A DNA stretch of 64,000 bases from Microbotryomycetes sp. JL201 (lineage: Eukaryota > Basidiomycota > Microbotryomycetes). Of the stretch, positions 1 through 64,000 are shown piece after piece. The first letter of the stretch is position 1, and every line of letters starts with the position of its first letter. Both the position numbers and the translations under genes were made by a program. Below the pieces are notes generated by a model. The model worked only from the letters and a program-made list of their open reading frames with translations, was not told the origin of the DNA and ran no database searches. Location: assembly GCA_033819885.1 (NCBI GenBank), contig JAQYUZ010000002.1, positions 186,001 to 250,000 of the forward strand. The letters are read 5' to 3'.

Positions 1-1578
1 AATACGACGCGCGACCTGTCGGCAGTAACAAGAAGAAGCGCAAGATTCCTGGAATGAGCTTGAATGGTCCGGCAGACGATGTTGAGGGTCCTCACTACGA
101 TATCGAGGACGGTCCAGAACCAACCACGGTCGTCGGACCAGGAGGCAAGGGTAGAGCGCCGGGTGGAGTTTCGCGACTTAAAGGTGAGCTCATCGTCACG
201 ACCTGTTCATGTGCATGTGTTCACGTGCCGCGCAGCTCCGGCAAATCCGCCAAAGACGGCCAAGGCGGCGCTGGCGAAGCTTCGCGTCAAGCCACCGCAT
301 GTGTCTAGCTGCTCGCTGTGTTTGTCTCATCGAAGACACTTGCGTGAGATGTTTAGACGCGCAGAGAAGCAGCCGCCGCTCGCGCTTGACCCGCCAGCGA
401 CGTTCTATCCTCCGCCAGTTCCTAAAGACGGGCCGCCGCCACTGCCGCCTGGCAGCGGTCTGAAAGGCAGCAAGGCCCTCAAAGCGGCCAAAAAAGCCGA
501 GAAAGAACGTCAAAAGGAGAAGGAACGCATGAAGGAAGCACTCGGTGGACCAGACCTAAAGTTGGTTGACCTGTTCGATCCAATCGGCCTTGAACGTGAG
601 AGACGGAACCATCTCAAATTTCGCTCCACGGATGAGCGGACGTTTAGGCCTCCAGACGGGTTTGAGGGGTTCAGAATCGATATCCCGGGCGTCCCGAGCA
701 TCATGGACCGATGGAATTTGCTGCAAGACCAGATCGAGCAACTAGCGTCTGCCAAGCGGAGGGCGAAAGAAGCGCGTGACCTTGTTCAAGAGCGGCGGAA
801 GGAGCAGGAGCGCGACTATGCAAGCCAGTCAGCTTCGTTAGACGGCACGGAAGCGTTGGCTCAGACAGATGGCGCCGCCGACCCAGCTGTCGGCGTAGAC
901 ACAGGCGCGGCCGAAACGATCGCTGCCGCTGCTGCTCCTGCGCCGTCGCCTCTCGGCGAACCTGCAGCCAAGCCCAGACGTAACAGCAAAGTTTCGCCGA
1001 CGACATATACGCAGGAAGCGCCTCAGCCGCTGTCGGCAAAAAAGACGAGCTCTAAGAAAGGCAAGAAGAAGCGGTCTGCGCACGCAAATGCCCTGAATGT
1101 GCACCACCGCAACAATTATGTTCCTTCACGGGCGCCCGCGTCAGCAATGGGACAACATCACGGTCGTGGTGAAGATGGCCATGCGATGTTTTGGCCGCCG
1201 TCTGACGAGGCACTTGCGGCTGCCGGTGGCGGTCGCGGGGATTTGAGCTGGTTCAGCGGTCCAGACGAGTGGCTGTGCGCGCTTTGCGAGTACGATCTGC
1301 TCTTTGGGGATGTTGACAAGGCTGTCAAGCAACGTCGTCGAGTGCTCAAAATTCGACGCAAGGCAAAGCAGCGGGCTTCCAAGGCAACCGCGGGCGCGAT
1401 TGCGGGTGCGGCGAGTGGCGGACTTGGTGATTTGACTGGGACCGGGTCAACGGCGGATGTAGTGACCCAGACCACATCGTCGTCGGCAGAGACAACGGCT
1501 TTGCCGGAACCAGAAGCTCTTGCGTTTTCGCATGACGAGCCGCCGTGGACGAACACAAACGGTGACCCTGTAGAATAG
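1..1578 (+). CDS. conserved fungal protein of unknown function with two Cys pairs (5' partial)
   Basis: Exons <1-183 and 236-1578; the 52-nt intron 184-235 has GTGAGC and GCAG ends and joins frame 3 to frame 1. The start lies outside the window, so at least 508 residues are visible. Near the left end is a nuclear-localisation-like basic run (KKKRK). A first Cys pair follows the intron (CSLC), then a Pro-rich patch, a Lys/Glu-rich helical stretch, and a second Cys pair near the C-terminus (WLCALCEYDLLFG) followed by a strongly basic helix. The two CxxC pairs could bind one zinc; that is inference. The block around the second pair, ending in a basic helix, looks conserved, but I cannot name the family. 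The tail is Ala/Ser/Thr-rich. The gene is followed tandemly by the transporter at 1759. Confidence 0.75.
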
Positions 1579-1758
1579 TTTCCGTACTTCTCTGTGTTTC
1601 ACGCACGTCATGTCATTCACTCGTCGTTCACGACTGGTAATACATTTCACCCTTCTGCCTGGACACGTTTCCACGTTCCGCGGGACGAGATGCCGTTTGC
1701 CGCTCGGTCTGAACTCGCAAGGTCGAACCTTCTCTTTCAGCTTTGGCGTGCTTCAGCT

Positions 1759-4700
1759 ATGGCGGGCCTCGCCTCCAGGCTCAAGCCAAACTTGACGAGG
1801 CGGCAGTACATATCTGTGCTCAAAGGTGAGCATTGCATACAGATCACGTGCTTGCTGCGGCACCTGCAGCGCAGGTCACGCTGACGCCCAAGACACAGGC
1901 ACGCTTGCGTACACCTTGGTGTGTTTCCGGATCTATCACTCTTCCTGCTCTCTCGAGACAAGGCGCGCATGCTCCTGCGCGTGTGTGCGTGCTGATTGTC
2001 GTTCGCCTCGCAGGTGTTTACGTTTACGTTCATCAACGCGTTCAGCCTCCGATGGCGTTACCCGATCACTCTGACGAGCATGATTATCGTTTCAATTGCT
2101 GGACAGCCCGGTCTGTCTGTCGGGGCTTGCTTGGATCAGGCTTGGCTTGGCTCGCTCGGAGTCGCCACTGGAGGCGCTTGCTTTGCCATACTCGCAAAGC
2201 TCGGCCATTCGCGCGTCGCACAGGGATTCGTCTTCTGGGTCATGCTGTACTGCCTCGCTTACATCAAGGCTTTGTCGATGCGATACTTTGCCTTCTCACT
2301 CCTCGCAATTCTCGTGGCTTTCAACGGAATATACACGAGCGCCTTGTCCAGAGGCAACTTTGTTCCGGACTACCTCGAAGACTACCTCAAGGCATACGCC
2401 ATGGCATTCGCCATCGTACTAGGCGTCAACGTGCTCGTGTTTCCCGTCTCGGCAGAGCGAGAGCTCCGCGAGACTCTGGTGGCGTCGCTTGAGCGCATCT
2501 CGACGTTTACACATTTGATTGCCCGAACGTACAACATCGAGATCACAGAGGAAGAAAAGACGGTGCGCGACCAGCTCAATCAATCAATCAGAGCCGATTT
2601 TGCTTTCTTGCAACTCAAGCTGCAACAGAGCGGCCTCGAAGTCAACTGGACGCGCTGGTCAATGGCCGATTACGCTGGTATGGTGTCCAAGGTACAATCG
2701 ATGCAGCAAGGCTTGATTACGGCGTACAGCAGCTTGATCGTGCTCGAAAAGCACGAAAGACCCTCGCTCGACTTGATCAAAAAGGGACTTGTGGAAACAG
2801 AGACTGGACGCATGTTCAACAAACTCAGGCTCGGCTTTGACGTGCTCGTAAATGACATTGTGACTGAGCTTGCCGTTGGTGACCTCCGGCACCAATCGCC
2901 TTTGCCAGACGCCGCGTGGGAGGACTTTTTGGATATCGAAGACGAACTAGATATCGAGACGGGACGAGCTCGCACGAGGTCTCGGTCAAAATCAATGTCC
3001 CAAGATCCCGAGATCAATACGCAGCTAGAGCGAGTCAATGCCCGATTGAGACAAGAGCTCAGGGGCATCAGTCACACCCCCGTTCAGTCGCGACGCAATT
3101 CGTTCAGCAACGATGACAATGCTGCCACCTCTAATCCGCCTGTGGTCGCTTCTACTGGCGGCACGACAGTCGTACCTAGCCCGAGGACAAGTAGCGACCG
3201 ACGCCACAGGGTCATTGACCTGAAGGAAATTGATCGAGTCGCCTTTATGCGCGGGGCATGGAAACGCTTCAAATCGGCCCAAAATGACTACATTGCCAAA
3301 TTGTTGTCCGAAGGCGTGCTTGACGATGATAGTTTGCGCGTCGAGATGCCGACACAGTCGTTGGCTGAGCTTTACCGCGACGGTCCAGGCTATACAGCGC
3401 CGGTTGGCGTCAATTATGGCTTAAGACCATACCTTTCGAATGCGAGCAGGCGGAATACTGCCAAATCGGACGACGAGAAGCATGGAACCGACACATCCTC
3501 GCAAGAGGCCGACTCGTCCGAACCTCTTCGTACAGAGTCTGCCGAGCGAGTATGCGGCTCGGCCATCCTGCGAACATTTTCGGCTCTGTTCGGCTTGGAA
3601 CACGTCGTCGAGAACCTATCGCTCATGCACGAGTCTGTCGTCGCTCCGATCGGCGGCAAAGGGCATCTGAGCCGGAAACGAATCCACTTGCACTTTCTCG
3701 AAAAAGTGCCTCGTCCGCCGAAGAAAAAGAATGGCATGAGCCTGCGAGAGGCCGTTGCCAAGCTGACAGGTCGAGATTTTGCGCCCGACAAAGTTTCAAT
3801 ATCAGCTCGAATCGCCTCGATCGAGAGGTGGTTCCGCACGCCGACTTCTATTTTTGCGTTCAAAACTGCCTGCGCCGTCACCGTCTTTAACGTGTTCATC
3901 CTTGCGCCATCATTGACAAATTGGTTTGTTCAGTACGGTCTCACGGGGGGTCTCATCACCATCACGGTCGCTTTGGCTCCGACACTCGGCCAATCCTTGA
4001 TCACTTTTGTATTGCAAATCCTCGGCACCGGTCTCGGAACTCTGTACGGCCTTCTCATTCTACGGATATTTAAAGACGTCGGGGGTTACTCGTACAATCC
4101 GTACGGCCTTGTCGTCTTTCTCGCGCTGTGGGCCGTTCCTCTCTGCTACATCATCTACACAAATCCGGTGTTTTTTGCTGGTGCTTTGCTCGCCATGAAC
4201 GGCGCCGGAGTTCTTGTAATGACTCTCTGGGTCTATAATGAAGTGCCCGGTCAAATTCGACCAGGCTTTGACCAGCCCCGTGAGTGCAGACAAGGAAATC
4301 ACTTAATTGCTGGAGTTGACGCTGACTTCTCGTGAGTGACAGCTTATCGAGCAGCGAAGGCGTTCACTGCTTTGGCTCTGGCGCTAGCCATCGCTGCCGT
4401 TTTCCAAATCTTGATTCTGCGAACGCCTGCGCGACAAACTTTGAGGATCAAACTGTCCAACTTGACATTCTCGCTCAGCAATTACTCTGTTTTGTTCGGC
4501 ATGCTCGCGGAAGCTCTCGTGCCAATTGAATCGAAAGTGGATACGTCAAGACCGCCACCAGATCCTGAAGCGCTCGAAGTGGTCAGGCAAGAGCTGATGC
4601 GCCGTGAGCGACAACTCCAGCAAGAGCTTATTGCGTTAATGCCGTTGTTGAAGTACGTTGGAACGTTTCCCTTTTACCGGTGCTGCATGGCTGAAACTTT

Positions 4701-5217
4701 TGAGCCTAGGTTCTCTGCTGCCGAACCTGCGTTCGGACAGCCGTTCCAAGCGGGCGTCATTACGCGTCTCATTCGATCGCATCAACTCATTCTAGACCGA
4801 TTGAGAGAAGCCCGAGTCGCCATGGGCACCGAAGGGTTCGGATTGCCGATTCGACAACATCTCGCCTCGCGATTAGCTCCTTATCGAAGACAGAGCAAAC
4901 GTTTCACTCGTGCATTATTCTTTCTGGTATCGACTTCTTTGGCGACAAAAGCTCCATTGCCACACGACTTGCCAACTATGCTGACAGCAGCCCGCAACAT
5001 TCAACATGACGCTTTGGTCCTGTCGAAACGAATGGCTGAAACCCATGAAGGTAAAGAGGTGGTCAGGTCTCAAGGGTTTTTGCGTTACTGGTTCTATGTC
5101 GTGAGTATGTCTGGGATTTCTTATACTCTCGAAAGCATGGAGACAGAGTTGAGAAGTTTATTGGGTACGGTGGAAGAGTCTCCATTCGTGGTCAGAGAGA
5201 GAGAAATGTCCTTTTGA
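1759..5217 (+). CDS. Bre4-like ArAE/FUSC-type multi-pass membrane transporter
   Basis: Exons 1759-1825, 1899-1918, 2014-4279, 4343-4652 and 4710-5217 give 1056 residues. The layout is that of fungal brefeldin-A-sensitivity/aromatic acid exporter (ArAE_2) proteins: an N-terminal block of hydrophobic segments (PITLTSMIIVSIAGQPGLS), a long Ser-rich cytosolic linker, a second membrane block around residues 620-760 (WFVQYGLTGGLITITVALAP), and a C-terminal conserved helical region (ITRLIRSHQLILDRLREAR). The 20-nt second exon is needed to rebuild the first membrane segment. The 57-nt intron 4653-4709 is a multiple of three, and removing it restores the family spacing. Substrate unknown; the family name reflects bacterial aromatic-acid exporters, so a link to the aromatic genes downstream is speculation. 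The 3' end lies 35 nt from the convergent oxygenase. Confidence 0.9.
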
Positions 5218-5252
5218 GATAGACATTGCTTGTAACGAGTATGTATTATATG

Positions 5253-6153
5253 TCAAGTAAACATGACGTCTGACCTAAGTACCCATTTCACTCCCTTCTC
5301 GACTGTTCTCTTGAGTATTTCAGTAATTTTTGAGTTTGTGTGTCAGTGCTTGACCAGAGTGTGGCCGATGACGACACGCGCGTACCCCTTCGTGGAGCAT
5401 ACATGCGTGACCATGTCTGTGCAAGAGAGCTCTGCCAGCCACTAGGTCGACATCAAGTCGAGGACCGTCAGACTTTGCTGTCGATTTCGGGTAAAAAGCC
5501 GTTTCTCCTCCTGGGCGCGCGCGCGAGACAGTCAGCGCGTCAAAATGTAGGCAAAGATTTAGCTACCAAGAGTCGCGTACCGACAACGCCATCAGACTGT
5601 CCTGTGAGGTAGATCAACAAGGTCCATTCGCTTCGTTGCTTTGTCTGAGCGTCGTAAACGTCATCGTCATAGTGCGCTGTGGGTGGACAAGGAGTAGGAT
5701 GGAGATGAGTGCAAATCACTGGGCAAGAGGATTGGTTGGCGGTCACTGACGACCAAAAAAGGATCCCTCAGGGTACTTGTAAACACGAATGTTTTGATTC
5801 AAGCCGATGGCTCGTTTGCCTTTGACGCGACTCGGCACAAGTCGAGCACATAGCTCGTCCAGACCTGTTTGAGTCCACAGCTTTTGAGCAAAGTCTTTGT
5901 CGTGAAACTGTGCACGAAAGTTGCGCCTGTCTGCGTGACCGGCCAGTGGCGGTTGTGGCGGGTCCATGGCGAGTTTGTCGACAAAGAGACGCCACTGCTT
6001 GAGTTCTTTAGGTTGGATGACGTTGTCTATGACGATCAGGTCGCTGTTCAAGTGCTCGACGATGAGCTGATCGGGTGGCGTCTTGCTGAGCTCGGGCCAC
6101 GCAGCCGGTCGGTCGTCACTCGCGTTTGGCCGTCTCGTGCGCGGTTGAGGCAT
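5253..6153 (-). CDS. 2-oxoglutarate/Fe(II)-dependent dioxygenase (prolyl-hydroxylase-like)
   Basis: Exons on the minus strand: 5253-5309, 5386-5510, 5581-5676 and 5751-6153, giving 226 residues. Splicing recovers the double-stranded beta-helix signature: a core beginning NIRVYKYPEGSFFG, then HYDDD (the HxD iron ligands), GGETAFYP, and HRHG plus HEG near the C-terminus, where the distal iron His and the 2OG-binding Arg normally sit. This fits small fungal 2OG-Fe(II) oxygenases whose substrate is usually unknown. The frame is open upstream to 6468 with an Arg-rich, presequence-like N-terminus, so a longer mitochondrial form starting upstream is possible. I chose the ATG at 6153 because the length then fits the family and the extension would occupy the divergent promoter. 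The gene is divergent from SPT7. Confidence 0.85.
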
Positions 6154-6483
6154 GTCGGACGAGTTGTGGCGTGGGATGTTTGCTGTCAAGAGAGTGTTTG
6201 GGTGCTCGTTGGGCAGGCGTTTGATGGTAATGAAAACAGACGCCCACCGTGCGCTTTTCCCTCGCCTCGCCGCGCCCACTCTGGCAGCCACGCGCGACAC
6301 CGCCACCGCCAGTGCACGCAGGGACAGGCGGCAGCTACCACGAGTGGCGTCAACGTGCTTGCCCGGCTGCTTTCGAACGCTCTCGGGGCTGCAGGATCGC
6401 GCTAGGCACGCGGGGTCTGTGCGGCGGCGAGCCTGGGCGCGTGGACGGACGCCGCGACGCGCTATCACGCCACCACCGTCACG
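6154..6483. promoter_or_regulatory. divergent intergenic region between the 2OG oxygenase and SPT7
   Basis: 330 nt separate the two start codons and should hold both promoters. The sequence is GC-rich with runs of CGCC and CGC. The oxygenase reading frame continues through it without a stop to 6468, so part could be coding. I see no clear TATA box or repeat. Confidence 0.5.
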
Positions 6484-9400
6484 ATGAAGGCAAGTTGGCG
6501 GCTCATCGGCCTCTTGATGCGTTCAACCTGACCCCTCACTCGCTCTTGTCGCGCCAAACAGTACCTGTTCGAGGCGATCGACGCGCGGCGAGACCGGCGC
6601 GCGCCGCTGCAGCCGTCACAGCCACGCTACGACGTCCAGGAGCTCAAACAGGTCGTCGCAGAGGCGTCAGAAGGGCTCGTAAGTGTCGTTCATAGAGGCT
6701 GTCGGGCGGTTTGTGTGGCTGTAGCCGCCCGGGTGTGCCTCGCCCGCCCGTCGCCCACGTCCGCGCACTTCTCGAGGGCGCGACACTGACACATCGAATC
6801 AACTAACCACGCAGGACGACAAGACGTCAATGACAGACTTTATCGAAACGCTCGAACGCATCGTCACCGAGATCAAAAACACAACAGTCAGTCTTTGAGC
6901 GTCTCTGGTAACTTGCAGCGAGCAACCGCCACTAACGCCAGTCCGCCCCTCATCAAAGGAGCACTCTGGCGCGTTCTTGCAAAAAGTGCGCAAAAGCGAC
7001 TATCCTGACTACTATGAAAGTGAGCGCTACAGCGCAGTCTAACGCGAGGGACCCGTCAACTCACCCAATCCGGCGACATCCATCCAGTCATCAAGCGGCC
7101 GATGGACCTCGCCACCTTGCAAAAGCGGGTCAAGCAAGGCGTCTACCGCAACAAAAAAGCTTTCGCCGAAGACCTTGATTTGATTTGGTCAAATTGTTTG
7201 ATTTACAACAGCTTGCCTGTCAGTTCTGTCTCGTCCGTCAAAAGTCGTGGGCGCAGCCAAAACTCAGACAACTCGTTCTCTTTTACGTTGTCCAGACTCA
7301 CCCACTGCGCGCCTCGGCCGAGTTTCTCCGGCAGAAATCAAATCAGCTGCTCGAATTCATTTCTGATCCGGCTCTGCCTGCGCGGTCTATCTACGCACAG
7401 GCTCTTGGCGACAGAGGAGTCAACAGAAGTCAAAGAGGAACTCCAGCACTTGATGAGGACGGCGACGTTGAAGCGGAAAGCGACATGGAATTGGCGGCAG
7501 GGATCAGAGCAGTACAGGCTTCAAGGTTGCGAAAAGAGGGCAGCGTTGCAAGCGCTCTGCCGAGCGCAGTTACTGGTCAGTGTCGCTTGTCGGCTTCCAT
7601 TCAGTCTCTTTGTCTGACATACCCGTACACTGCAGGCCGAGAGGCAACAGACTCGCCGTTGCCGTCAGCCCGGAGTACACCTCTTCCCGACCGAAGACCT
7701 GTGCGCAAGCTTGTCCGCGGCCCCGTGAGTTGGTTTTCTAATGCAAATTCGCATTTTTATGTGGGTCAAGCTGACAAACCTGAATTCTTCAGCTCGGTCG
7801 CGAATCTATAAGCGTCGAACCGGAAGTGCCGGATGCCCCGTCAATTCCGTTTGAAGAACGACCCGCAATCATTCGCACGCCTCAGTGCATGCTCGATTTT
7901 CTCAAACTTGACGTCGAGCTCGAACGTCTCGATGCCGAACTGGTCGGCTGGAAAGCAGATGCGCAGCGTTCAAAGCCACTTTTACCCCAGATCTCAGACG
8001 CGGCTCAGTCGCCCATGACGCCCGACACGATAGCAGGGGTTGACCCGTCTCAGAAGATTCTTCTCGATCTATGTAGATCGCTCAACCCGACAGCACATCC
8101 TCTACCGACGCCTCCAACGTCCAATGGCGATGATCAATCGCCCTCGGCTGTCATCGACGAGCACTCGGCGCGGCCCGAGACGCCGCAAGCGTCAACATCG
8201 TCTGCAGTGAAAATCAGTCCTGATGAGACGCCAGACGAGCTATGGTGGGACACAGTCAGCGTTCAGAAAGCGACGGCGCCACTGGCTGCCTTGCCTCATC
8301 CAGCAACAGTATTGGCTGCCGGCATACCATTGACGCCTTGGACCGGCGGAGGTGGAGAGTTGTTGCTGTCTCGAAAGAACAAGCGGAAACTGGATACGAT
8401 GAAGAGAAGGACCAAGTCTAGAAAACGGACAATCTCTGGCGATGATGCCGATGCGACCATGGAGGACGCGACAGTGTCACAGAAAGAGCCCCTTGGGTTG
8501 ACATCAAGAATGAGAAGGAACTACTTCATGCTCAAAGATGTCAAGCGATTACACAATCAACTCGCAAACACGCACAAAGCTGGCGATGCTACCGTAAGCT
8601 TTTCGCGATTCGTCTTGCTCTCGGGCCAATGGCAACTGACGACAATCGAATTTGGCAGGACCCATTCTTTCTATCAGAAGACGCGTTGTTCGAGGACGAC
8701 ACCGACCGGTTTCGAAATATATTTTCAGATCCTGAAATTCCTCGACGGACGATTCGATCGTACCTCGGTGACAGAGCCGCTTCTGAAGCTATGACCACAG
8801 TGTCACATCGAATGCTCTGTCATACCGGCTTTGATGGTAAGCTGGGCGTTTTGCTCGCCTTCCTCTTGCTCGAGCGGCTGACGATCGCTCGACAGCTTCG
8901 AGCTCAATGGCAACGAACGTGCTCACACACATTGCCGCCGAGTACATGACAAATCTCGGTCGAAGTATGCGATTTTTTGTCGACCGGTACGGCAACAAGT
9001 TTTCGGACAAAGTGAGCGTGAACGGGCCGGATCGCAACATTTGGAAACTAACATTGTGCTCGCCTAGGACATCCTCCAACACGCTCTCGAGTCGAATGGC
9101 GTGCCTGCCGCATCAATCTTGTCGGACTACGTCGCGAAGGATATCGATCAATACGGCAGACGGCTCTCGAATCTGCAAGCCAAACTTGCGCGGGCCAGAG
9201 CGGAACAGCTCGAGAACGTCGAGTCTGGCGAAAAGGCTTTGAGTGAAGAGCAAGTGTTTGCAAGAGGCTGCGAAGCCTTGATTGCGTCAGTGCCTGAGAT
9301 TTTCTCGCAATGAGGCAAAAACACTTACTCGATTCTCCACGTGCAGAGGAGAGACGTCGAAGCTGACTGGAGAAGACTATTTTGGTCTCGCCAATCTTGG

Positions 9401-10004
9401 ACTGAATGTCGAACTCGGCGCGTCCACCTTGTCGGTCCCTTTGCCGCTACTCAGAGGCGCGCCCAAGGGCGAGCTCGCAGATTGGCAAGTCATCGTGTTT
9501 TGGATACGCACCGACGTGGACAAAGCTGACTCGGCAGCAAACAGTGGCACAGCTTCGTCCGAACCTGCCCAAGCATACACCGTGCCGCCACCGTATCCCG
9601 TGTTGACATCCGAATCCGTGTCTTCGCTGCCTGGAGTCTTGCAACCCTACTTTCAACTGCGCATGAACGCACCAGCGGGACCTGCTTCGTCTGTAGCGGC
9701 AACGACGATACCGATGGTGAACGGTGATCAATCAGAAAATGCGACATTGGGATTGATTGAAGATTTCAACCATTCAACTCGTCCGAAACAATGGCCTCTT
9801 CGACCGAAAGTACCACCCATGTCGGGCCGGATTCCAGTCAAAGGCGTCAACAAGAAAAAGACAAATTCGAATGGTGATGACGTCTCGGGATTGGGTGAAA
9901 CGTCCTCGGCGATGGGTTCAAAAAAGAAAAAGAAAAAGCTGCTGCTGCACCAGCAGCAGCAGCAGCACCAAGCGGCTTTGATGCAACCGATACCGAGCGA
10001 ATGA
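6484..10004 (+). CDS. SPT7: SAGA complex subunit Spt7 (bromodomain plus histone fold)
   Basis: Exons 6484-6489, 6562-6678, 6815-6886, 6959-7019, 7088-7218, 7296-7575, 7636-7724, 7793-8593, 8659-8836, 8896-9011, 9068-9285 and 9347-10004 give 908 residues. The bromodomain (about residues 55-148) is split over five exons: EHSGAFLQKVRKSDYPDYY, then IIKRPMDLATL, then NCLIYNSLP and THPLRASAEFLRQKS. A histone-fold-like block (about 580-640; HIAAEYMTNLGRSMRFF) follows, then the Spt7-type region EDYFGLANLGL. The tail is Lys-rich and ends in a short polyglutamine run. In the family, Spt7 scaffolds SAGA and pairs with Taf10 through its histone fold. The first exon is only ATG AAG, followed by a GC-AG intron (AAG|GCAAGT), so the extreme N-terminus is the least certain part. 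Confidence 0.88.
9939..9965 (+). repeat. (CTG)3-CAC-(CAG)5 triplet repeat in the SPT7 tail
   Basis: Three leucine/CTG-type triplets, one CAC, then five CAG triplets at 9951-9965 encode LLLHQQQQQ. The CTG and CAG halves are complementary and could form a hairpin. Length polymorphism between strains would be expected. Confidence 0.85.
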
Positions 10005-10224
10005 GCGCGAGAGTCAGATTATGTACAGCGAACGGGTTGAGAAAGCGAAGGGGAAAGAGATCAAATAGGGCCCGGTTTTCAAATCATTGTTGTAGCGTTC
10101 CTCGGGGGCTAATTATATTTGTGCAATCGCCACACTTGCAAACGCCGTAAGATCACCTCATCGAAACTCGCGCGCGCTCGTTGTTCGTTTTCATTTTTAC
10201 ACGGAAATTCATGAGATTACAAGA

Positions 10225-13200
10225 TTACAAGAATGACAAAGGACTCGTGTCATTTTCGGCTCCAGGTCCGTGATCAATCACGCTCCCGCTGTCGTCACCG
10301 CCACCACCGTTCATTGACCTCGTGCTCGATCCCAAACTGCTGATGAAATCATCGTGCGCACTTGTACTGCCACCAAAGAATCCACTTGTCGAGGACGACA
10401 AAGTCAAGAACGGGTTCGGACCTGACTCGAAAGGCACTTTGTCTCTCGGTTCAGGTTTCAAAGGACGCAGCGACGACTGTGGCTCATAAGGGTTGTTCCA
10501 ATCGTCCCTTTTCGATCCGAAAGCCTGATGTGACGGAGGCAGGTACGAGGATTGCGAAAACAAATCGCTCGTACCGCCGCGACTAGTGGGCTTGTTTGAA
10601 CCGAAAGGATCAAAGTCATACGAAGGCGAGTTGGCAAACAACCGGTCGACAGACTCTGCAACGACGTCATGAGAGCGGGTAGGTGGCGATGGCTGGGACG
10701 GCGGCTGCTGCTGCTGCTGCTGAAGGTGTTCCTCTTCCTTCTCAACGTCCTCCGGACCTGCATTCAATGCGGGTTCGGAAGCCATCTCTATCGCTGGCTC
10801 GGGCGATGTCGCAGATGCCGTTTCAGGCTCAGACTCGTGCTCGGCCTGTCGTGGCGCATACTGACTAGGCTCGTAGCCATTGTCCGTTTTTGGTGGAGGC
10901 TCGTAGCGCGAGGGATTGTACGCTTCAGAGTCGTATACAGGCTTCTTGACCGCTCCTGGCTCTGAATGCTGCATCTGCTGAGCCGGAATCGGAGCTACAG
11001 GCACAGGCTGCACGGTGTTGTCGCCGTTTCGTTGGGGCGGAGCTTGTGGCTCAGACGGAACATCAGTCGCATCAACTTCCTCGTCATCGTCCTCGTCCTC
11101 CGAAACTTCAAAGCCTGCCGACCGCAATCGTTTTTTGTCGGCTTTGCGCTTCGCATAGATGTCTTCGAGTAGGACGAGCAGCTGCGTTGACTTCGTCAGC
11201 TCATCCGTATAGCGCACTCAATGTTACTCACATCTTCTTGCTCCTTGTCAGTTTCTGCTTTGCTGACTCTCGCGTCCTCCAGCTCGCGCTGTAAGGACGC
11301 AACTTGCTGTGTCAAAGTCGCAATCTCGTGTCTAAAGGAGGCCTGCTCTTCGTCGCGAGTACGCTGCATCGTGGTGAGTTGAATTCGCAGGTCTTCCAGC
11401 TCTTGCAGCTGTGTGGTGATCTGCGTTCGGAGGGCGTTTGCTATCGCTGCGTCGCCTGAGGCATCAAATGAACGGCCTGATGAGAACATGGGTCAGTATC
11501 CGACCACATTACACCGAATGACCACAGACTCACGGCTTTCATTCGAGCCAGGTTCGAGCAGAATCGCCCGCTGGACGGCCACTGCGACATGTAAGTTGCA
11601 TCAGGCAAGGTCGAGAAGATGATTTGCGAAAGGCATTACCGTAGTTGGTCTTTAGGAATTCGACGAAAGCAAAGTCGAACCACAGTCCGTCTTCTTCAGC
11701 AGGTTCATCCAGAGCATCATCATCGTCGGCCATCTCGAGTACGTTTGGCAAGACGCTTCTGAAACGATCGTCTTCGCGCAACCGCAGAATTCGAGAAACG
11801 AACTGATCGGGACCAACTCTGCTCTGCAAGATCGGGTGCAGTGTCTCCCTGAGGCGAACAAGTCAGTCTCCGCAACGAGCCAACGATCGTCGCCCCTACC
11901 TTGTGATAGGTCCAGGTTCGCGACAATACTCGTACACGATACCGAGCAAGAATGCACATAGCCCTTGCACTGCAGAGTCGACGCCGGATGATTGTGTGAT
12001 CGGTTGGATGAGCTGGGTGTATCAAGATCAGACCCTGTTTGCTGGGCGCGCTGGGAATGACCAGGTCATGCTCACCACTTGCAGGTTTGACCCTTCGATC
12101 AAGAACTCTTTGACAGTGACAGGCGACTCCCACATCCAAGCCGAAAGAACGATCAAGTACCCGACCATGACTCGCGACCATTGCAGAACGCGTTCAGGCC
12201 CAAGTCCAGCGTTCTGGCTTTGCGCCTGCTCTCGTTGAGCCATCATGAGGTTGCCGACCAGGATGGCGACGAGACTGATTCGATCATCTTCATCTCCCAT
12301 ACCGCCGGGCTGCACGTCATCGCCGTTGAAATATATCTTGAGCGCGGCCGTCTTGCACTCGTCGGAATTATAGAGTAGGTGGGAAAACATGAGACAAGCA
12401 AAGAAGGGAACATAAGAGTCGAGCTGCTCGTTCCGCGAAGTCGAAGGAACGACGCGCATTCCTTGTAACAGAATGGATCCGGCTGAAGGAGTCGGTTGCG
12501 CTGTCGCAAAAGACGAGAGTCAGTCAAGAAGAGCGTCTCCGTGAGCTCGGGCCTACAAGCATCCTCGGCATTTGCGTTGTCGTCCGGTAGAGGTGCAGAC
12601 ATGGTCGACAAGATGCCCAGCTGAGTCACGTGCGAACCGGCAACGTAGCTCTGTGGACGAAACAAAGGTGAGTCCATCAGACTTCCAAGGGCGCGATGGC
12701 AACGCACTTCAAACAAATTGACGGCGGCTGCACGGACTCGGAGTCCTTCCCGTCCCGGAGTGCCATCGCCATTGACAGCAAGCTGAACTGCAGCCACGAC
12801 CGCGGGTGTAGGCGTACCTCTCCTCCATTTACTCTCGCTCGGCGCGACGGCACCCTGGCCAGTGCTAGCACGATCGAACGAAGCGCGTTCATCCTCTCCG
12901 AGGTTTTCGCCTTCTGCAGGATAGTGCTCAGGTGCAGGTGGCGCAAGCGGCGGGATCAGAGGCGTGAGCACAAGACTCGTCATTGCTTCCTGGTTCGGCG
13001 ACGAGTTGCGCATAATGTCGCTCAGAGCATTGAGTGACCGAGACTTGAGCACGGCCGGAGCATTCGACGCCAGCGCCAGCTCGGCCAGACATCTCGTGAT
13101 TCCAGACGCGAGAAGCGCCTTTTGGTTGCCCGCGCGGCCACTACCTGCTCCGCCGACTAGCATTCTGACGAGTGATAAGACTAGGCCAGCGTTGATGACT

Positions 13201-14295
13201 TTTTGCTCTGACCATTGCTGGAATGCGAATGCGGCGAGCGTAGCCGGAGTCAAGGCCTTTGGTTGCGGGAACAAGAGTAATGGAGCCAGCAAGGGGATGC
13301 ACGACGTCTCTCGGAAGTAGTTCTGTTGGTCGCGACAATTCAGCGACCGTCTGAAACTCGCAGGCATTTAGTACCAACCTGATTCGAAACGTTCCATCTC
13401 AAGAGGCCGCCGATGGCAGCCAAGCAATCTTGCACAACAATACCCCCTGCATCAATTCCGCCCTCTTGTCGGATGATTGCAAACAGCTTGTCGAATGCGC
13501 CTTCGAACGCCAGCAACTTCTGAATGTCGGCGTTGGCAGTTGCAAGCGCAATCAGCAACAGAAGTGATTCTGCATACCGTTCAACGTCAGCATCTATCGT
13601 GCTGCTCTGTAGCAAAGAGCGCACCGTTACGAATAATTTCCCGCGAATCGTCCAAGGTTTCGACGATCCGGCCTAGCCCGCCTGGAGCGGTCAAAACATA
13701 CCCCTGGACGACGTTTGAGCGATTTGCAAGCAGGATTCCTAGCAGTTGCAGCGTAAAGAATCGCAGGTAAAAGTGTGACGTCGATAAGAGGCTCAATAGC
13801 GTGTGCAGTGGCGTCGGTGTTGCAAGGAACACGTCGCTATTGCGTAAGCCAGAGTCTTCACGAGCAGGCTGGGCGCAAGAGGGATCAGATATTGATACTA
13901 CGGTTGCGCATCCGACATGACTGACCTTGCCATCGACCTCTTCGACCTCGCACAACAGACTGAGTGTTTCGACGACTGCTTTGCCAATCTCGACGTCTTC
14001 GGGGGCGTCTTCTTGTAGCACGCCGAGCAGGATAGGCAGTGCTCGTTGTCCAACTTCCTGTGTGCGGGTCAGCGATGTGGTGGTCAGCTGTCGCTCTGTT
14101 CGATCAAGCAGCGCTCGGGCTGACCGTCTTCCAATCGCGGCTGAGCCCTTTGAGGCCGAGCAAGGCGGCTCGCCTGTCATCGAGTTGAGTGCCGTTGAGC
14201 AACCTGTCGCACAGTTTGTCGATGGTGTCTGTTGCCGACTGGGGTTGAGCGCCCGCGCTCAGAGCCCCGTACGACCTCGCCAGTGATTGAAACAG
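10225..14295 (-). CDS. USO1: Uso1/p115-type vesicle tethering factor with a short coiled coil and long disordered tail
   Basis: Twelve exons (low to high): 10225-11181, 11232-11476, 11534-11581, 11640-11848, 11900-12012, 12076-12500, 12557-12650, 12708-13322, 13379-13569, 13625-13868, 13926-14057 and 14125-14295; 1148 codons including stop. Residues 1 to about 745 form the armadillo-like Uso1/p115 head (DTIDKLCDRL, ALLGLKGLSRDWK, SNQNYFRET, SLVAILVGNLMMAQ). A coiled coil of about 85 residues and the acidic SEDEDDDEEVD motif follow. The last 300 residues are Pro/Ser/Gln-rich with DPF and NPF tripeptides. The family tethers ER-derived COPII vesicles to the Golgi. No ATG lies in frame: the first exon opens with CTG at 14295, directly after an AG, preceded in frame by TGA. 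Either a CUG start or a missed 5' exon must supply initiation. Confidence 0.88.
10705..10722 (-). repeat. (CAG)6 repeat encoding polyglutamine in the USO1 tail
   Basis: Six CTG units on the plus strand are read as six CAG codons in the minus-strand gene, giving a Q6 run inside the disordered C-terminal tail. Confidence 0.9.
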
Positions 14296-14635
14296 CTTGA
14301 CAGATGTGCTTCAGTCGCGAGCGGATGGTTGGAGGGTGTCTGTGTCAATTTAAAGCGCGCTTGGTCGGCTTTGCCTGAGCTTGGCCAGACGCGCCAAGTC
14401 CACACGTGCAGTCGAGACGTGCCGTGCAAGGCGGACGGAGTTGTTGGAGCTCGGCAATAGATAGCTCGACTGAATTAATCAGATTGTTGCCTTGTCGGTG
14501 TCGACGCGTGTCTGAGCTATTAATGCGTGGTCTGAGCAGTGGCCTGTGCGGCCAGCGGCGGCTGCGCGCGCCTGGTCTTTCATCCGAGCGTGCGAGGCTC
14601 CTGTTCGCTGTCCCTCCCGCCTCAAAATCGAAACG
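14296..14635. promoter_or_regulatory. divergent promoter region between USO1 and the PARP-type zinc-finger gene
   Basis: 340 nt between the first coding bases of both genes. On the minus strand the only ATG in the interval is at 14583-14581; it opens a short Ala/Arg-rich frame and could belong to an upstream USO1 exon, but no convincing donor joins it to the CTG exon. No other feature is evident. Confidence 0.5.
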
Positions 14636-16086
14636 ATGGGACAATACCGCTTCGAGTACTCGCCAGTGAGCGCAGTCTTTCAGCCTTTTCTGCCGTCAGC
14701 TCTGCCTCGCCTACAGCCAAGCCGAGCCGCTCCACCTCGGGCGCGCTCACGTCTTTGGTCACGGAGAGGCAGCGCGCGACAGGCTTGAGCTCTGCAAGCG
14801 ACTGACCATCTTCTGCTATTTTCGTTACGCTGCAGAACAATCGCGCCAAGTGCAAGGTACGCCCGCGTCAACGTGGGCGCGAGCGCACGGGCCACGCGCA
14901 ACGACGTCAGCGTGCTCGACGGCTGACACGCACACATACGCACACCTAGGGACGCAAACCCTGCAATGGCACCTCTATCACCAAAGGAGAAATCAGATTC
15001 GGCACCGTAGTCGAGATCAGTCAGTCGGGGTCACGTCTGGTGCCACCGTTCAAGTCTTTCAACATTGCCTGACATGCTGTCCTGTCCGCTGCAGAGGACC
15101 ACCAATCGTTCGCTTGGCGTCATTATGGATGTATCACCGAGTGCATGAGCCCTTCTCCTCAAAGACTTGGCTGCCACAGGTCTGCTGACTTCTTCGAATT
15201 CCATTTCTCCGACAGAAAGCAGATTACAAACATGAAGGCCGACTTTAACGATGTTGAGGACATCGACGGCTTTGAGGACATGAATGAACAAGATCAGGCA
15301 AAGATCAGCAAGATGTGGCAAGTGGGTCACGTGGAAGCCGAAGACGTTCCTGAATCGGCTCGAAGGCCTCCCGAAGAAGAAGGAGAAGACGAGAACAATG
15401 AGGGTGAGAACGGCAAGAAGAAGGAAAAGGCTGCCGCAAAAAAATCGCCAAAGAAAAAGAAGGGCGAGGCGGAAAAAGAAGGGGACGAGAAAGACATCAA
15501 GGATGAAGAGCTTGAAGAGAAGCCATCCAAGAACAAGAAGAAGGCAGGCGGCCGAAAAGCGAGCTTGTCTAAGAGAAAGAAGGCTGGAGAGGAGGAGGAG
15601 GAGGAGGAAGACGACGATCAGGTCAAGGACGAGCCTGACGAGAAGCCGGCCAAGAAGAGGGCTCCAGTCAAGAAGGTCAGCGCATCAAAAAAGAGAAATG
15701 CCGACGAGGTCGAACACGATCTAGAAGAAGAAGTCAAAGGAGAGAAGCCTGCCCAGAAAAAGGTGCGCTTTGCAAGTCTCGGTCTAGTTCAACTCGTGCT
15801 GACATTACTCTGGCTCAACAGCGCAAGGCCAAGGTTGCTGCAAATGAAGACGCGGAGGAAGTTGAGGTGAGCGCATGATATCATCGCTCCGCAGCTCTGG
15901 CGTTCTGATTTCGGCTTTGGTCGATAGGAGAAACCGAAGTCGCGCGCTGGCAAAGGACGCGCTAAAAAGGTCAAGAAAGAACAAAGCGAGGACGAGATGG
16001 AGGGGGAAGATCAAGAAGAGGAGAAGCCCAAACCCCGCACCAAGAAGGGACGCAAGACACAGGCGACTTCGGATGAGGAGGAATGA
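14636..16086 (+). CDS. PARP-type zinc-finger protein with a Lys/Glu-rich nuclear tail
   Basis: Exons 14636-14665, 14836-14856 (21 nt), 14950-15034, 15095-15140, 15216-15762, 15822-15866 and 15928-16086 give 310 residues. The first 80 residues rebuild one zf-PARP domain: RFEYSP, NNRAKCKGRKPC (CxxxxxC-type zinc half-site), ITKGEIRFGT, then a tryptophan and HYGC, then TEKQITN. The rest alternates Lys-rich and Glu/Asp-rich blocks (KKSPKKKKGE and similar) typical of disordered nuclear proteins. PARP-type fingers bind DNA breaks; there is no catalytic ADP-ribosyl transferase domain here. The domain is spread over five exons, so automated prediction could easily miss it. It converges on the maleylacetate reductase gene, 91 nt away. 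Confidence 0.85.
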
Positions 16087-16177
16087 TGCGGGAGAGCTCA
16101 GTTCGCGTCACCGCCCCTGCTTGCTGCACACTTGATTGGCTTTCAATCTCTGACGTGGGTCTAATGTCAACTCTGGT

Positions 16178-17638
16178 CTACTCTGGTCTTGTACCGTGGA
16201 AGGCGTTGGTCAACAGCTTGAGCAACTTTTCCTTCTCGAGCGGCGCGGGATTCGGGCTGTGAACGAGATGGATCAGCTCATGTGACATTCGAAAAGAACT
16301 CGTAAAGGCTAACTAAGGTGCCCTCGCTGCAATATCTGCGGCCTCTTCAAGATTCTCTTCTTTGAATCCGAGCTGTTTCAAACTTGTCGGCGCGCCATTC
16401 TCTTTCGCCAAGTCAAATACTCCTTGAGCTGCATTTTTCACTCCTAGCGCCTTGGCAACCCTCGCGACAGCTTCTGGTGCGTGAGATGCGTTGTAGGCGA
16501 TTGCGTGAGGCAGAATCACGGTATGCGTTTCTGCGTGAGGCATTCCGAACGATCCGCCGAGCGTGTGGGCCAGCTTATGATGGAGAGCCATTGAACTAGA
16601 TCCAAGACACGTGCCACAAGCCCAGGCGGCATATAAAGCGTCCGACCGTCCTTCCTTGTCGTGAGGATCTTTCGTAATGCGAGGAATTGCGCGGCCGAGG
16701 GCAGAGATGGCCGTCTCTGCCAAGAGGCTCGTCACTGGGTTCTCGTCAGTTGACCACAATGCTTCAACAGCGTGGGCAAGAGCGTTGATGCCAGAAGTGA
16801 CCTGACACGCGAGTATCAGCATGCGTTCCTTGCTCGCGGAGGATGAAGCAGCACCCACGGTCATTTGAGCAGGGAGAGTCATCGTTAAATCGATGTCATA
16901 AATAATGGTCTCCGGCAGCACCTGCTCGACTAGCTTCAGAACATGCTGTCGCCACCGATGGCGAGCCAGTCGCTCACCTTGTGCGTCTTTTGCGTCGTCT
17001 TCAGTGTTTTGCCGTTGGCATCGGTCTCGCTTTGTCCAATGATGGGGGTTGCTTCGGAGCCGGCATCTGCACCGGAAAATCCGCAACAATGAGGCTTTCG
17101 CCCAAACTCGCTGCACACGCTGCCATTGCCTCGAGCTCACAGGTTGTCGGAATCACGATTTGCTTTATCTTGCGTTCTCCAGAAGCGTTCAGTACAATCG
17201 CTTTTCCCAATCCGATGGTGGATCCACCTCCGACAGCCACCTGCAGCAGAGGCCATAGTCAGCTCCGGATGGCATTTCCCGGAGCAATTCCGCTTCCAGA
17301 TGAAACATACACAGCAGTCCACCTGGAGTTGCTCTACGGTCTTGAGGGCTTCTCTCGTCACATGCATCGGCGTGTGCATCGTGGCAGTCGACAGGAGGCC
17401 AACTGCGAGATCACCCTGAGCAGAATGGCCTCGGATCAGCCCAATATGGGTTCGTCTGCTTCGGCGAAGGGCTCACGAGGTGCTTCTGGACCATCTTACC
17501 AGCGTCTACCTGTTGCGGAGTTGTCAGGACGAGCGCACGAGAGCAGCCGAGCGCCTTGAGCTCTTCTGCGACTTTGGCGACCGTGTTCCACCCAAAGACG
17601 ACGCGTGCGGGCAGTGCATTATACACGAATGATTTCAT
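16178..17638 (-). CDS. maleylacetate reductase (iron-containing alcohol dehydrogenase fold)
   Basis: Exons 16178-16256, 16314-16801, 16859-16921, 16978-17066, 17141-17240, 17311-17415 and 17477-17638 give 361 residues, the usual length. It starts MKSFVYNALPARVVFG, a typical maleylacetate reductase N-terminus, then has the nucleotide-binding GGGSTIGLGKA, PTTYAGSEATPI, and the metal-site helices with His residues (INALAHAVEALW, LHHKLAHTLGG, MPHAETHTVILPH). The enzyme reduces maleylacetate to 3-oxoadipate with NAD(P)H, the last step of the hydroxyquinol route. The 57-nt intron 16802-16858 is in frame and stop-free, so a retained-intron protein is possible. An in-frame upstream ATG exists at 17707. 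It is divergent from the intradiol dioxygenase, which makes its substrate. Confidence 0.92.
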
Positions 17639-17689
17639 TCTGATGTAATGTGTAGTTTGAGAGTGCTCGTCTGCCTTGTAGGAACTTGT

Positions 17690-17700
17690 AGGCGGTTGCT
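17690..17700 (+). repeat. 11-bp direct repeat copy 1 in the aromatic-gene promoter
   Basis: AGGCGGTTGCT; identical to the copy at 17756-17766. Confidence 0.9.
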
Positions 17701-17755
17701 CGAGCAATCAAATCGGCGAGCGCTGGATATCGTTCATGTCATCAGCACTACTGGC

Positions 17756-17766
17756 AGGCGGTTGCT
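17756..17766 (+). repeat. 11-bp direct repeat copy 2 in the aromatic-gene promoter
   Basis: AGGCGGTTGCT; identical to the copy at 17690-17700. Confidence 0.9.
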
Positions 17767-17976
17767 TTTGAACGACGACTGATCATCACCTTGTCAATGC
17801 GTCACGGCGAGAAGCAAAGTGACCGTGCCTCAGCCTCAAATTCGCCGCACGCTTGCATGTGGCGCTCCGCTGCGGCGCTCGCTTGGGCATTTCCCGGGCA
17901 AAGACAGGAAGTCGGCTTCCTCAATCGACAGCTCTTCAGTCAGCTACCTCCGTCTCTCTATCCTCGGACTTGCAGA

Positions 17977-19294
17977 ATGTCCCACAGCAAGAAGGTCGGC
18001 AAGGCTGTGCAGGAAGCGCTCGACCGCGGTGTCGGCGACATTGACCTGGTTCGTCATCGCTTTTGCGCTTGTCGCTGCGAACGAACGTGTCTGACAAGCG
18101 AATGCCTATCGTACAGTCTCAGTTGCCTAATCTGACCGACATGTACGCCGCAAATTGTCCAAAACAGTACATTTCAGCTCATTTTGCCAAACTCTCTCAC
18201 TCGCTGTTGCAGGTCGGCCGAGTCCATCACAGAAAACGTTCATGCTATCAACTCGCTCTGCAAAAATCAACGGTTGCGCTTCCTCATGCGACACCTTGTC
18301 GACCATCTTCATACTTTTACGCGCGAAGTCGGCCTGACGACAGAAGAATGGATGACCGCTATTCAATTCCTGACAGCTACGGGTCAGATCTGCACAGATA
18401 TTCGCCAAGAGTTTATCCTGCTGTCTGATGTCCTGGGCTTGTCGGCTCTTGTCGATACGTTGAATCACCCGAAACCGAACCAGGGCGCGTCTGAAGCAAC
18501 CGTCCTCGGTCCGTTCCACACTGAGGACGCTCATGACTTTGCCAACGGCGACTCAATCGCTTCAGAAGGCAAGGGCGAGTATATGTATGTCAAAGGTCGA
18601 GTGACGGACATGCAGGGCAGGCCGGTGGCAAACTGCATGATCGAGACCTGGGAGACTGACGACGAAGGCCTGTACGATACCCAGGTCAGTTCTCGTCTGG
18701 AAATTAATTGAGGCTGAGCTGACAGTTGGTGCAGTATGCCGATAGGAACGGTCCGGACTGTCGCGGCAAAGTTTACACCGACGTCGATGGCTATTACGCT
18801 TTCCGCTGCGTGCGGCCTGTTCCATATCCGATCCCGAATGACGGTCCTGTCGGAAAACTCCTCACGCATCTGCACAGGCACGTCTTCAGGCCCGCGCACT
18901 TGCACTTTTGGTTCCGGCCCCCTTCCGAGTACGAAGAATTGATCACCGCGGTCTATCTCAAGGGCGATCCCTACCTGCAGAGGTGAGCTGCAGATCAGTC
19001 AAGTGCTTGAACTCCAAGCTCACCTCTTTTCTGAAAGTGATGCTGTTTTCGGCGTGAAGACTTCTCTCGTAGTCGATCCAATCGAGGTGGCGGATGATGC
19101 TCAGGCTCGAGAACTCGGTTTCAAGTCTGCACCATTCCATTTGCTCGAGCGCAACGTGAGTCTACAGATATTCAAAGTGCAGATAAGAGCTGAAAATTCG
19201 TCCTTGTAAGTGGGTGTTGATCACCAAGGAAGAAGCAGAAAAAGAGAAACAAAAGAGCTTGAAAGCATACTATGAATCGCTGCAGACCAAGTAG
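17977..19294 (+). CDS. hydroxyquinol 1,2-dioxygenase-type intradiol ring-cleavage dioxygenase
   Basis: Exons 17977-18048, 18117-18142, 18213-18684, 18735-18982, 19038-19155 and 19211-19294 give 339 residues. An N-terminal helical linker domain (SAESITENVHAINS; GQICTDIRQEFILLSD) precedes the catalytic beta-sandwich (ATVLGPFHTEDAH). The four non-heme iron ligands are visible: Tyr187 (GLYDTQY), Tyr221 (PVPYPIP), and His245 and His247 (RPAHLH). The spacings of 34, 24 and 2 match those known for hydroxyquinol and catechol dioxygenases. The reaction opens the ring of 1,2,4-trihydroxybenzene (or a catechol) to maleylacetate; pairing with the divergent maleylacetate reductase favours hydroxyquinol. 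Intron 1 uses a GTTCGT donor. The extra N-terminal 25 residues are the least certain part. Confidence 0.93.
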
Positions 19295-19398
19295 ATAGCG
19301 CGCGATAAATGTGATTGTAGCTCCCAAGGTACGGTTCGCTTGCACGTGACTTCGCGCCAGATGCGGGTTTACAATCGTCTCGCGTGGATAGCCAAGGC

Positions 19399-20574
19399 AT
19401 GCCGGCAAGACGGACCCTTGTCAACATCTACGGCAGTCCAGTTGGACACTCGCTGTCGCCTGTAATCTGCAATCACGTGTTTGACGCGATGTGAGCCTCT
19501 TGAGGCGGCCATTGAACGACGGGCAACGTTCCTGATGGGCTTGCGCTGGTTATGCAGGGGTCTTCTCGATCATCATTATGGTGCAGTCGAGTGCCCTACC
19601 TTGTTGACCGACACCAATGCGTGGACCCGGGATCTGCTTTCCGACGGCCTGCTCGGCACATGCTTGACCATGCCACTCAAAGTCCAAGCAATGTCGCTCA
19701 TCCCTCACGAGTTTTTGGCCGACCATCACGCCAAGGTCATCAATTCTGTCAACACGACTTGGCAACACGAGCACTCTGGGCAATTCAAAGCTACGAACCT
19801 TGATTGGAAGAGTGTGCTTAATTGTTTGGTCACTGCTTTGACAAAGGAACAATCTCCCTTTCCGCCAAGCTTGCCCTTGCTTTTCGAGCAAAACAGAGCC
19901 GTAGGCTTTGTGATTGGAGCGGGGGGCGCGGCACGGGCAGCCATTTACGCCTTGCAAGAGATGGGAGCTGGTTCGGTACTGATCGTCAATAGAGATCAGG
20001 AAGAAATTGACGTCCTAGTCAAAGAGTGGAGCGGCACCATCCTAATCAAATCCATCGCATCATCCGAAAGTCTACAAAAGGAGTTGGCGCAACTGGCCGA
20101 CATTGGGCAGACGGTCGTGGCGGCTGTTGCCTGCATACCTTCAGAGTATGCGCCAGTGACGCTGGAAGAGAAACGAGTGTTTGAGCTCGCAAAGCAAGTC
20201 TTTGCGTTCAAGAAGGACCTAAACGCCGTGTCCCTGTCGTCCGAGTTTCTGCCGATTCCGGATCGACCGATTCTCTTGGACATGGCTTACAAGGTGATCG
20301 GATGTCTGTGACTCAACACAAAAGTCACTGACGCCCTTCTTGTCAGCCACCGATGACGCCGATGCGAGCGCTGGCGGAGTCTCACGGCTGGGAAACCGTC
20401 TGCGGGGCACAGGCAGTGTTGGTAAGTCGCAAACATTCACTCCACTTGGACAAATTTTAATATGCGCGCCGCTTGCAGGAGGTATGCTTCGAGCAGTGCG
20501 AACTTTGGCTCGGGGAGGTAGTTCCGAAGCACGTCCGTGACAGTGCTAGACGCATGATTGATTCGCAGCTATAA
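19399..20574 (+). CDS. quinate/shikimate dehydrogenase
   Basis: Exons 19399-19490, 19558-20293, 20347-20421 and 20479-20574 give 332 residues. The N-terminal substrate domain has YGSPVGHSLSP (shikimate-binding Ser pair) and CLTMPLK with the catalytic lysine, then VNTTW and a DW motif where the catalytic Asp is expected. The C-terminal Rossmann domain has VIGAGGAARAAIYAL and ends with MAYKPP, as in the family. Being single-domain and next to ring-cleavage genes, it is more likely a catabolic quinate/shikimate dehydrogenase than part of the AROM pentafunctional protein; that is inference. It starts 104 nt after the dioxygenase stop, and a CACGTG box lies in that gap at 19343-19348. This may be a co-regulated neighbour rather than an operon. 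Confidence 0.9.
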
Positions 20575-20630
20575 TACTACAACATTCTGGGTGATGATCT
20601 CCAAATTCGAACCCCGACGGAATCGCCTGC

Positions 20631-21029
20631 TCAGAAACCCATGCGGCTCAACTCGTGATTCATCAGAACGTCCTGCCGCAACATTTTCTCTCTGCTTTGC
20701 TGCTTGCTTTCCTCGCTGTCGCTGCGACACTCTTGCCCTTTTGCGGATGTATCGATGATCGAGTAAGGTGGTGGTGGGCCCTGCTGCATGCACCGAGTTG
20801 TGACAGCTCTTGTTCTCTCCTTCTTGCCCAGCGCTTTATTCTTCAGTTCATCCCTTCTCGATGATTTCGTTAAATTTCCACTGTCTTCTTTCAAGGGTTT
20901 GGACCACAACTTCAAGAGCGAGAGCACGCTGTATTCTTGCATGCGATCAGGTGGGCAGCCGTGCATCGGACCGAAAGGTGAAGGCAAGAAGGTTGGCACT
21001 GGCTGGTTTGGGTCGTTGGCAGGAGACAT
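20631..21029 (-). CDS. hypothetical small protein with a PPPY motif
   Basis: Single 132-residue frame with no recognised domain. It has a Pro-rich start (MSPANDPNQPVPTFLPSPFG), a helix-like block (LSLLKLWSKPLKED), a basic middle and GPPPPYSIID, which contains a PPxY WW-domain ligand motif. The C-terminal third is polar. It ends 57 nt from the convergent dehydrogenase. No splice sites are needed, but neither are there strong family signals, so it could be a chance ORF. Confidence 0.4.
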   Translation of the reverse strand: MSPANDPNQPVPTFLPSPFGPMHGCPPDRMQEYSVLSLLKLWSKPLKEDSGNLTKSSRRDELKNKALGKKERTRAVTTRCMQQGPPPPYSIIDTSAKGQECRSDSEESKQQSREKMLRQDVLMNHELSRMGF

Positions 21030-21317
21030 GTTCGTGAGAAGGCGGCAGGCGTGAGGGAATCAAGTGCCGCGAAGCGTTTGTTTAATAGAATTCGCGGGTT
21101 TGAGAAGCAGAAGAATGGTCCCCCAGCATTCAAAGTCATTCAGCCGTGTGGGTCGCTCAAGAATCATTCTTCAAATGCTTGTGAAGATGGGATGGATGAG
21201 CGATCGAACGAACGCGAACCGTGCACGACTGCGGCGGAGGCGCGACACTTGCGCAGCAAACAAGACACAATCGCTCAGTTTCAAGTCTGATTCAGATCAA
21301 GCTTATTCCAGACGAAG

Positions 21318-23118
21318 TCACAGGTGACCAACGCCAGCAGGCCGGAACAATCCAGCAGGTGGCTCTGCAATGCCAATAATCAGTCGCCCGGCGCCCATAT
21401 TCCACCGCGCTTTGCCCGAGCTCACGTTTCCTTGCAGTTCCAAGATTACCATGTTGCGCCACATGCTGTCCCAGGTACTCCGGCATACCATCTCGACGGA
21501 TCCTGTCTTGGCCACCACCGCTGTTGCTGCTTCCTGCACTGCGTGCGCGACCGTTTTGATGGAACTGACCAATAGGCATGGGTGCCACGCCGAAAGCTCC
21601 ACTGTTCAATCCGAAATGTCGGTCTCCGAAATCGCCCCTGCCGAAGCCGTCCACAAACGTTGAGTTGGATTGCCCGTCGAGGCGCCTAGTTGACTTATGC
21701 TTTGATCCGGGAAGCTGAGACTGGAAATGACCGATCGAGACTGTTTCTCCTCTTGGTGTATGGTTGAGGGCCTGTACACCTGCGTTACACTGGCCTCGGC
21801 CCGGCGGGTTCATAGCGCCTCCACCAAACGTACTGCTCGCATTGCTCGCTGACCTTGCAGGCGTGGTCACTCCCCCTACAGCCGAGAAAGGCTGACGAGC
21901 GGTTGTAGCATTTGCAGACGTGAACGGACCAGGAATGTTGCCCGTGACAGCGTGTGCGTTCTCGACAGGATTCACGAGAGCTTTCTGCTTTGCCTTGTCG
22001 TATTGGGCCTGCGAGGGAGAGTGTGAGATTTGTCCTTCTTCTGACGACAAATATGTACCTTGAGCTTATTGTAAGCTTTTGCATTAGACTTGTGCAGCTC
22101 TTGCTGCTCGCGGACTTTTCGGCGTTCAAGTTCGAGATCCTTGTCGGCGCCTTCGCGACAGCGATGAGTGAGGAAGCTGTAAATTCGGCATCAAGGAGCG
22201 AACTAACGCACGAGCAACGCGTTCCTCTAGCAAGTTGATCTTGTGCTTTGCCTCTGTCGTAATCGTCGACAGTTGCGCTTCTAAAACGGCAACTCGCTGC
22301 AGAGCGAAAGGACGTCAGCATGCAGCAAAGTCTCGGTATGCTTCGCAATTCAACCTCTTGAGCGTTCTTCAAGATCAATGCCTGGAAGGCACCTTCTTGC
22401 TGGACCTGACGGATGTTCGAAATTCACGAGGAGTTAACTGGCTCTTGAACTCGAAGCGCTCACTTGGTAGGTGTAAAAATTCTATGCAGGCACTAGTTGA
22501 GCCTTGTGCATGGTTAACACAAGTAACCACCTACCATTGCTCTGGAAGCGATGTCAAGGATAAGCGGCGGACTTAAACCTGACAGCACTGATGTCTTGTA
22601 TGAATCTGGCGGGTTGAGAATTGTCTGGACAACATCCTCGCTATCAAAAGCTTCAGTAGACATTCCGATAGATGCTGAAACAAAAGATCGGCCTTACGGG
22701 TCAGGCAACGATGTCTCGCATGCTGGGCATACTTGCGGCGTCGAGAATAGGTTGTTGGCGCAGGTCAAGCAGAATATATGCGAACTGAATATAGCGTGCG
22801 AGACCTGGAGGTCAGCAGCGTGAACCTTTGCGAGCCAGCGCGGTCTGCCTCGAACGAATGGAAGCCATTACCATGTTGTCACAACTGCTCTGAACGTCAT
22901 CAGGATTATGTCAGGTGTGATTTTCAGAGTCACACTCGAGTGCCCAACGTACGATCTCTGCAACGCAGTAACGAAGAGTCAGAACCGGTGGCACAGAATT
23001 CTTTGGCCGCCAACATGCACCAGCAGGCAGCTTTCATCCTCTGCTCGCAAGCCAGTGACCGTACCTCGAGTGATAAGGCCTTCCTGCAGCGAATCGAGTT
23101 GCAGTGCAGATCGTCCAT
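21318..23118 (-). CDS. Hei10/CCNB1IP1-like RING-finger E3 ligase
   Basis: Ten exons: 21318-21364, 21426-22008, 22059-22139, 22219-22296, 22355-22405, 22464-22481, 22535-22640, 22698-22784, 22872-22889 and 23060-23118; 375 residues. A RING lies at the very N-terminus: Cys6, Cys11, Cys26, His28, Cys31, Cys34, Cys45, Cys48 (CNSIRC, TTCSHIFCLTC, CPAC). Next come DVVQTILNPPD, a FYTYQ motif and a coiled coil (about residues 110-195), then a Gly/Ser-rich tail. This is the architecture of HEI10/CCNB1IP1, which marks meiotic crossover sites. Two exons are only 18 nt. The last intron (21365-21425) is my choice; without it the frame ends at 21292 with a different 45-residue C-terminus. The gene reads into the hypothetical gene at 21029. 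Confidence 0.85.
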
Positions 23119-23436
23119 GCGTGATTCAAGAGGAAGGGAACGGATGAAATATTGCGCAAGCGCCTCAAAACTGTTTGCATTGCGAACGCGAGTTCTAGAA
23201 GATGCACGTTTTGACCCGGAAAGTGCACAGACGAATTTTATTTCTCGTCTATACGCAACACAAAAGAAGAAAGGAATGGACAACGCAAAAAGGAGGGAAC
23301 CCGCGCGAGCTGGTCATTCGGTTTTGTCGAGGAAGCTTCAATCAGAGACGTGTTCGGTCTCGTTCGGCTCGCCGGAGCCTGACGTCTCGATGTACCGCGA
23401 TGCGTCCGGACCGGTCATCCCCTGCTGTAGACTCTG
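23119..23436. other. intergenic region between the F-box gene and the Hei10-like gene
   Basis: 318 nt holding the F-box 3' end and the Hei10-like promoter, both minus strand. No further signal seen. Confidence 0.5.
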
Positions 23437-25554
23437 TCACATCTGATCATACCTCTGCGCAAATTCGGCACTGTCAAAGCTCGAGCGCCACTGCCGAAAT
23501 GCGGAAAGGGCAGACTGGCCCGGATGGCTCGCCGACGCTCGTCCTGGTACAGAACTCGATTCGCGATTTGAGCTATCCGACGATGTCCATTGCATTGACC
23601 GTAGGTTGGCCCGTTCTTCCAGCTCATCTCGCCATGCTTTGCTGTGTTTCGACTCGTCGCTCGATTTCCCGTACGACTTCCACCGTTGTCTATCATGCAC
23701 ATCACAGGGTCCAGGACCCGCTGGATCCAAGTCTGATCGGTGTAAGACGTCGTGGAAGTCGAGCCAGAGCCAAGCCCTCCAATCGTCCCAAGAAGATTGT
23801 TGCGAAGGCGGATCGACCGACACCCACTGGAGCCGATGATCATTGTATTCTCGATAACGTTCCAGGAGACGGGCGACAGTCTGGATTGTGATACAGTCAC
23901 AACTGGTAACAGACAACCGTCGCAAGTGTGGCGCGAGAGTGTCGAGATGAATAATGAGTCTGTCCGAGACATCTGTGCCGTGCAAATCGAGGTGGGTCAC
24001 TGGACCTTGCATGTCAAACAAGCAGCGATGCAGGGAGGCGTCACCGGTGTTTGTGTTGACCAGGTCAAGATGCTGCACCTTCGGCGCGAGTTTCCCGAGC
24101 ATGCCCACCGAAGTGAGTTCTGCATCTGGCTCGTCAGGCTCGACGGATAGCTCGCGCAGTTCCGCATCTAGAAGCGCGGGCATCTTCACGCAAGGCCTCG
24201 TGTATACTTCTTTTCTGCCCGTGTTGTCCCTGTTGGCCCAAAATCCAGGCGCCGTCTCTCCGTCGACTAACAGTGTTTTCAGCTTACGCATGACGATCGG
24301 AGCGAGCGGAGCATCCCAGCATGACAAGCTTGGAATGTCGCACGCGTGATCGTACAAGGTCGGCTCCTGACAATAAATGTTCTCTTCATAATCCGTTACG
24401 GCTTCTTCTTCGTCTGGACCAGCCTCGTTGAGCTCGAAGTTCACGAGTCGCAGATCTTGCAGTGTTCGTCGACACAAGCGCAAAAGGTTGAAGAACGACA
24501 TTCCCGTCCATGAGCAATCGTACAAATGGAGCTTGCGCAGTTTCGGCAAGGCAGGCAGATGCAAATCCGGCAAAACGACCAAGTGCTGCAGAAAGATGCG
24601 CTCGAGTTGGTCCAGCGAATCAGCTTCGGGTGGCGCCATGTCTTCGTCAATACATCCCAGCGCCTTCGAGCTTGGAGGCACGTGCCAGTGTTGTTCCTGG
24701 TGTGCCACGAACAGTAGCTCGACTGTGTTGGCCTTTGGCCACAGCGAAAGCAAAGAGCCGTCGATCGAGACGCCAGACAGGTTTGCATGTAATTTGATGC
24801 TAGCAGAAGATGATATCGATTCAGTCAATTATCGCACATTGGATGGCAATGCTTACTGGGACACGTTTCGAAACATGATCCAGAAAACGTTGACGGACGA
24901 AATCCATCGCCACGATGCTGGCGTGTTTGGCTGACAATACATTTCAAGTTTCGTGATCGTCGATTCGCATTCGCCTTGCTTATCGACGGAGTAGTCCGGT
25001 GGTTTCTGCACGGACGTGGCAAACAGCGTGTCGTAGATGATACGCAATTGTTGCTCCGCATCTCGCCAAGGCACCTTGTCGAAAACTCTGCCGTGTCTGT
25101 CTTGTGGGTGCCGCGCTCCTTGAAGAACCAACACGAGTTCCTTGATGCCGCCGCCTCGAGGTTTCTTGGTCTTGGTCACGTGAGCGAGCTGCGTTCGCAC
25201 TCGCAAGAACTCTTCTGTTGTCGAAGGAACTTTGATGATGAGTTCTGACCACAAGCTAGCCTCTGCCGTCATAAAAGAGTTCCAGGCGCGCGACACGAGC
25301 CTGAGCGACAGCTTCGAATTTGTTTCGAGGAACGTCAGGATCAGGATGAAGACTTCGATTGGTAGTGGAGGCAGCGGCGATATCAAGTTATGTGCTGGTG
25401 GAGACGATGTACTCGACGACGCTGTCGTCGACGAGTGCTCGACTTCAGGTGTTTTCGGCGGAGTTGGCTCAGTGGCGGTCGCTGGAAGCAGCGGTAAGTC
25501 GCCTGCCGAACCAGTTCGCGGCGGCGACATGGGTCGGGGATCATGCCGACTCAT
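23437..25554 (-). CDS. F-box protein with degenerate leucine-rich repeats
   Basis: Exons 23437-24799 and 24941-25554 give 658 residues. After a Pro/Ser/Thr-rich N-terminus comes an F-box (about residues 58-105: LPPLPIEVFILILTFLE, LRLVSRAWNSFMTAEASLW). From residue about 215 a leucine-rich repeat-like array follows (LHLYDCSWTG, VQHLDLVNTNTGDASLH, VTHLDLHGTDVSDRL, LRRLSVTSCDCITIQTVARLL). Such proteins deliver substrates to SCF ubiquitin ligases through Skp1. The tail is Ser-rich. The 141-nt intron uses a weak GTATTG donor chosen because it is the only one that keeps the frame open, so the junction (LEIIKLH) is moderately certain. Substrate unknown. Confidence 0.82.
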
Positions 25555-26184
25555 GATGACACACAGCTAGCCTTTCCCTGGGCAGTTGTTGGTGCGTTTA
25601 TTCTACGACGAGCATTGCGCGAGAGCGAGTCAGCACGCGGCTCTGTGCAAGCATGCCAGGGTGCCTCGAGCGCAGGAATGTGGCCACAGGCCCGCTCAAA
25701 TGCTCTGCTGGATTCGGGAGGTCATCGTTGTTCGGCTGCGGAGCGCAGTCGGAGATTCGAGTGCGACTGCGTCATGCGCTCGCGACGACATCGAACCATG
25801 CTAGTCCAAGCGGAGCGGCCACAGCAGATGCCAAACATACTCAGCTAGTCCGACCAGGCCGATACAACGATGTCGTGCGCTCCGCTCAGCGGTTCATCGT
25901 TGTGAGTGATTTGTTTTGGTTCGAAAGCGCCGGCGAAACGGCGGCCGAGCGAAATCAGGCGCGTCGGATGCAGTACTCGCGTCAGTGGCTCTGGCGCGGC
26001 TGCACGCTGTCTCTCACGCTCACAGCGCAAACTGCGAGCCAGCGGGCGGGCGAGACCGACTGACTGTGCACTTGTCAAGAAGATAACGCTATCAGGCGGC
26101 GGCGCACCGCAAAATGACATTTGTCAATCGAACGCAATATCGTCTGCTAGCAGCAGCAACAACACACTCGAGTAAAATCACAGT
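25555..26184. other. 630-nt interval without a confident gene
   Basis: It contains the F-box promoter and the FHIP-like 3' end. A plus-strand frame (25653-26063) has a mitochondrial-presequence-like stretch and a possible GTGAGT...CAG intron at 25895-25949, and a minus-strand frame runs 26120-25845. Neither shows a family signature. Confidence 0.45.
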
Positions 26185-29100
26185 CTACAAAACGCGAGTC
26201 GCGTCGATGCCCAGACTCCTCCGGACTTGCACGATCGCGGCTAGTTCTTTGATGAACTCTTCCAGTAGAATCACGTTGTCCAAGATTGTGGATAAAGAGA
26301 CAGTCGGGGCAGGTCCGTCCGTGACGGATGTTCTCACAGCATGACTCGAGCTTACGTCGGACGACGCGCCCACGGACGAGCGTGAGATGTGACCTTGCGA
26401 TCCTCGGGACGGAGAAACTTCTTCGAAGTCGTCGCCATAATCCTTGGCAGCGGCACGCTTGTGAGACATTCTTGGCGTACTGACAACGACGGGATGGACT
26501 GTGACGACGCCCGTTTGACGATAGTGCGCCTGGAACGGACTCTGAGTTTGCTGGCCACCTCTCATCGCGTCATGCTGATTCTCGCGCGCTCGCACAGGCT
26601 CGTTCGCGGAAGAAGACCTTCGCATTTCGGTTGCCTGTGTTGCTAGGCGTTGCGGTGTCGAGAATGTGCTCGATAATGACGACAAGCGTGCGTGCTTCGG
26701 GCGGCCAGTGATGAATGAAGCGATACCCATCGACCTCTGGGGTGTACTTGGAAGAGGCAGGGGCGTGGCGAGGTCGATTGGACCCTTCTGGATGGTAGGC
26801 GACGGCAATGACAAACCTTCGGCAGAGTCGAGTTCGAGAGCATCAGTCAAGTTGTCGGCGAAAAAGAGACCTTGACGCCTCTCGGTCAAACGCAGGTCAA
26901 ACTGAGGTATTAAAGCCCTATACCGTTGTATCGAGCGCGCCAACGCGGACAAAATGGCCAAAACGCTGTCCGATTCAACGAGAGCGGCTTTCGTTGGCGA
27001 AAAGAGCTCGTCAATGGGTTTTTGCGAGTCAATGCGAGCGTTCGCGCCCGGCTCAAAGTCGTCACTGTTGTCATCGCCGTCACTTGAGATGGGTCGTTCG
27101 CTTGTTCTGCCTCGTTTCATCCTGCTCTGATCTGCGATCGGCTCCCGGCCATTCATCTTCGGAAGCAACCAGTCATCAAGTGAGCGATATGGCGACAAAG
27201 CCATTGCAGCGATAGCGGCAGTCAGGGACAAGTTGACATCTGGCGAGTGTGTGAAGAAGCGCGACAACAGGTCCAGTAAGGCGCCAACAACAGCTGCATC
27301 TGGCTTGAGCCGATGTCTCACGCCGGTTTCTGTCCGACACAGCTGTCGAGGTGTCAATCTCGTGCTATGGCCGAAGAAGGAGCTCCGCTTTCGCTCTACG
27401 GATATATTCTTCTTCGGCTCAGCATCGTTGCCAGAGAGGTTAACAGCGACGCCGCGTCGGAATCCCAAGTCGAATGCAATGGCAGATTCCGCATCCAGCA
27501 AATAGTCTGAAAAAGCAGTCGACGCACTGACAATGCTGTCAAGAGTCAGGTGGCTATTGGCCAAATCGATGTCGGTCAGAAGCGAGACCATGACCTCGAG
27601 CGCGTCGTGATGTGCCTGAATGGTCGCGACTGGCGAAAGCGGTGTGAGTACGTGCGAGAGAATGCCTTCTCGCGTTTGCCGGGCCGTACGAGGATGATAC
27701 ACGAATACATCGGGATCCTCATCTAGCTCCAACTCATCCGCAACCACTTCTTGGCGTTGCGCGATTGGAAAGCTCGTTGCCGCGTCGTCCAAAGTGACAT
27801 CAAGTAACATGTTTGCCCATCGGTCGTGCCGCTGCAGCAACGTGCGTAACAGCTTCGTGGCGGCAATGACAGTCGGTGCAGCCGTCGAGTTTAGATTGAC
27901 TGCCAGTAGATCTTTGAGCGTGAATCGACCAGTGTCAATGTAATAATCGCTCTTGCGGTCTTGACGCGTTGCCCGCTCAATGATGAGCATCGCGCTGGAT
28001 TTACGCCGTCTGACTCTGTTGGACGCCGGCGACAGAAAGACGTTGACGATGGATTGCGATTCGGCCAGCTCTTCTTTTCTAGAAGTGTTTGGCGTTTGGT
28101 CGTTAAAATCATCCTCAGTGAGGAATTCCATGATTGTCGCTTCGAAGGTCGTGCCGTCTGCAACCACATTTAGCAGAGCGTCCAGGTAGCTCAAGACTGC
28201 CACGGACGAGCCGTCTTGATCCGAACTCTCGAGAATAGACGGATACAGTACCGCTTGAAGGAAGAGTGTTCGCAGCAGTGACAGTATCGATTTTGACAGC
28301 GCCTCGGTAGCACGGCGTTGTCGTTGGTCCTCGTCATCGATAGCCCTATCAGAGGATCGCAAGCCATCAAGCGGGCTGTCTAACCTCGTCAATACTTCTT
28401 GCGTGAACTCAACAAGCTTGAGCCACGCATCGAGGCTCTCGCAAAAGTCTTCTGTTCCCGCAAGGCCGACGCCATTTGCAAGCAAAGAGTCTTCCTCTTT
28501 TAGCCGTTCTTCCGCTGCCGTCTCTGGGTTCTCGTCTTCTCCCAGCGCCCCGAGCCCTCCGAGCACCATTGCCTGCCGAGCAATGGATGCTTGTCCATCC
28601 GAGCTGTCGGTTTTTGATGGCGTCGAACCAAGTGCTGGTCTAATGGCCAATTTGCTCGGCAGCAGCCCGAACAAGGCTGCAACACCAGCGCCGAGCACTT
28701 CAGCGAAATCAGAATCGAGCAAATACTCTGCAAATGCAGCTGCTGCATCTCTGATTGCCGTTGAAGGATACACGGCTGGTCTGACTGTCGTGCTTGAGTC
28801 TGTTCGAAGCATGACGTGACCAGATGCCTTTGTTACACCCATGGCGATGTCGATGAGTGACAACAGCCCTGCACGTGAATCGTCGCCGACCTTGCCCTCA
28901 CGGTGGACGAAGCGTAGCATATACGCAAATAGGAGAAAGTCGTGCTCGCGCTTGGGCTGATACCCCAGAAAGGATGACTTGGACGGTGACGCAATTGAAT
29001 CTCTGTCTGATGTCGATGCAGCCGATGCGTTACTGCCCACACGCTGGACTGCGGCCCTAGATGGAGTCGTCGGTGGCGTTTGAGCCTGGTTTGTCTGCAT

Positions 29101-29878
29101 GTCTGCGCTTGGGGCGCTTGACTTTCCTTTGAGAAAGATTGCCAAAAGTTGAGGATACTGCATGAGCAGAGTGAAAGGTTGAGCGGGATGTTCCGCCTTG
29201 GATGCAGCAGATAGGTCTCACCGTTCGTATCCGTTCGGCGATGACGACCATGATGGAGACAACGGCCTCCTCCTCAGCATGGAACTCGCCAACTTCGGTC
29301 TCAATGCACTTGTTGAGCAATTTAACGCTGGCGTTGTGCGAATGTCAGCAGGGAACTGGGTCCTGGCACAGTTGTCCACTTACAGTGGCTTGTGAATAGA
29401 TCTGTGCACGAGAAAAGTCTCGGGCAGCGCGACGATGGCTTTCGAGTACCATTGTACAGCAAGCGTACGCAGCAGAGACGAATTGTTACCTTCAAGCACG
29501 AGCTTGACGAGCGTGCCGAGGACCTGCTCCTTCAATACGAACTCAAAGCACGGGCCGATCGGGTCTGTCGGAGAGCAAGACTCTGCATCGAGCAAATTCA
29601 ACATTGTGTCGAGCTGAGCTGCGATGGGCTCGGAGACGAGAGCCGAGGGGTCCGAGCGCGACGGTTCCAGCGGGGTTTCAAGATGGCGCTGCAAGCAATC
29701 GGTCAAGGTGTCAGCGTTCGGCTGTCTTTATGCAAACACTTGCTCCGGGTGCGCGCACCTGCACTGTCGTCCATGCTTGGCAGAACGCAGTGAGCGGGTC
29801 GAGCCCTTGTTTGGCGCGCGTAGAACGCGGCTGTCGCCCACCAGGACTGGCCAGGCGGGCCAGCCATGATGAAGACAT
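26185..29878 (-). CDS. FHIP-like (RAI16) component of the FTS-Hook-FHIP dynein adaptor
   Basis: Exons 26185-29157, 29222-29327, 29384-29688 and 29759-29878 give 1167 residues. The first 40 residues (MSSSWLARL..., ending FCQAWTTVQ) and the next exons (CFEFVLKEQVLGTLVKL, LPETFLVHRSIHKPLVKLL, IVVIAERI-like helices) match the RAI16/FHIP fold. Later come HDFLLFAYMLRFVHREG and the C-terminal LDNVILLEEFIKELAAIVQ. Long Ser-rich insertions separate the helical repeats. In the family FHIP bridges Hook adaptors on early endosomes to dynein; filamentous fungi use this for hyphal endosome motility. It is divergent from the beta-lactamase-fold gene. Confidence 0.88.
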
Positions 29879-30221
29879 CGAGAGCTTGAGCCGCCAGACT
29901 CCCAAGAAGGGCGCTGGCGGTCCAAGAATGAGTCGAAGACTTTACGGAATTTGCGAGCACCTTCCGTACACATTTTGGCAGCAGATGGTCTCTTCACGCT
30001 GTGAAGTTTGTTGCAAAGCTGACAATTTATGTTTGCCGTGTCGGAGAGAAATTATGCAGCGCGACCACGTTGAAACGGTCACGTGCCTCGCGTGTTTAGC
30101 GCCGGGCAAATTTCCCCGGCCGGCGCATTCTCAAGCGCGCTGCAGCCGACGTCCGTGCCGAGCAGGAAGCTGGCTGTTCTCCTGCGTCTCCACAGCGCGA
30201 CACTTCTGACGAGCATTCAGG
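29879..30221. promoter_or_regulatory. divergent promoter between the FHIP-like gene and the serine hydrolase gene
   Basis: 343 nt. It contains a palindromic CACGTG E-box at 30080-30085. No other clear element. Confidence 0.5.
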
Positions 30222-31773
30222 ATGCCACACTTGTCTGCAGACGCTTGTGCCAAGATTGAGACAATCCTTGCCGACTTTGCTCGAGACAGGCCAGGAGGTG
30301 AGGGCAGCTTCGCGCGACTGATACAGGAGACGAACAGGCGCTGGAACAAAGCCATCTGACAGTCCTACATGATCATAGCTTCTCTCTCTTTTGCGAGCAT
30401 CGACAGTCCTGCGCAAGCATGGTTCGCTGGCAGAAAGGACGCGCTCGAGCCAGAATCGCCCGGCAACAAGCTCGACGAAAATGTCATCATGTGGTTCGCA
30501 TCAACGACAAAACTGTTGACTGGCGTCAGTTTTATGTGCTGACGCGAAGGTTTTGCAAAGACATTGTTGACCAAATCACAAACAGATCGCCGCCTTGCAA
30601 TTGATTGAGCAAGGTGTCATCAACTTTGATACTACGCTGTCACAATACTTTCCTCAATTCAAAACACCGTTCAAGATCATCACAGATATTGCTGAAGACG
30701 GCACACCAGTGTTTGGCGAATCAAAAGTTGAAATCACGGTTGATACGCTGTTGAACCAGACGAGCGGGTTCGGACGCGAATTTGGGCCGACTGTGCAGGC
30801 TTGGAAGCAATGGTCAGACATTGGCAAAGGTTTCGTCAACAGTTGCAAGAAGGTGAGCTTGCTCCAGACTGGTCCAAGTCTCACCCTGATAAGCCGCATT
30901 ACCCGCCCAGGACAACATTTTCCACACGCCCGCTGTCCGTGAAGCAGGTAAAGTCTGGGAATACGGCAACGGATCAGAGTGAGTCGCTCTCATAGCTCCA
31001 GCTGGTCTCGAATGGCTCACTCGCCTGGTGCTCGCAGATGGCTCGGCCTTTTATTGCAAGAAGCCACCGGCCAAGACCTCGACGGCATTTTGCGCACACA
31101 GATATTCGAACCCTTGGGCATGTCAAACTCTGGTTTTTATCCGTTTGACAAGCCCGAACAAGCCGACCGACTTATGCCTCTACGCTTCTTGCGAGAAGAG
31201 CCTGGCACAGATCGCAAACCAGCTATGACAACAGTTGAAGTGCTGACAGACCAGTTGCCCTTGTTGACGCTGCCCCGCAAGCGGTCCGAGATCGAGTACC
31301 CTGTCGGCGGTGGCGGCATCTATTCGACGACCGTCGACTATCTCAAACTGCTACATCACCTCTTGCTGCATTACTTGAAAGTGCCTGTCACTCCCTCAAC
31401 ATCAGCTACGACCCGTCCTTGCATTTTGTCGGAACGTAAACACTTGGAGTCACTATTCAAAGGGACTTTGCCACCAGCCGCTCTCGAATCAATGCACGAA
31501 ATGGTCGGTCAAAGATTCGGCTCACAAAAACCAGGTGATGTTGATTGGTCAACTGCACTTGGAATTTGGAATGGTTCAGGACCCTCGAGAGGGTTCGGTC
31601 GACAGCCTGGTTCTGCAGGATGGGCAGGAGCAGGAGGTACAGAGTATTGGATCGATCCTAGCTCGGGTATCGCTGTCGTCATTTCCACAAATGCTCTGCC
31701 ACCGTTCGCAGATTGCATCAACACACTCAAAGCGGATCTCGAGCGCACAGTGTATGAATGTTTGATAGACTGA
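30222..31773 (+). CDS. class-C beta-lactamase/transesterase-fold serine hydrolase
   Basis: Exons 30222-30297, 30379-30524, 30586-30852, 30911-30978 and 31038-31773 give 430 residues. The SxxK nucleophile motif is Ser67-Thr-Thr-Lys70 (FASTTKLLTG), and the second-box Tyr-x-Asn is Tyr181-Gly-Asn183 (WEYGNGSEWLG). Between them runs LIEQGVINFDTTLSQYFP, a typical family stretch. A C-terminal Gly-rich segment (GWAGAGGTEYWIDP) sits where the third box (K/HxG) is expected. Fungal members are esterases or transesterases such as those making or cleaving polyketide esters; nothing here points to antibiotic resistance. No signal peptide is evident, so it is probably cytosolic. Substrate unknown. Confidence 0.9.
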
Positions 31774-32288
31774 AAAAGTAAGAGACAAGATGAAACTTTT
31801 ATGCGAATTCGAAATTCAAAGAAAGAGTTCACGTCCATGCTATGATGCAGTAAAATCGAAAAGTAGAAACAAGAAGAAAGCGAGTCGGGAACCAGAAGCG
31901 AAAACGAACGAGAGGTTTATGAATGTTTGCGTTGTCGAAAACGAAACGAACAGGGCGAGTTGAGTTGGCATGGTTCAGAGGAGAAAGAAGCAACCACTAT
32001 TCTTGTACAGAAGAAAGGGAAAATGTATAGACAGCTGTGTCGGACCATGCGCAGTCAGGCAACGATATAGCCAAAGCCGGGAGAATATTGTCGAAAGCGA
32101 GTTGAAATCGAAGATGTCGAGAAAGAGCGGGGACGATAAGATTCAAGGGGTTTTAGTTGAATATTTTAGTCAGACAATACGCTCGAGCTTGTATGTTGAG
32201 CGCATAAAGCCATCATCCAGAATCCATGATAGGCTACGACGGCGAGGCGGGTATGACAGACGAAGCATCGTCAGAGGCGAGATTTTGA
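31774..32288. other. 515-nt convergent intergenic region
   Basis: It lies between the stop codons of the hydrolase (+) and the WHI3-like gene (-). The plus strand is strikingly purine-rich (many GAAA, AAGAA and GAGA runs). It probably holds two 3' UTRs; no ORF or RNA gene is evident. Confidence 0.5.
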
Positions 32289-35200
32289 TCAGTCGCGTCC
32301 GAAAGGTGAAAATGTTCCGGAAAATGCGGTTGGGCCGTTGTCTGGTGGCAAGTTCATTGGCGGAGGTGCGTGGGGCATGGATGATGGCACGTGAGGCGAT
32401 GACGCAAAGTCGGCGTGCGATGGATGCGGCAGCGCCGGTGAGCGCGCTGAGCGGAAGTCCTGCTGATTCAGGTAAGCCTGATCCGTTGGACGGCGGGGAG
32501 GCATGGGCGACGACGGTCCAAAGCCAGGCTGCGACGCCGGAGACGCGAGTCCGTTCTGACCTGAGGCGGTCGATCGCACGCCAAGCGGATTCTGCAACAC
32601 TGCGAATGAGCTCGAGCCGTGGAGGCACCACGAAAGCGAGCTCACTTTGGAATACGACAAACGGATCCCGCCTTTGACGAGGCCACCGAGCGTATTGCCG
32701 TACATCTCTTGCAGTGCACGAGTTGCGTAGTGTGTATCTTCGAACTCGACAAAGACGATCGGTCCGTTGCTCTTTGCCCTGAACGACAAACGACGGAATC
32801 CAGGACACCGGCTGAAAAGGTTCCGCAGGTCTGCGTGCGCGGGCAGTACAGTCAGCCAAAAAAATAAAAAATAAAAAAAGAACAAAGAAAAAGAAAAAGG
32901 CTCGATGGAGGGGACCATGAATCTCGACTCACTGTCTTCGAGATGTGCAGCACTGAACGGACCAGTCAACGACGGCAATACGGCTGGCAGACCGCCGACG
33001 TAGAGCGTGTTCTTTGGCGCGTTCATATCTGCAGGGTTTTGCGTCCTCGGAATTTGGAGGGCGTTCGCGTTGCTGCCGTCTTGTCCGAGCATAGGAGAAA
33101 GCGAAGCTCCATTCATTGAGGACGATGGAAAGTTCTGAAGAGCGGGGCTGCTGAAACGATTTGCATTCGAAGGCGGCAGCGGCAACGACGCAGGCGATTG
33201 AGCACCTTTCTGCGAATCAAAGCCACTAAGCGACCGGGGTTGTTGGCCAACGTCGCTGGCTCCGGGTCCTTGCGGTGGCAACGGTGAAGAATACATTTGC
33301 TCTCGGTGCTTGCGGTGGTCCAGAGTGCTGTCGAATTGCTGCAACAACGAGCTGACACCTTGCTGACGGTGTTGAGTCATTTGGTTACTGCCATGGCCAG
33401 GCGGAGAGGCAGACATCGCTGGCCCAGGCTGGCCTCGATCAGACGCATCGGCCAGGCGCCCTTCTTGAGCGTATGGGCGTCGGGCCCATCCCTGAGGATC
33501 GTGCTGTTGCTGAGCTGCCTCGTCGAAGCGCAACGGTTGCGGCGGCGGAAGAGGCCCATGTTGAGGTGGCTGATGCTGCAGGTTAATGCCATTGCTAGGC
33601 TGATCACTGATGCGCGACATGTCTCGAATGCCGGAAGAATCGTGCCATTGCTGGGGTGTCTGTTGACCTGTCGTCGAGGGACCGGAAGACGGATCTGAAA
33701 GTGACGAGTGTGCAAGCGACTGGCCCTGACTGGACGAGGCTGCTGCTGACTGGCGCGCCAGCTCGGCAATCAGAGCTGGGCTGATTGATCCCGTCGACGT
33801 CAACCTCGCGATGGTGGCCGGGTCAAGCCCGGCGACCGGGAATGTGTTGCCCAGATCGCCCGATGGGCCGCGCTTCGTATGCAGATTCTTCTTTGCCATC
33901 TCGGCCTTGAGTGCGCAACCCTTTTCGACGTCAACCTTTCTTCCGTTGAGAATATCGCGGGCTTCAAGCGCTTGCGCTCGCGTATAGAACTTGGCAAAAC
34001 CAATGATCTGCTTGCGTTGACCTGCCGGACTGCCAGCTGACTCGCGTGACACGATGGGACCAAGTGGCGTTGAGTACGCTTGCTCTGCCATGGACATGTA
34101 ATTCTCGTCGTGCGAGCTCGCAACCGAGCCTGGACCCATGCTGTCGCTTCCACCCGAAAGCGTGTCTCCATAACCCGACAAGACACCGAATCCGCCTCCA
34201 ACAGCTGCATTGACGGCTGCCGCGGTTGCCAAATCTCGCTCACGCTCGCGGGCCACGACAGTCGAGGCTGGAATTTTGAGAGTCGCCGCTTGAAAGCCAT
34301 TCGCGAACAAGAACATATTTTGGAATTCACGTCTGCCGGAACCGCAGACAGTCAGCATTGCAAGCGTAAACCAAAAGTCTTGCACTCACTCCATCATGTC
34401 CTCTGGGAAGCCGACCACAAAAATGGTTGAGATTTCTTCTGAGGGGTCGACTGGCGTCGAGGTATTGCTCGTCGGCATCCCACTCAATCCGCCTCCGTAC
34501 GGAAGCGTGCCTCGAGCACTCGCTTCTGCGTATCCTGGTCTGACATAGCCTCCGCGATCCGTCGGTATTTCGCGCTCGCGCCTCGCAGACGTCGATAGGC
34601 CGTGGGCAACAAGTGCAGCTGTAGTGCCGGAATGAGGCGCATTCGGCGGCGACTGGTGCATGAAGCCTTCTCGAGACAGGGATTGAGTCATAGCGAAACC
34701 CGAAAGAGATTGAATTGGCTGAGGAGCAGAGTGAGATTGGTAATCGCTGCCGCTGTCCGAGCCGTATTGGTGTGAAAGCGGCGGCGCTGGCATCGGATAC
34801 GTGGGCTTAGGCTGAGAAAATGCGAGTTCAGCGTATGGTGAAGGCGCGCTCCCTTGCTGGGCAAAGGAGGGTAGAGCTGCAGGAGATCCGGTTGGATACC
34901 CTGCTTCGTGGTGAAAGTGCTGGCTGACTTGGGATGGGGCGATTGGCATGCTGGAGCGCAGATCGAGGTTCGAAGGCTGATTACGCGTGGGGTCAATCAG
35001 CATTATCTCAAGAACGGTCATCAGGCCACTCACCTCTCGTTCACGGTCTGGACGCGAACCAGCCGAGCCACCTGACGGGCCCCATGCGCTCCCTACACTG
35101 GCGGCGCTGGTCGCTGGAGAGAATGGCTCAACGTGTGGGCTCAACGGGCTCATCAATCCCGCCTGACTTGAGCTTGAATCGTGATGATCCCCTGTGGTCG

Positions 35201-36158
35201 AGCCAGTACCAGCATGAGGATAGATGGGGTGCCCGTGCGCAGCATGCTGAGAGATGCCCGTGTGATGAGGCCAGTGCCGCTGCCCGTCGAAGGGTTGACG
35301 CGAAATGCCACGATGTTCGGCGTCACCTTCGAAACGAGGGCTACTGGGCAAGCTACCTTCCGTGCTTAATCCGAGGCCTTCCATCATCGCTCTAGCCATG
35401 CGCTCGCTGCCATCTTCATCGTATTCGACTTGACGTGTCATTGGCACAACTCGTTTCGAACCGAGGTCAGCGCCGTGCAAGGCCTGTGAGCCGCTCGGCC
35501 GTGGCGTCTGCTCGCCGTAGAATGCTGTATTCTGTGTAGACACGTCTGTTGAGGCGCTTTTTTGACTGTCTGTTGTTTTAGTGGGCCTTTCGCCGAACAT
35601 CAATGCGCTACTGCCGGAGTTTTCTGAGGGCCGCGCTGTGTCGAGAGAGGCGGTCGAGCCGCTTGCAATGGCTGACGCGGATGCTGAAGAAATGAATTGC
35701 GGTGCTTGAGAGGTAGAGATGGGTGGAAGATGAGGTCTTGTTGAGTGCCACACAGGATCGTCCGTCTGTATCTGAGCCTCGTGACGGCCGTTTGGGGTAA
35801 TGTGGTTGGGAGGCTGTGATGCTGATGAGGTGCTAGACTCGTGTTGGTGCATGCCATGCGATGATCCGGCCCTTGCAGACGCCTGACTTGGCGGTCGAGG
35901 CGAGCTCGTTGAATTGAGCCAAGGCGAGCCTGTCGTTGCGTGACCGAGGCGCGACGGCGAGACAACCCTATGACGCTGCCATGGTGAAGAGCTTGATGAC
36001 GCCGAGGAGCTGTCACGGCCTGCTGCTGCCGCCCCGACCGAGCCGAAATTGGCTGGAGGCGGCGCAGGCCAGCCTGACGAGCTCGAGCTCGAGCTGGCCG
36101 AGGGCGATCGGGGCATCGGCGAGCGGCCAGAAAACACAGGTGTAGGCGAGGTCGTCAT
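32289..36158 (-). CDS. Whi3/Scw1-type RNA-binding protein with two RRMs and long disordered regions
   Basis: Exons 32289-32591, 32646-32830, 32933-34332, 34390-34976 and 35034-36158 give 1199 residues. The first 550 residues are Ser/Pro/Gly/His-rich. RRM1 (about 555-690) has STIFVVGFPEDM, then GFAKFYTRAQALEARDILNG and the hallmark AEMAKKNLHTK. A Gln/Pro-rich region follows. RRM2 (about 1013-1105) has NTLYVGGLP, GPIVFVEFEDTHYATRALQ and ends RLSYSKNPLGVR, the Whi3/Scw1 signature. Whi3 proteins bind cyclin and polarity mRNAs in condensates. The 57-nt intron 34977-35033 and the 54-nt intron 32592-32645 are multiples of three and stop-free. The intron 32831-32932 carries an unusually long T-rich tract on the sense strand. 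Confidence 0.9.
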
Positions 36159-37112
36159 TTGCTATTAGCGCCCGTGGCGCCCGGGGACGCGATGACTCGC
36201 GCGCTGAGGAGCTTCGGCTGCAGACGCAAGCGGCTGCCCGGCTGCACAACGCTCGCCGCTTGCCGTTCCAAGCGGGTGCGCAATCGTTTGTTTGTCGTCA
36301 CTTTAGGTGTAGCGGGCAGTGTTGACGGTCGTGCACGGTGCCGTTGTCGAGGGGGCTTGGCGTCTTCGTCTGGACAAAGGGCGCGCGCAACACCGAGTCA
36401 GCATAACGTCGCTGCAGATCTCTACGCAGCAAGCTGGTGCTGGTCCGAGACGGGTCACTCACTGCACCACGGTCACGCCGAGGGAGCTGCCGAGTCGATT
36501 CGGAACGTTGCAATTGTCACGTGAGTTGTTGTTTTCGAAGCGAACCGTGCGGGCTGAACCTCGCCAGAGACGCCAGCAAAGGTGTTGAAAAGCAAGCCAG
36601 CGTCGAGCACGGACTGTGTGCTAAGGGACTGTGCCGGGGGCGGATCGTTTTGGCGTGCTGTAATGTGCTCGAAAGCCTGAGCCGGAGCCTCGCGATGAGC
36701 GCCGCGCTGGGGCCTCGTCTGACGACCACTAATTTGTCGGCACGGGCGAAACTGCAGTCGCAGCCGACTGGCGTTGTCCGCTGAATTTGATCATTTGTGT
36801 TATGACTGTCGTCGAACGCTGGAGCTCAGGCAGAAAGAGACACCTCCTGTTTCTTTGTCGTCCGATCGCCTGGAAAAGCGCCCGAGCCTGACAGAGTAAC
36901 AATCACGTAGTCCCATGATGTCGATCATAAGCTCGAACGCGTCTGCGCGTCGTCGGTCGGGGCACACAAGTTGTCTGACGGTGAGCAGAGGCCAGTCAAA
37001 CCCGTCGAGGCTACTCGGCTCGAGCTCGCGCGCCTTTCTTCGACTTTGAATCCCACCCTTTTCTGGATCCGTCGGCCCGTACATGCCCTTGCGGTAGTCG
37101 CAAGTCGCGATC
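36159..37112. promoter_or_regulatory. 954-nt divergent region upstream of the WHI3-like gene and a membrane-protein gene
   Basis: This is the longest gap in the window, consistent with a complex 5' region for the WHI3-like gene. Several short frames exist on both strands, notably minus 37183-36800 (127 codons), but none has a recognisable domain or supporting splice pattern. Confidence 0.5.
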
Positions 37113-38280
37113 ATGCTCCTCGTCAATTGCTGGCGGCTGCTGCTCGCGAGCAGCATCCTCGGACCGGCGATCGCCCAGCACATCGCGCAGCAGCATCATC
37201 ACCGAGACAAGGCGTCCATTGACAGGCACCAACATGAAGATACTCATTTTGACAAGGACAAGTCTGACCCCCACGTGCTCAGAGTTATCCGCGAGACAAT
37301 CGTCCTCGGCGCGAACGGGCAAAGTGGGGAGCCGACGTCAGCGACGACGGCGCAAATTGCTCGGCACACGGTAGCAACCCGGAGCAAAAGCATCCAAAAA
37401 GCTGACTCAGAGCCCGCAAACGTGCTTACGACGCTCGGCAAGCTGCGAGGTAAGGCTATTCGGCTTTCGCCGCCTCAAGCACGTGACACTGACATTTGCT
37501 GTTTCGCTCGGTACAGCCCTGCAACCTCTTATCGTGTTTGCTGTCCATCATCCGCTGCGCTTCGCCATGTTTGTGTTGCGCTCATTGCCTCCGGTTCTCG
37601 TTTCAAGTCTGCGCTTTGCTGGGCGCGCCTTCTGGATCCTGTTTGGACCAGTGTCGTGGCTCGTCTCGTGGTCCCTTGGTCCGTTTTGGCGATTTTATGA
37701 CATGCTCGCGTCTTTATCAACGCTGTGGACTTTTCTCGGCCTGGCAGTGTTTGTTGGAGCGAGCATGGGTATCATTGTCGCGGCCGTCTCAGACATGGCA
37801 CCAAGGGATTGGTTTTCTCTCGTCGGATCATCTGCACCCCGCACAACGTACGTCGCGACATCGGACAAAATTCGACCGAGCAACGTCGTCGAACCGAACC
37901 GTGTCGAAGCCGTTTGGGAACGAACGAAAACGGGCAGACACGGTCATGACCGTCGCTACAGTGCGACGAAGCCTGTTGTTCCTTCATCCATGGTAAGCGA
38001 CCACGACTCGGAGTCGGATGCAACAGAGACGGACTCGGAAGGACCACATCATCCTAGGGTGTCGTCATCTTCGTTCGGCTACAGGTCATCATTCAACAGC
38101 GACTTGAAACCGGCACGTGATCCAATTGAAGCTTGGATGTCGACCTCGAGCTCGAAAGGTGGTAGCAGTTCCAAAACTTTGCTCACGTCATCTGCGTCAT
38201 CAACGGGCATGAGCAGGGCGGGCAGTGGCATGTCAGACTCGACTAGGAGTAGATATTCGTCAGCCTACGACCGAAGGTGA
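37113..38280 (+). CDS. secretory-pathway membrane protein of unknown function
   Basis: Exons 37113-37449 and 37517-38280 (intron 37450-37516) give 366 residues. An N-terminal signal peptide (LLASSILGPAIAQ) is followed by a His-rich polar segment. Then come at least three hydrophobic segments (about residues 113-140, 145-165 and 178-200: LIVFAVHHPLRFAMFVL; FWILFGPVSWLVSW; WTFLGLAVFVGASMGIIV). The C-terminal 160 residues are Ser/Asp-rich and probably cytosolic. I do not recognise the family. It is divergent from the WHI3-like gene and convergent with TVP23. Confidence 0.75.
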
Positions 38281-38465
38281 TAACACATCAGCATGTGATT
38301 GAAAGAAATACTTTTGTACAAATCGTGTTTGTGTAGCCTTGTTTTCGCTTGTTGTGTGCTTGCAATTGCCAGATATCCTCTGCTTTCCCAGAATGCAACC
38401 CTGAAAAAACTAAACTAGGTTCGATGTCCTTTGCACACTCCTTTCTATTTACGTCATTACGGAAT

Positions 38466-39506
38466 TCACTTGAAAAATGATCCGACGGCCTTTGTGGCCA
38501 TGCCAGTGACCAAGGACGTTCCAAACCCACCAAACCCTTGCATCATTCCCGTCGCTGCGCTCTCTGCTGCCCACTTTCGTTTCGCATCTCGGTCCTGTAA
38601 GCACAACGAATTGCGTCTTGCGTTCAGCAGCGTGCTTGTGCAAGAAGTGCAGGACAAGACTGACGGCATAAGTGTATCCAACAGTGTTGATCAAGTTGAA
38701 CACGAGCGCCAAGACGACGATTGGCAAGAATGAGATGTTGAACTTGAGCAGCCCAATGAATAGCAAGGCGACCCAAGCTGCCGGATACTGCACACGTTCA
38801 ATGCAGCACTTTGTTAGCTAAAACCATAGGGCGGCGGGTAGTCCAAGCCACTTAGACTCGCAGTGTACATGGCGATCCAGAACATTTTCTGGTCGACGGC
38901 GTTTGAAGGTTGGTCGGGCTGTTTCGAGTTGCTCGTCAGCGTCACAATGATCAGCGTTTGCGTCGTCAATACTGACACTTCGATGCTCAAAGACCCAGTA
39001 CGACGAGCCGTCTTCATCGACCTGGTTCCAGAACCTTAGTCCACACAAGATACGTCCCGATACGTTTCGGACTGTCCAGAAATCGAGCGACAAGAGCACG
39101 ACGACCAGTACGGTCTGGTGGAGAGAGTCGAAAGGTCAGAGCTGGCAAGCCGGCAGCGAGAAAGCACGACAGAACTGACCGAGAAGACATAGGACGACGA
39201 GAAGAACCCACACAAGAGGTATGTTGCGATAGCGAGCGATCTGAACAGGTACAGGCAGATGAGCGCGACTGGATGAGCAGACTGGCTCAAGATGGACGCG
39301 TCGGCGTCTGTCGCATTTGAGCCCTGTCCCTGCGTTTGTATCGATCCCATGCTCGTCGGTGCTTGCTGTGGGCGCGCTGATGTGGACGACGGGGCACGGC
39401 CTTGCTCTGCAGCAGAAATAGGATCCTCGTCCGCGCTGATCTGGCCGTCGTACGCCGAGGCGGAGGACAGCAAATTTGTCGACGACGCTGAAGGGTTGTA
39501 CGACAT
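38466..39506 (-). CDS. TVP23: Golgi membrane protein Tvp23
   Basis: Exons 38466-38594, 38665-38777, 38852-38918, 38977-39114 and 39180-39506 give 257 residues. An 80-residue polar N-terminus precedes the conserved four-segment core: [79 protein letters not shown] and [19 protein letters not shown]. These are the TVP23/FAM18 signatures. The protein sits in late Golgi membranes and assists vesicle trafficking. The donor of the 38778-38851 intron (GTGGCT) was chosen because it alone keeps frame and restores the spacing to the next Trp. It is divergent from SRP72 by 254 nt. Confidence 0.93.
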
Positions 39507-39760
39507 TGTGACACGTTCGTCGGCACGCGTCTAAGGTGGTCGACGGTGCCAACGAGTCGTCCCGAATCGTGGCAGGGGCTCGTTCAAGGACGGTTCGAAG
39601 CGCCTCTCCGGCTGCGCAATCTGACGTGATCTGCTTTGATGGACCGATATACAAGGCGAACGGTCACGGCGCGTGTCGCTTAAGGTGTCGCTCGCGATGA
39701 CAGGCCGGACTCGAACCAGGTCGGCAGTTGCTCCCGGCGCTTGTTCGACTCTGTCCAGCC

Positions 39761-41028
39761 ATGACGACCGCCACGCCGTCCGCTCGCAGGCAACAGGAGA
39801 GCAGGCCGTCGAAAACGGCTGACCCGCAAAGACTGTATCGCTCGCTGCACGACCAGATTGATTCCGGGCATTTCGTCAATGCTATCAAGACGTGCGCCAG
39901 GCGTCAGTCTGCTCTTACCTATCGCTCTGCCACTCTTTATCCGAACGCTCACCTTGCATGCTTCTGTTGCAGTGCTGCGCATCGATGGGCGTGACGAGCT
40001 TGCGCTGCGGACAAAGGTGCAGCTGCTGATTGCGCTCGACAAGCATGCCCAAGCTTTGCGACTGCTCCACGATAGCGCACCGGCGATGGACCCAAACTGT
40101 CAACTGATCAAGGCTTACTGCCTGTACAAGATGAGCCGCGGCAGCGACGCGCAAGAGATGATCGACAGCCTCGCCTCTGCCGAACGCCACGACAGGCCCG
40201 CCAAGATGCTCGAGGCGCAGATTGTCAGTGTAGCATGTGCGCAATCAGCCCAGTAGCATTCTGACACATATGTGTCATACAGGCGTACCGCCAAGAAGAA
40301 TATGAGCGGAGCCGAGACGAATTTGAAGAGCTGGCCAACACGGTCGAGCTAGTGAGTCTTTGTTATGGGCCTGTGTACGAGTGACGGTGACCGACTCAAG
40401 TCCGACGATGAACGAAAGGACTCGCCCGAGCACCAAGACTTGCAAACCAACATCGACGCGTGCGACGCACACATTGATTTCATGTCATCTGTGCCTTCGC
40501 ACCTCGGTTCGACGACGACGCCTGCAATCGAGACGCTCGAGTCCGCGCCAGTCGGACCTTTGATACATTCAAATCCGATGTTCAAGACCGTGCCAACATC
40601 AGGCGCGCAGCAAGCTTCGACTTCAATGACGAGGTCCAGTGGTGGCGCCGCTGCTGCTTCGACGGGCGCCCCTGGCAAGAAGCCGCGCAAATTGCCGAAA
40701 AAGTACGACCCGACCAAGGAGCCTGATCCATGGAGATGGACGAAAATGAAAGAGAGGCCAGGTGCGCATGAATGCGTGCGCTCCTCAAGTTTGTATCTGA
40801 TTTCGTTCGTGTGGCACAGGCATGGGCGAATTGATCCAGCAGCGACGCGAAAAAGCTCGTGGCAAGAACAAAGAGAGGCAAGCCTTGTTGACGCAGGGAG
40901 GGTATGACTCGCCGGCGAAAGCGAAGCAAGGAAGCGCGGCGGGCGCAGGTGGCGGTGGCTCAAAGCCCGGCGGAGCAGGAGCGGGAGCAAACGCAGGCAA
41001 CAAAAAGAAGAAGAAAGGGAAAAAGTAG
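39761..41028 (+). CDS. SRP72: signal recognition particle subunit SRP72, unusually short
   Basis: Exons 39761-39902, 39973-40223, 40283-40351, 40401-40761 and 40820-41028 give 343 residues, against roughly 600-670 in animals and yeast. The N-terminal part has the SRP72 TPR start (LYRSLHDQIDSGHFVNAIKT, KVQLLIALDKHAQALRLL, YCLYKMSRGSDAQEMID). After SDDER and a DAHIDFM stretch, the central TPR helices are missing and the protein passes straight to the RNA-binding C-terminus (KLPKKYDPTKEPDPWRWTKMKERP), a Gly/Lys tail ending KKKKKGKK. All junctions are in phase and no extra exons fit in the 49-69-nt introns, so the shortness looks real. It is followed by PGS1 after only 56 nt. Confidence 0.88.
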
Positions 41029-41084
41029 CCTTTGAAATACTCAGACATGCCGTGTTTCCCTTTGTGGCAAACGATTGACTGCTG

Positions 41085-43227
41085 ATGACGAACGGTTGTT
41101 GCGCTCCGCCGACATTTGAGCGCCGCGATGGCATGCCGCTAAGCCAGCGCGCTCGGTGGCCGTCCTCGCTGCGACCTTGGCCAGGATGGCAATGGCAGCA
41201 GCCGCAGCAATGGAGAGCGTGTCGGTGCTATGGGCACGGCGCTGGCGTGCAAGCAGCATCGGCTTCGTCGGCCGCTCCTGCCTGGCACGAGTTTAACGAG
41301 GCCGTCGCGGCCCTGCCGACGTTCCTGGCGCACAGTAAGCAGGTCAAAGTGCTGAGTGAACCTCGCGAGTTTTACGAGACACTGCTCGTGAGTTGCGTGT
41401 GGGCCTAGACGCGCGCGTTCGGCTCAATCCGCTCGCGTTTCCATCGGCAGGAGCGCATCAGCACGGCTCAGCAACGCATCTTTGTTGCGTCCTTGTACGT
41501 CGGAAAGCAGGAAGATGAGCTCGTGAGTTTGGCTCGCACTATCCGCCATGGCTTACCGTCACTCGGGCACTGACACTCGCCACCAAAAGGTTCAAGCGCT
41601 CGGCTCGGCGCTCGAACGCAACGCTCGGCTCAGCGTCGTCGTCGTGCTCGACTACCTCAGGTCGACGCGCGAGCACCCAAAGCCGTCCTCGGCATCGCTC
41701 ATCGCTGCACTCGCCGCAAAGTACCCCGACCGGTGCCACTTGCGCTTGTACCACACGCCAAATCTGAGCGGATGGCGCAAACGACTGATTCCGAGGCGGT
41801 TCGACGAGGGATGGGGCCTGCAGCACATGAAGTGTTACGGCTTTGACGATTCAGTCATCATGAGCGGGTCAGCCAGTTTTTTGCAGCTCAAGTGGCCTTC
41901 ACTCGTTGCTGACAATCCTTCGTGCTTTGGCTTGTGGCCGCGGCTCCGTTTCGTCTTCGGCTTCGGAATCGTCTCGAAACAGAGCCAACTTGAGCAACGA
42001 CTATTTCACGAACCGTCAAGACAGGTACATAGAGTTCAAACACAACGCGCCCTTGGCAGACTATTTCGCCGAACTGCTCGACGTTACCAGCTCGTTTTCG
42101 TTTCAAGTAACCGCCTCGGACGCGGCAACGAAACACCCCCGCATCGATATCCATTGGCCTCGCAATAACATCGTGTCGACGTCTTTTCTACAAAAACCAT
42201 CAATCATACCAGACCTGAAGGCGCGCGTCCACGACAGATTAGAGCAGCTGACATCAAAGTGGCGGTCGAAATCAGCTTCTGCGCGTACCTCTATGTCCGA
42301 ACCAGGGTCAGACTCGGTTCCAGACACAATTCTGAGACCGACTCTACAAATGGGCACGTTTGAAATTCGCCAAGAGACCGACGTGCTCGTGCCTTCATTC
42401 TTCAAGCTGGCTGACGACTTGGCTGTCGCGCCGAACGGCTGGAAGACGACAATTGATTGGACGTCGGGTTACTTTTCGGTTCAACAACGGTATCAAGAGC
42501 TTGTGCTGGCCAGCAAAGCTCAAGTTAGATTGGTTTCAGCTTCGCCTGACGTGAGTCTTGACATTTCCGTTTTCAGACGCGTGGCCAGTTCTCAACTTGC
42601 TAGTATGTCCTTTGCAGGCGAACGGATTCACTGGCTCGAGAGGCATATCCAAGTATATCCCACCTGCATACACGCACTTGCAAAAGCTGTTTTACGATCA
42701 GGCGGAGGCGAGGTCTCGCCAGAGCGGTCGCGAGAATCACATTTCCATTCGAGAATGGCGCAGACCTGGTTGGACGTACCATGCCAAAGGTGAGAAGGGA
42801 CAGCGTCCACATTTCACTGTTCAACAAAGCTCATATTGTTTATTTGTTTTTCGCTTTGATACACAAAGGAATATGGTTGTCACCTTCGTATCCGAACCCG
42901 GTGCGAGATTTCAAATCTCACAACTTGTCACCTTTCGCCGATGCCAACGATGCCGATTTGTACTTTCGTCACTCTGGTCGACAACGGCCTTGTCTCAGTT
43001 TGATAGGTTCATCAAATTATGGTCGACGGTCAGCTTCAAGAGACTTGGAAGCAAACGTTTTAATTCAAACGACAAGTCGAGATCTAAGTCTAGAGTTGAA
43101 ACGGGAAGTCGAGAGCATAAGAGAGTATGCGGTCGACAGGGTCAATGACCGATTGTTTGCGAAAAAGGATAGAAAAGTGAAAGAAGGCGTCAAAGTCGCT
43201 GCAAAGTTGATAGAAGACATGTTGTAA
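41085..43227 (+). CDS. PGS1: phosphatidylglycerophosphate synthase
   Basis: Exons 41085-41387, 41451-41522, 41590-41867, 41983-42550, 42618-42789 and 42869-43227 give 583 residues. It is a phospholipase-D-superfamily enzyme with two HKD motifs: HMKCYGFDDSVIMSGANLS and TYHAKGIWLSP, the second followed by LSLIGSSNYGRRSASRDLEAN. It condenses CDP-diacylglycerol with glycerol-3-phosphate in the mitochondrial inner membrane, the committed step to cardiolipin. The Arg/Trp/Gln-rich N-terminus resembles a presequence. The start is uncertain: ATGs at 41085 and 41133 are both in frame, and the first lies only 57 nt past the SRP72 stop, so the two transcripts must abut or overlap. The 3' end is 58 nt from the convergent GST gene. 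Confidence 0.9.
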
Positions 43228-43285
43228 AAAGACTCATTCATGACGCATCGACAGAATATCATTTCTACACTATGTTGATCATTGT

Positions 43286-44785
43286 TCACAGCTTGGCAGA
43301 GTCGTTGGCGGGGAAAGGTCCGTTCCATTTCTTGCCGAGGAAGAAGGCCATGATCTGCAAACATCAATCACACCCGTTTGTCAATGTGTGGCCTGTTTTG
43401 ACAAGTCCGAAGCGAACCGACAGAGAGTGACTTACTTCGAACCTGTCTGCGCCAAAAAACCTTGTCTCTTCGCCCCTGTCGTTGACAACCTCCATCCAAG
43501 GCTGTGCACAGTCGTTCTCTTCAGCAACGCAGGCAATAGCAAGCTCGAGTACAACCTCATGACGACTTACCATGCCGAACGCTCCAGATTGTTCGACCAA
43601 TTGCTTACTCTCTTCTTTGATCCTGTTCTTGTTCTCGTCTGCTTGACTCTTTTCAATCCATTGCTTGAGTTTGTCATCAGACACGAGCGACGATGGAATC
43701 ACTGAGCGAAAGTTTTCAGGTTTGGCAGCCGCCGTGGCGCCCTTTGATTTCGGAGTCCAAATTTGTTCCTGTTTGATCGGGCGAAACGAGAGACCGTGTC
43801 AAGATCCAGAACAGAGAACTCTAGATACGGGTCGTCCTCACATAGAAGCACTCTGTCACGGCTAAAAGTTTTTCGGGAGCTTCGTCGGCAATGACACGAA
43901 GAAGCCTGACGACATGCATCGTCTGCACCGGGAAACTGTCGGGAAACTTGATGGCTGCAGGATTGGATTTGAAGAGGACCAAAAATCAAACGGTTTGATC
44001 AATACGCGTCGCAGTCAGTCAACCCGGAGACGGCTCACGGATTTGCCAAAACCTTTCAGATGCTCAAGCACTGGTCAGACAAACGTGACTGTCCAACGCA
44101 CACACGCCGAGAGCTCTTACTTGGACTGAAGAGGCATGTCAATCTTGTTCATCCACAAGCCTATGCAAGTATTTTCGTTCAGCCAATTTTGCCACTGTTC
44201 ATGTCCCGAGCCGAAATGCGAGTGCACGCAGTCAGACTCGTACCTTTGTTGGCGACAGTGATTGGTGGTTTGTTACCTGGTGAGTGTCACAAGATGTGAA
44301 CGCGGTCAATGTGGGCAAATGTTGCTGAAATGACAGAGAGTGACGCACCGCTGCTGATCATGACGCCTCCCAAGTACACAGGTTTGAGTACAATGTCAAG
44401 GTTCCATGCTTTTTTGTATCGCTGCAAAACTTTATTATCCGGATACGAGTCAGTCGACCTAACCTTGAAAGTCTGTAGCCATGCGATCAACCGGCCGCAA
44501 AGGTTCGAAACGCGCGGAACGCGGTCGGGCAACACTGCACATCGCATGCGAGCGCAGGACATGCATCTGATGGTGCATTCCTGTTGCTCGCTACAGCTGC
44601 AGGCAGGTTTGCATGGCAGTGTACGTTCCCCCGCACTTGCCATACACGACACCACTGAGACGGCGCTCGCGTGCGCGCGGTCAAATGCCCGGAAGGCTAT
44701 ACACGACAAGTGAAAGAAGCTCACTCGTGTGCGCAAAGAATGTCCATGGGCTGACAGGGTCAAAGTACAACGTGACGCGCGGCAT
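43286..44785 (-). CDS. kappa-class glutathione S-transferase (DsbA-like 2-hydroxychromene-2-carboxylate isomerase family)
   Basis: Nine exons: 43286-43354, 43436-43501, 43571-43768, 43842-43954, 44039-44052 (14 nt), 44121-44160, 44244-44276, 44349-44429 and 44725-44785; 224 residues, the usual family length. The thioredoxin-like start YFDPVSPWTFFAHT carries the active-site Ser12. Then come LQRYKKAWNLDIVLKPVYLGG, SSGNKPP, a helical domain (FPVQTMHVVRLLRVIADE), and the C-terminal thioredoxin half with GAFGMPWMEV, FFGADRFEIMAFFLG. The enzymes conjugate glutathione in mitochondria or peroxisomes; bacterial relatives act in naphthalene catabolism. The 295-nt first intron is much longer than the 68-84-nt others. 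Confidence 0.9.
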
Positions 44786-45146
44786 TCTCGTCCGTCTCGT
44801 CCGGTAAAGTCGAAGGCTGAGCGCTCGAATCGCGGAGCGCCACACCCCAAACTTCTGCCGAGATCGGTCAAGGAACAGCTTGTTTGTGCATTATGTATGG
44901 GTCCGGCTCAATAAAACAATTCCTCTCGACGCGCACTCAGGGCCTCCAACTGCTGCTTGCACGCTTCGACAGAGTGTTTCGGCGACTTTCAGAGCCGGGC
45001 AGCGTCGAAATTAAGAGTAATTGCATGGAGTACAAGACAAGGAGCGACAATCTCTGCGACCTAGATGTGCGGAAAAACAAGTGTCCTCGACAACATTTTG
45101 CGCATAGCCTTTTTGATTTTCTCATCTGGTTCAACCGATCGAACCC
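44786..45146. other. intergenic region between SFC1 and the kappa GST gene
   Basis: 361 nt, tandem minus-strand genes: GST promoter plus SFC1 3' region. No ORF, tRNA or repeat found. Confidence 0.5.
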
Positions 45147-46689
45147 TTACTCGCTGTACTCGTACTTGTGCTCCTCAGGCTTCTCGATCCACCGCTTGAT
45201 CCTCTCATACACGGTAAAGACGACCGCCTGTCCAGGCGCGACGCGCATCACTCGCGGCGTGATACCTTTGTAGAATGCACTCATGCCCTCTTCTTTGAAC
45301 ATTTGCGACGACACAGTCGTGATGCGCGTCCATGCAGTCTCACCCTTAAGCGCGGTCGCCTTCTGAATACGGGTTCTGCATGAACCGAGTCAGCAAGGTC
45401 CTCGAGGAAGAATAGCAACTACTGACTTGATCGTGTCAATGGGTGCATTTGTAAACGGACCCATGGCACCGGAGATAAGCCCAATCAGACTCGTTTGTAC
45501 CGCAGGCAAGCCTCCATCGGGATATTGCGGCTGCAGCCTTTGCAAGAGCTTCTTGAGCTCGGTGTAGGCCGTAAAATTGGCGGCTGTATGGTTTCAACGT
45601 CAGCTTGGACGGGCAAAGCACGAGAGACGTGGTGTGTGATCAAATGGCTTACCTTGGTTGGTAGCTTGTCGCAATGCCGTCAAACCGACACCACGGTACA
45701 AGGTTTTCGGGCCTTCCTCGCGCAAGATGACGAACAAGGCGTGAGCCGCATTGCGATACTTTGGCACGTCGAGCGGGTCTGTCATCGAGTGCACTTGAGC
45801 TTGTAGCCGAATCTTGACGACTTCCATCGGTCCAACAACGAGCACGGCTTCAGTGACACCAGCTCCGAGACCGGCTGATGAAACAAAGCCAAGGTCAGTC
45901 TACGCGTATCACGTCAGACGCGTTTGCAGATGTATCGCACCGATGAAGATGTTGCGCGAATTGACCTTGCCCGTCTCTTTGTCTGCCAACAGCTCCTTGT
46001 ACGCCTCGAACGAAGCGAACCGGATCGCCATCTTCGGCACGATGCCCGTTACGACCGCACCCAAACCCTTGTAAAGGCCGAGCGGTGACTCCTTTGCGAC
46101 AATGTGCTTGCCAGTTGCGAGGAAACCGCGTGGCTTGCCCTGTCATGTGATTGATGTGATGTGTCAGCCCGTGAAAGACTTCGGAGCCGAGCGACCGCGG
46201 CTGGCTGCGACCGTTGCGGGGCCGATGTGCCGTCAATGGCGTCGAAATGTAGGCCCGCAACCAAGCCAACGGCGTGCTCTATGCTCTCAGCTTGTGACCC
46301 AGTCTCACCCCAGTAGCTTTGGCGCTCCGAGAAAGCTGCATCCGGACTCTGAACGGTCGCACAAGCCAAGGTCGTCAGCGCGCGTGTTCCGCAAGCTATT
46401 GCACCTCAAGGACAAGCAAGAAGTGTGGACTGACTTGATCGTATCGAGAGGATCTGCATGGCGTTACATGAATTGTCAGCGTCGACTGTGCTGACCCGGC
46501 CGAATCGATTCCGGGGCCCGATCGGCTCGCCGGCTCGCTGCACGGCTGCTACAGCTGCTCCCGATCAAACTCACGGCACACCAACGCTTCGGCCAAGCCT
46601 GCACCTCCTCCTGCGACGAGATGCACGCCCATTGGCGTCTTCTTCTTTTCGCCGGCTGGCTTGTCGGCTGAAGCGGCTGCCTTTGACAT
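45147..46689 (-). CDS. SFC1: mitochondrial succinate-fumarate carrier
   Basis: Exons 45147-45375, 45427-45583, 45653-45874, 45941-46139, 46310-46349, 46435-46453 (19 nt) and 46575-46689 give 326 residues. Three carrier repeats with Px[D/E]xx[K/R] motifs are visible: HPLDTIKVRMQLS, GPMEVVKIRLQAQ and APIDTIKTRIQK. The stretches GLGAVVTGIVPKMAIRF and VHSMTDPLDVPKYRNAAHA, and the C-terminal GITPRVMRVAPGQAVVFTVYE, are specific to the Sfc1/Acr1 branch. It exchanges cytosolic succinate for mitochondrial fumarate and is needed for growth on two-carbon sources in yeast. The first repeat signature is divided over three exons, one of only 19 nt. It would also carry succinate produced from 3-oxoadipate, a link that is inference. 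Confidence 0.95.
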
Positions 46690-47006
46690 GTTGAATCCGC
46701 GCGCTGTACTAAAACTCTAGATCGAATGGCGAAGAGAAAGCAGCAACAGGTCCAAAGTCGAAAACGAACGACGTGTCCAACGAGAGAGCAGAATCCGTGT
46801 AAACGGGTGAGAAAGAACAAACCCTCGTGATTCTGATCTCATCATTGCCGGCGAGCTTGGGCCGCCTCAGCGCTCGCTCGCTCGGAACGAACCGGGCGAA
46901 ACACGCTGTTTTTTCTCTCTTTCGAATACTTTCGGTTGTCACTTTTTTACATCATTTTCAAGCCAGCATCCACTGCAGCCTAGATTTTCGACTCGTGACC
47001 GTGTAC
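46690..47006. other. intergenic region between pinin and SFC1
   Basis: 317 nt upstream of SFC1 and downstream of the pinin stop. No element beyond presumed promoter and 3' UTR. Confidence 0.5.
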
Positions 47007-48350
47007 TCATCCCTCGGCTGGCTGCGGAGCCCCGTTGCCGTTCTCTGCCGGCTTTTCTGCTTCGTCTTGCATCCTGACATCTTGTACCTCTAGTTCTTTC
47101 TTCTCATCGTCCGGATGGCGTGCTGGCGAGCGTGAACGCGCGCGAGATCGCGACCTCGACCTCGAAGTCTGTCGTCGGGGCGGCGAACCCGACCTAGATC
47201 GGTCCCGCATGTCATCGTCGCCGTCCCTATCACGCCCGACATATCGGTCACGACCATCATCGCCTTCGTCCTGCTGTCCTTTCCTGCCTCTGCTTCCTAC
47301 CTTGTTGTCTCCGCGCGCCTCTCTCTCGCGTCTCAACTTTTGACGCTCCTCCTTCTCGGCTCGCTCAATATCTTGTAAGCGCTCGGCACGCTTCTTCTTT
47401 GCAAGTTGCAAATCTTCGACCTTGTCCATCTTGCTGTCTTCCCATGCGTCTTTGTCTCTGCGAATCGCCTTCTTGACGTCGTCAATCTGGTCGTCGATCC
47501 TGTCTTCTTGCCACCGCAGCAGCTTATAAGGCAGGTAATAGATCGGCCGCGGTGCGTTGGGATGCGACGAGCGCAGAGCGTGGGGCAGACGTGGCATATA
47601 AGCCTCCTTGATGTCGTCATTTGTCTGTTGTGGCGGTGGTACGGGGAACGAAGTGCACAGAAAGTGCGCTAAGCTAAGCTTGACAGAGTGTCTGACATCA
47701 TACTGGCAAAAAAAGCGTCAATACAGGCACCGATCACGTCGTCGTGGCAAGACTGACGATCGACTCTGCCTTTGCGAGTTCGTCCTCTTTGCGCAAGACG
47801 TCGAGCTTGAGCTCTCTCGATTCTTGCTCTCGCTCCCTCTTCTTCTCCATTTCTTGCCTTTCCGACATGAGTTTGTCCTGCAAGCGCTTCTCAATGTCGG
47901 TACGCCGTTTGTTCTTTTCGGCAAGCGAGCCCGTGTCCTTCTTGGCTTGTTGAAGCGTGTTTTGAAGCAACCCAAACATGCGTTTGCCTCTTTTTTTACT
48001 CTCGTCAGCCGCCACGGCCATTCGCCGCTTCTTTGCTGCCTGCACTTCAATGTCGTCGTCGCGCGAATCCTCAGCGTCCCCCTCGTCCTCACGTGCCGAA
48101 CGCTTGTGCTCGCCAGGTGCGTCCATTGAGCTGTCAGCATTCTTTGACGCTTCTGTACCAGAGGCACCTCCGTCTGCAGGCCCGGCCGCATCCGTCATGG
48201 CGGCGTCGCCGTTCGTCGACAGGCTGTGCTCGGCTGCAGCCTCTTGCGGCGGAGGAACCGTATTCGTCCCGACGCTGTTGATGATCAGGAAGCACTCATC
48301 AGTGCGTCTGTCCTCCGATCGCGACCGGCTGCGTTCACTTACTCGGCCAT
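47007..48350 (-). CDS. pinin/SDK/memA-domain splicing-associated protein
   Basis: Exons 47007-47624, 47758-48274 and 48343-48350 give 380 residues. The first exon is only 8 nt (ATGGCCGA) ahead of a strong GTAAGT donor. The pinin domain (about residues 78-230) is recognised by KRGKRMFGLLQNTLQQAKK, EKRLQDKLMSERQEMEKKR and PRPIYYLPYKLLRWQE. It is followed by a Lys/Arg/Glu coiled coil and an arginine-serine repeat (SRSRSRSRARSRSPAR), then an acidic tail. In the family, pinin is a peripheral exon-junction-complex factor affecting alternative splicing, which is of interest in this microexon-rich genome. The minus-strand frame continues upstream to 48462, but the spliced start gives the more natural MADVG N-terminus. 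Confidence 0.87.
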
Positions 48351-48458
48351 ATTGCGCAAAAGGCAAAGCAGCACCACAGGGCTTCGACTCCTGGGACTCG
48401 CTTTCATTTAACCAAGTACAGTGTGGCGATGATATGACAACAAATGACGAATAAGAGG

Positions 48459-50874
48459 TCATGACAAGATACTCGACAACGGCACGTCGTAATCCGCTTC
48501 GGCCCAGTCGGGCAGTGGAGAGCTATAGTCCCAATCGAGCGTTTTATCTAGCGACCGAGACCGAGACATAGTCGTTCAGCGTTGATCCATTTAACCGTCG
48601 GCCCCACTCACATCGCATGGCATGAAGCCAAATGAACAGCTGCTCTGGTCTCGGATCGGGAATCACGGGCGTAAAGCACGTAGCGCAAAATTTTGCACCA
48701 TTCGCTTCATGCAACACGTCTCCGCTCGCCTCTGTCACGACCTTGCCTTGATCATCCTTGTTCTCGATGCTTTCTCTGGCCACTTTTTCAGCAGCGCTCA
48801 TCAAACCGCCACCGACACTCTTTTTCGCCTCTTCAATTCCGAGCAAGTCGCGCTGCCGTGCCCAGCCGTCTGCTTCGTCTTTGACATTCCGTAAAGCGGC
48901 GATAGCAACCTTGGCTTGCTCGGTCAAATCTGGGTCATGCGCTTTACGGTCCTGCTCGACCTGTTCAATCTCGACGCGACCAGGTGTCGAATTCAGTGCT
49001 TGTCCACGTTTGTTCCATTTGTACTTTGTTTCGGACCCGGGTGTCCGTGTAGATCTGTTGCCAATCTCGTCCGTGTTTTGCTGAGCTTGAAACAACTCGT
49101 CCAACGTGGCTCCTTTGCCATTCTCTTTTCGAGATTCCATGAAGAGATTACCCCTTTGCTCTTTTTCAGCCCTTTGAGCTTCTCTTGCTGCCGCGCGCTC
49201 CTCTACAGACAACCCACGGGTAGCGGGAGCAGTCTCGTCTCGAGACGGAAACACGCCACCTCGACCCATCTCTTTACCCCAGGCGGCCGAATTCTGGTAA
49301 ATCGGATCATTGGCGATTGGATGGCCAATGTATTGCAAATGTACCCTGATTTGATGGGACCTGCCCGTGATGGGTTTGCCTTGAACACAGGGAGACACGA
49401 GCTAAGTCAGCGAAGTCTCTAATCGCCCAGATATTGACGAACAGTTAACAACACTCGTATTACTAGGCTCGTGGTAGCTGAGCTTTCGAAAGATTGTTTT
49501 GGCGTCCTGCGTAGAGGCAAGACGGAATTAGCGTCTTTCTCGGTTGTGGAGCTCAATCTCCTCACCCTGCCTTCAGGATGGACAACGTTGATGCCGATTT
49601 GCCTATCGATCGTAAGCAATGGCTCTTCTACAACAATTTCTCCGCTGAAGCCGAAGCACGTTCCGCTCAGTAAGTTGGAAAGCTTCAAACACCCGGAAAC
49701 CAAACTTACTCTGGGAAACGACCCATGCACCTCGCAACATATTCCTTTTCAACAGGACCTTCTCTTCTCCCTCCAAACCATGCTCCGATCTTCTTCGAGC
49801 CTTCGACCGTAAGTGAGCACACCATTATTCCAGAAGTCAGTCGATCCAGCCGGTTTGAGGCTGTTGCGGAAGCCGGTCAAGATGAGCGGGATAGTTGTAC
49901 CGCGAGTGGTTTTTGCCAGACTCACTGTGCACCAGTGGAAGCCCATAATCGTGTTTGAGGATCTCTAGCAATGTATTGAAATGGTATCGACCAGTCGGAT
50001 GGACCTGCGTGGCCACGGGTTCTCAGTCGGTTGTCGGAATGGCCTCTTTGCGCAGACACTCACTGGCATTGAGCCGGGCTTTTCAACGACCAAGGTTTCG
50101 CCATCGTTGCCAGGTAACCTCCCATCATAGACGATTCGAATCGGACCGGCTACCACTGGCGGCTCGTGCCTGCGCAAGTCTGCGAGTCAGAGCTGATGCC
50201 AAGCCGTTTTCTTACTGAAACTACCTGTGCAATACGTTTGATATCAAGTCGCCGTTGACTAGCACGGTATCTCTGGTCGCTGGCATATTGTTGACGACGA
50301 TAGCACCTGAACCCAACGTTCAGCATACGCAGTCACCATGATCGTTCGCATTCCGCTCAAAAGCACACCTGTTTCTATGGCCCAATCCTGCACAGCGAGG
50401 TCAGCTCTGTCATCTTGGCCCAAACGGCGTTGCCACTCACGTAATATTCCTCACTCCGGTCCCTAATCCAAGATTCTAGAGCGCGTCAGCTCGTCAGTCT
50501 TACCATCCCCAAGCTCGGAGCTGCGAACCTGAATTCACTGTATCTGCGGTATTCAGGTTGAAGAGACAAGTTTTTGAGCTCGGGCCTCCTTAGGGTGTGC
50601 CGAACTAGCGAGCTCATACGTACACGTCAATCAGAGTTCTACCCTGCCACCTCTCTTTTGCGTACGACTGAAACGCCCACATGTACGGCTTCACTTTGCG
50701 CAGGCCGTTCTCGGTGTAGTAGTGCGGCTTTGGCGGCGGAAGCGCAAACACGCCCGACGGCGGCGGAATATTGTTCGTATTGGTGCCCTTGAGTTTCCGT
50801 TTGGGTTGTTTGTAGACTGTCGCAAGCGGCGCGGCCCGCTCTGGGTCGTGCTTGTATTCTTCGAGCGGTGACAT
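48459..50874 (-). CDS. RluA-family tRNA pseudouridine synthase (Pus9/Rib2-like)
   Basis: Twelve exons: 48459-48547, 48612-49379, 49443-49506, 49566-49644, 49710-49860, 49926-50004, 50064-50169, 50225-50306, 50369-50387, 50441-50462, 50529-50543 and 50624-50874; 574 residues. [30 protein letters not shown] and [13 protein letters not shown] form the S4-like start. The catalytic motif is [10 protein letters not shown], with the catalytic Asp. [23 protein letters not shown] and the late CATC...HAMRY block match Pus9, which makes Psi32 in tRNA. A charged insertion of about 150 residues lies between the core and the tail. There is no Rib2 deaminase domain. Exons of 15, 22 and 19 nt lie in a row. 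GTTCGC and GTTCGT donors are used at 50528 and 49442. Confidence 0.9.
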
Positions 50875-50964
50875 CGCACCTGGCTGAAGGCGAACGATCA
50901 AACTCGCTCATTAGCGACGCCCGTACGCAAATCCTCAAGCACACGATCGCTCAGATCTCGTCAG
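50875..50964. promoter_or_regulatory. 90-nt bidirectional promoter
   Basis: This is all that separates the start codons of the PUS9-like (-) and CYC2-like (+) genes. Two copies of CTCGTCA-like sequence are present; no TATA box. 5' UTRs must be very short, or transcription must overlap. Confidence 0.6.
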
Positions 50965-52265
50965 ATGTCGTCAAGAGCCGCATTTGCGTGCTCTGCATGT
51001 CTCAAACAGCTGCACGCTCCTGGAATCGGCTTTCGGCTGGCGCGCAAGGCAGCTCGGCCGAGCTGCCCATCTTCGCGCGAGCTTAAGCACGTTCGCGCGC
51101 TATCGACAACGGCATCCGGGCCTGAAGCAGCTACCTCAAATTTGGGATCCGGCTCTGCTTCGTCGAAAACACGTCACTCGAGATGGGCAACGACGGCGAT
51201 CCTCAGCAGTCTTGGAGCCGCTGTTGCGTATGCTGCATGGCCTTATTTAAATTCGACAAAGCAAACAAAGCTGTCTCCGTACGGATGGACGCCTCTCAAG
51301 ATTACAAGAGTCACGCCAGTCACGGCAGACTCGTCAATCATCACGCTGCAAATACCAAAGTCAATGTTGTCGGCCAATGCACCTGACGACAGGAGCCAGA
51401 CTCAGATCTCTAGCTTGTATGTGATGCAGCCAGACTTGCAGATTCAGAGGCCGTATACAGTGAGTGGCGTTCGGCCTGGGATGTATCAATACTGACCCGA
51501 TTTCACTGTCAGCCACTCGACGGAGCTTGCTTTGAACCTGACTCGGATTCGACCTCGTGTCAGCTACTCGTCAAACGCTACGCAGATGGCGAAGTCTCGA
51601 GATTCTTGCACAGGCTGAAGGCAGGTGACGAATTGAGCGTGAGAGGACCCGTGCCGACTTGGCAGTTTGATCTCGCCACACTCGACGAGGTTGTATTCGT
51701 GAGTCGCATTGGCGTGCTGAGCAGTCGCAACACCCCAAATTGACGCATGGTATGCCGGTACGACAGATTGTTGGAGGTACAGGTGTCACGCCCGCCTATC
51801 AATTCTTGCGCTCGTTGCCCCTTTCGGCCTCGACTCGAGTCTGCATCATTTATGCCTCGCCTTCGCCGTCACAAGTCCTCGTCAAACAAGAGTTGGATCA
51901 ACTGGTCGCAGCGCACTCGAACTCAAGCATCAGGTACCTTGTGGACGTGATGGACAACCAGCCGGATCAGTCTGCTGCCACTCGCCAATTTTCGGTCGGT
52001 CGCGTCAGCGCCGAAAAGCTCAACGCCTGGATCGGTTCCGCAAGACAAGTCGATTCGCGAAGAGCAGTTGTTGTGTGCGGCCCTGAGCCGTAAGCTTCAA
52101 GCGAGTTTGCAATGACGCATAGGAAAGTCTGGCTGATCAGATCTCGCTTTTCGCAGAATGGTCGAGGCCGTTGCAGGTCCACGTGCAAGAGACCTCAGTC
52201 AAGGTCCGGTCGGCGGAATGCTCCGTCAGCTCGGCTACTCTGACGACCAAGTGGTCAAGCTCTAG
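50965..52265 (+). CDS. mitochondrial ferredoxin-reductase-type flavoprotein (Cyc2/NADH-cytochrome b5 reductase-like)
   Basis: Exons 50965-51459, 51513-51698, 51767-52089 and 52157-52265 give 370 residues. The N-terminus is a presequence rich in Arg/Ser/Ala and lacking acidic residues (ending near LSTTAS), then a single hydrophobic segment (AILSSLGAAVAYAAW), as in membrane-anchored intermembrane-space flavoproteins. The FAD domain has RPYT, LVKRYADGEVSRFLH and SVRGPVPTW; the NAD domain has IVGGTGVTPAYQFL and CGPEP. In yeast, Cyc2 supports haem attachment to cytochrome c; a general cytochrome-b5-reductase role is the alternative. It converges on PEX2 with 87 nt between stops. Confidence 0.88.
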
Positions 52266-52352
52266 ATTAAATTTCCTGTCTCTGAAAAATCAATCTCTGT
52301 TGCAACAACATAATCGTTTCCTTGGTTGAAGAGTTCAAGATCAGAGAACGCG

Positions 52353-54076
52353 TCATCGCCATCGTTCGTGTTCTGAAGACACAGACTTGGAGTCGCCACC
52401 CGGGCCCTCGGCTTCGGATGTCTGCTCCCCCTGCGTTTCTTCCTCTTCTGCTTGCTCTCCATCGTCTCCAGGCTCCGTGCTTCCTTTCTCTTTGTCGTCT
52501 GGTTGACGAGCTTTTTTCACTTTTTCTCTGTTGGCTCCATGTACGTCTTGCCCACATCTCAAACACTTCCAAACGTCTTCCCCTTCATCTTCGACCGCAG
52601 CCAACCTCGACACTATACAGTAGTAACAGTACCGACAATTCCAACCGCAATCCGTCACATAAGGTACTTTGACAGAAGTATCTTGATCGTTCGAGGTTGC
52701 CATCTCTGACAATGAAGTCGATTGCCGATCCAAATCTCTCGAGGTCGGATCGTGAGGCAACGCCGTTGGTGGAGCCGTCGATTGGGAATAACAAATCGGA
52801 CAAACATTGTCTGACAAAAAGTGTAGGGGTCCTCGTGGTCTTTGCCCAGGTTTGAGAATCTCGTCAGACGGATTTGTAGAATTGGCCAACCTTTGTCGAG
52901 GGGTGATGCGAAGCGCTTTGGCGACGGGGGTCGGCAACGCCATGACGATGAACGACAATGATTTGTACTTGGTCGTGCTCGTTGACAAGAGTCTTGCGAG
53001 GCGCGAGCGCACGCGTTGAATGTTGATCAATGGCATCAAAAACAGGATGAATTCTGTGAAGGCTTCCCACACGAGTTGGCGGTTTAGGAATTCAAAGCTG
53101 ACATTCGGCGTGATAGATCGTTGTGCATATATCAAGCGCATGCCGAGAATTCGATCGACGAGAGTCCGATACCTGGCAGAAGTACAGCGGCGCTCAACCG
53201 GTGCAACGGCCCGAAACGAGCTTGCTGCCGCCTCCAACTCACCTGCCGTCGTACAGGAAAACGAGAAAGTTTGCGAGTCCGGCCATGGCTCCGATCTTTT
53301 CCCCAAATGTGACGAGCTCCCAGGCGACTCTCTTCCATTCATTCGCCAGCTGGCCCTCGTCTCTCTGCCTTCTTTGTTTGCTCATGACACGCCTCAGATC
53401 AAGCAAAGAGATCCAACTGCGAGGTAGAGCTTCATCTGACCACGCGGACGACAGCATGGCGTCCCTGACTCGTGAGTGCAAGTATGAGGGCAAGATTTGG
53501 AGCGTCATGTACGCGGCTTTCTGGACGGGCAGCAGAGAAGAGTCGACCGCCGTGCTTTGAACTGGTTTTGATGCATCATGTGTCAGGAATCGCGCTTTCG
53601 ACCAGAAGCGGAGCAGGAAAGACCACTGACGAGCTCCAGCCTGATGACTCCATTCGTTCCTATACTTGAGATTCTGGAGCGCCGAGCCGTATGTCGCGCC
53701 TTTGTCGAATAGGCTCAGCTTGAGGACTGCGATCCTGAGCAGAGCCATCATTTCTGGCTCCCAACTGCGTCTGCCGGGTGCCTGGTGAGACGGTCCGGTC
53801 AGCTCAGGTCGCAGTTGCTCTCCCGCTGCTGCCGTTCGGGCAACTGACCCTGACTGCCTCGAGTGCCTTCCATACTGGTGCGCCCAATATCGATTCGAGC
53901 TCGGTGTCGAGCAGGTTGGCGTCCAGCTGAGCCACGCGCGACACTCGCAACGGCGCCGCCGGAAACAGCCCAAGTTTGTCGCGCACGCGCTCAACCGCGT
54001 CACGGGTCTGCGAGTACTCGTCCACCCAGAATCCAGCGGCAGAGGCAGGCGCCGGAGGCCCAGCTAGCTGCGTCAT
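52353..54076 (-). CDS. PEX2: peroxisome biogenesis RING E3 ligase subunit Pex2
   Basis: Exons 52353-53172, 53243-53561, 53631-53781 and 53849-54076 give 505 residues. The Pex2/Pex12 N-terminal membrane domain has VSRVAQLDANLLDTEL, EPEMMALLRIAVLKLSLFD, YGSALQNLKYRNE, LANFLVFLYDGRYRTLVDR and SFEFLNRQLVWEAFTEF. The RING follows (CPIC, then PYVTDCGWNCRYCYYC, then WKCLRC). The expected Cys-x-His pair reads CGWNC here. The 69-nt intron 53562-53630 is in frame and stop-free; its removal restores the family spacing. Pex2 acts with Pex10 and Pex12 to ubiquitinate Pex5. The C-terminus is acidic and low-complexity; a different frame downstream (to 52263) is also open, so the last residues could change if another intron exists. 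Confidence 0.9.
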
Positions 54077-54409
54077 TCGTCGAGCGCGAACGTCGACCAG
54101 TCGGCAACTTGCGCGAGCCGGTCAGACCCAACGCGTGCACGTGACCATCGCAAGCACAAAACAGCCCCGGAAGCATCGCGTCATCAGCAAAGAACACAGG
54201 TCATCTCGTCATTTGCTCGGGCGTCATCCTAAATCGAACGAAGAAAACTACAAACACAATTGAGCAGACACTCGAAGTCGAATCTACGCGGCCGGGGCTG
54301 CTTCAACATCAGCTTCGTCGAGCAGCTCGAAAACACGTGCAAGCACAGTGTGGGAGAGTTTACTTTTGTCCGCGTCAGTAAAACCCCAGTATGCCTCGCA
54401 CACCACGCC
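54077..54409. other. intergenic region between PEX2 and RanBP1
   Basis: 333 nt. Just past the RanBP1 stop the minus strand keeps a 30-codon open stretch (54373-54284) that looks protein-like, but no in-frame acceptor joins it. Otherwise presumed 3' UTR and promoter. Confidence 0.45.
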
Positions 54410-55532
54410 TCATCCGCTCACCTCGTTCGTAGGTTTCGCCTCGTCACCTGTTTTCTTTTCATCCTCCGACACCTTGTCATCGCCTTCCTTTTTCGCAGCT
54501 TCACTTGCGACCGGGGCCTTGTTGGCGTCGCCAGCCGTCTCGGCAGATTCGGTGGGCACGATGGACTCGTCGTCGGCGACCGGTGCGGGTGCCTCGGTCG
54601 ACTTGCTGCCGAGCAAAGACTTGTTTGTCTCTTGTGCCTCTGTAAATGCAGTCTTGAACAAGTTGGCATCTTTACGAATAGGTAAAGGCGTCAGTGAACT
54701 GTCCAGCATCGATCTCGCGTGGAGCGACTGACTTTCGGAGTTGGCAAATCGGATTGCAAGGGTCTCGGCAGAAGGAGCGCCCTCGCTGACGTCTGCCGCG
54801 ACGTTGTAGACCCACGATCGGTCAGAGCCAACGTTGGGCGACAAGGCCATCTCAGCCGTGACTAGATGCGCAAACGCGTGCGAGCAAGAGTCAGCCAATG
54901 ACGTAAGGACATGCCGTGATGCGCTTACTGTAGTGATTTGCGCAAACTTTCAATGTCTTGTCGCGCCTCATGACCAGTCGAACCTTCTTGGTCTGCTTGT
55001 GTTGCAGCAGGCGCACGTCGCCCGTGCCTCGCTCCTTCCACTCTGACGAGTCTGTTGCGAAACGGAACAGTTTTGCTCGCCTGGAAAAGATTGAGAGTGA
55101 TGACGCGGTGTCAGCTCGTGGTCACTTTGCGTACTTCATGGCGCGCGCGAGCCGTTTTCGTCATTGCACTCGCCGAGAAGACGGTGCAGCGCAACTGCAT
55201 CGTCGTCCCCGCTCCCAGCAGAGGTCCAGTGATAGACCAATGTTGGACCAATTGGTGACAGCTTCCTTAGAAGGGGTGCCGGCGTTGATCGCTCGCGAGA
55301 ACGCAAACGAAGGCACATCAAGCAGGACGATGCAGACTAGCAGGCAGCTCATCCTCCACCAAGAGCGTACTCACATCTTGAACAAGACATCTTCGTCCTC
55401 CTCATGCGTCTTTACCTCGACCTTGTCTTTGTCTTCGAGCTTGAGCACGGGCTCAAACACGGCCGTTGACTCTTCTTCACCGCCAGTAGCGGCGGCAGGT
55501 GCAGTCGCAGTCTCGTTTTCTGCAGCAGACAT
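54410..55532 (-). CDS. YRB1: Ran-binding protein 1 (RanBP1/Yrb1)
   Basis: Exons 54410-54669, 54733-54861, 54929-55080 and 55375-55532 give 232 residues. After an Ala/Glu-rich N-terminus comes the Ran-binding domain (about residues 28-160): [63 protein letters not shown] and [13 protein letters not shown]. The tail is Lys/Glu-rich. The protein promotes release of RanGTP from export complexes and stimulates RanGAP in the cytoplasm. The first intron (55081-55374, 294 nt) is about five times the local norm. I ended the gene at the stop just after the last GTGAGC, read through as VSG; a further intron is not supported. Confidence 0.93.
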
Positions 55533-55812
55533 GTTTGGGCCGGGTGAAAGGAGTTTGAGATGGCTTTGCCAGGTGGTGACGACGACGGCGCTGCGGCCGA
55601 CGAGGTGCTGCGCAACAGGAGACATACACAACCTAGAGCAATCAGCGGCTCAGCCGATTTGCACCGCGTCATAATCTGTTTCCAGCGCTCAATGACGATC
55701 TCAAATCCCTGTTCCGACTGAGGTTTTGCAGCAGGAGACTCGCGCTCAGGCCTTTACAATGATCCAGACAGATCTATAATTTCCAATGCAGACAATCCAC
55801 GGCGCAGTGCGT

Positions 55813-56678
55813 CTACTCTTTCGCCGTGTTCGGAGTCGCCTTGTACAGCTTCCACCTCCTCACTTCCTGCTTGCCCTCGGTAGCTTGCTTAAATTCGGCT
55901 GTCTCGACGTAAGACTCGTCCTCGAATTCTGCGGCGGGCAAATAAGTTGGCACTCGTCAGCTGGGTGAATTAGCGTACTACTATTGTCGGTTATTCTTTA
56001 CCGTGAACAGCCACAAACTTCGGCGCGCCATTTTGGACTGGCTCTCGCTTATAACCAGTCTTTAGCGAGTCGTAAATTCTGTGCCTTGACGATCGCTTCC
56101 ATCCGGGAACATTGTTGAATACCTCGAGCTGGCCGTCGCCTTGCTTCAGTTCCTCGTCCGAGGCGATCGTCAACACAAACTTTGCAGCCTCATCGGCACT
56201 CAGTGGCGCTCCCGTCTCGTCAATCATTTCGGCCGTGCGCCTGTCGAGCGTCTCGAGCCTGACGACGAGTTCTCCTTCGCGTGGAGACCTGTTTGCGCGC
56301 AAACGCGTGTACTTTGGATCAGAGAACAAGTCGGTTGATTCGATATCGTACTTGGCGCTCCAGCCTGGCAGCTGATCGTCCGATGCCTGGTATCGTGCGC
56401 CCGTCAAAAATTCGCGGATACTGTTGCGTTGTTATATTTCAGCGTCTGAACAGTTCGGCGCGTTTGACTCCGATTGCACGAGCAACTGACTTTCCCATAC
56501 GCAGCGGCACATGCTCATTGTCGTACCAGTCTACAAAGAAGGACGGGTTAAGTGTCAGTCGCAGAAACGGCATGCCGTGCTGTATCGAGTGCTTTCTTGC
56601 GTGCTGACCTTGAAACTCTTCGACAGTTGCTGACTGTCCTGGCTCGCTCAGGACCCACAAGTATCCACGGGGTGACAT
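55813..56678 (-). CDS. EthD-like/dimeric alpha-beta-barrel protein
   Basis: Exons 55813-55928, 56002-56420, 56491-56530 and 56609-56678 give 214 residues. Splicing yields two ferredoxin-like half-barrels: LWVLSEPG, EEFQDWYDNEHVPLRMGN and FLTGARYQASD, then SLKTGYKREP and FVAVHEFED. The DWYDNEHVP motif marks the EthD/dimeric alpha-beta-barrel superfamily, which includes enzymes and chaperones of aromatic, polyketide and ether degradation. No catalytic residue can be assigned. It is divergent from the decarboxylase-lactonase fusion, sharing 176 nt of upstream DNA. That arrangement suggests a common metabolic role, which is inference. Confidence 0.87.
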
Positions 56679-56854
56679 TACTTTGCAATCGTCGGCGATG
56701 GCAGGCTGGGCGGAGGTGGCAACTATGGATAAAGCGAAGTGGACAAGCGAGCGGCTTGTACCGGTTTGACGGCTGCGAACTTTGGGCTTTGAGCTGCGCG
56801 CGTGCCGCGGCACGGTTTCGCTCATCTTGCTTCGAGCGCAAGCATCTGAACAGC
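56679..56854. promoter_or_regulatory. short divergent region between the EthD-like gene and the CMD-lactonase fusion
   Basis: 176 nt between the EthD start codon and the proposed split start of the fusion gene. It must include both promoters and the 5' UTR of the fusion. A short frame opening at an ATG near 56694 ends quickly and is not joined in frame to the fusion. Confidence 0.5.
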
Positions 56855-58657
56855 ATGTGAGTTTGTGCATTCGACTCGACGTCGCAATTATTGGTCACAT
56901 CGCAAAGACAAACCTCACTGCGACTTGTGTTGCCCCCACTTTGGCGCAACTCGGCCACTGACACGGTCAAATCATCCTTGCCAACAACGAACATAGGCCT
57001 CGCATCCCTCAACAGAACCCAGCAGCAGGTACTTCGGCAATCGGAGACGCCATCAGAGCCCGTCGCGGCGCACGTGGCCTGACACCGCTCGACCAGACAT
57101 TGCTCAACGCTCCAGAGATCGCCGTCAGTCTGATCAGTTCGTTCAGTTCAGCGACAAGTCTCCTTTGACACTCATGACTACAGAATGGATGGAATACGCT
57201 GCTCGGCGCAATTCGCAATCGCAACAGCTTGCCCGACGACATTCGAGAACTCATGGTGCGTTCCTGTTCGGTGCAATCTGCGCCACCGCATCATATTGAA
57301 CAGGAATCGTCCGGTGTCTGTTCGGCATTAGATCTTGCGCGTCGCCGCCCGCAATTCTGCCACGTTTGAATGGATCCGTCAGTATTTGCCTTCTCTCGCC
57401 ACAGCTCGGGCCCCCGGACGTGACTGACGTCGAGTGTTCATGACGTAGACCATGCGCACGTCGGCACAGACGCTGGCTTGACCAACAAGCAGCTCACCGT
57501 CGTGCGAGACTTGCACACGCCGCTGCCGACCGTGACCTCGCCAGGAGTCCTATCGGCTTATCAAGCAGCAGCGCTCAGATTTGCAGACGCCTCGACGTTC
57601 TCGGTCAACGTGCCTCAGCAACGCATTGACGAGCTCAAGCAGTTCCTCAAAGACGACCAGCAACTGCTCGAAGCGACTGCCGTCGTCGCCACTTACAACA
57701 TGGTTTCGCGCCTGCTCGTCACGCTTGACGTCGGCGACATGGGAGACGTTTCAGTGCCGCTGCCTGAAACGACTCAGGAAGAGCACACTGTCGAGATGGA
57801 GAGCGGCGTATCGCTGCACGTACGAACCGCAAAGCGAGACGATGCAGCACCATGGATCGTGTTTGTCAACTCGCTCATGACGAACCAAAAAATGTGGGAC
57901 TCTGTGTTGCCGAGATTGTCAAAGTCGTACAATCTGTTGACTTTTGACCAAAGAGGTCATGGCAAGGTGAGCGTACAAGTCATGTGCCCTTCTGCTCAGC
58001 GTCTGAACCGCCCCGACTTTTTCGCAGTCGTCTGTGCCCCAAGAAAAGTGCACCTTGCAAGTTTTGGCGTCAGACATTGCCACGATACTCAACAAGCTCT
58101 CGATTCCAACACCGATCCGGGCCATCATTGGCGTGTCTCAGGGCGGAGCCACTTCGCTCGCGTTCGCTCAAGGTCACTCGCCGTTATTTGAGCGATTGAT
58201 TGCGTGCGACACCCAGGCGACCGGGCCTCAAGCCAACATCAAAGCATGGGACGACAGGATCGCCATGGCTCGCGAAAAGGGAATGGCGGCTTTGGCCGAC
58301 GTGACCGTTCCGAGGTGGTTCCCAGCAGGAAGCGAATTTAACCCAGGTGGTAGGCGAGAAGCGTTCGTACACGATATGGTGTCGTCTACCGACATTGAAG
58401 GTTTCGCAAAGTCAGCTGCGGCGCTTCAAGGTTACGACGTCGCGCCTGGTTTGGCAGACAAGTTGCAAGGCAAGAAGGTTTTGCTCATCGCTGGAGAACG
58501 TGATGGAGCTCTACCGGGTGTACTCAAAGGTGTCAGTGAGGACTTGTCAAAGGCTGGCGTAGATGTCAGATTTGAAGTGATTCCTGGTGCTGGTCACTTG
58601 CCGATGCTCGACGGTGCCCAGGCTTGGCTTGACGTCGTGGAGCCATTTCTTGCATAG
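56855..58657 (+). CDS. carboxymuconolactone-decarboxylase-like/3-oxoadipate enol-lactonase-like fusion protein
   Basis: Exons (56855-56856), 56997-57123, 57184-57255, 57332-57377, 57449-57966 and 58028-58657 give 464 residues. Residues 1 to about 175 are a CMD/AhpD-like domain: IRARRGARGLTPLDQTLLN, NGWNTLLGAIRNRNSLPDD, ILRVAARNSATFEWIHHAHV. Residues 185-464 are an alpha/beta hydrolase: MTNQKMWDSVLPRL, FDQRGHGKSS, nucleophile elbow GVSQGG, acid near GERDGAL, base in GAGHLPML, as in 3-oxoadipate enol-lactone hydrolases (PcaD-like). The best start joins AT of 56855-56856 to G56997 across a 140-nt GTGAGT...ATAG intron, giving MPRIPQQNPAAG, typical of this CMD group. Without splicing the same ATG is followed at once by TGA. 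A different upstream exon cannot be excluded. Confidence 0.87.
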
Positions 58658-58772
58658 ACACATATCAAAGCTCTAGAAAACGTAGTCCAGCTATTGCAAC
58701 AACATTGCGAAGGTCTACAGATGATGTTTGTGCTGCTCTCGTCACATGCCCTCACTTCTTAGACTTGCTCTT

Positions 58773-59759
58773 TCAAGCATTCAAACTATGTGTCGGTGCA
58801 GACCCGGTGGAGGCCGCCCGCCTTTGCTTTTCAGCCTGCTCGAAAGCAGCCTGATCTCTTCTGTTTTGCTTCTCGACCGCTAATCGCTCTGCCTCTTGTT
58901 TGCGTTTGAGCTTTTCGGCATTCTTATCCGAGTCATTGGACTTGGGCGCGTCCACAGCAGAATCGAGTATGATGGTTACAGGACCATCGTTCACTAGCGC
59001 GACGTCCATCATTTTGCCAAACTGAAACACGCCGTTTGGATTAGCAGGTGGCGTCTGTAAGCTCATCCATGTGACGTGCTGACCTCGCCGTCAAAGATCT
59101 TGTCAGCGTCATATTGTTTTCGGAGCGTCGTCAGAAAGTCGTGATACATTTTTTTGCTCTGATCACCGGGCTGTGGGACGCGAGTTGAGCGGACCAGCTC
59201 ATCGATCAAAATCAGGATTGGCACGGACTGAGAGCGACTGACCATGGCCGCATGAAAATCAGGCTTTGATCCTTTCTTGCAATTGGCGTACAGCGTAAAC
59301 TGAGACACTGTGCAAGGCATTCCGCCGCAAACATCAGCTTTCGTAGATTCCGTCAGATGAGTTCGGGCCCAGGCATCAAAGATGTAAAAACCCACCACAC
59401 AGTACCTGTGCTTTTGCTTCGACGACATTACTCTTCCAGCCCCAGTCGTCTCCTTGAGGAAACAGCTTAAGGTTCAGCAATTTGGTCGCCAACCACTCGA
59501 GCTCGGCGGACGTGTCGCTCGTCGTGATGCCAACGAGAGCCATCAGCCCTCTATTGATGCTCGAAATGGTTTTGCCATCGACTGAACGTTCGACAACAGC
59601 AGGCGAGGAGGTTGATTGACGCCGCCAGGGTGAGTTCACAGAGCAGCATTTGCAATAAAGAGTCAGCCCGATCAATTGTCAAATCCGGATCGGCTCGAGT
59701 GCTTGGAAATCACCTGTCACTGACGCTGACTTGACGCGCTGAATGACGGCCCGGACCAT
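58773..59759 (-). CDS. DTD1: D-aminoacyl-tRNA deacylase with a charged C-terminal extension
   Basis: Exons 58773-59021, 59084-59307, 59396-59581 and 59714-59759 give 234 residues, about 80 more than bacterial DTD. The start VRAVIQRVKSASVTVDGK, the VSQFTLYA motif (SQxxL) and NDGPVTIILDS (GPVT-type cross-subunit motif) are diagnostic. The enzyme hydrolyses D-aminoacyl-tRNAs (and Gly-tRNA-Ala) in the cytosol. The last 60 residues are a Lys/Arg/Glu/Gln-rich helix of unknown role. The long donor choice at 59395 (GTGGGT) is fixed by restoring VLCVSQF. It lies 115 nt from the convergent fusion gene and starts 167 nt downstream of the RPA135 stop. Confidence 0.93.
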
Positions 59760-59926
59760 GGCGGATGGAGAGGCCAAAGCTCAACCATGCAAGACCTTTG
59801 ACGTTGATTCAAAACTGATCGGAAACGCAGTAAGATAAATTACAAGGTGCATACGGTCCAGGGTGAAGACATCGAAAAAGGGAGAGATGAAAGCTACAAA
59901 GTTGTCAGGCCATCGCGATTGATCAA

Positions 59927-62900
59927 TCAATCGACACCAATCTGCACGGCGATGCCCATGGCTGCCAGCTCGCTCAATAGCAACCTGAACACGAAAGGCA
60001 CGGCGACGACTTCCATGTCTGCACCTCCAACTCGTTCAACAATATCAAACGTCATGGCGCCGTCTTTGCGCGCCTTCTTCGCTTTGCGCATCTCTGCTTG
60101 ATCCTTGTCCCGACAGACCCTGCAATACTCGCCTCCAGGACCAGATTCTCGATCAGGCAGGACCTTGCCAGTGCTCGGGTCGAGGCCAATCTCTTTCGAA
60201 AGCGTAACGGGGTCGTAACCGAGCGAGACCATCGATCCACAAGATCGGCACACCCATGCCGTCGAGTAGTCAGAGCAGTTCATCAACCTGTCTTGCAAGA
60301 GGAACGATGTGCCGTGTGCGAGCAAGGCGTCGCGCTCCATCTCGCCGAATCGGATACCGCCACCACGTTTGCGACCCTATGAATCATCAAGAAAAAAAAA
60401 GCGTCAGAACGCGCTGGGAAGCATCGAAGCGTCACAGAACAACAACGCACCTTGACAGGCTGCCTCGTGACCTTGTCGAGCGGACCGGTTGTTCGAACTT
60501 GCCACTTGTCGCCGACCATGTGCCTGAGCCTCTGATAGTAAACGACGCCAATGTAAATGTCTGCATGGAATTCTTCGCCCGTGATGCCAGAGTACATGGG
60601 CTCGTTGCCGAAATAGTTGTAGCCGGCAGCCCGCAACTGCTCGCCAAAGTAGTCCACTGGAGTGTCGTCCTCAGAAAAGTTGAATGGCGTGCCGTCCTGC
60701 GCGAAACCATGCAAAGCGCCGGCTTTTGCCGCGATCGATTCGACAAACATGCCAATCGTCATGCGAGAGGGGAAAGCGTGTGGGTTGATGATCACGTCCG
60801 GTTGCATTCCAGACTCTGTGAACGGCATGTCGATCATCGGATATTTCTGTGAGCAGACACCTTTCTGTCCGTGACGCGACGAGAACTTGTCTCCGATGAC
60901 TGGCGAGCGAGGAATGCGCAGCTTGATCTGCAGCTTTTGGGCCTCGGCACTCGACTGATCAGAGCCTGTATGGGAGAAAATCTCAGCCTTGTTCCCGAGC
61001 GGCCGAGTGACGTGGTGCTCACCGATGAATCGGACTTGCTCAACGTATGCATTCTCATCACCCTTGTACTTTTCGAATTTGGTTTGGCCGCTCGTGCGGT
61101 CAATGTACGCGCAAATGGGGTCGCCCCGTTTGAGCTTGACACCGACGTGAGGCAAGCCATCATCGTCGATGAGCTTGCGCTTCTCGTTCTCTGGTCGAAC
61201 GTCGTCGCCCATGCCAAAATGGACGTCCGGTATGCTGCCGCTTCCTTTCTGTACTCGAACGTTCTTCAAATCGACAATGTGAGATTTGTAAATCGAGCCG
61301 TAGCCAAATCCTCGCTCGTGGGCAGACTTGTTGAGAATCATAGCATCTTCCATATCGTAGCCGGTGTACGAAATGACGGCAACGATCGCGTTCGTACCAT
61401 TCGGGTAGCCGTCCATGCCGTACGTGTTGTGAAGATTAGGTCGCACGATCGGTGTCTGACCGCTCTGCAATCGGTACAGCTTGTTATCGGTTCGGTGTTG
61501 CAACGCCGTTGAAGGAGTGCCCATCGTCTGCTTCGACATTTGGCATTGATACATGTTGCGAGGAGACTGGTTATAGTCGGAGAACGGTGTCAAATTGGCG
61601 AGCAGGGAGAGCACATTAGTCGGTGAAAATTCGATGTGAGACGTGACACCTTTCTCGACCTCATCGGGCATGCATGCTACATCAAGATAGACTTGCTCGA
61701 AAGGACCAACGCTGTCCGTCTTGCCATTGAGCAGGTACTTGACGTCGCGCATCATTCGAGCACGCGACGAGAACAGATACAAACCAGGGTATTGACCGCC
61801 TTTCGACGTCGGGACCAGACCAATCTCGAGATCGAGCGGCACGTCGTGCTGTCCTTCCGTCTTCCACAGACGAAGAGCATTGGCCATCTTGATAGCTAAA
61901 GCTGGGGACGCCCAGCCAATGATGCGACCGTCAAGTTGCACGCACACGTTGCTTCGGCCGTCGACCGAGGGATCGAAGGGCTGCACCATGCCAAGAGACG
62001 ACAACAGAGATGGGATGTGGTCTACATTGAGGTGCGAATGAATCAAGCGACATTTGTGTGCAAAATGATTGAGTAGACCGCAGGGCGAGCCATCTGGCGT
62101 GTGCACAGGGCACAAAAAGCCCCATGCTTCGGGCAACAGCTTACGCACGGTTGTCGTTTTGAGCTCGGCAAAGAATGCACCACGATGCACAGACCGGAAG
62201 TGAGCGATGTAGCGCGTAAAGTTGAGTTTTTCGCCCACAATTGTGTAGCCGGCAGCTTGCTGAAGATCGAGACCCGACGGTGATACAAGGTTGCCAGTTG
62301 CCAAGAAGTAATTCAACTTGGCTCCGATATCTGAATTCGTTCTCTGAATAGTTTTGCCGATGTAGCCGTTGTCTCCTAGATCGCATGACGGGATGTTGCG
62401 CCGGATGTCTTGGGCAATCTGTGCTCGAATGCCATTGACTAGTTCATCGAGCTTCTCCTTCACGATCATGCCGTACAAAAAGCCAGGCATCAAAATTTCC
62501 TGGTGCTGAGGCGAATCTGGGTTGTCTGCGCAGCAATCGCCTCCAACGAGTGCATAGAGCTTGCGGATCATGAAACTGCGCGAAAGCGGGTGAGTACGCG
62601 CTTGAGGATGACAATGACGCTTCAGCTCACTAGAGCATTCGGAGCTTGTCCCTGGGATCCTTTAGGTGAACGAGCACAATCCTGTCCAGCAAAAACTGTC
62701 CGATGCGGGCGTTCGACCAGTCCTCAGGACATTGCAGGACCACCCTGAACTTGTCTCCCAGGAATTCGAGGCATTGCTGCTGCGTGTGCAGACCGTAGCT
62801 CTTGAACCCTCGCAGGAGCAGTTCGACACGGTCCGTCAAGAACGTGTTCTTGAAGTCATTCTGCATGATGCCCATGAAAATTTCCTTGTCCGTGGCGCCG

Positions 62901-63948
62901 ACAAGCGCCTTGAGGATCATGACAACAGGCACCATATATTCTGCCTTGCGCCAACTAAAACGGAGCGTCGAGCCGCCGTTCGACAGGTAGTGCAGCGTGT
63001 TTGTCTGACTCGTTTGATCTGGCCGAACAGACCGTATCGACACGCCGTACTGCGTGTATGCGGCCCCTCGATTTGCGAATGAGGGTCGGATGATGGACGT
63101 GACATGATTCCGTCGAGGCACAATGAGGAATCGAATAAGACGTTCATTACCGTTAATGATGAAATAACCGCCCATCTCTTCGGCCTCTTCGTGGTGCTCA
63201 ACGAGCTTTGCTGGAGCCAAGCCGCGAATATTGCAACGGGCAGACTGTGCAAAGCAGCCAATCAGAAAGACGCGCTCACAATGCATTCTTTGTGAGCGAC
63301 TCACTTTGACCATGACGGGCATGTTGCCCAGATTCCGTGTCACCGAATGGACCTCGCCACCATCGACTGACCATGAAATCCTGGCCGTCATCTCAGACGA
63401 ATACGTATTGAGTCGCTCACGAGCCTAGAAGCAAGTGTCCACATAATCAGTATGCTGTCAAATCCACAGAGAACGTGTGCGTGCCCACCTCTGAAGGGTA
63501 TATCCTCCGTTGTGCGAGGCCCTTTTCGGCGGCCATTGGCCGTGCGACGAGCACATTGTCGATCTTGACTGAGGGGCGAGCGCACACAAACGTTCAGTCT
63601 GCTTGCTTCACACAGTGCAAGACGCCGCTTACGCTCTAGCCTGCGGCCAAATTGTCCTTCAGCTGCGTTTCGGTTGTCGAAGACGACTTTGGGTTGCAAA
63701 TCGGCGACTGCCATGTCAAGTAGGCCGCGCGAGTGGTCAATCGAGCCATTTGGTCCGATCGGAGCACCTTCAAAGAGCGCGTCGAACGAGTGTATATGTG
63801 GAGCGACGAGTTCTTGTGGCGCGGTGTATTCGTGCTGCTGCGCCGACGGGTGCCTGAAAGCCTTCTCGCGGCGGAGGGTGTGGAAGTGAGACGATACCGG
63901 AGGCTTTGACGGCCCCGGTACCGCGTCAAGGTGCGTGATGCCGGGCAT
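59927..63948 (-). CDS. RPA135: RNA polymerase I second-largest subunit
   Basis: Exons 59927-60376, 60451-62575, 62631-63244, 63305-63424, 63489-63568 and 63633-63948 give 1234 residues (yeast about 1200). The subunit-specific order is visible: LVAPHIHSFDALFEG, VLVARPMAAEKGLAQRR, GLAPAKLVEHHEEAEEMGG, then GNERLIRFLIVPRRNHV, PEAWGFLCPVHTPDGSPCGLL, MILNKSAHERGFGYGS, DKFSSRHGQKGVCSQKYP and NPHAFPSRMTIGM, and the C-terminal zinc site (CRSCG; CRVC). The HHEEAEEMGG block separates Pol I from Pol II and III. It forms the catalytic cleft with RPA190 for 35S rRNA synthesis. The intron 63245-63304 (60 nt) is in frame and stop-free. The start at 63948 leaves 52 nt to the window edge. Confidence 0.97.
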
Positions 63949-64000
63949 GACGGCGCTTCGGCGCTCAGCGAAAAATCAAGGCCAGGCGCTGCACGTCGAC

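Follow-up and report, generated by a model that had tools for sequence, protein, structure and literature searches.

A fungal gene joining a CMD-superfamily domain to an enol-lactonase-like hydrolase, with a divergent EthD-like neighbour

A gene of Microbotryomycetes sp. JL201 encodes a single protein in which an N-terminal domain of the CMD/AhpD superfamily is followed by an enol-lactonase-like alpha/beta hydrolase, and the new element here is an EthD-like gene that stands back to back with it, 176 bp apart. The fusion is confirmed at the level of the sequence. With a probability of roughly 0.55, it is a bifunctional lactone decarboxylase/hydrolase that yields 3-oxoadipate in fungal aromatic catabolism, with the EthD-like protein as its partner, and it is probably used for the breakdown of plant aromatic compounds. 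The window referred to below is the whole stretch of DNA that was analyzed, 64,000 nucleotides of contig JAQYUZ010000002.1. Its introns and the neighbors of the fusion gene (Pex2/12, pinin, RNA polymerase I Rpa2, D-Tyr-tRNA deacylase, and an ArAE_2_N transporter) appear to be of fungal type. Elsewhere in the window, an ORF at 30952-31770 (+ strand) matches the Beta-lactamase family PF00144 with 68.1 bits and resembles a serine beta-lactamase-like hydrolase, and another at 19466-20308 (+ strand) has a weak shikimate/quinate dehydrogenase match of 25.1 bits, barely above the cut-off of 24.3.

Structure of the fusion gene

56855..58657, + strand: fusion gene, six exons, 464 aa, 49.9 kDa (rebuilt gene model, Pfam)
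56855-56856, 56997-57123, 57184-57255, 57332-57377, 57449-57966, 58028-58657 (stop included), + strand: exons of the fusion gene
57449..57966, + strand: exon 5, aa 83-255, carrying the domain junction in one open stretch
56997..57735, + strand: N-terminal CMD/AhpD-superfamily domain, ~aa 1-178, over exons 2-5 (PF02627, conserved residues)
57808..58657, + strand: C-terminal alpha/beta hydrolase, ~aa 203-464 (PF00561, pcaD model, 2XUA)

The five introns, of 140, 60, 76, 71, and 61 nt, are all of the GT...AG type, and the splicing was assigned by sequence and homology only. The earlier note on this DNA had placed introns at 57377/57449 and 57966/58028 and had given the end coordinate of the gene, all of which are correct in the rebuilt gene model, and the motifs that it had read (TFEWIHHAHV, GVSQGG, and GAGHLPML) are all found in the 464-aa protein. 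Its central claim of a CMD-superfamily domain and an enol-lactonase-like hydrolase in one frame, with the hydrolase second, is borne out by the Pfam matches and by the junction in exon 5. The domain junction falls inside one exon because exon 5 codes for aa 83-255; the 518 bases of this exon are stop-free in the coding frame, with four stops in each other frame of the + strand, and 0.14% of its shuffles (n=5000) were open in the coding frame. The two homologous regions of the protein meet within ~25 residues in a single frame.

Within 56855-56996, the start codon is apparently split AT/G by the 140-nt intron, giving an unusual two-base first coding exon, and this is the least certain join of the model. 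The next methionine after it is Met67, with none before, and the N-terminus MPRIP can be aligned with the beginnings of bacterial proteins, MARLP and MTRMP among them.

The N-terminal domain

A domain search of the 464-residue protein places its N-terminal part within the CMD superfamily, as had been claimed, with a match to CMD (PF02627) at aa 40-100 of 28.7 bits against the Pfam cut-off of 23. The domain retains 24 of the 25 positions that are invariant in 16 bacterial relatives, including Arg64, Glu65, Glu80, and His84. No cysteine is present in aa 1-182, and an AhpD-type thiol peroxidase was rejected for this domain since the active-site cysteines are absent; cysteines are present in some of its bacterial relatives in the alignment. 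The best NCBIfam matches of the domain are to the YciW-related NF053654 (31.5 bits over aa 1-175, far from its cut-off of 310) and the peroxidase-related TIGR01926 (16.4 bits, far under its cut-off of 81.8), and no PcaC model is found among the NCBIfam matches of the fusion protein up to E 0.1.

A quick CMD tree was built with 34 N-like rows (28 of 80 genome loci and six plasmid rows) and eight PcaC-type rows, which were picked by their NF051487 match rather than by annotation and include one PcaL half and one CMD-first half. The PcaC-type rows form a clade of their own (SH-aLRT 99), and the window's N domain lies outside it with no supported closest group; one row, L115_CMD, is a wrong-frame sequence whose placement is meaningless. 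PcaC membership of the N domain was rejected on the lack of a PcaC model match and on this position in the tree. To our knowledge, no decarboxylase has been described in the branch to which the domain belongs.

A PDB sequence search with the N domain gave nothing significant (best 2ouw, E 0.15). The AlphaFold2 model of an Amycolatopsis relative (pLDDT 93.7) matches PA0269 (2ijc) with a TMt of 0.85 and 33% identity, with 2prr, the CMD-family protein 3lvy, and, lower down, 2q0t, a putative gamma-CMD subunit (E 0.05), among its further matches; most of the structures related to this bacterial homologue bear AhpD or peroxidase-related names. Identity of the N domain to four Amycolatopsis proteins is 45-51%. 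When bacterial and archaeal genomes were scanned with the N-domain alignment, at least 575 of 598 candidate stretches were confirmed, and the best 80 of these N-like loci, 52 of them at least 10 kb long, were retained for neighborhood counts.

The C-terminal hydrolase

The C-terminal half matches Abhydrolase_1 (PF00561) at aa 217-451 with 65.3 bits (Pfam cut-off 25.8) and the pcaD model TIGR02427 at aa 205-463 with 159.7 bits, not reaching the cut-off of 255.85. Its best PDB match is 2XUA, annotated as a 3-oxoadipate enol-lactonase (E 7e-33), and a proposed triad of Ser292, Asp414, and His445 is present by motif assignment only. The fusion had been said to hold the same two activities as PcaL, and this is not supported, given the N domain without PcaC match or placement and a pcaD score under its cut-off.

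The hydrolase groups with unnamed hydrolases of Massilia, Paracoccus, and Roseomonas, apart from the PcaD-type rows (100/99), and its closest plasmid relatives among the matches listed are those of Massilia putida (38%), Roseomonas, and Paracoccus. The gene for the Massilia relative shares 4 bases with a CMD-family gene downstream of it, and the Paracoccus stretch also contains a CMD-family gene; in the tree, both of these CMDs fall into a different branch from the window's N domain. The two Roseomonas stretches hold no annotated CMD gene. The Roseomonas and Paracoccus neighborhoods are not a standard beta-ketoadipate set, although Paracoccus does carry pcaF. At E 1e-4, the locus DNA of the 80 N-like loci (at least 10 kb in 52 of them) yielded no homologue of the hydrolase half.

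The divergent EthD-like gene and its bacterial relatives

55813..56678, - strand: EthD/DUF4286-like gene, exons 56678-56609, 56530-56491, 56420-56002, 55928-55813; 214 aa, 24.6 kDa
56679..56854, no strand: intergenic stretch of 176 bp between the divergent start codons, candidate shared promoter (position only)

Five bacterial proteins, of which four come from Amycolatopsis and one from Nonomuraea, share 36-39% identity with the fungal EthD-like protein, and the stretches around WYDNEH and RSPRE are conserved. Searches with the fungal protein found no Pfam family up to E 0.1 and no matching PDB sequence (best E 0.99); the EthD name is based on an Amycolatopsis relative that narrowly missed the cut-off of TIGR02118 (30.3 bits, cut-off 30.5), and the DUF4286 label on the annotations of plasmid relatives. 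For a bacterial relative, the structure model reached a moderate pLDDT of 65.8, and its fold matches, with a bacterial chalcone isomerase first and EthD (2ftr) and chlorite dismutase also present, have TM-scores of at most 0.50 among the 50 matches listed; they support a predicted dimeric alpha+beta barrel, not a function.

Four Amycolatopsis genomes, selected by their N-like locus and then searched genome-wide, each have a single EthD-like match at E 0.001, and in all four it is separated by 2.4-2.5 kb from the best match of the N domain. Across the eight genomes selected for N-like loci, an EthD-like match was found in five and none in three. The gene order in one Amycolatopsis locus (L014) is DctA-like, CMD, SDR, lactonase-like amidohydrolase, regulator-like ORF (opposite strand), and EthD-like, where the identity of DctA comes from the scan in L012 and the regulator was judged by eye.

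The Nonomuraea EthD-like gene is located away from the best N-like locus of that genome (L016), on another contig, beside another CMD gene whose product is 31% identical to the window's N domain over 150 aa (E 1.6e-12). This stretch also contains a PcaR/PcaU-family regulator (425.8 bits, cut-off 284.75), a pcaI-family gene (230.9, cut-off 128.5), a pcaJ-family gene (329.3, cut-off 243.55), a thiolase whose best matches are 3-oxoadipyl-CoA thiolase models (451.6, missing the cut-off of 605), a lactonase-like amidohydrolase (228.4 with the 4-sulfomuconolactone hydrolase model, missing the cut-off of 500), and, by similarity, a DctA-like ORF. The pcaI/pcaJ-family and PcaF-like genes make a 3-oxoacid, for instance 3-oxoadipate, the probable end product there.

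In eight of the 80 N-like loci, the fungal EthD-like protein has a direct match at E up to 0.05. The motif WYxxEH occurs in an ORF in 28 of the 80 (WYxxEHxP in 26), with 0.1 expected from shuffled ORFs; a gene of the lactonase-like amidohydrolase cluster is present in 32, and the two occur together in 21. The representative of that cluster scores 228.5 bits with the 4-sulfomuconolactone hydrolase model, under the cut-off of 500. SDR-like genes were counted in 48 and TctC-like genes in 34 of the 80 loci, the names SDR, TctC, and DctA being those of scanned or annotated cluster members and not of every member. A recurrent bacterial cluster (L012-L091) is thus made up of CMD, SDR-like, TctC-like, and lactonase-like amidohydrolase genes and the EthD-like motif; we know of no name or pathway for it.

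Among plasmids, 12 records match the EthD-like protein, the lowest E (3e-5) being that of a Massilia gene located directly upstream of the best plasmid match of the hydrolase half. Contexts were examined for six of the 12 records, with an annotated CMD nearby in Massilia and Paraburkholderia. The Paraburkholderia order is hydrolase, EthD-like, symporter, CMD, SDR, and amidohydrolase; its hydrolase is only 25% identical to that of the window and clusters with another hydrolase from Massilia, and the similarity of its CMD to the window's N domain is weak (E 0.002). Around the EthD-like homologues of Phyllobacterium, Pantoea, Agrobacterium, and Mariluticola, no CMD gene is annotated within ~5 kb.

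Proposed function

In the reading that we favor, the CMD-superfamily domain would remove the carboxyl group of a carboxymuconolactone (3-carboxymuconolactone being the most likely one in fungi) and so produce 3-oxoadipate enol-lactone. The hydrolase would open the ring of this intermediate with Ser292, Asp414, and His445, giving 3-oxoadipate, and the intermediate may be passed on within the same chain. The EthD-like protein could act as a partner on that lactone, perhaps as an isomerase or a binding protein. The fusion would then be a counterpart of ChdA of Aspergillus niger in which another kind of domain, of CMD type, carries out the first step. The product 3-oxoadipate, which the earlier note had also suggested, appears plausible for an enol-lactonase-like hydrolase joined to a CMD-superfamily domain.

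This reading is favored by the presence of both domains with intact conserved residues and by 2XUA as the best PDB match of the hydrolase. Bacterial neighborhoods point the same way: the Nonomuraea EthD-like homologue has as its neighbors a CMD gene, pcaI/pcaJ-family genes, a PcaF-like thiolase, a PcaR/PcaU-type regulator, and an amidohydrolase, and the amidohydrolase cluster and the WYxxEH ORF recur among the N-like loci (32 and 28 of 80). In the available parts of the literature, the Rhodosporidium toruloides protein 12620 (pcaCD) is placed under protocatechuate degradation near pcaB and pcaH (PMC7873862), the size of 49.9 kDa may be compared with the 54 (+/-5) kDa of the classical A. niger enzyme, and the hydrolase of ChdA is likewise C-terminal (PMC10406623).

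Several observations count against it. The N domain is not PcaC, and with relatives mostly named AhpD or peroxidase-related, decarboxylation by this branch is something that we infer; the hydrolase lies outside the PcaD-type rows, its relatives in Roseomonas and Paracoccus have no standard beta-ketoadipate set around them, and at E 1e-4 it has no homologue in the locus DNA of the 80 N-like loci. No dioxygenase or cyclase family was matched with Pfam among the 26 distinct ORFs and gene models of the window that were scanned, out of 71 long ORFs. In the available excerpts of PMC10406623, moreover, the part of ChdA proposed as the decarboxylase is of a kind other than CMD, growth does not depend on the CMD-like NRRL3_08340, and the AhpD-like NRRL3_00837 left the reaction unaffected in vitro.

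That the fusion and its EthD-like neighbor act on a different lactone, and not on a carboxymuconolactone of the protocatechuate branch, is possible but on balance not likely; a pyrone, a substituted muconolactone, or a hydroxyquinol-derived lactone would be examples. The closest bacterial CMD relatives sit with SDR-like, TctC-like, and lactonase-like amidohydrolase genes, no pca dioxygenase was noticed among the most frequent neighbor clusters listed, and the separation of the hydrolase from the PcaD-type rows fits this possibility as well. The pcaI/pcaJ-family and PcaF-like genes of the Nonomuraea cluster speak against it, as does the appearance of R. toruloides 12620 in a protocatechuate list (PMC7873862, available part).

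It is improbable that the hydrolase half is the sole enzyme and the CMD-like half structural, regulatory, or unrelated in role. Such a division would suit the structural neighbors of the bacterial relative, which are largely named AhpD or peroxidase-related, and a CMD branch in which we know of no decarboxylase; it agrees poorly with the 24 of 25 invariant residues kept and with the lack of cysteine in aa 1-182 for an AhpD-type thiol chemistry.

Origin of the fusion

Acquisition of a bacterial PcaCD-type fusion gene as a whole by the fungus is very unlikely, even though bacterial CMD-first fusions exist (NF051487 and the Nonomuraea ORF of L105 described below) and the identity of the N domain to actinobacterial proteins reaches 51%. 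The window protein aligns with NF051487 over aa 187-464 only, leaving its N domain unaligned with the PcaC half of that model. No match over both halves was found in plasmids or in strict searches of 396 and 399 genomes: no plasmid record covers 80% of the fusion, the best 30 of 487 records all matching the hydrolase half; 396 genomes of one phylum gave 0 matches at E 1e-40; and 399 genomes of one order gave one match at E 1e-32, to the hydrolase half only. Since both genome searches had strict limits, with at most four candidates scored per genome listed, absence from them is weak evidence. The closest relatives found for the N domain and the EthD-like neighbor are in actinobacteria, those of the hydrolase are in proteobacteria, and in the Amycolatopsis genomes hydrolase relatives are located elsewhere than the CMD; these split affinities and separate locations therefore argue against the uptake of a ready-made bacterial fusion. 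The last alternative, a gene model that wrongly merges two separate fungal genes, may be set aside, for although its split start codon is unusual, a two-gene artefact was rejected on the junction within exon 5, open in frame over its 518 bases, where the homologous regions adjoin.

Wider significance

A broader proposal, which we put forward tentatively and consider rather doubtful, is that CMD, an EthD-like protein, and a lactonase form a module for carboxymuconolactone common to fungi and bacteria, in which the EthD-like protein would be an unrecognized lactone isomerase and any of several unrelated lactonases could be used. If this were true, the fusion would serve as a "Rosetta stone" for the fungal question of the separate AhpD-like protein (NRRL3_00837/AN5232), which A. 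niger and A. nidulans require for the use of protocatechuate or benzoate according to the available excerpts of PMC10406623. In the window, a domain of AhpD/CMD type is covalently linked to the lactonase and divergent from the EthD-like gene, whose bacterial homologues are often neighbors of CMD and lactonase-like genes. The natural fusion of such a domain to a lactonase allows a direct test of its role in the lactone step, and the pairing of CMD with an EthD-like protein offers a new candidate for the machinery of lactone steps, fungal as well as bacterial, which is useful in lignin valorisation.

Comparison with known systems

Bacterial PcaCD (NF051487) likewise has the CMD first and the hydrolase second, and the window protein scores 125.6 bits with it against a cut-off of 430, over the hydrolase half only. 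Bacterial PcaDC/PcaL (NF051488; L109 of Rhodococcus opacus) holds the same two superfamilies in one chain, with the hydrolase first and a PcaC-type CMD second, whereas the window's N domain lies outside the PcaC rows; the score here is 143.7 bits against a cut-off of 390, again over the hydrolase half only and with the order reversed. In the Nonomuraea stretch L105, a 392-codon ORF at 844-2019 encodes a PcaC-like CMD followed by an alpha/beta hydrolase (156.8 of 430 bits with NF051487). The reversed order had been taken to set the fusion apart, but the bifunc_PcaCD model NF051487 and this ORF make the CMD-first order not unusual. The best families of the N domain are those of the YciW-/peroxidase-related CMD branch (NF053654, TIGR01926), of which both cut-offs (310 and 81.8) were missed.

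A full-text search of a limited literature collection returned no title or abstract describing this fusion, and no fused protein is named in the available parts of PMC8283699, PMC12388069, and PMC8896014. For fungi, the available excerpts of PMC10406623 describe the conversion of 3-carboxymuconolactone to beta-ketoadipate in one step by a single bifunctional enzyme, which was of 54 (+/-5) kDa in older work on A. niger, and term the knowledge of the pathway incomplete, with an essential AhpD-like protein left without a role. This protein, NRRL3_00837/AN5232 (~26 kDa), is essential for protocatechuate use and had no effect in vitro, whereas the CMD-like NRRL3_08340 of A. niger is dispensable for growth (PMC10406623). 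Compared by description only, NRRL3_00837/AN5232 is AhpD-like (IPR029032) and of the same superfamily as the window's N domain, but it is a separate protein with no sign of a hydrolase half in those excerpts.

The 3-carboxymuconolactone hydrolase/decarboxylase ChdA of A. niger (NRRL3_01409, 61 kDa) is reported in the same excerpts to have a C-terminal hydrolase and a proposed N-terminal decarboxylase of previously uncharacterized structure, IPR003497 (PMC10406623). Like the window protein, it would thus unite both parts in one fungal chain in the same order, and by description only it differs in its N half (IPR003497 instead of CMD) and in its size (61 against 49.9 kDa). In R. toruloides, 12620 is given in the available Table 2 of PMC7873862 as a CMD-family protein with pcaCD as its best hit in Pseudomonas putida, in a protocatechuate degradation list that also includes the nearly numbered 12622 (pcaB) and 12623 (pcaH), and judging from this annotation it probably has the same architecture as the window protein. 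The fusion had been described as departing from the textbook fungal route, a view not supported in light of the one-enzyme step documented for A. niger ChdA and the pcaCD annotation of 12620; on the available parts of PMC10406623 and PMC7873862, a single-enzyme fungal route is documented, and a CMD and a hydrolase in one yeast protein are probably already on record.
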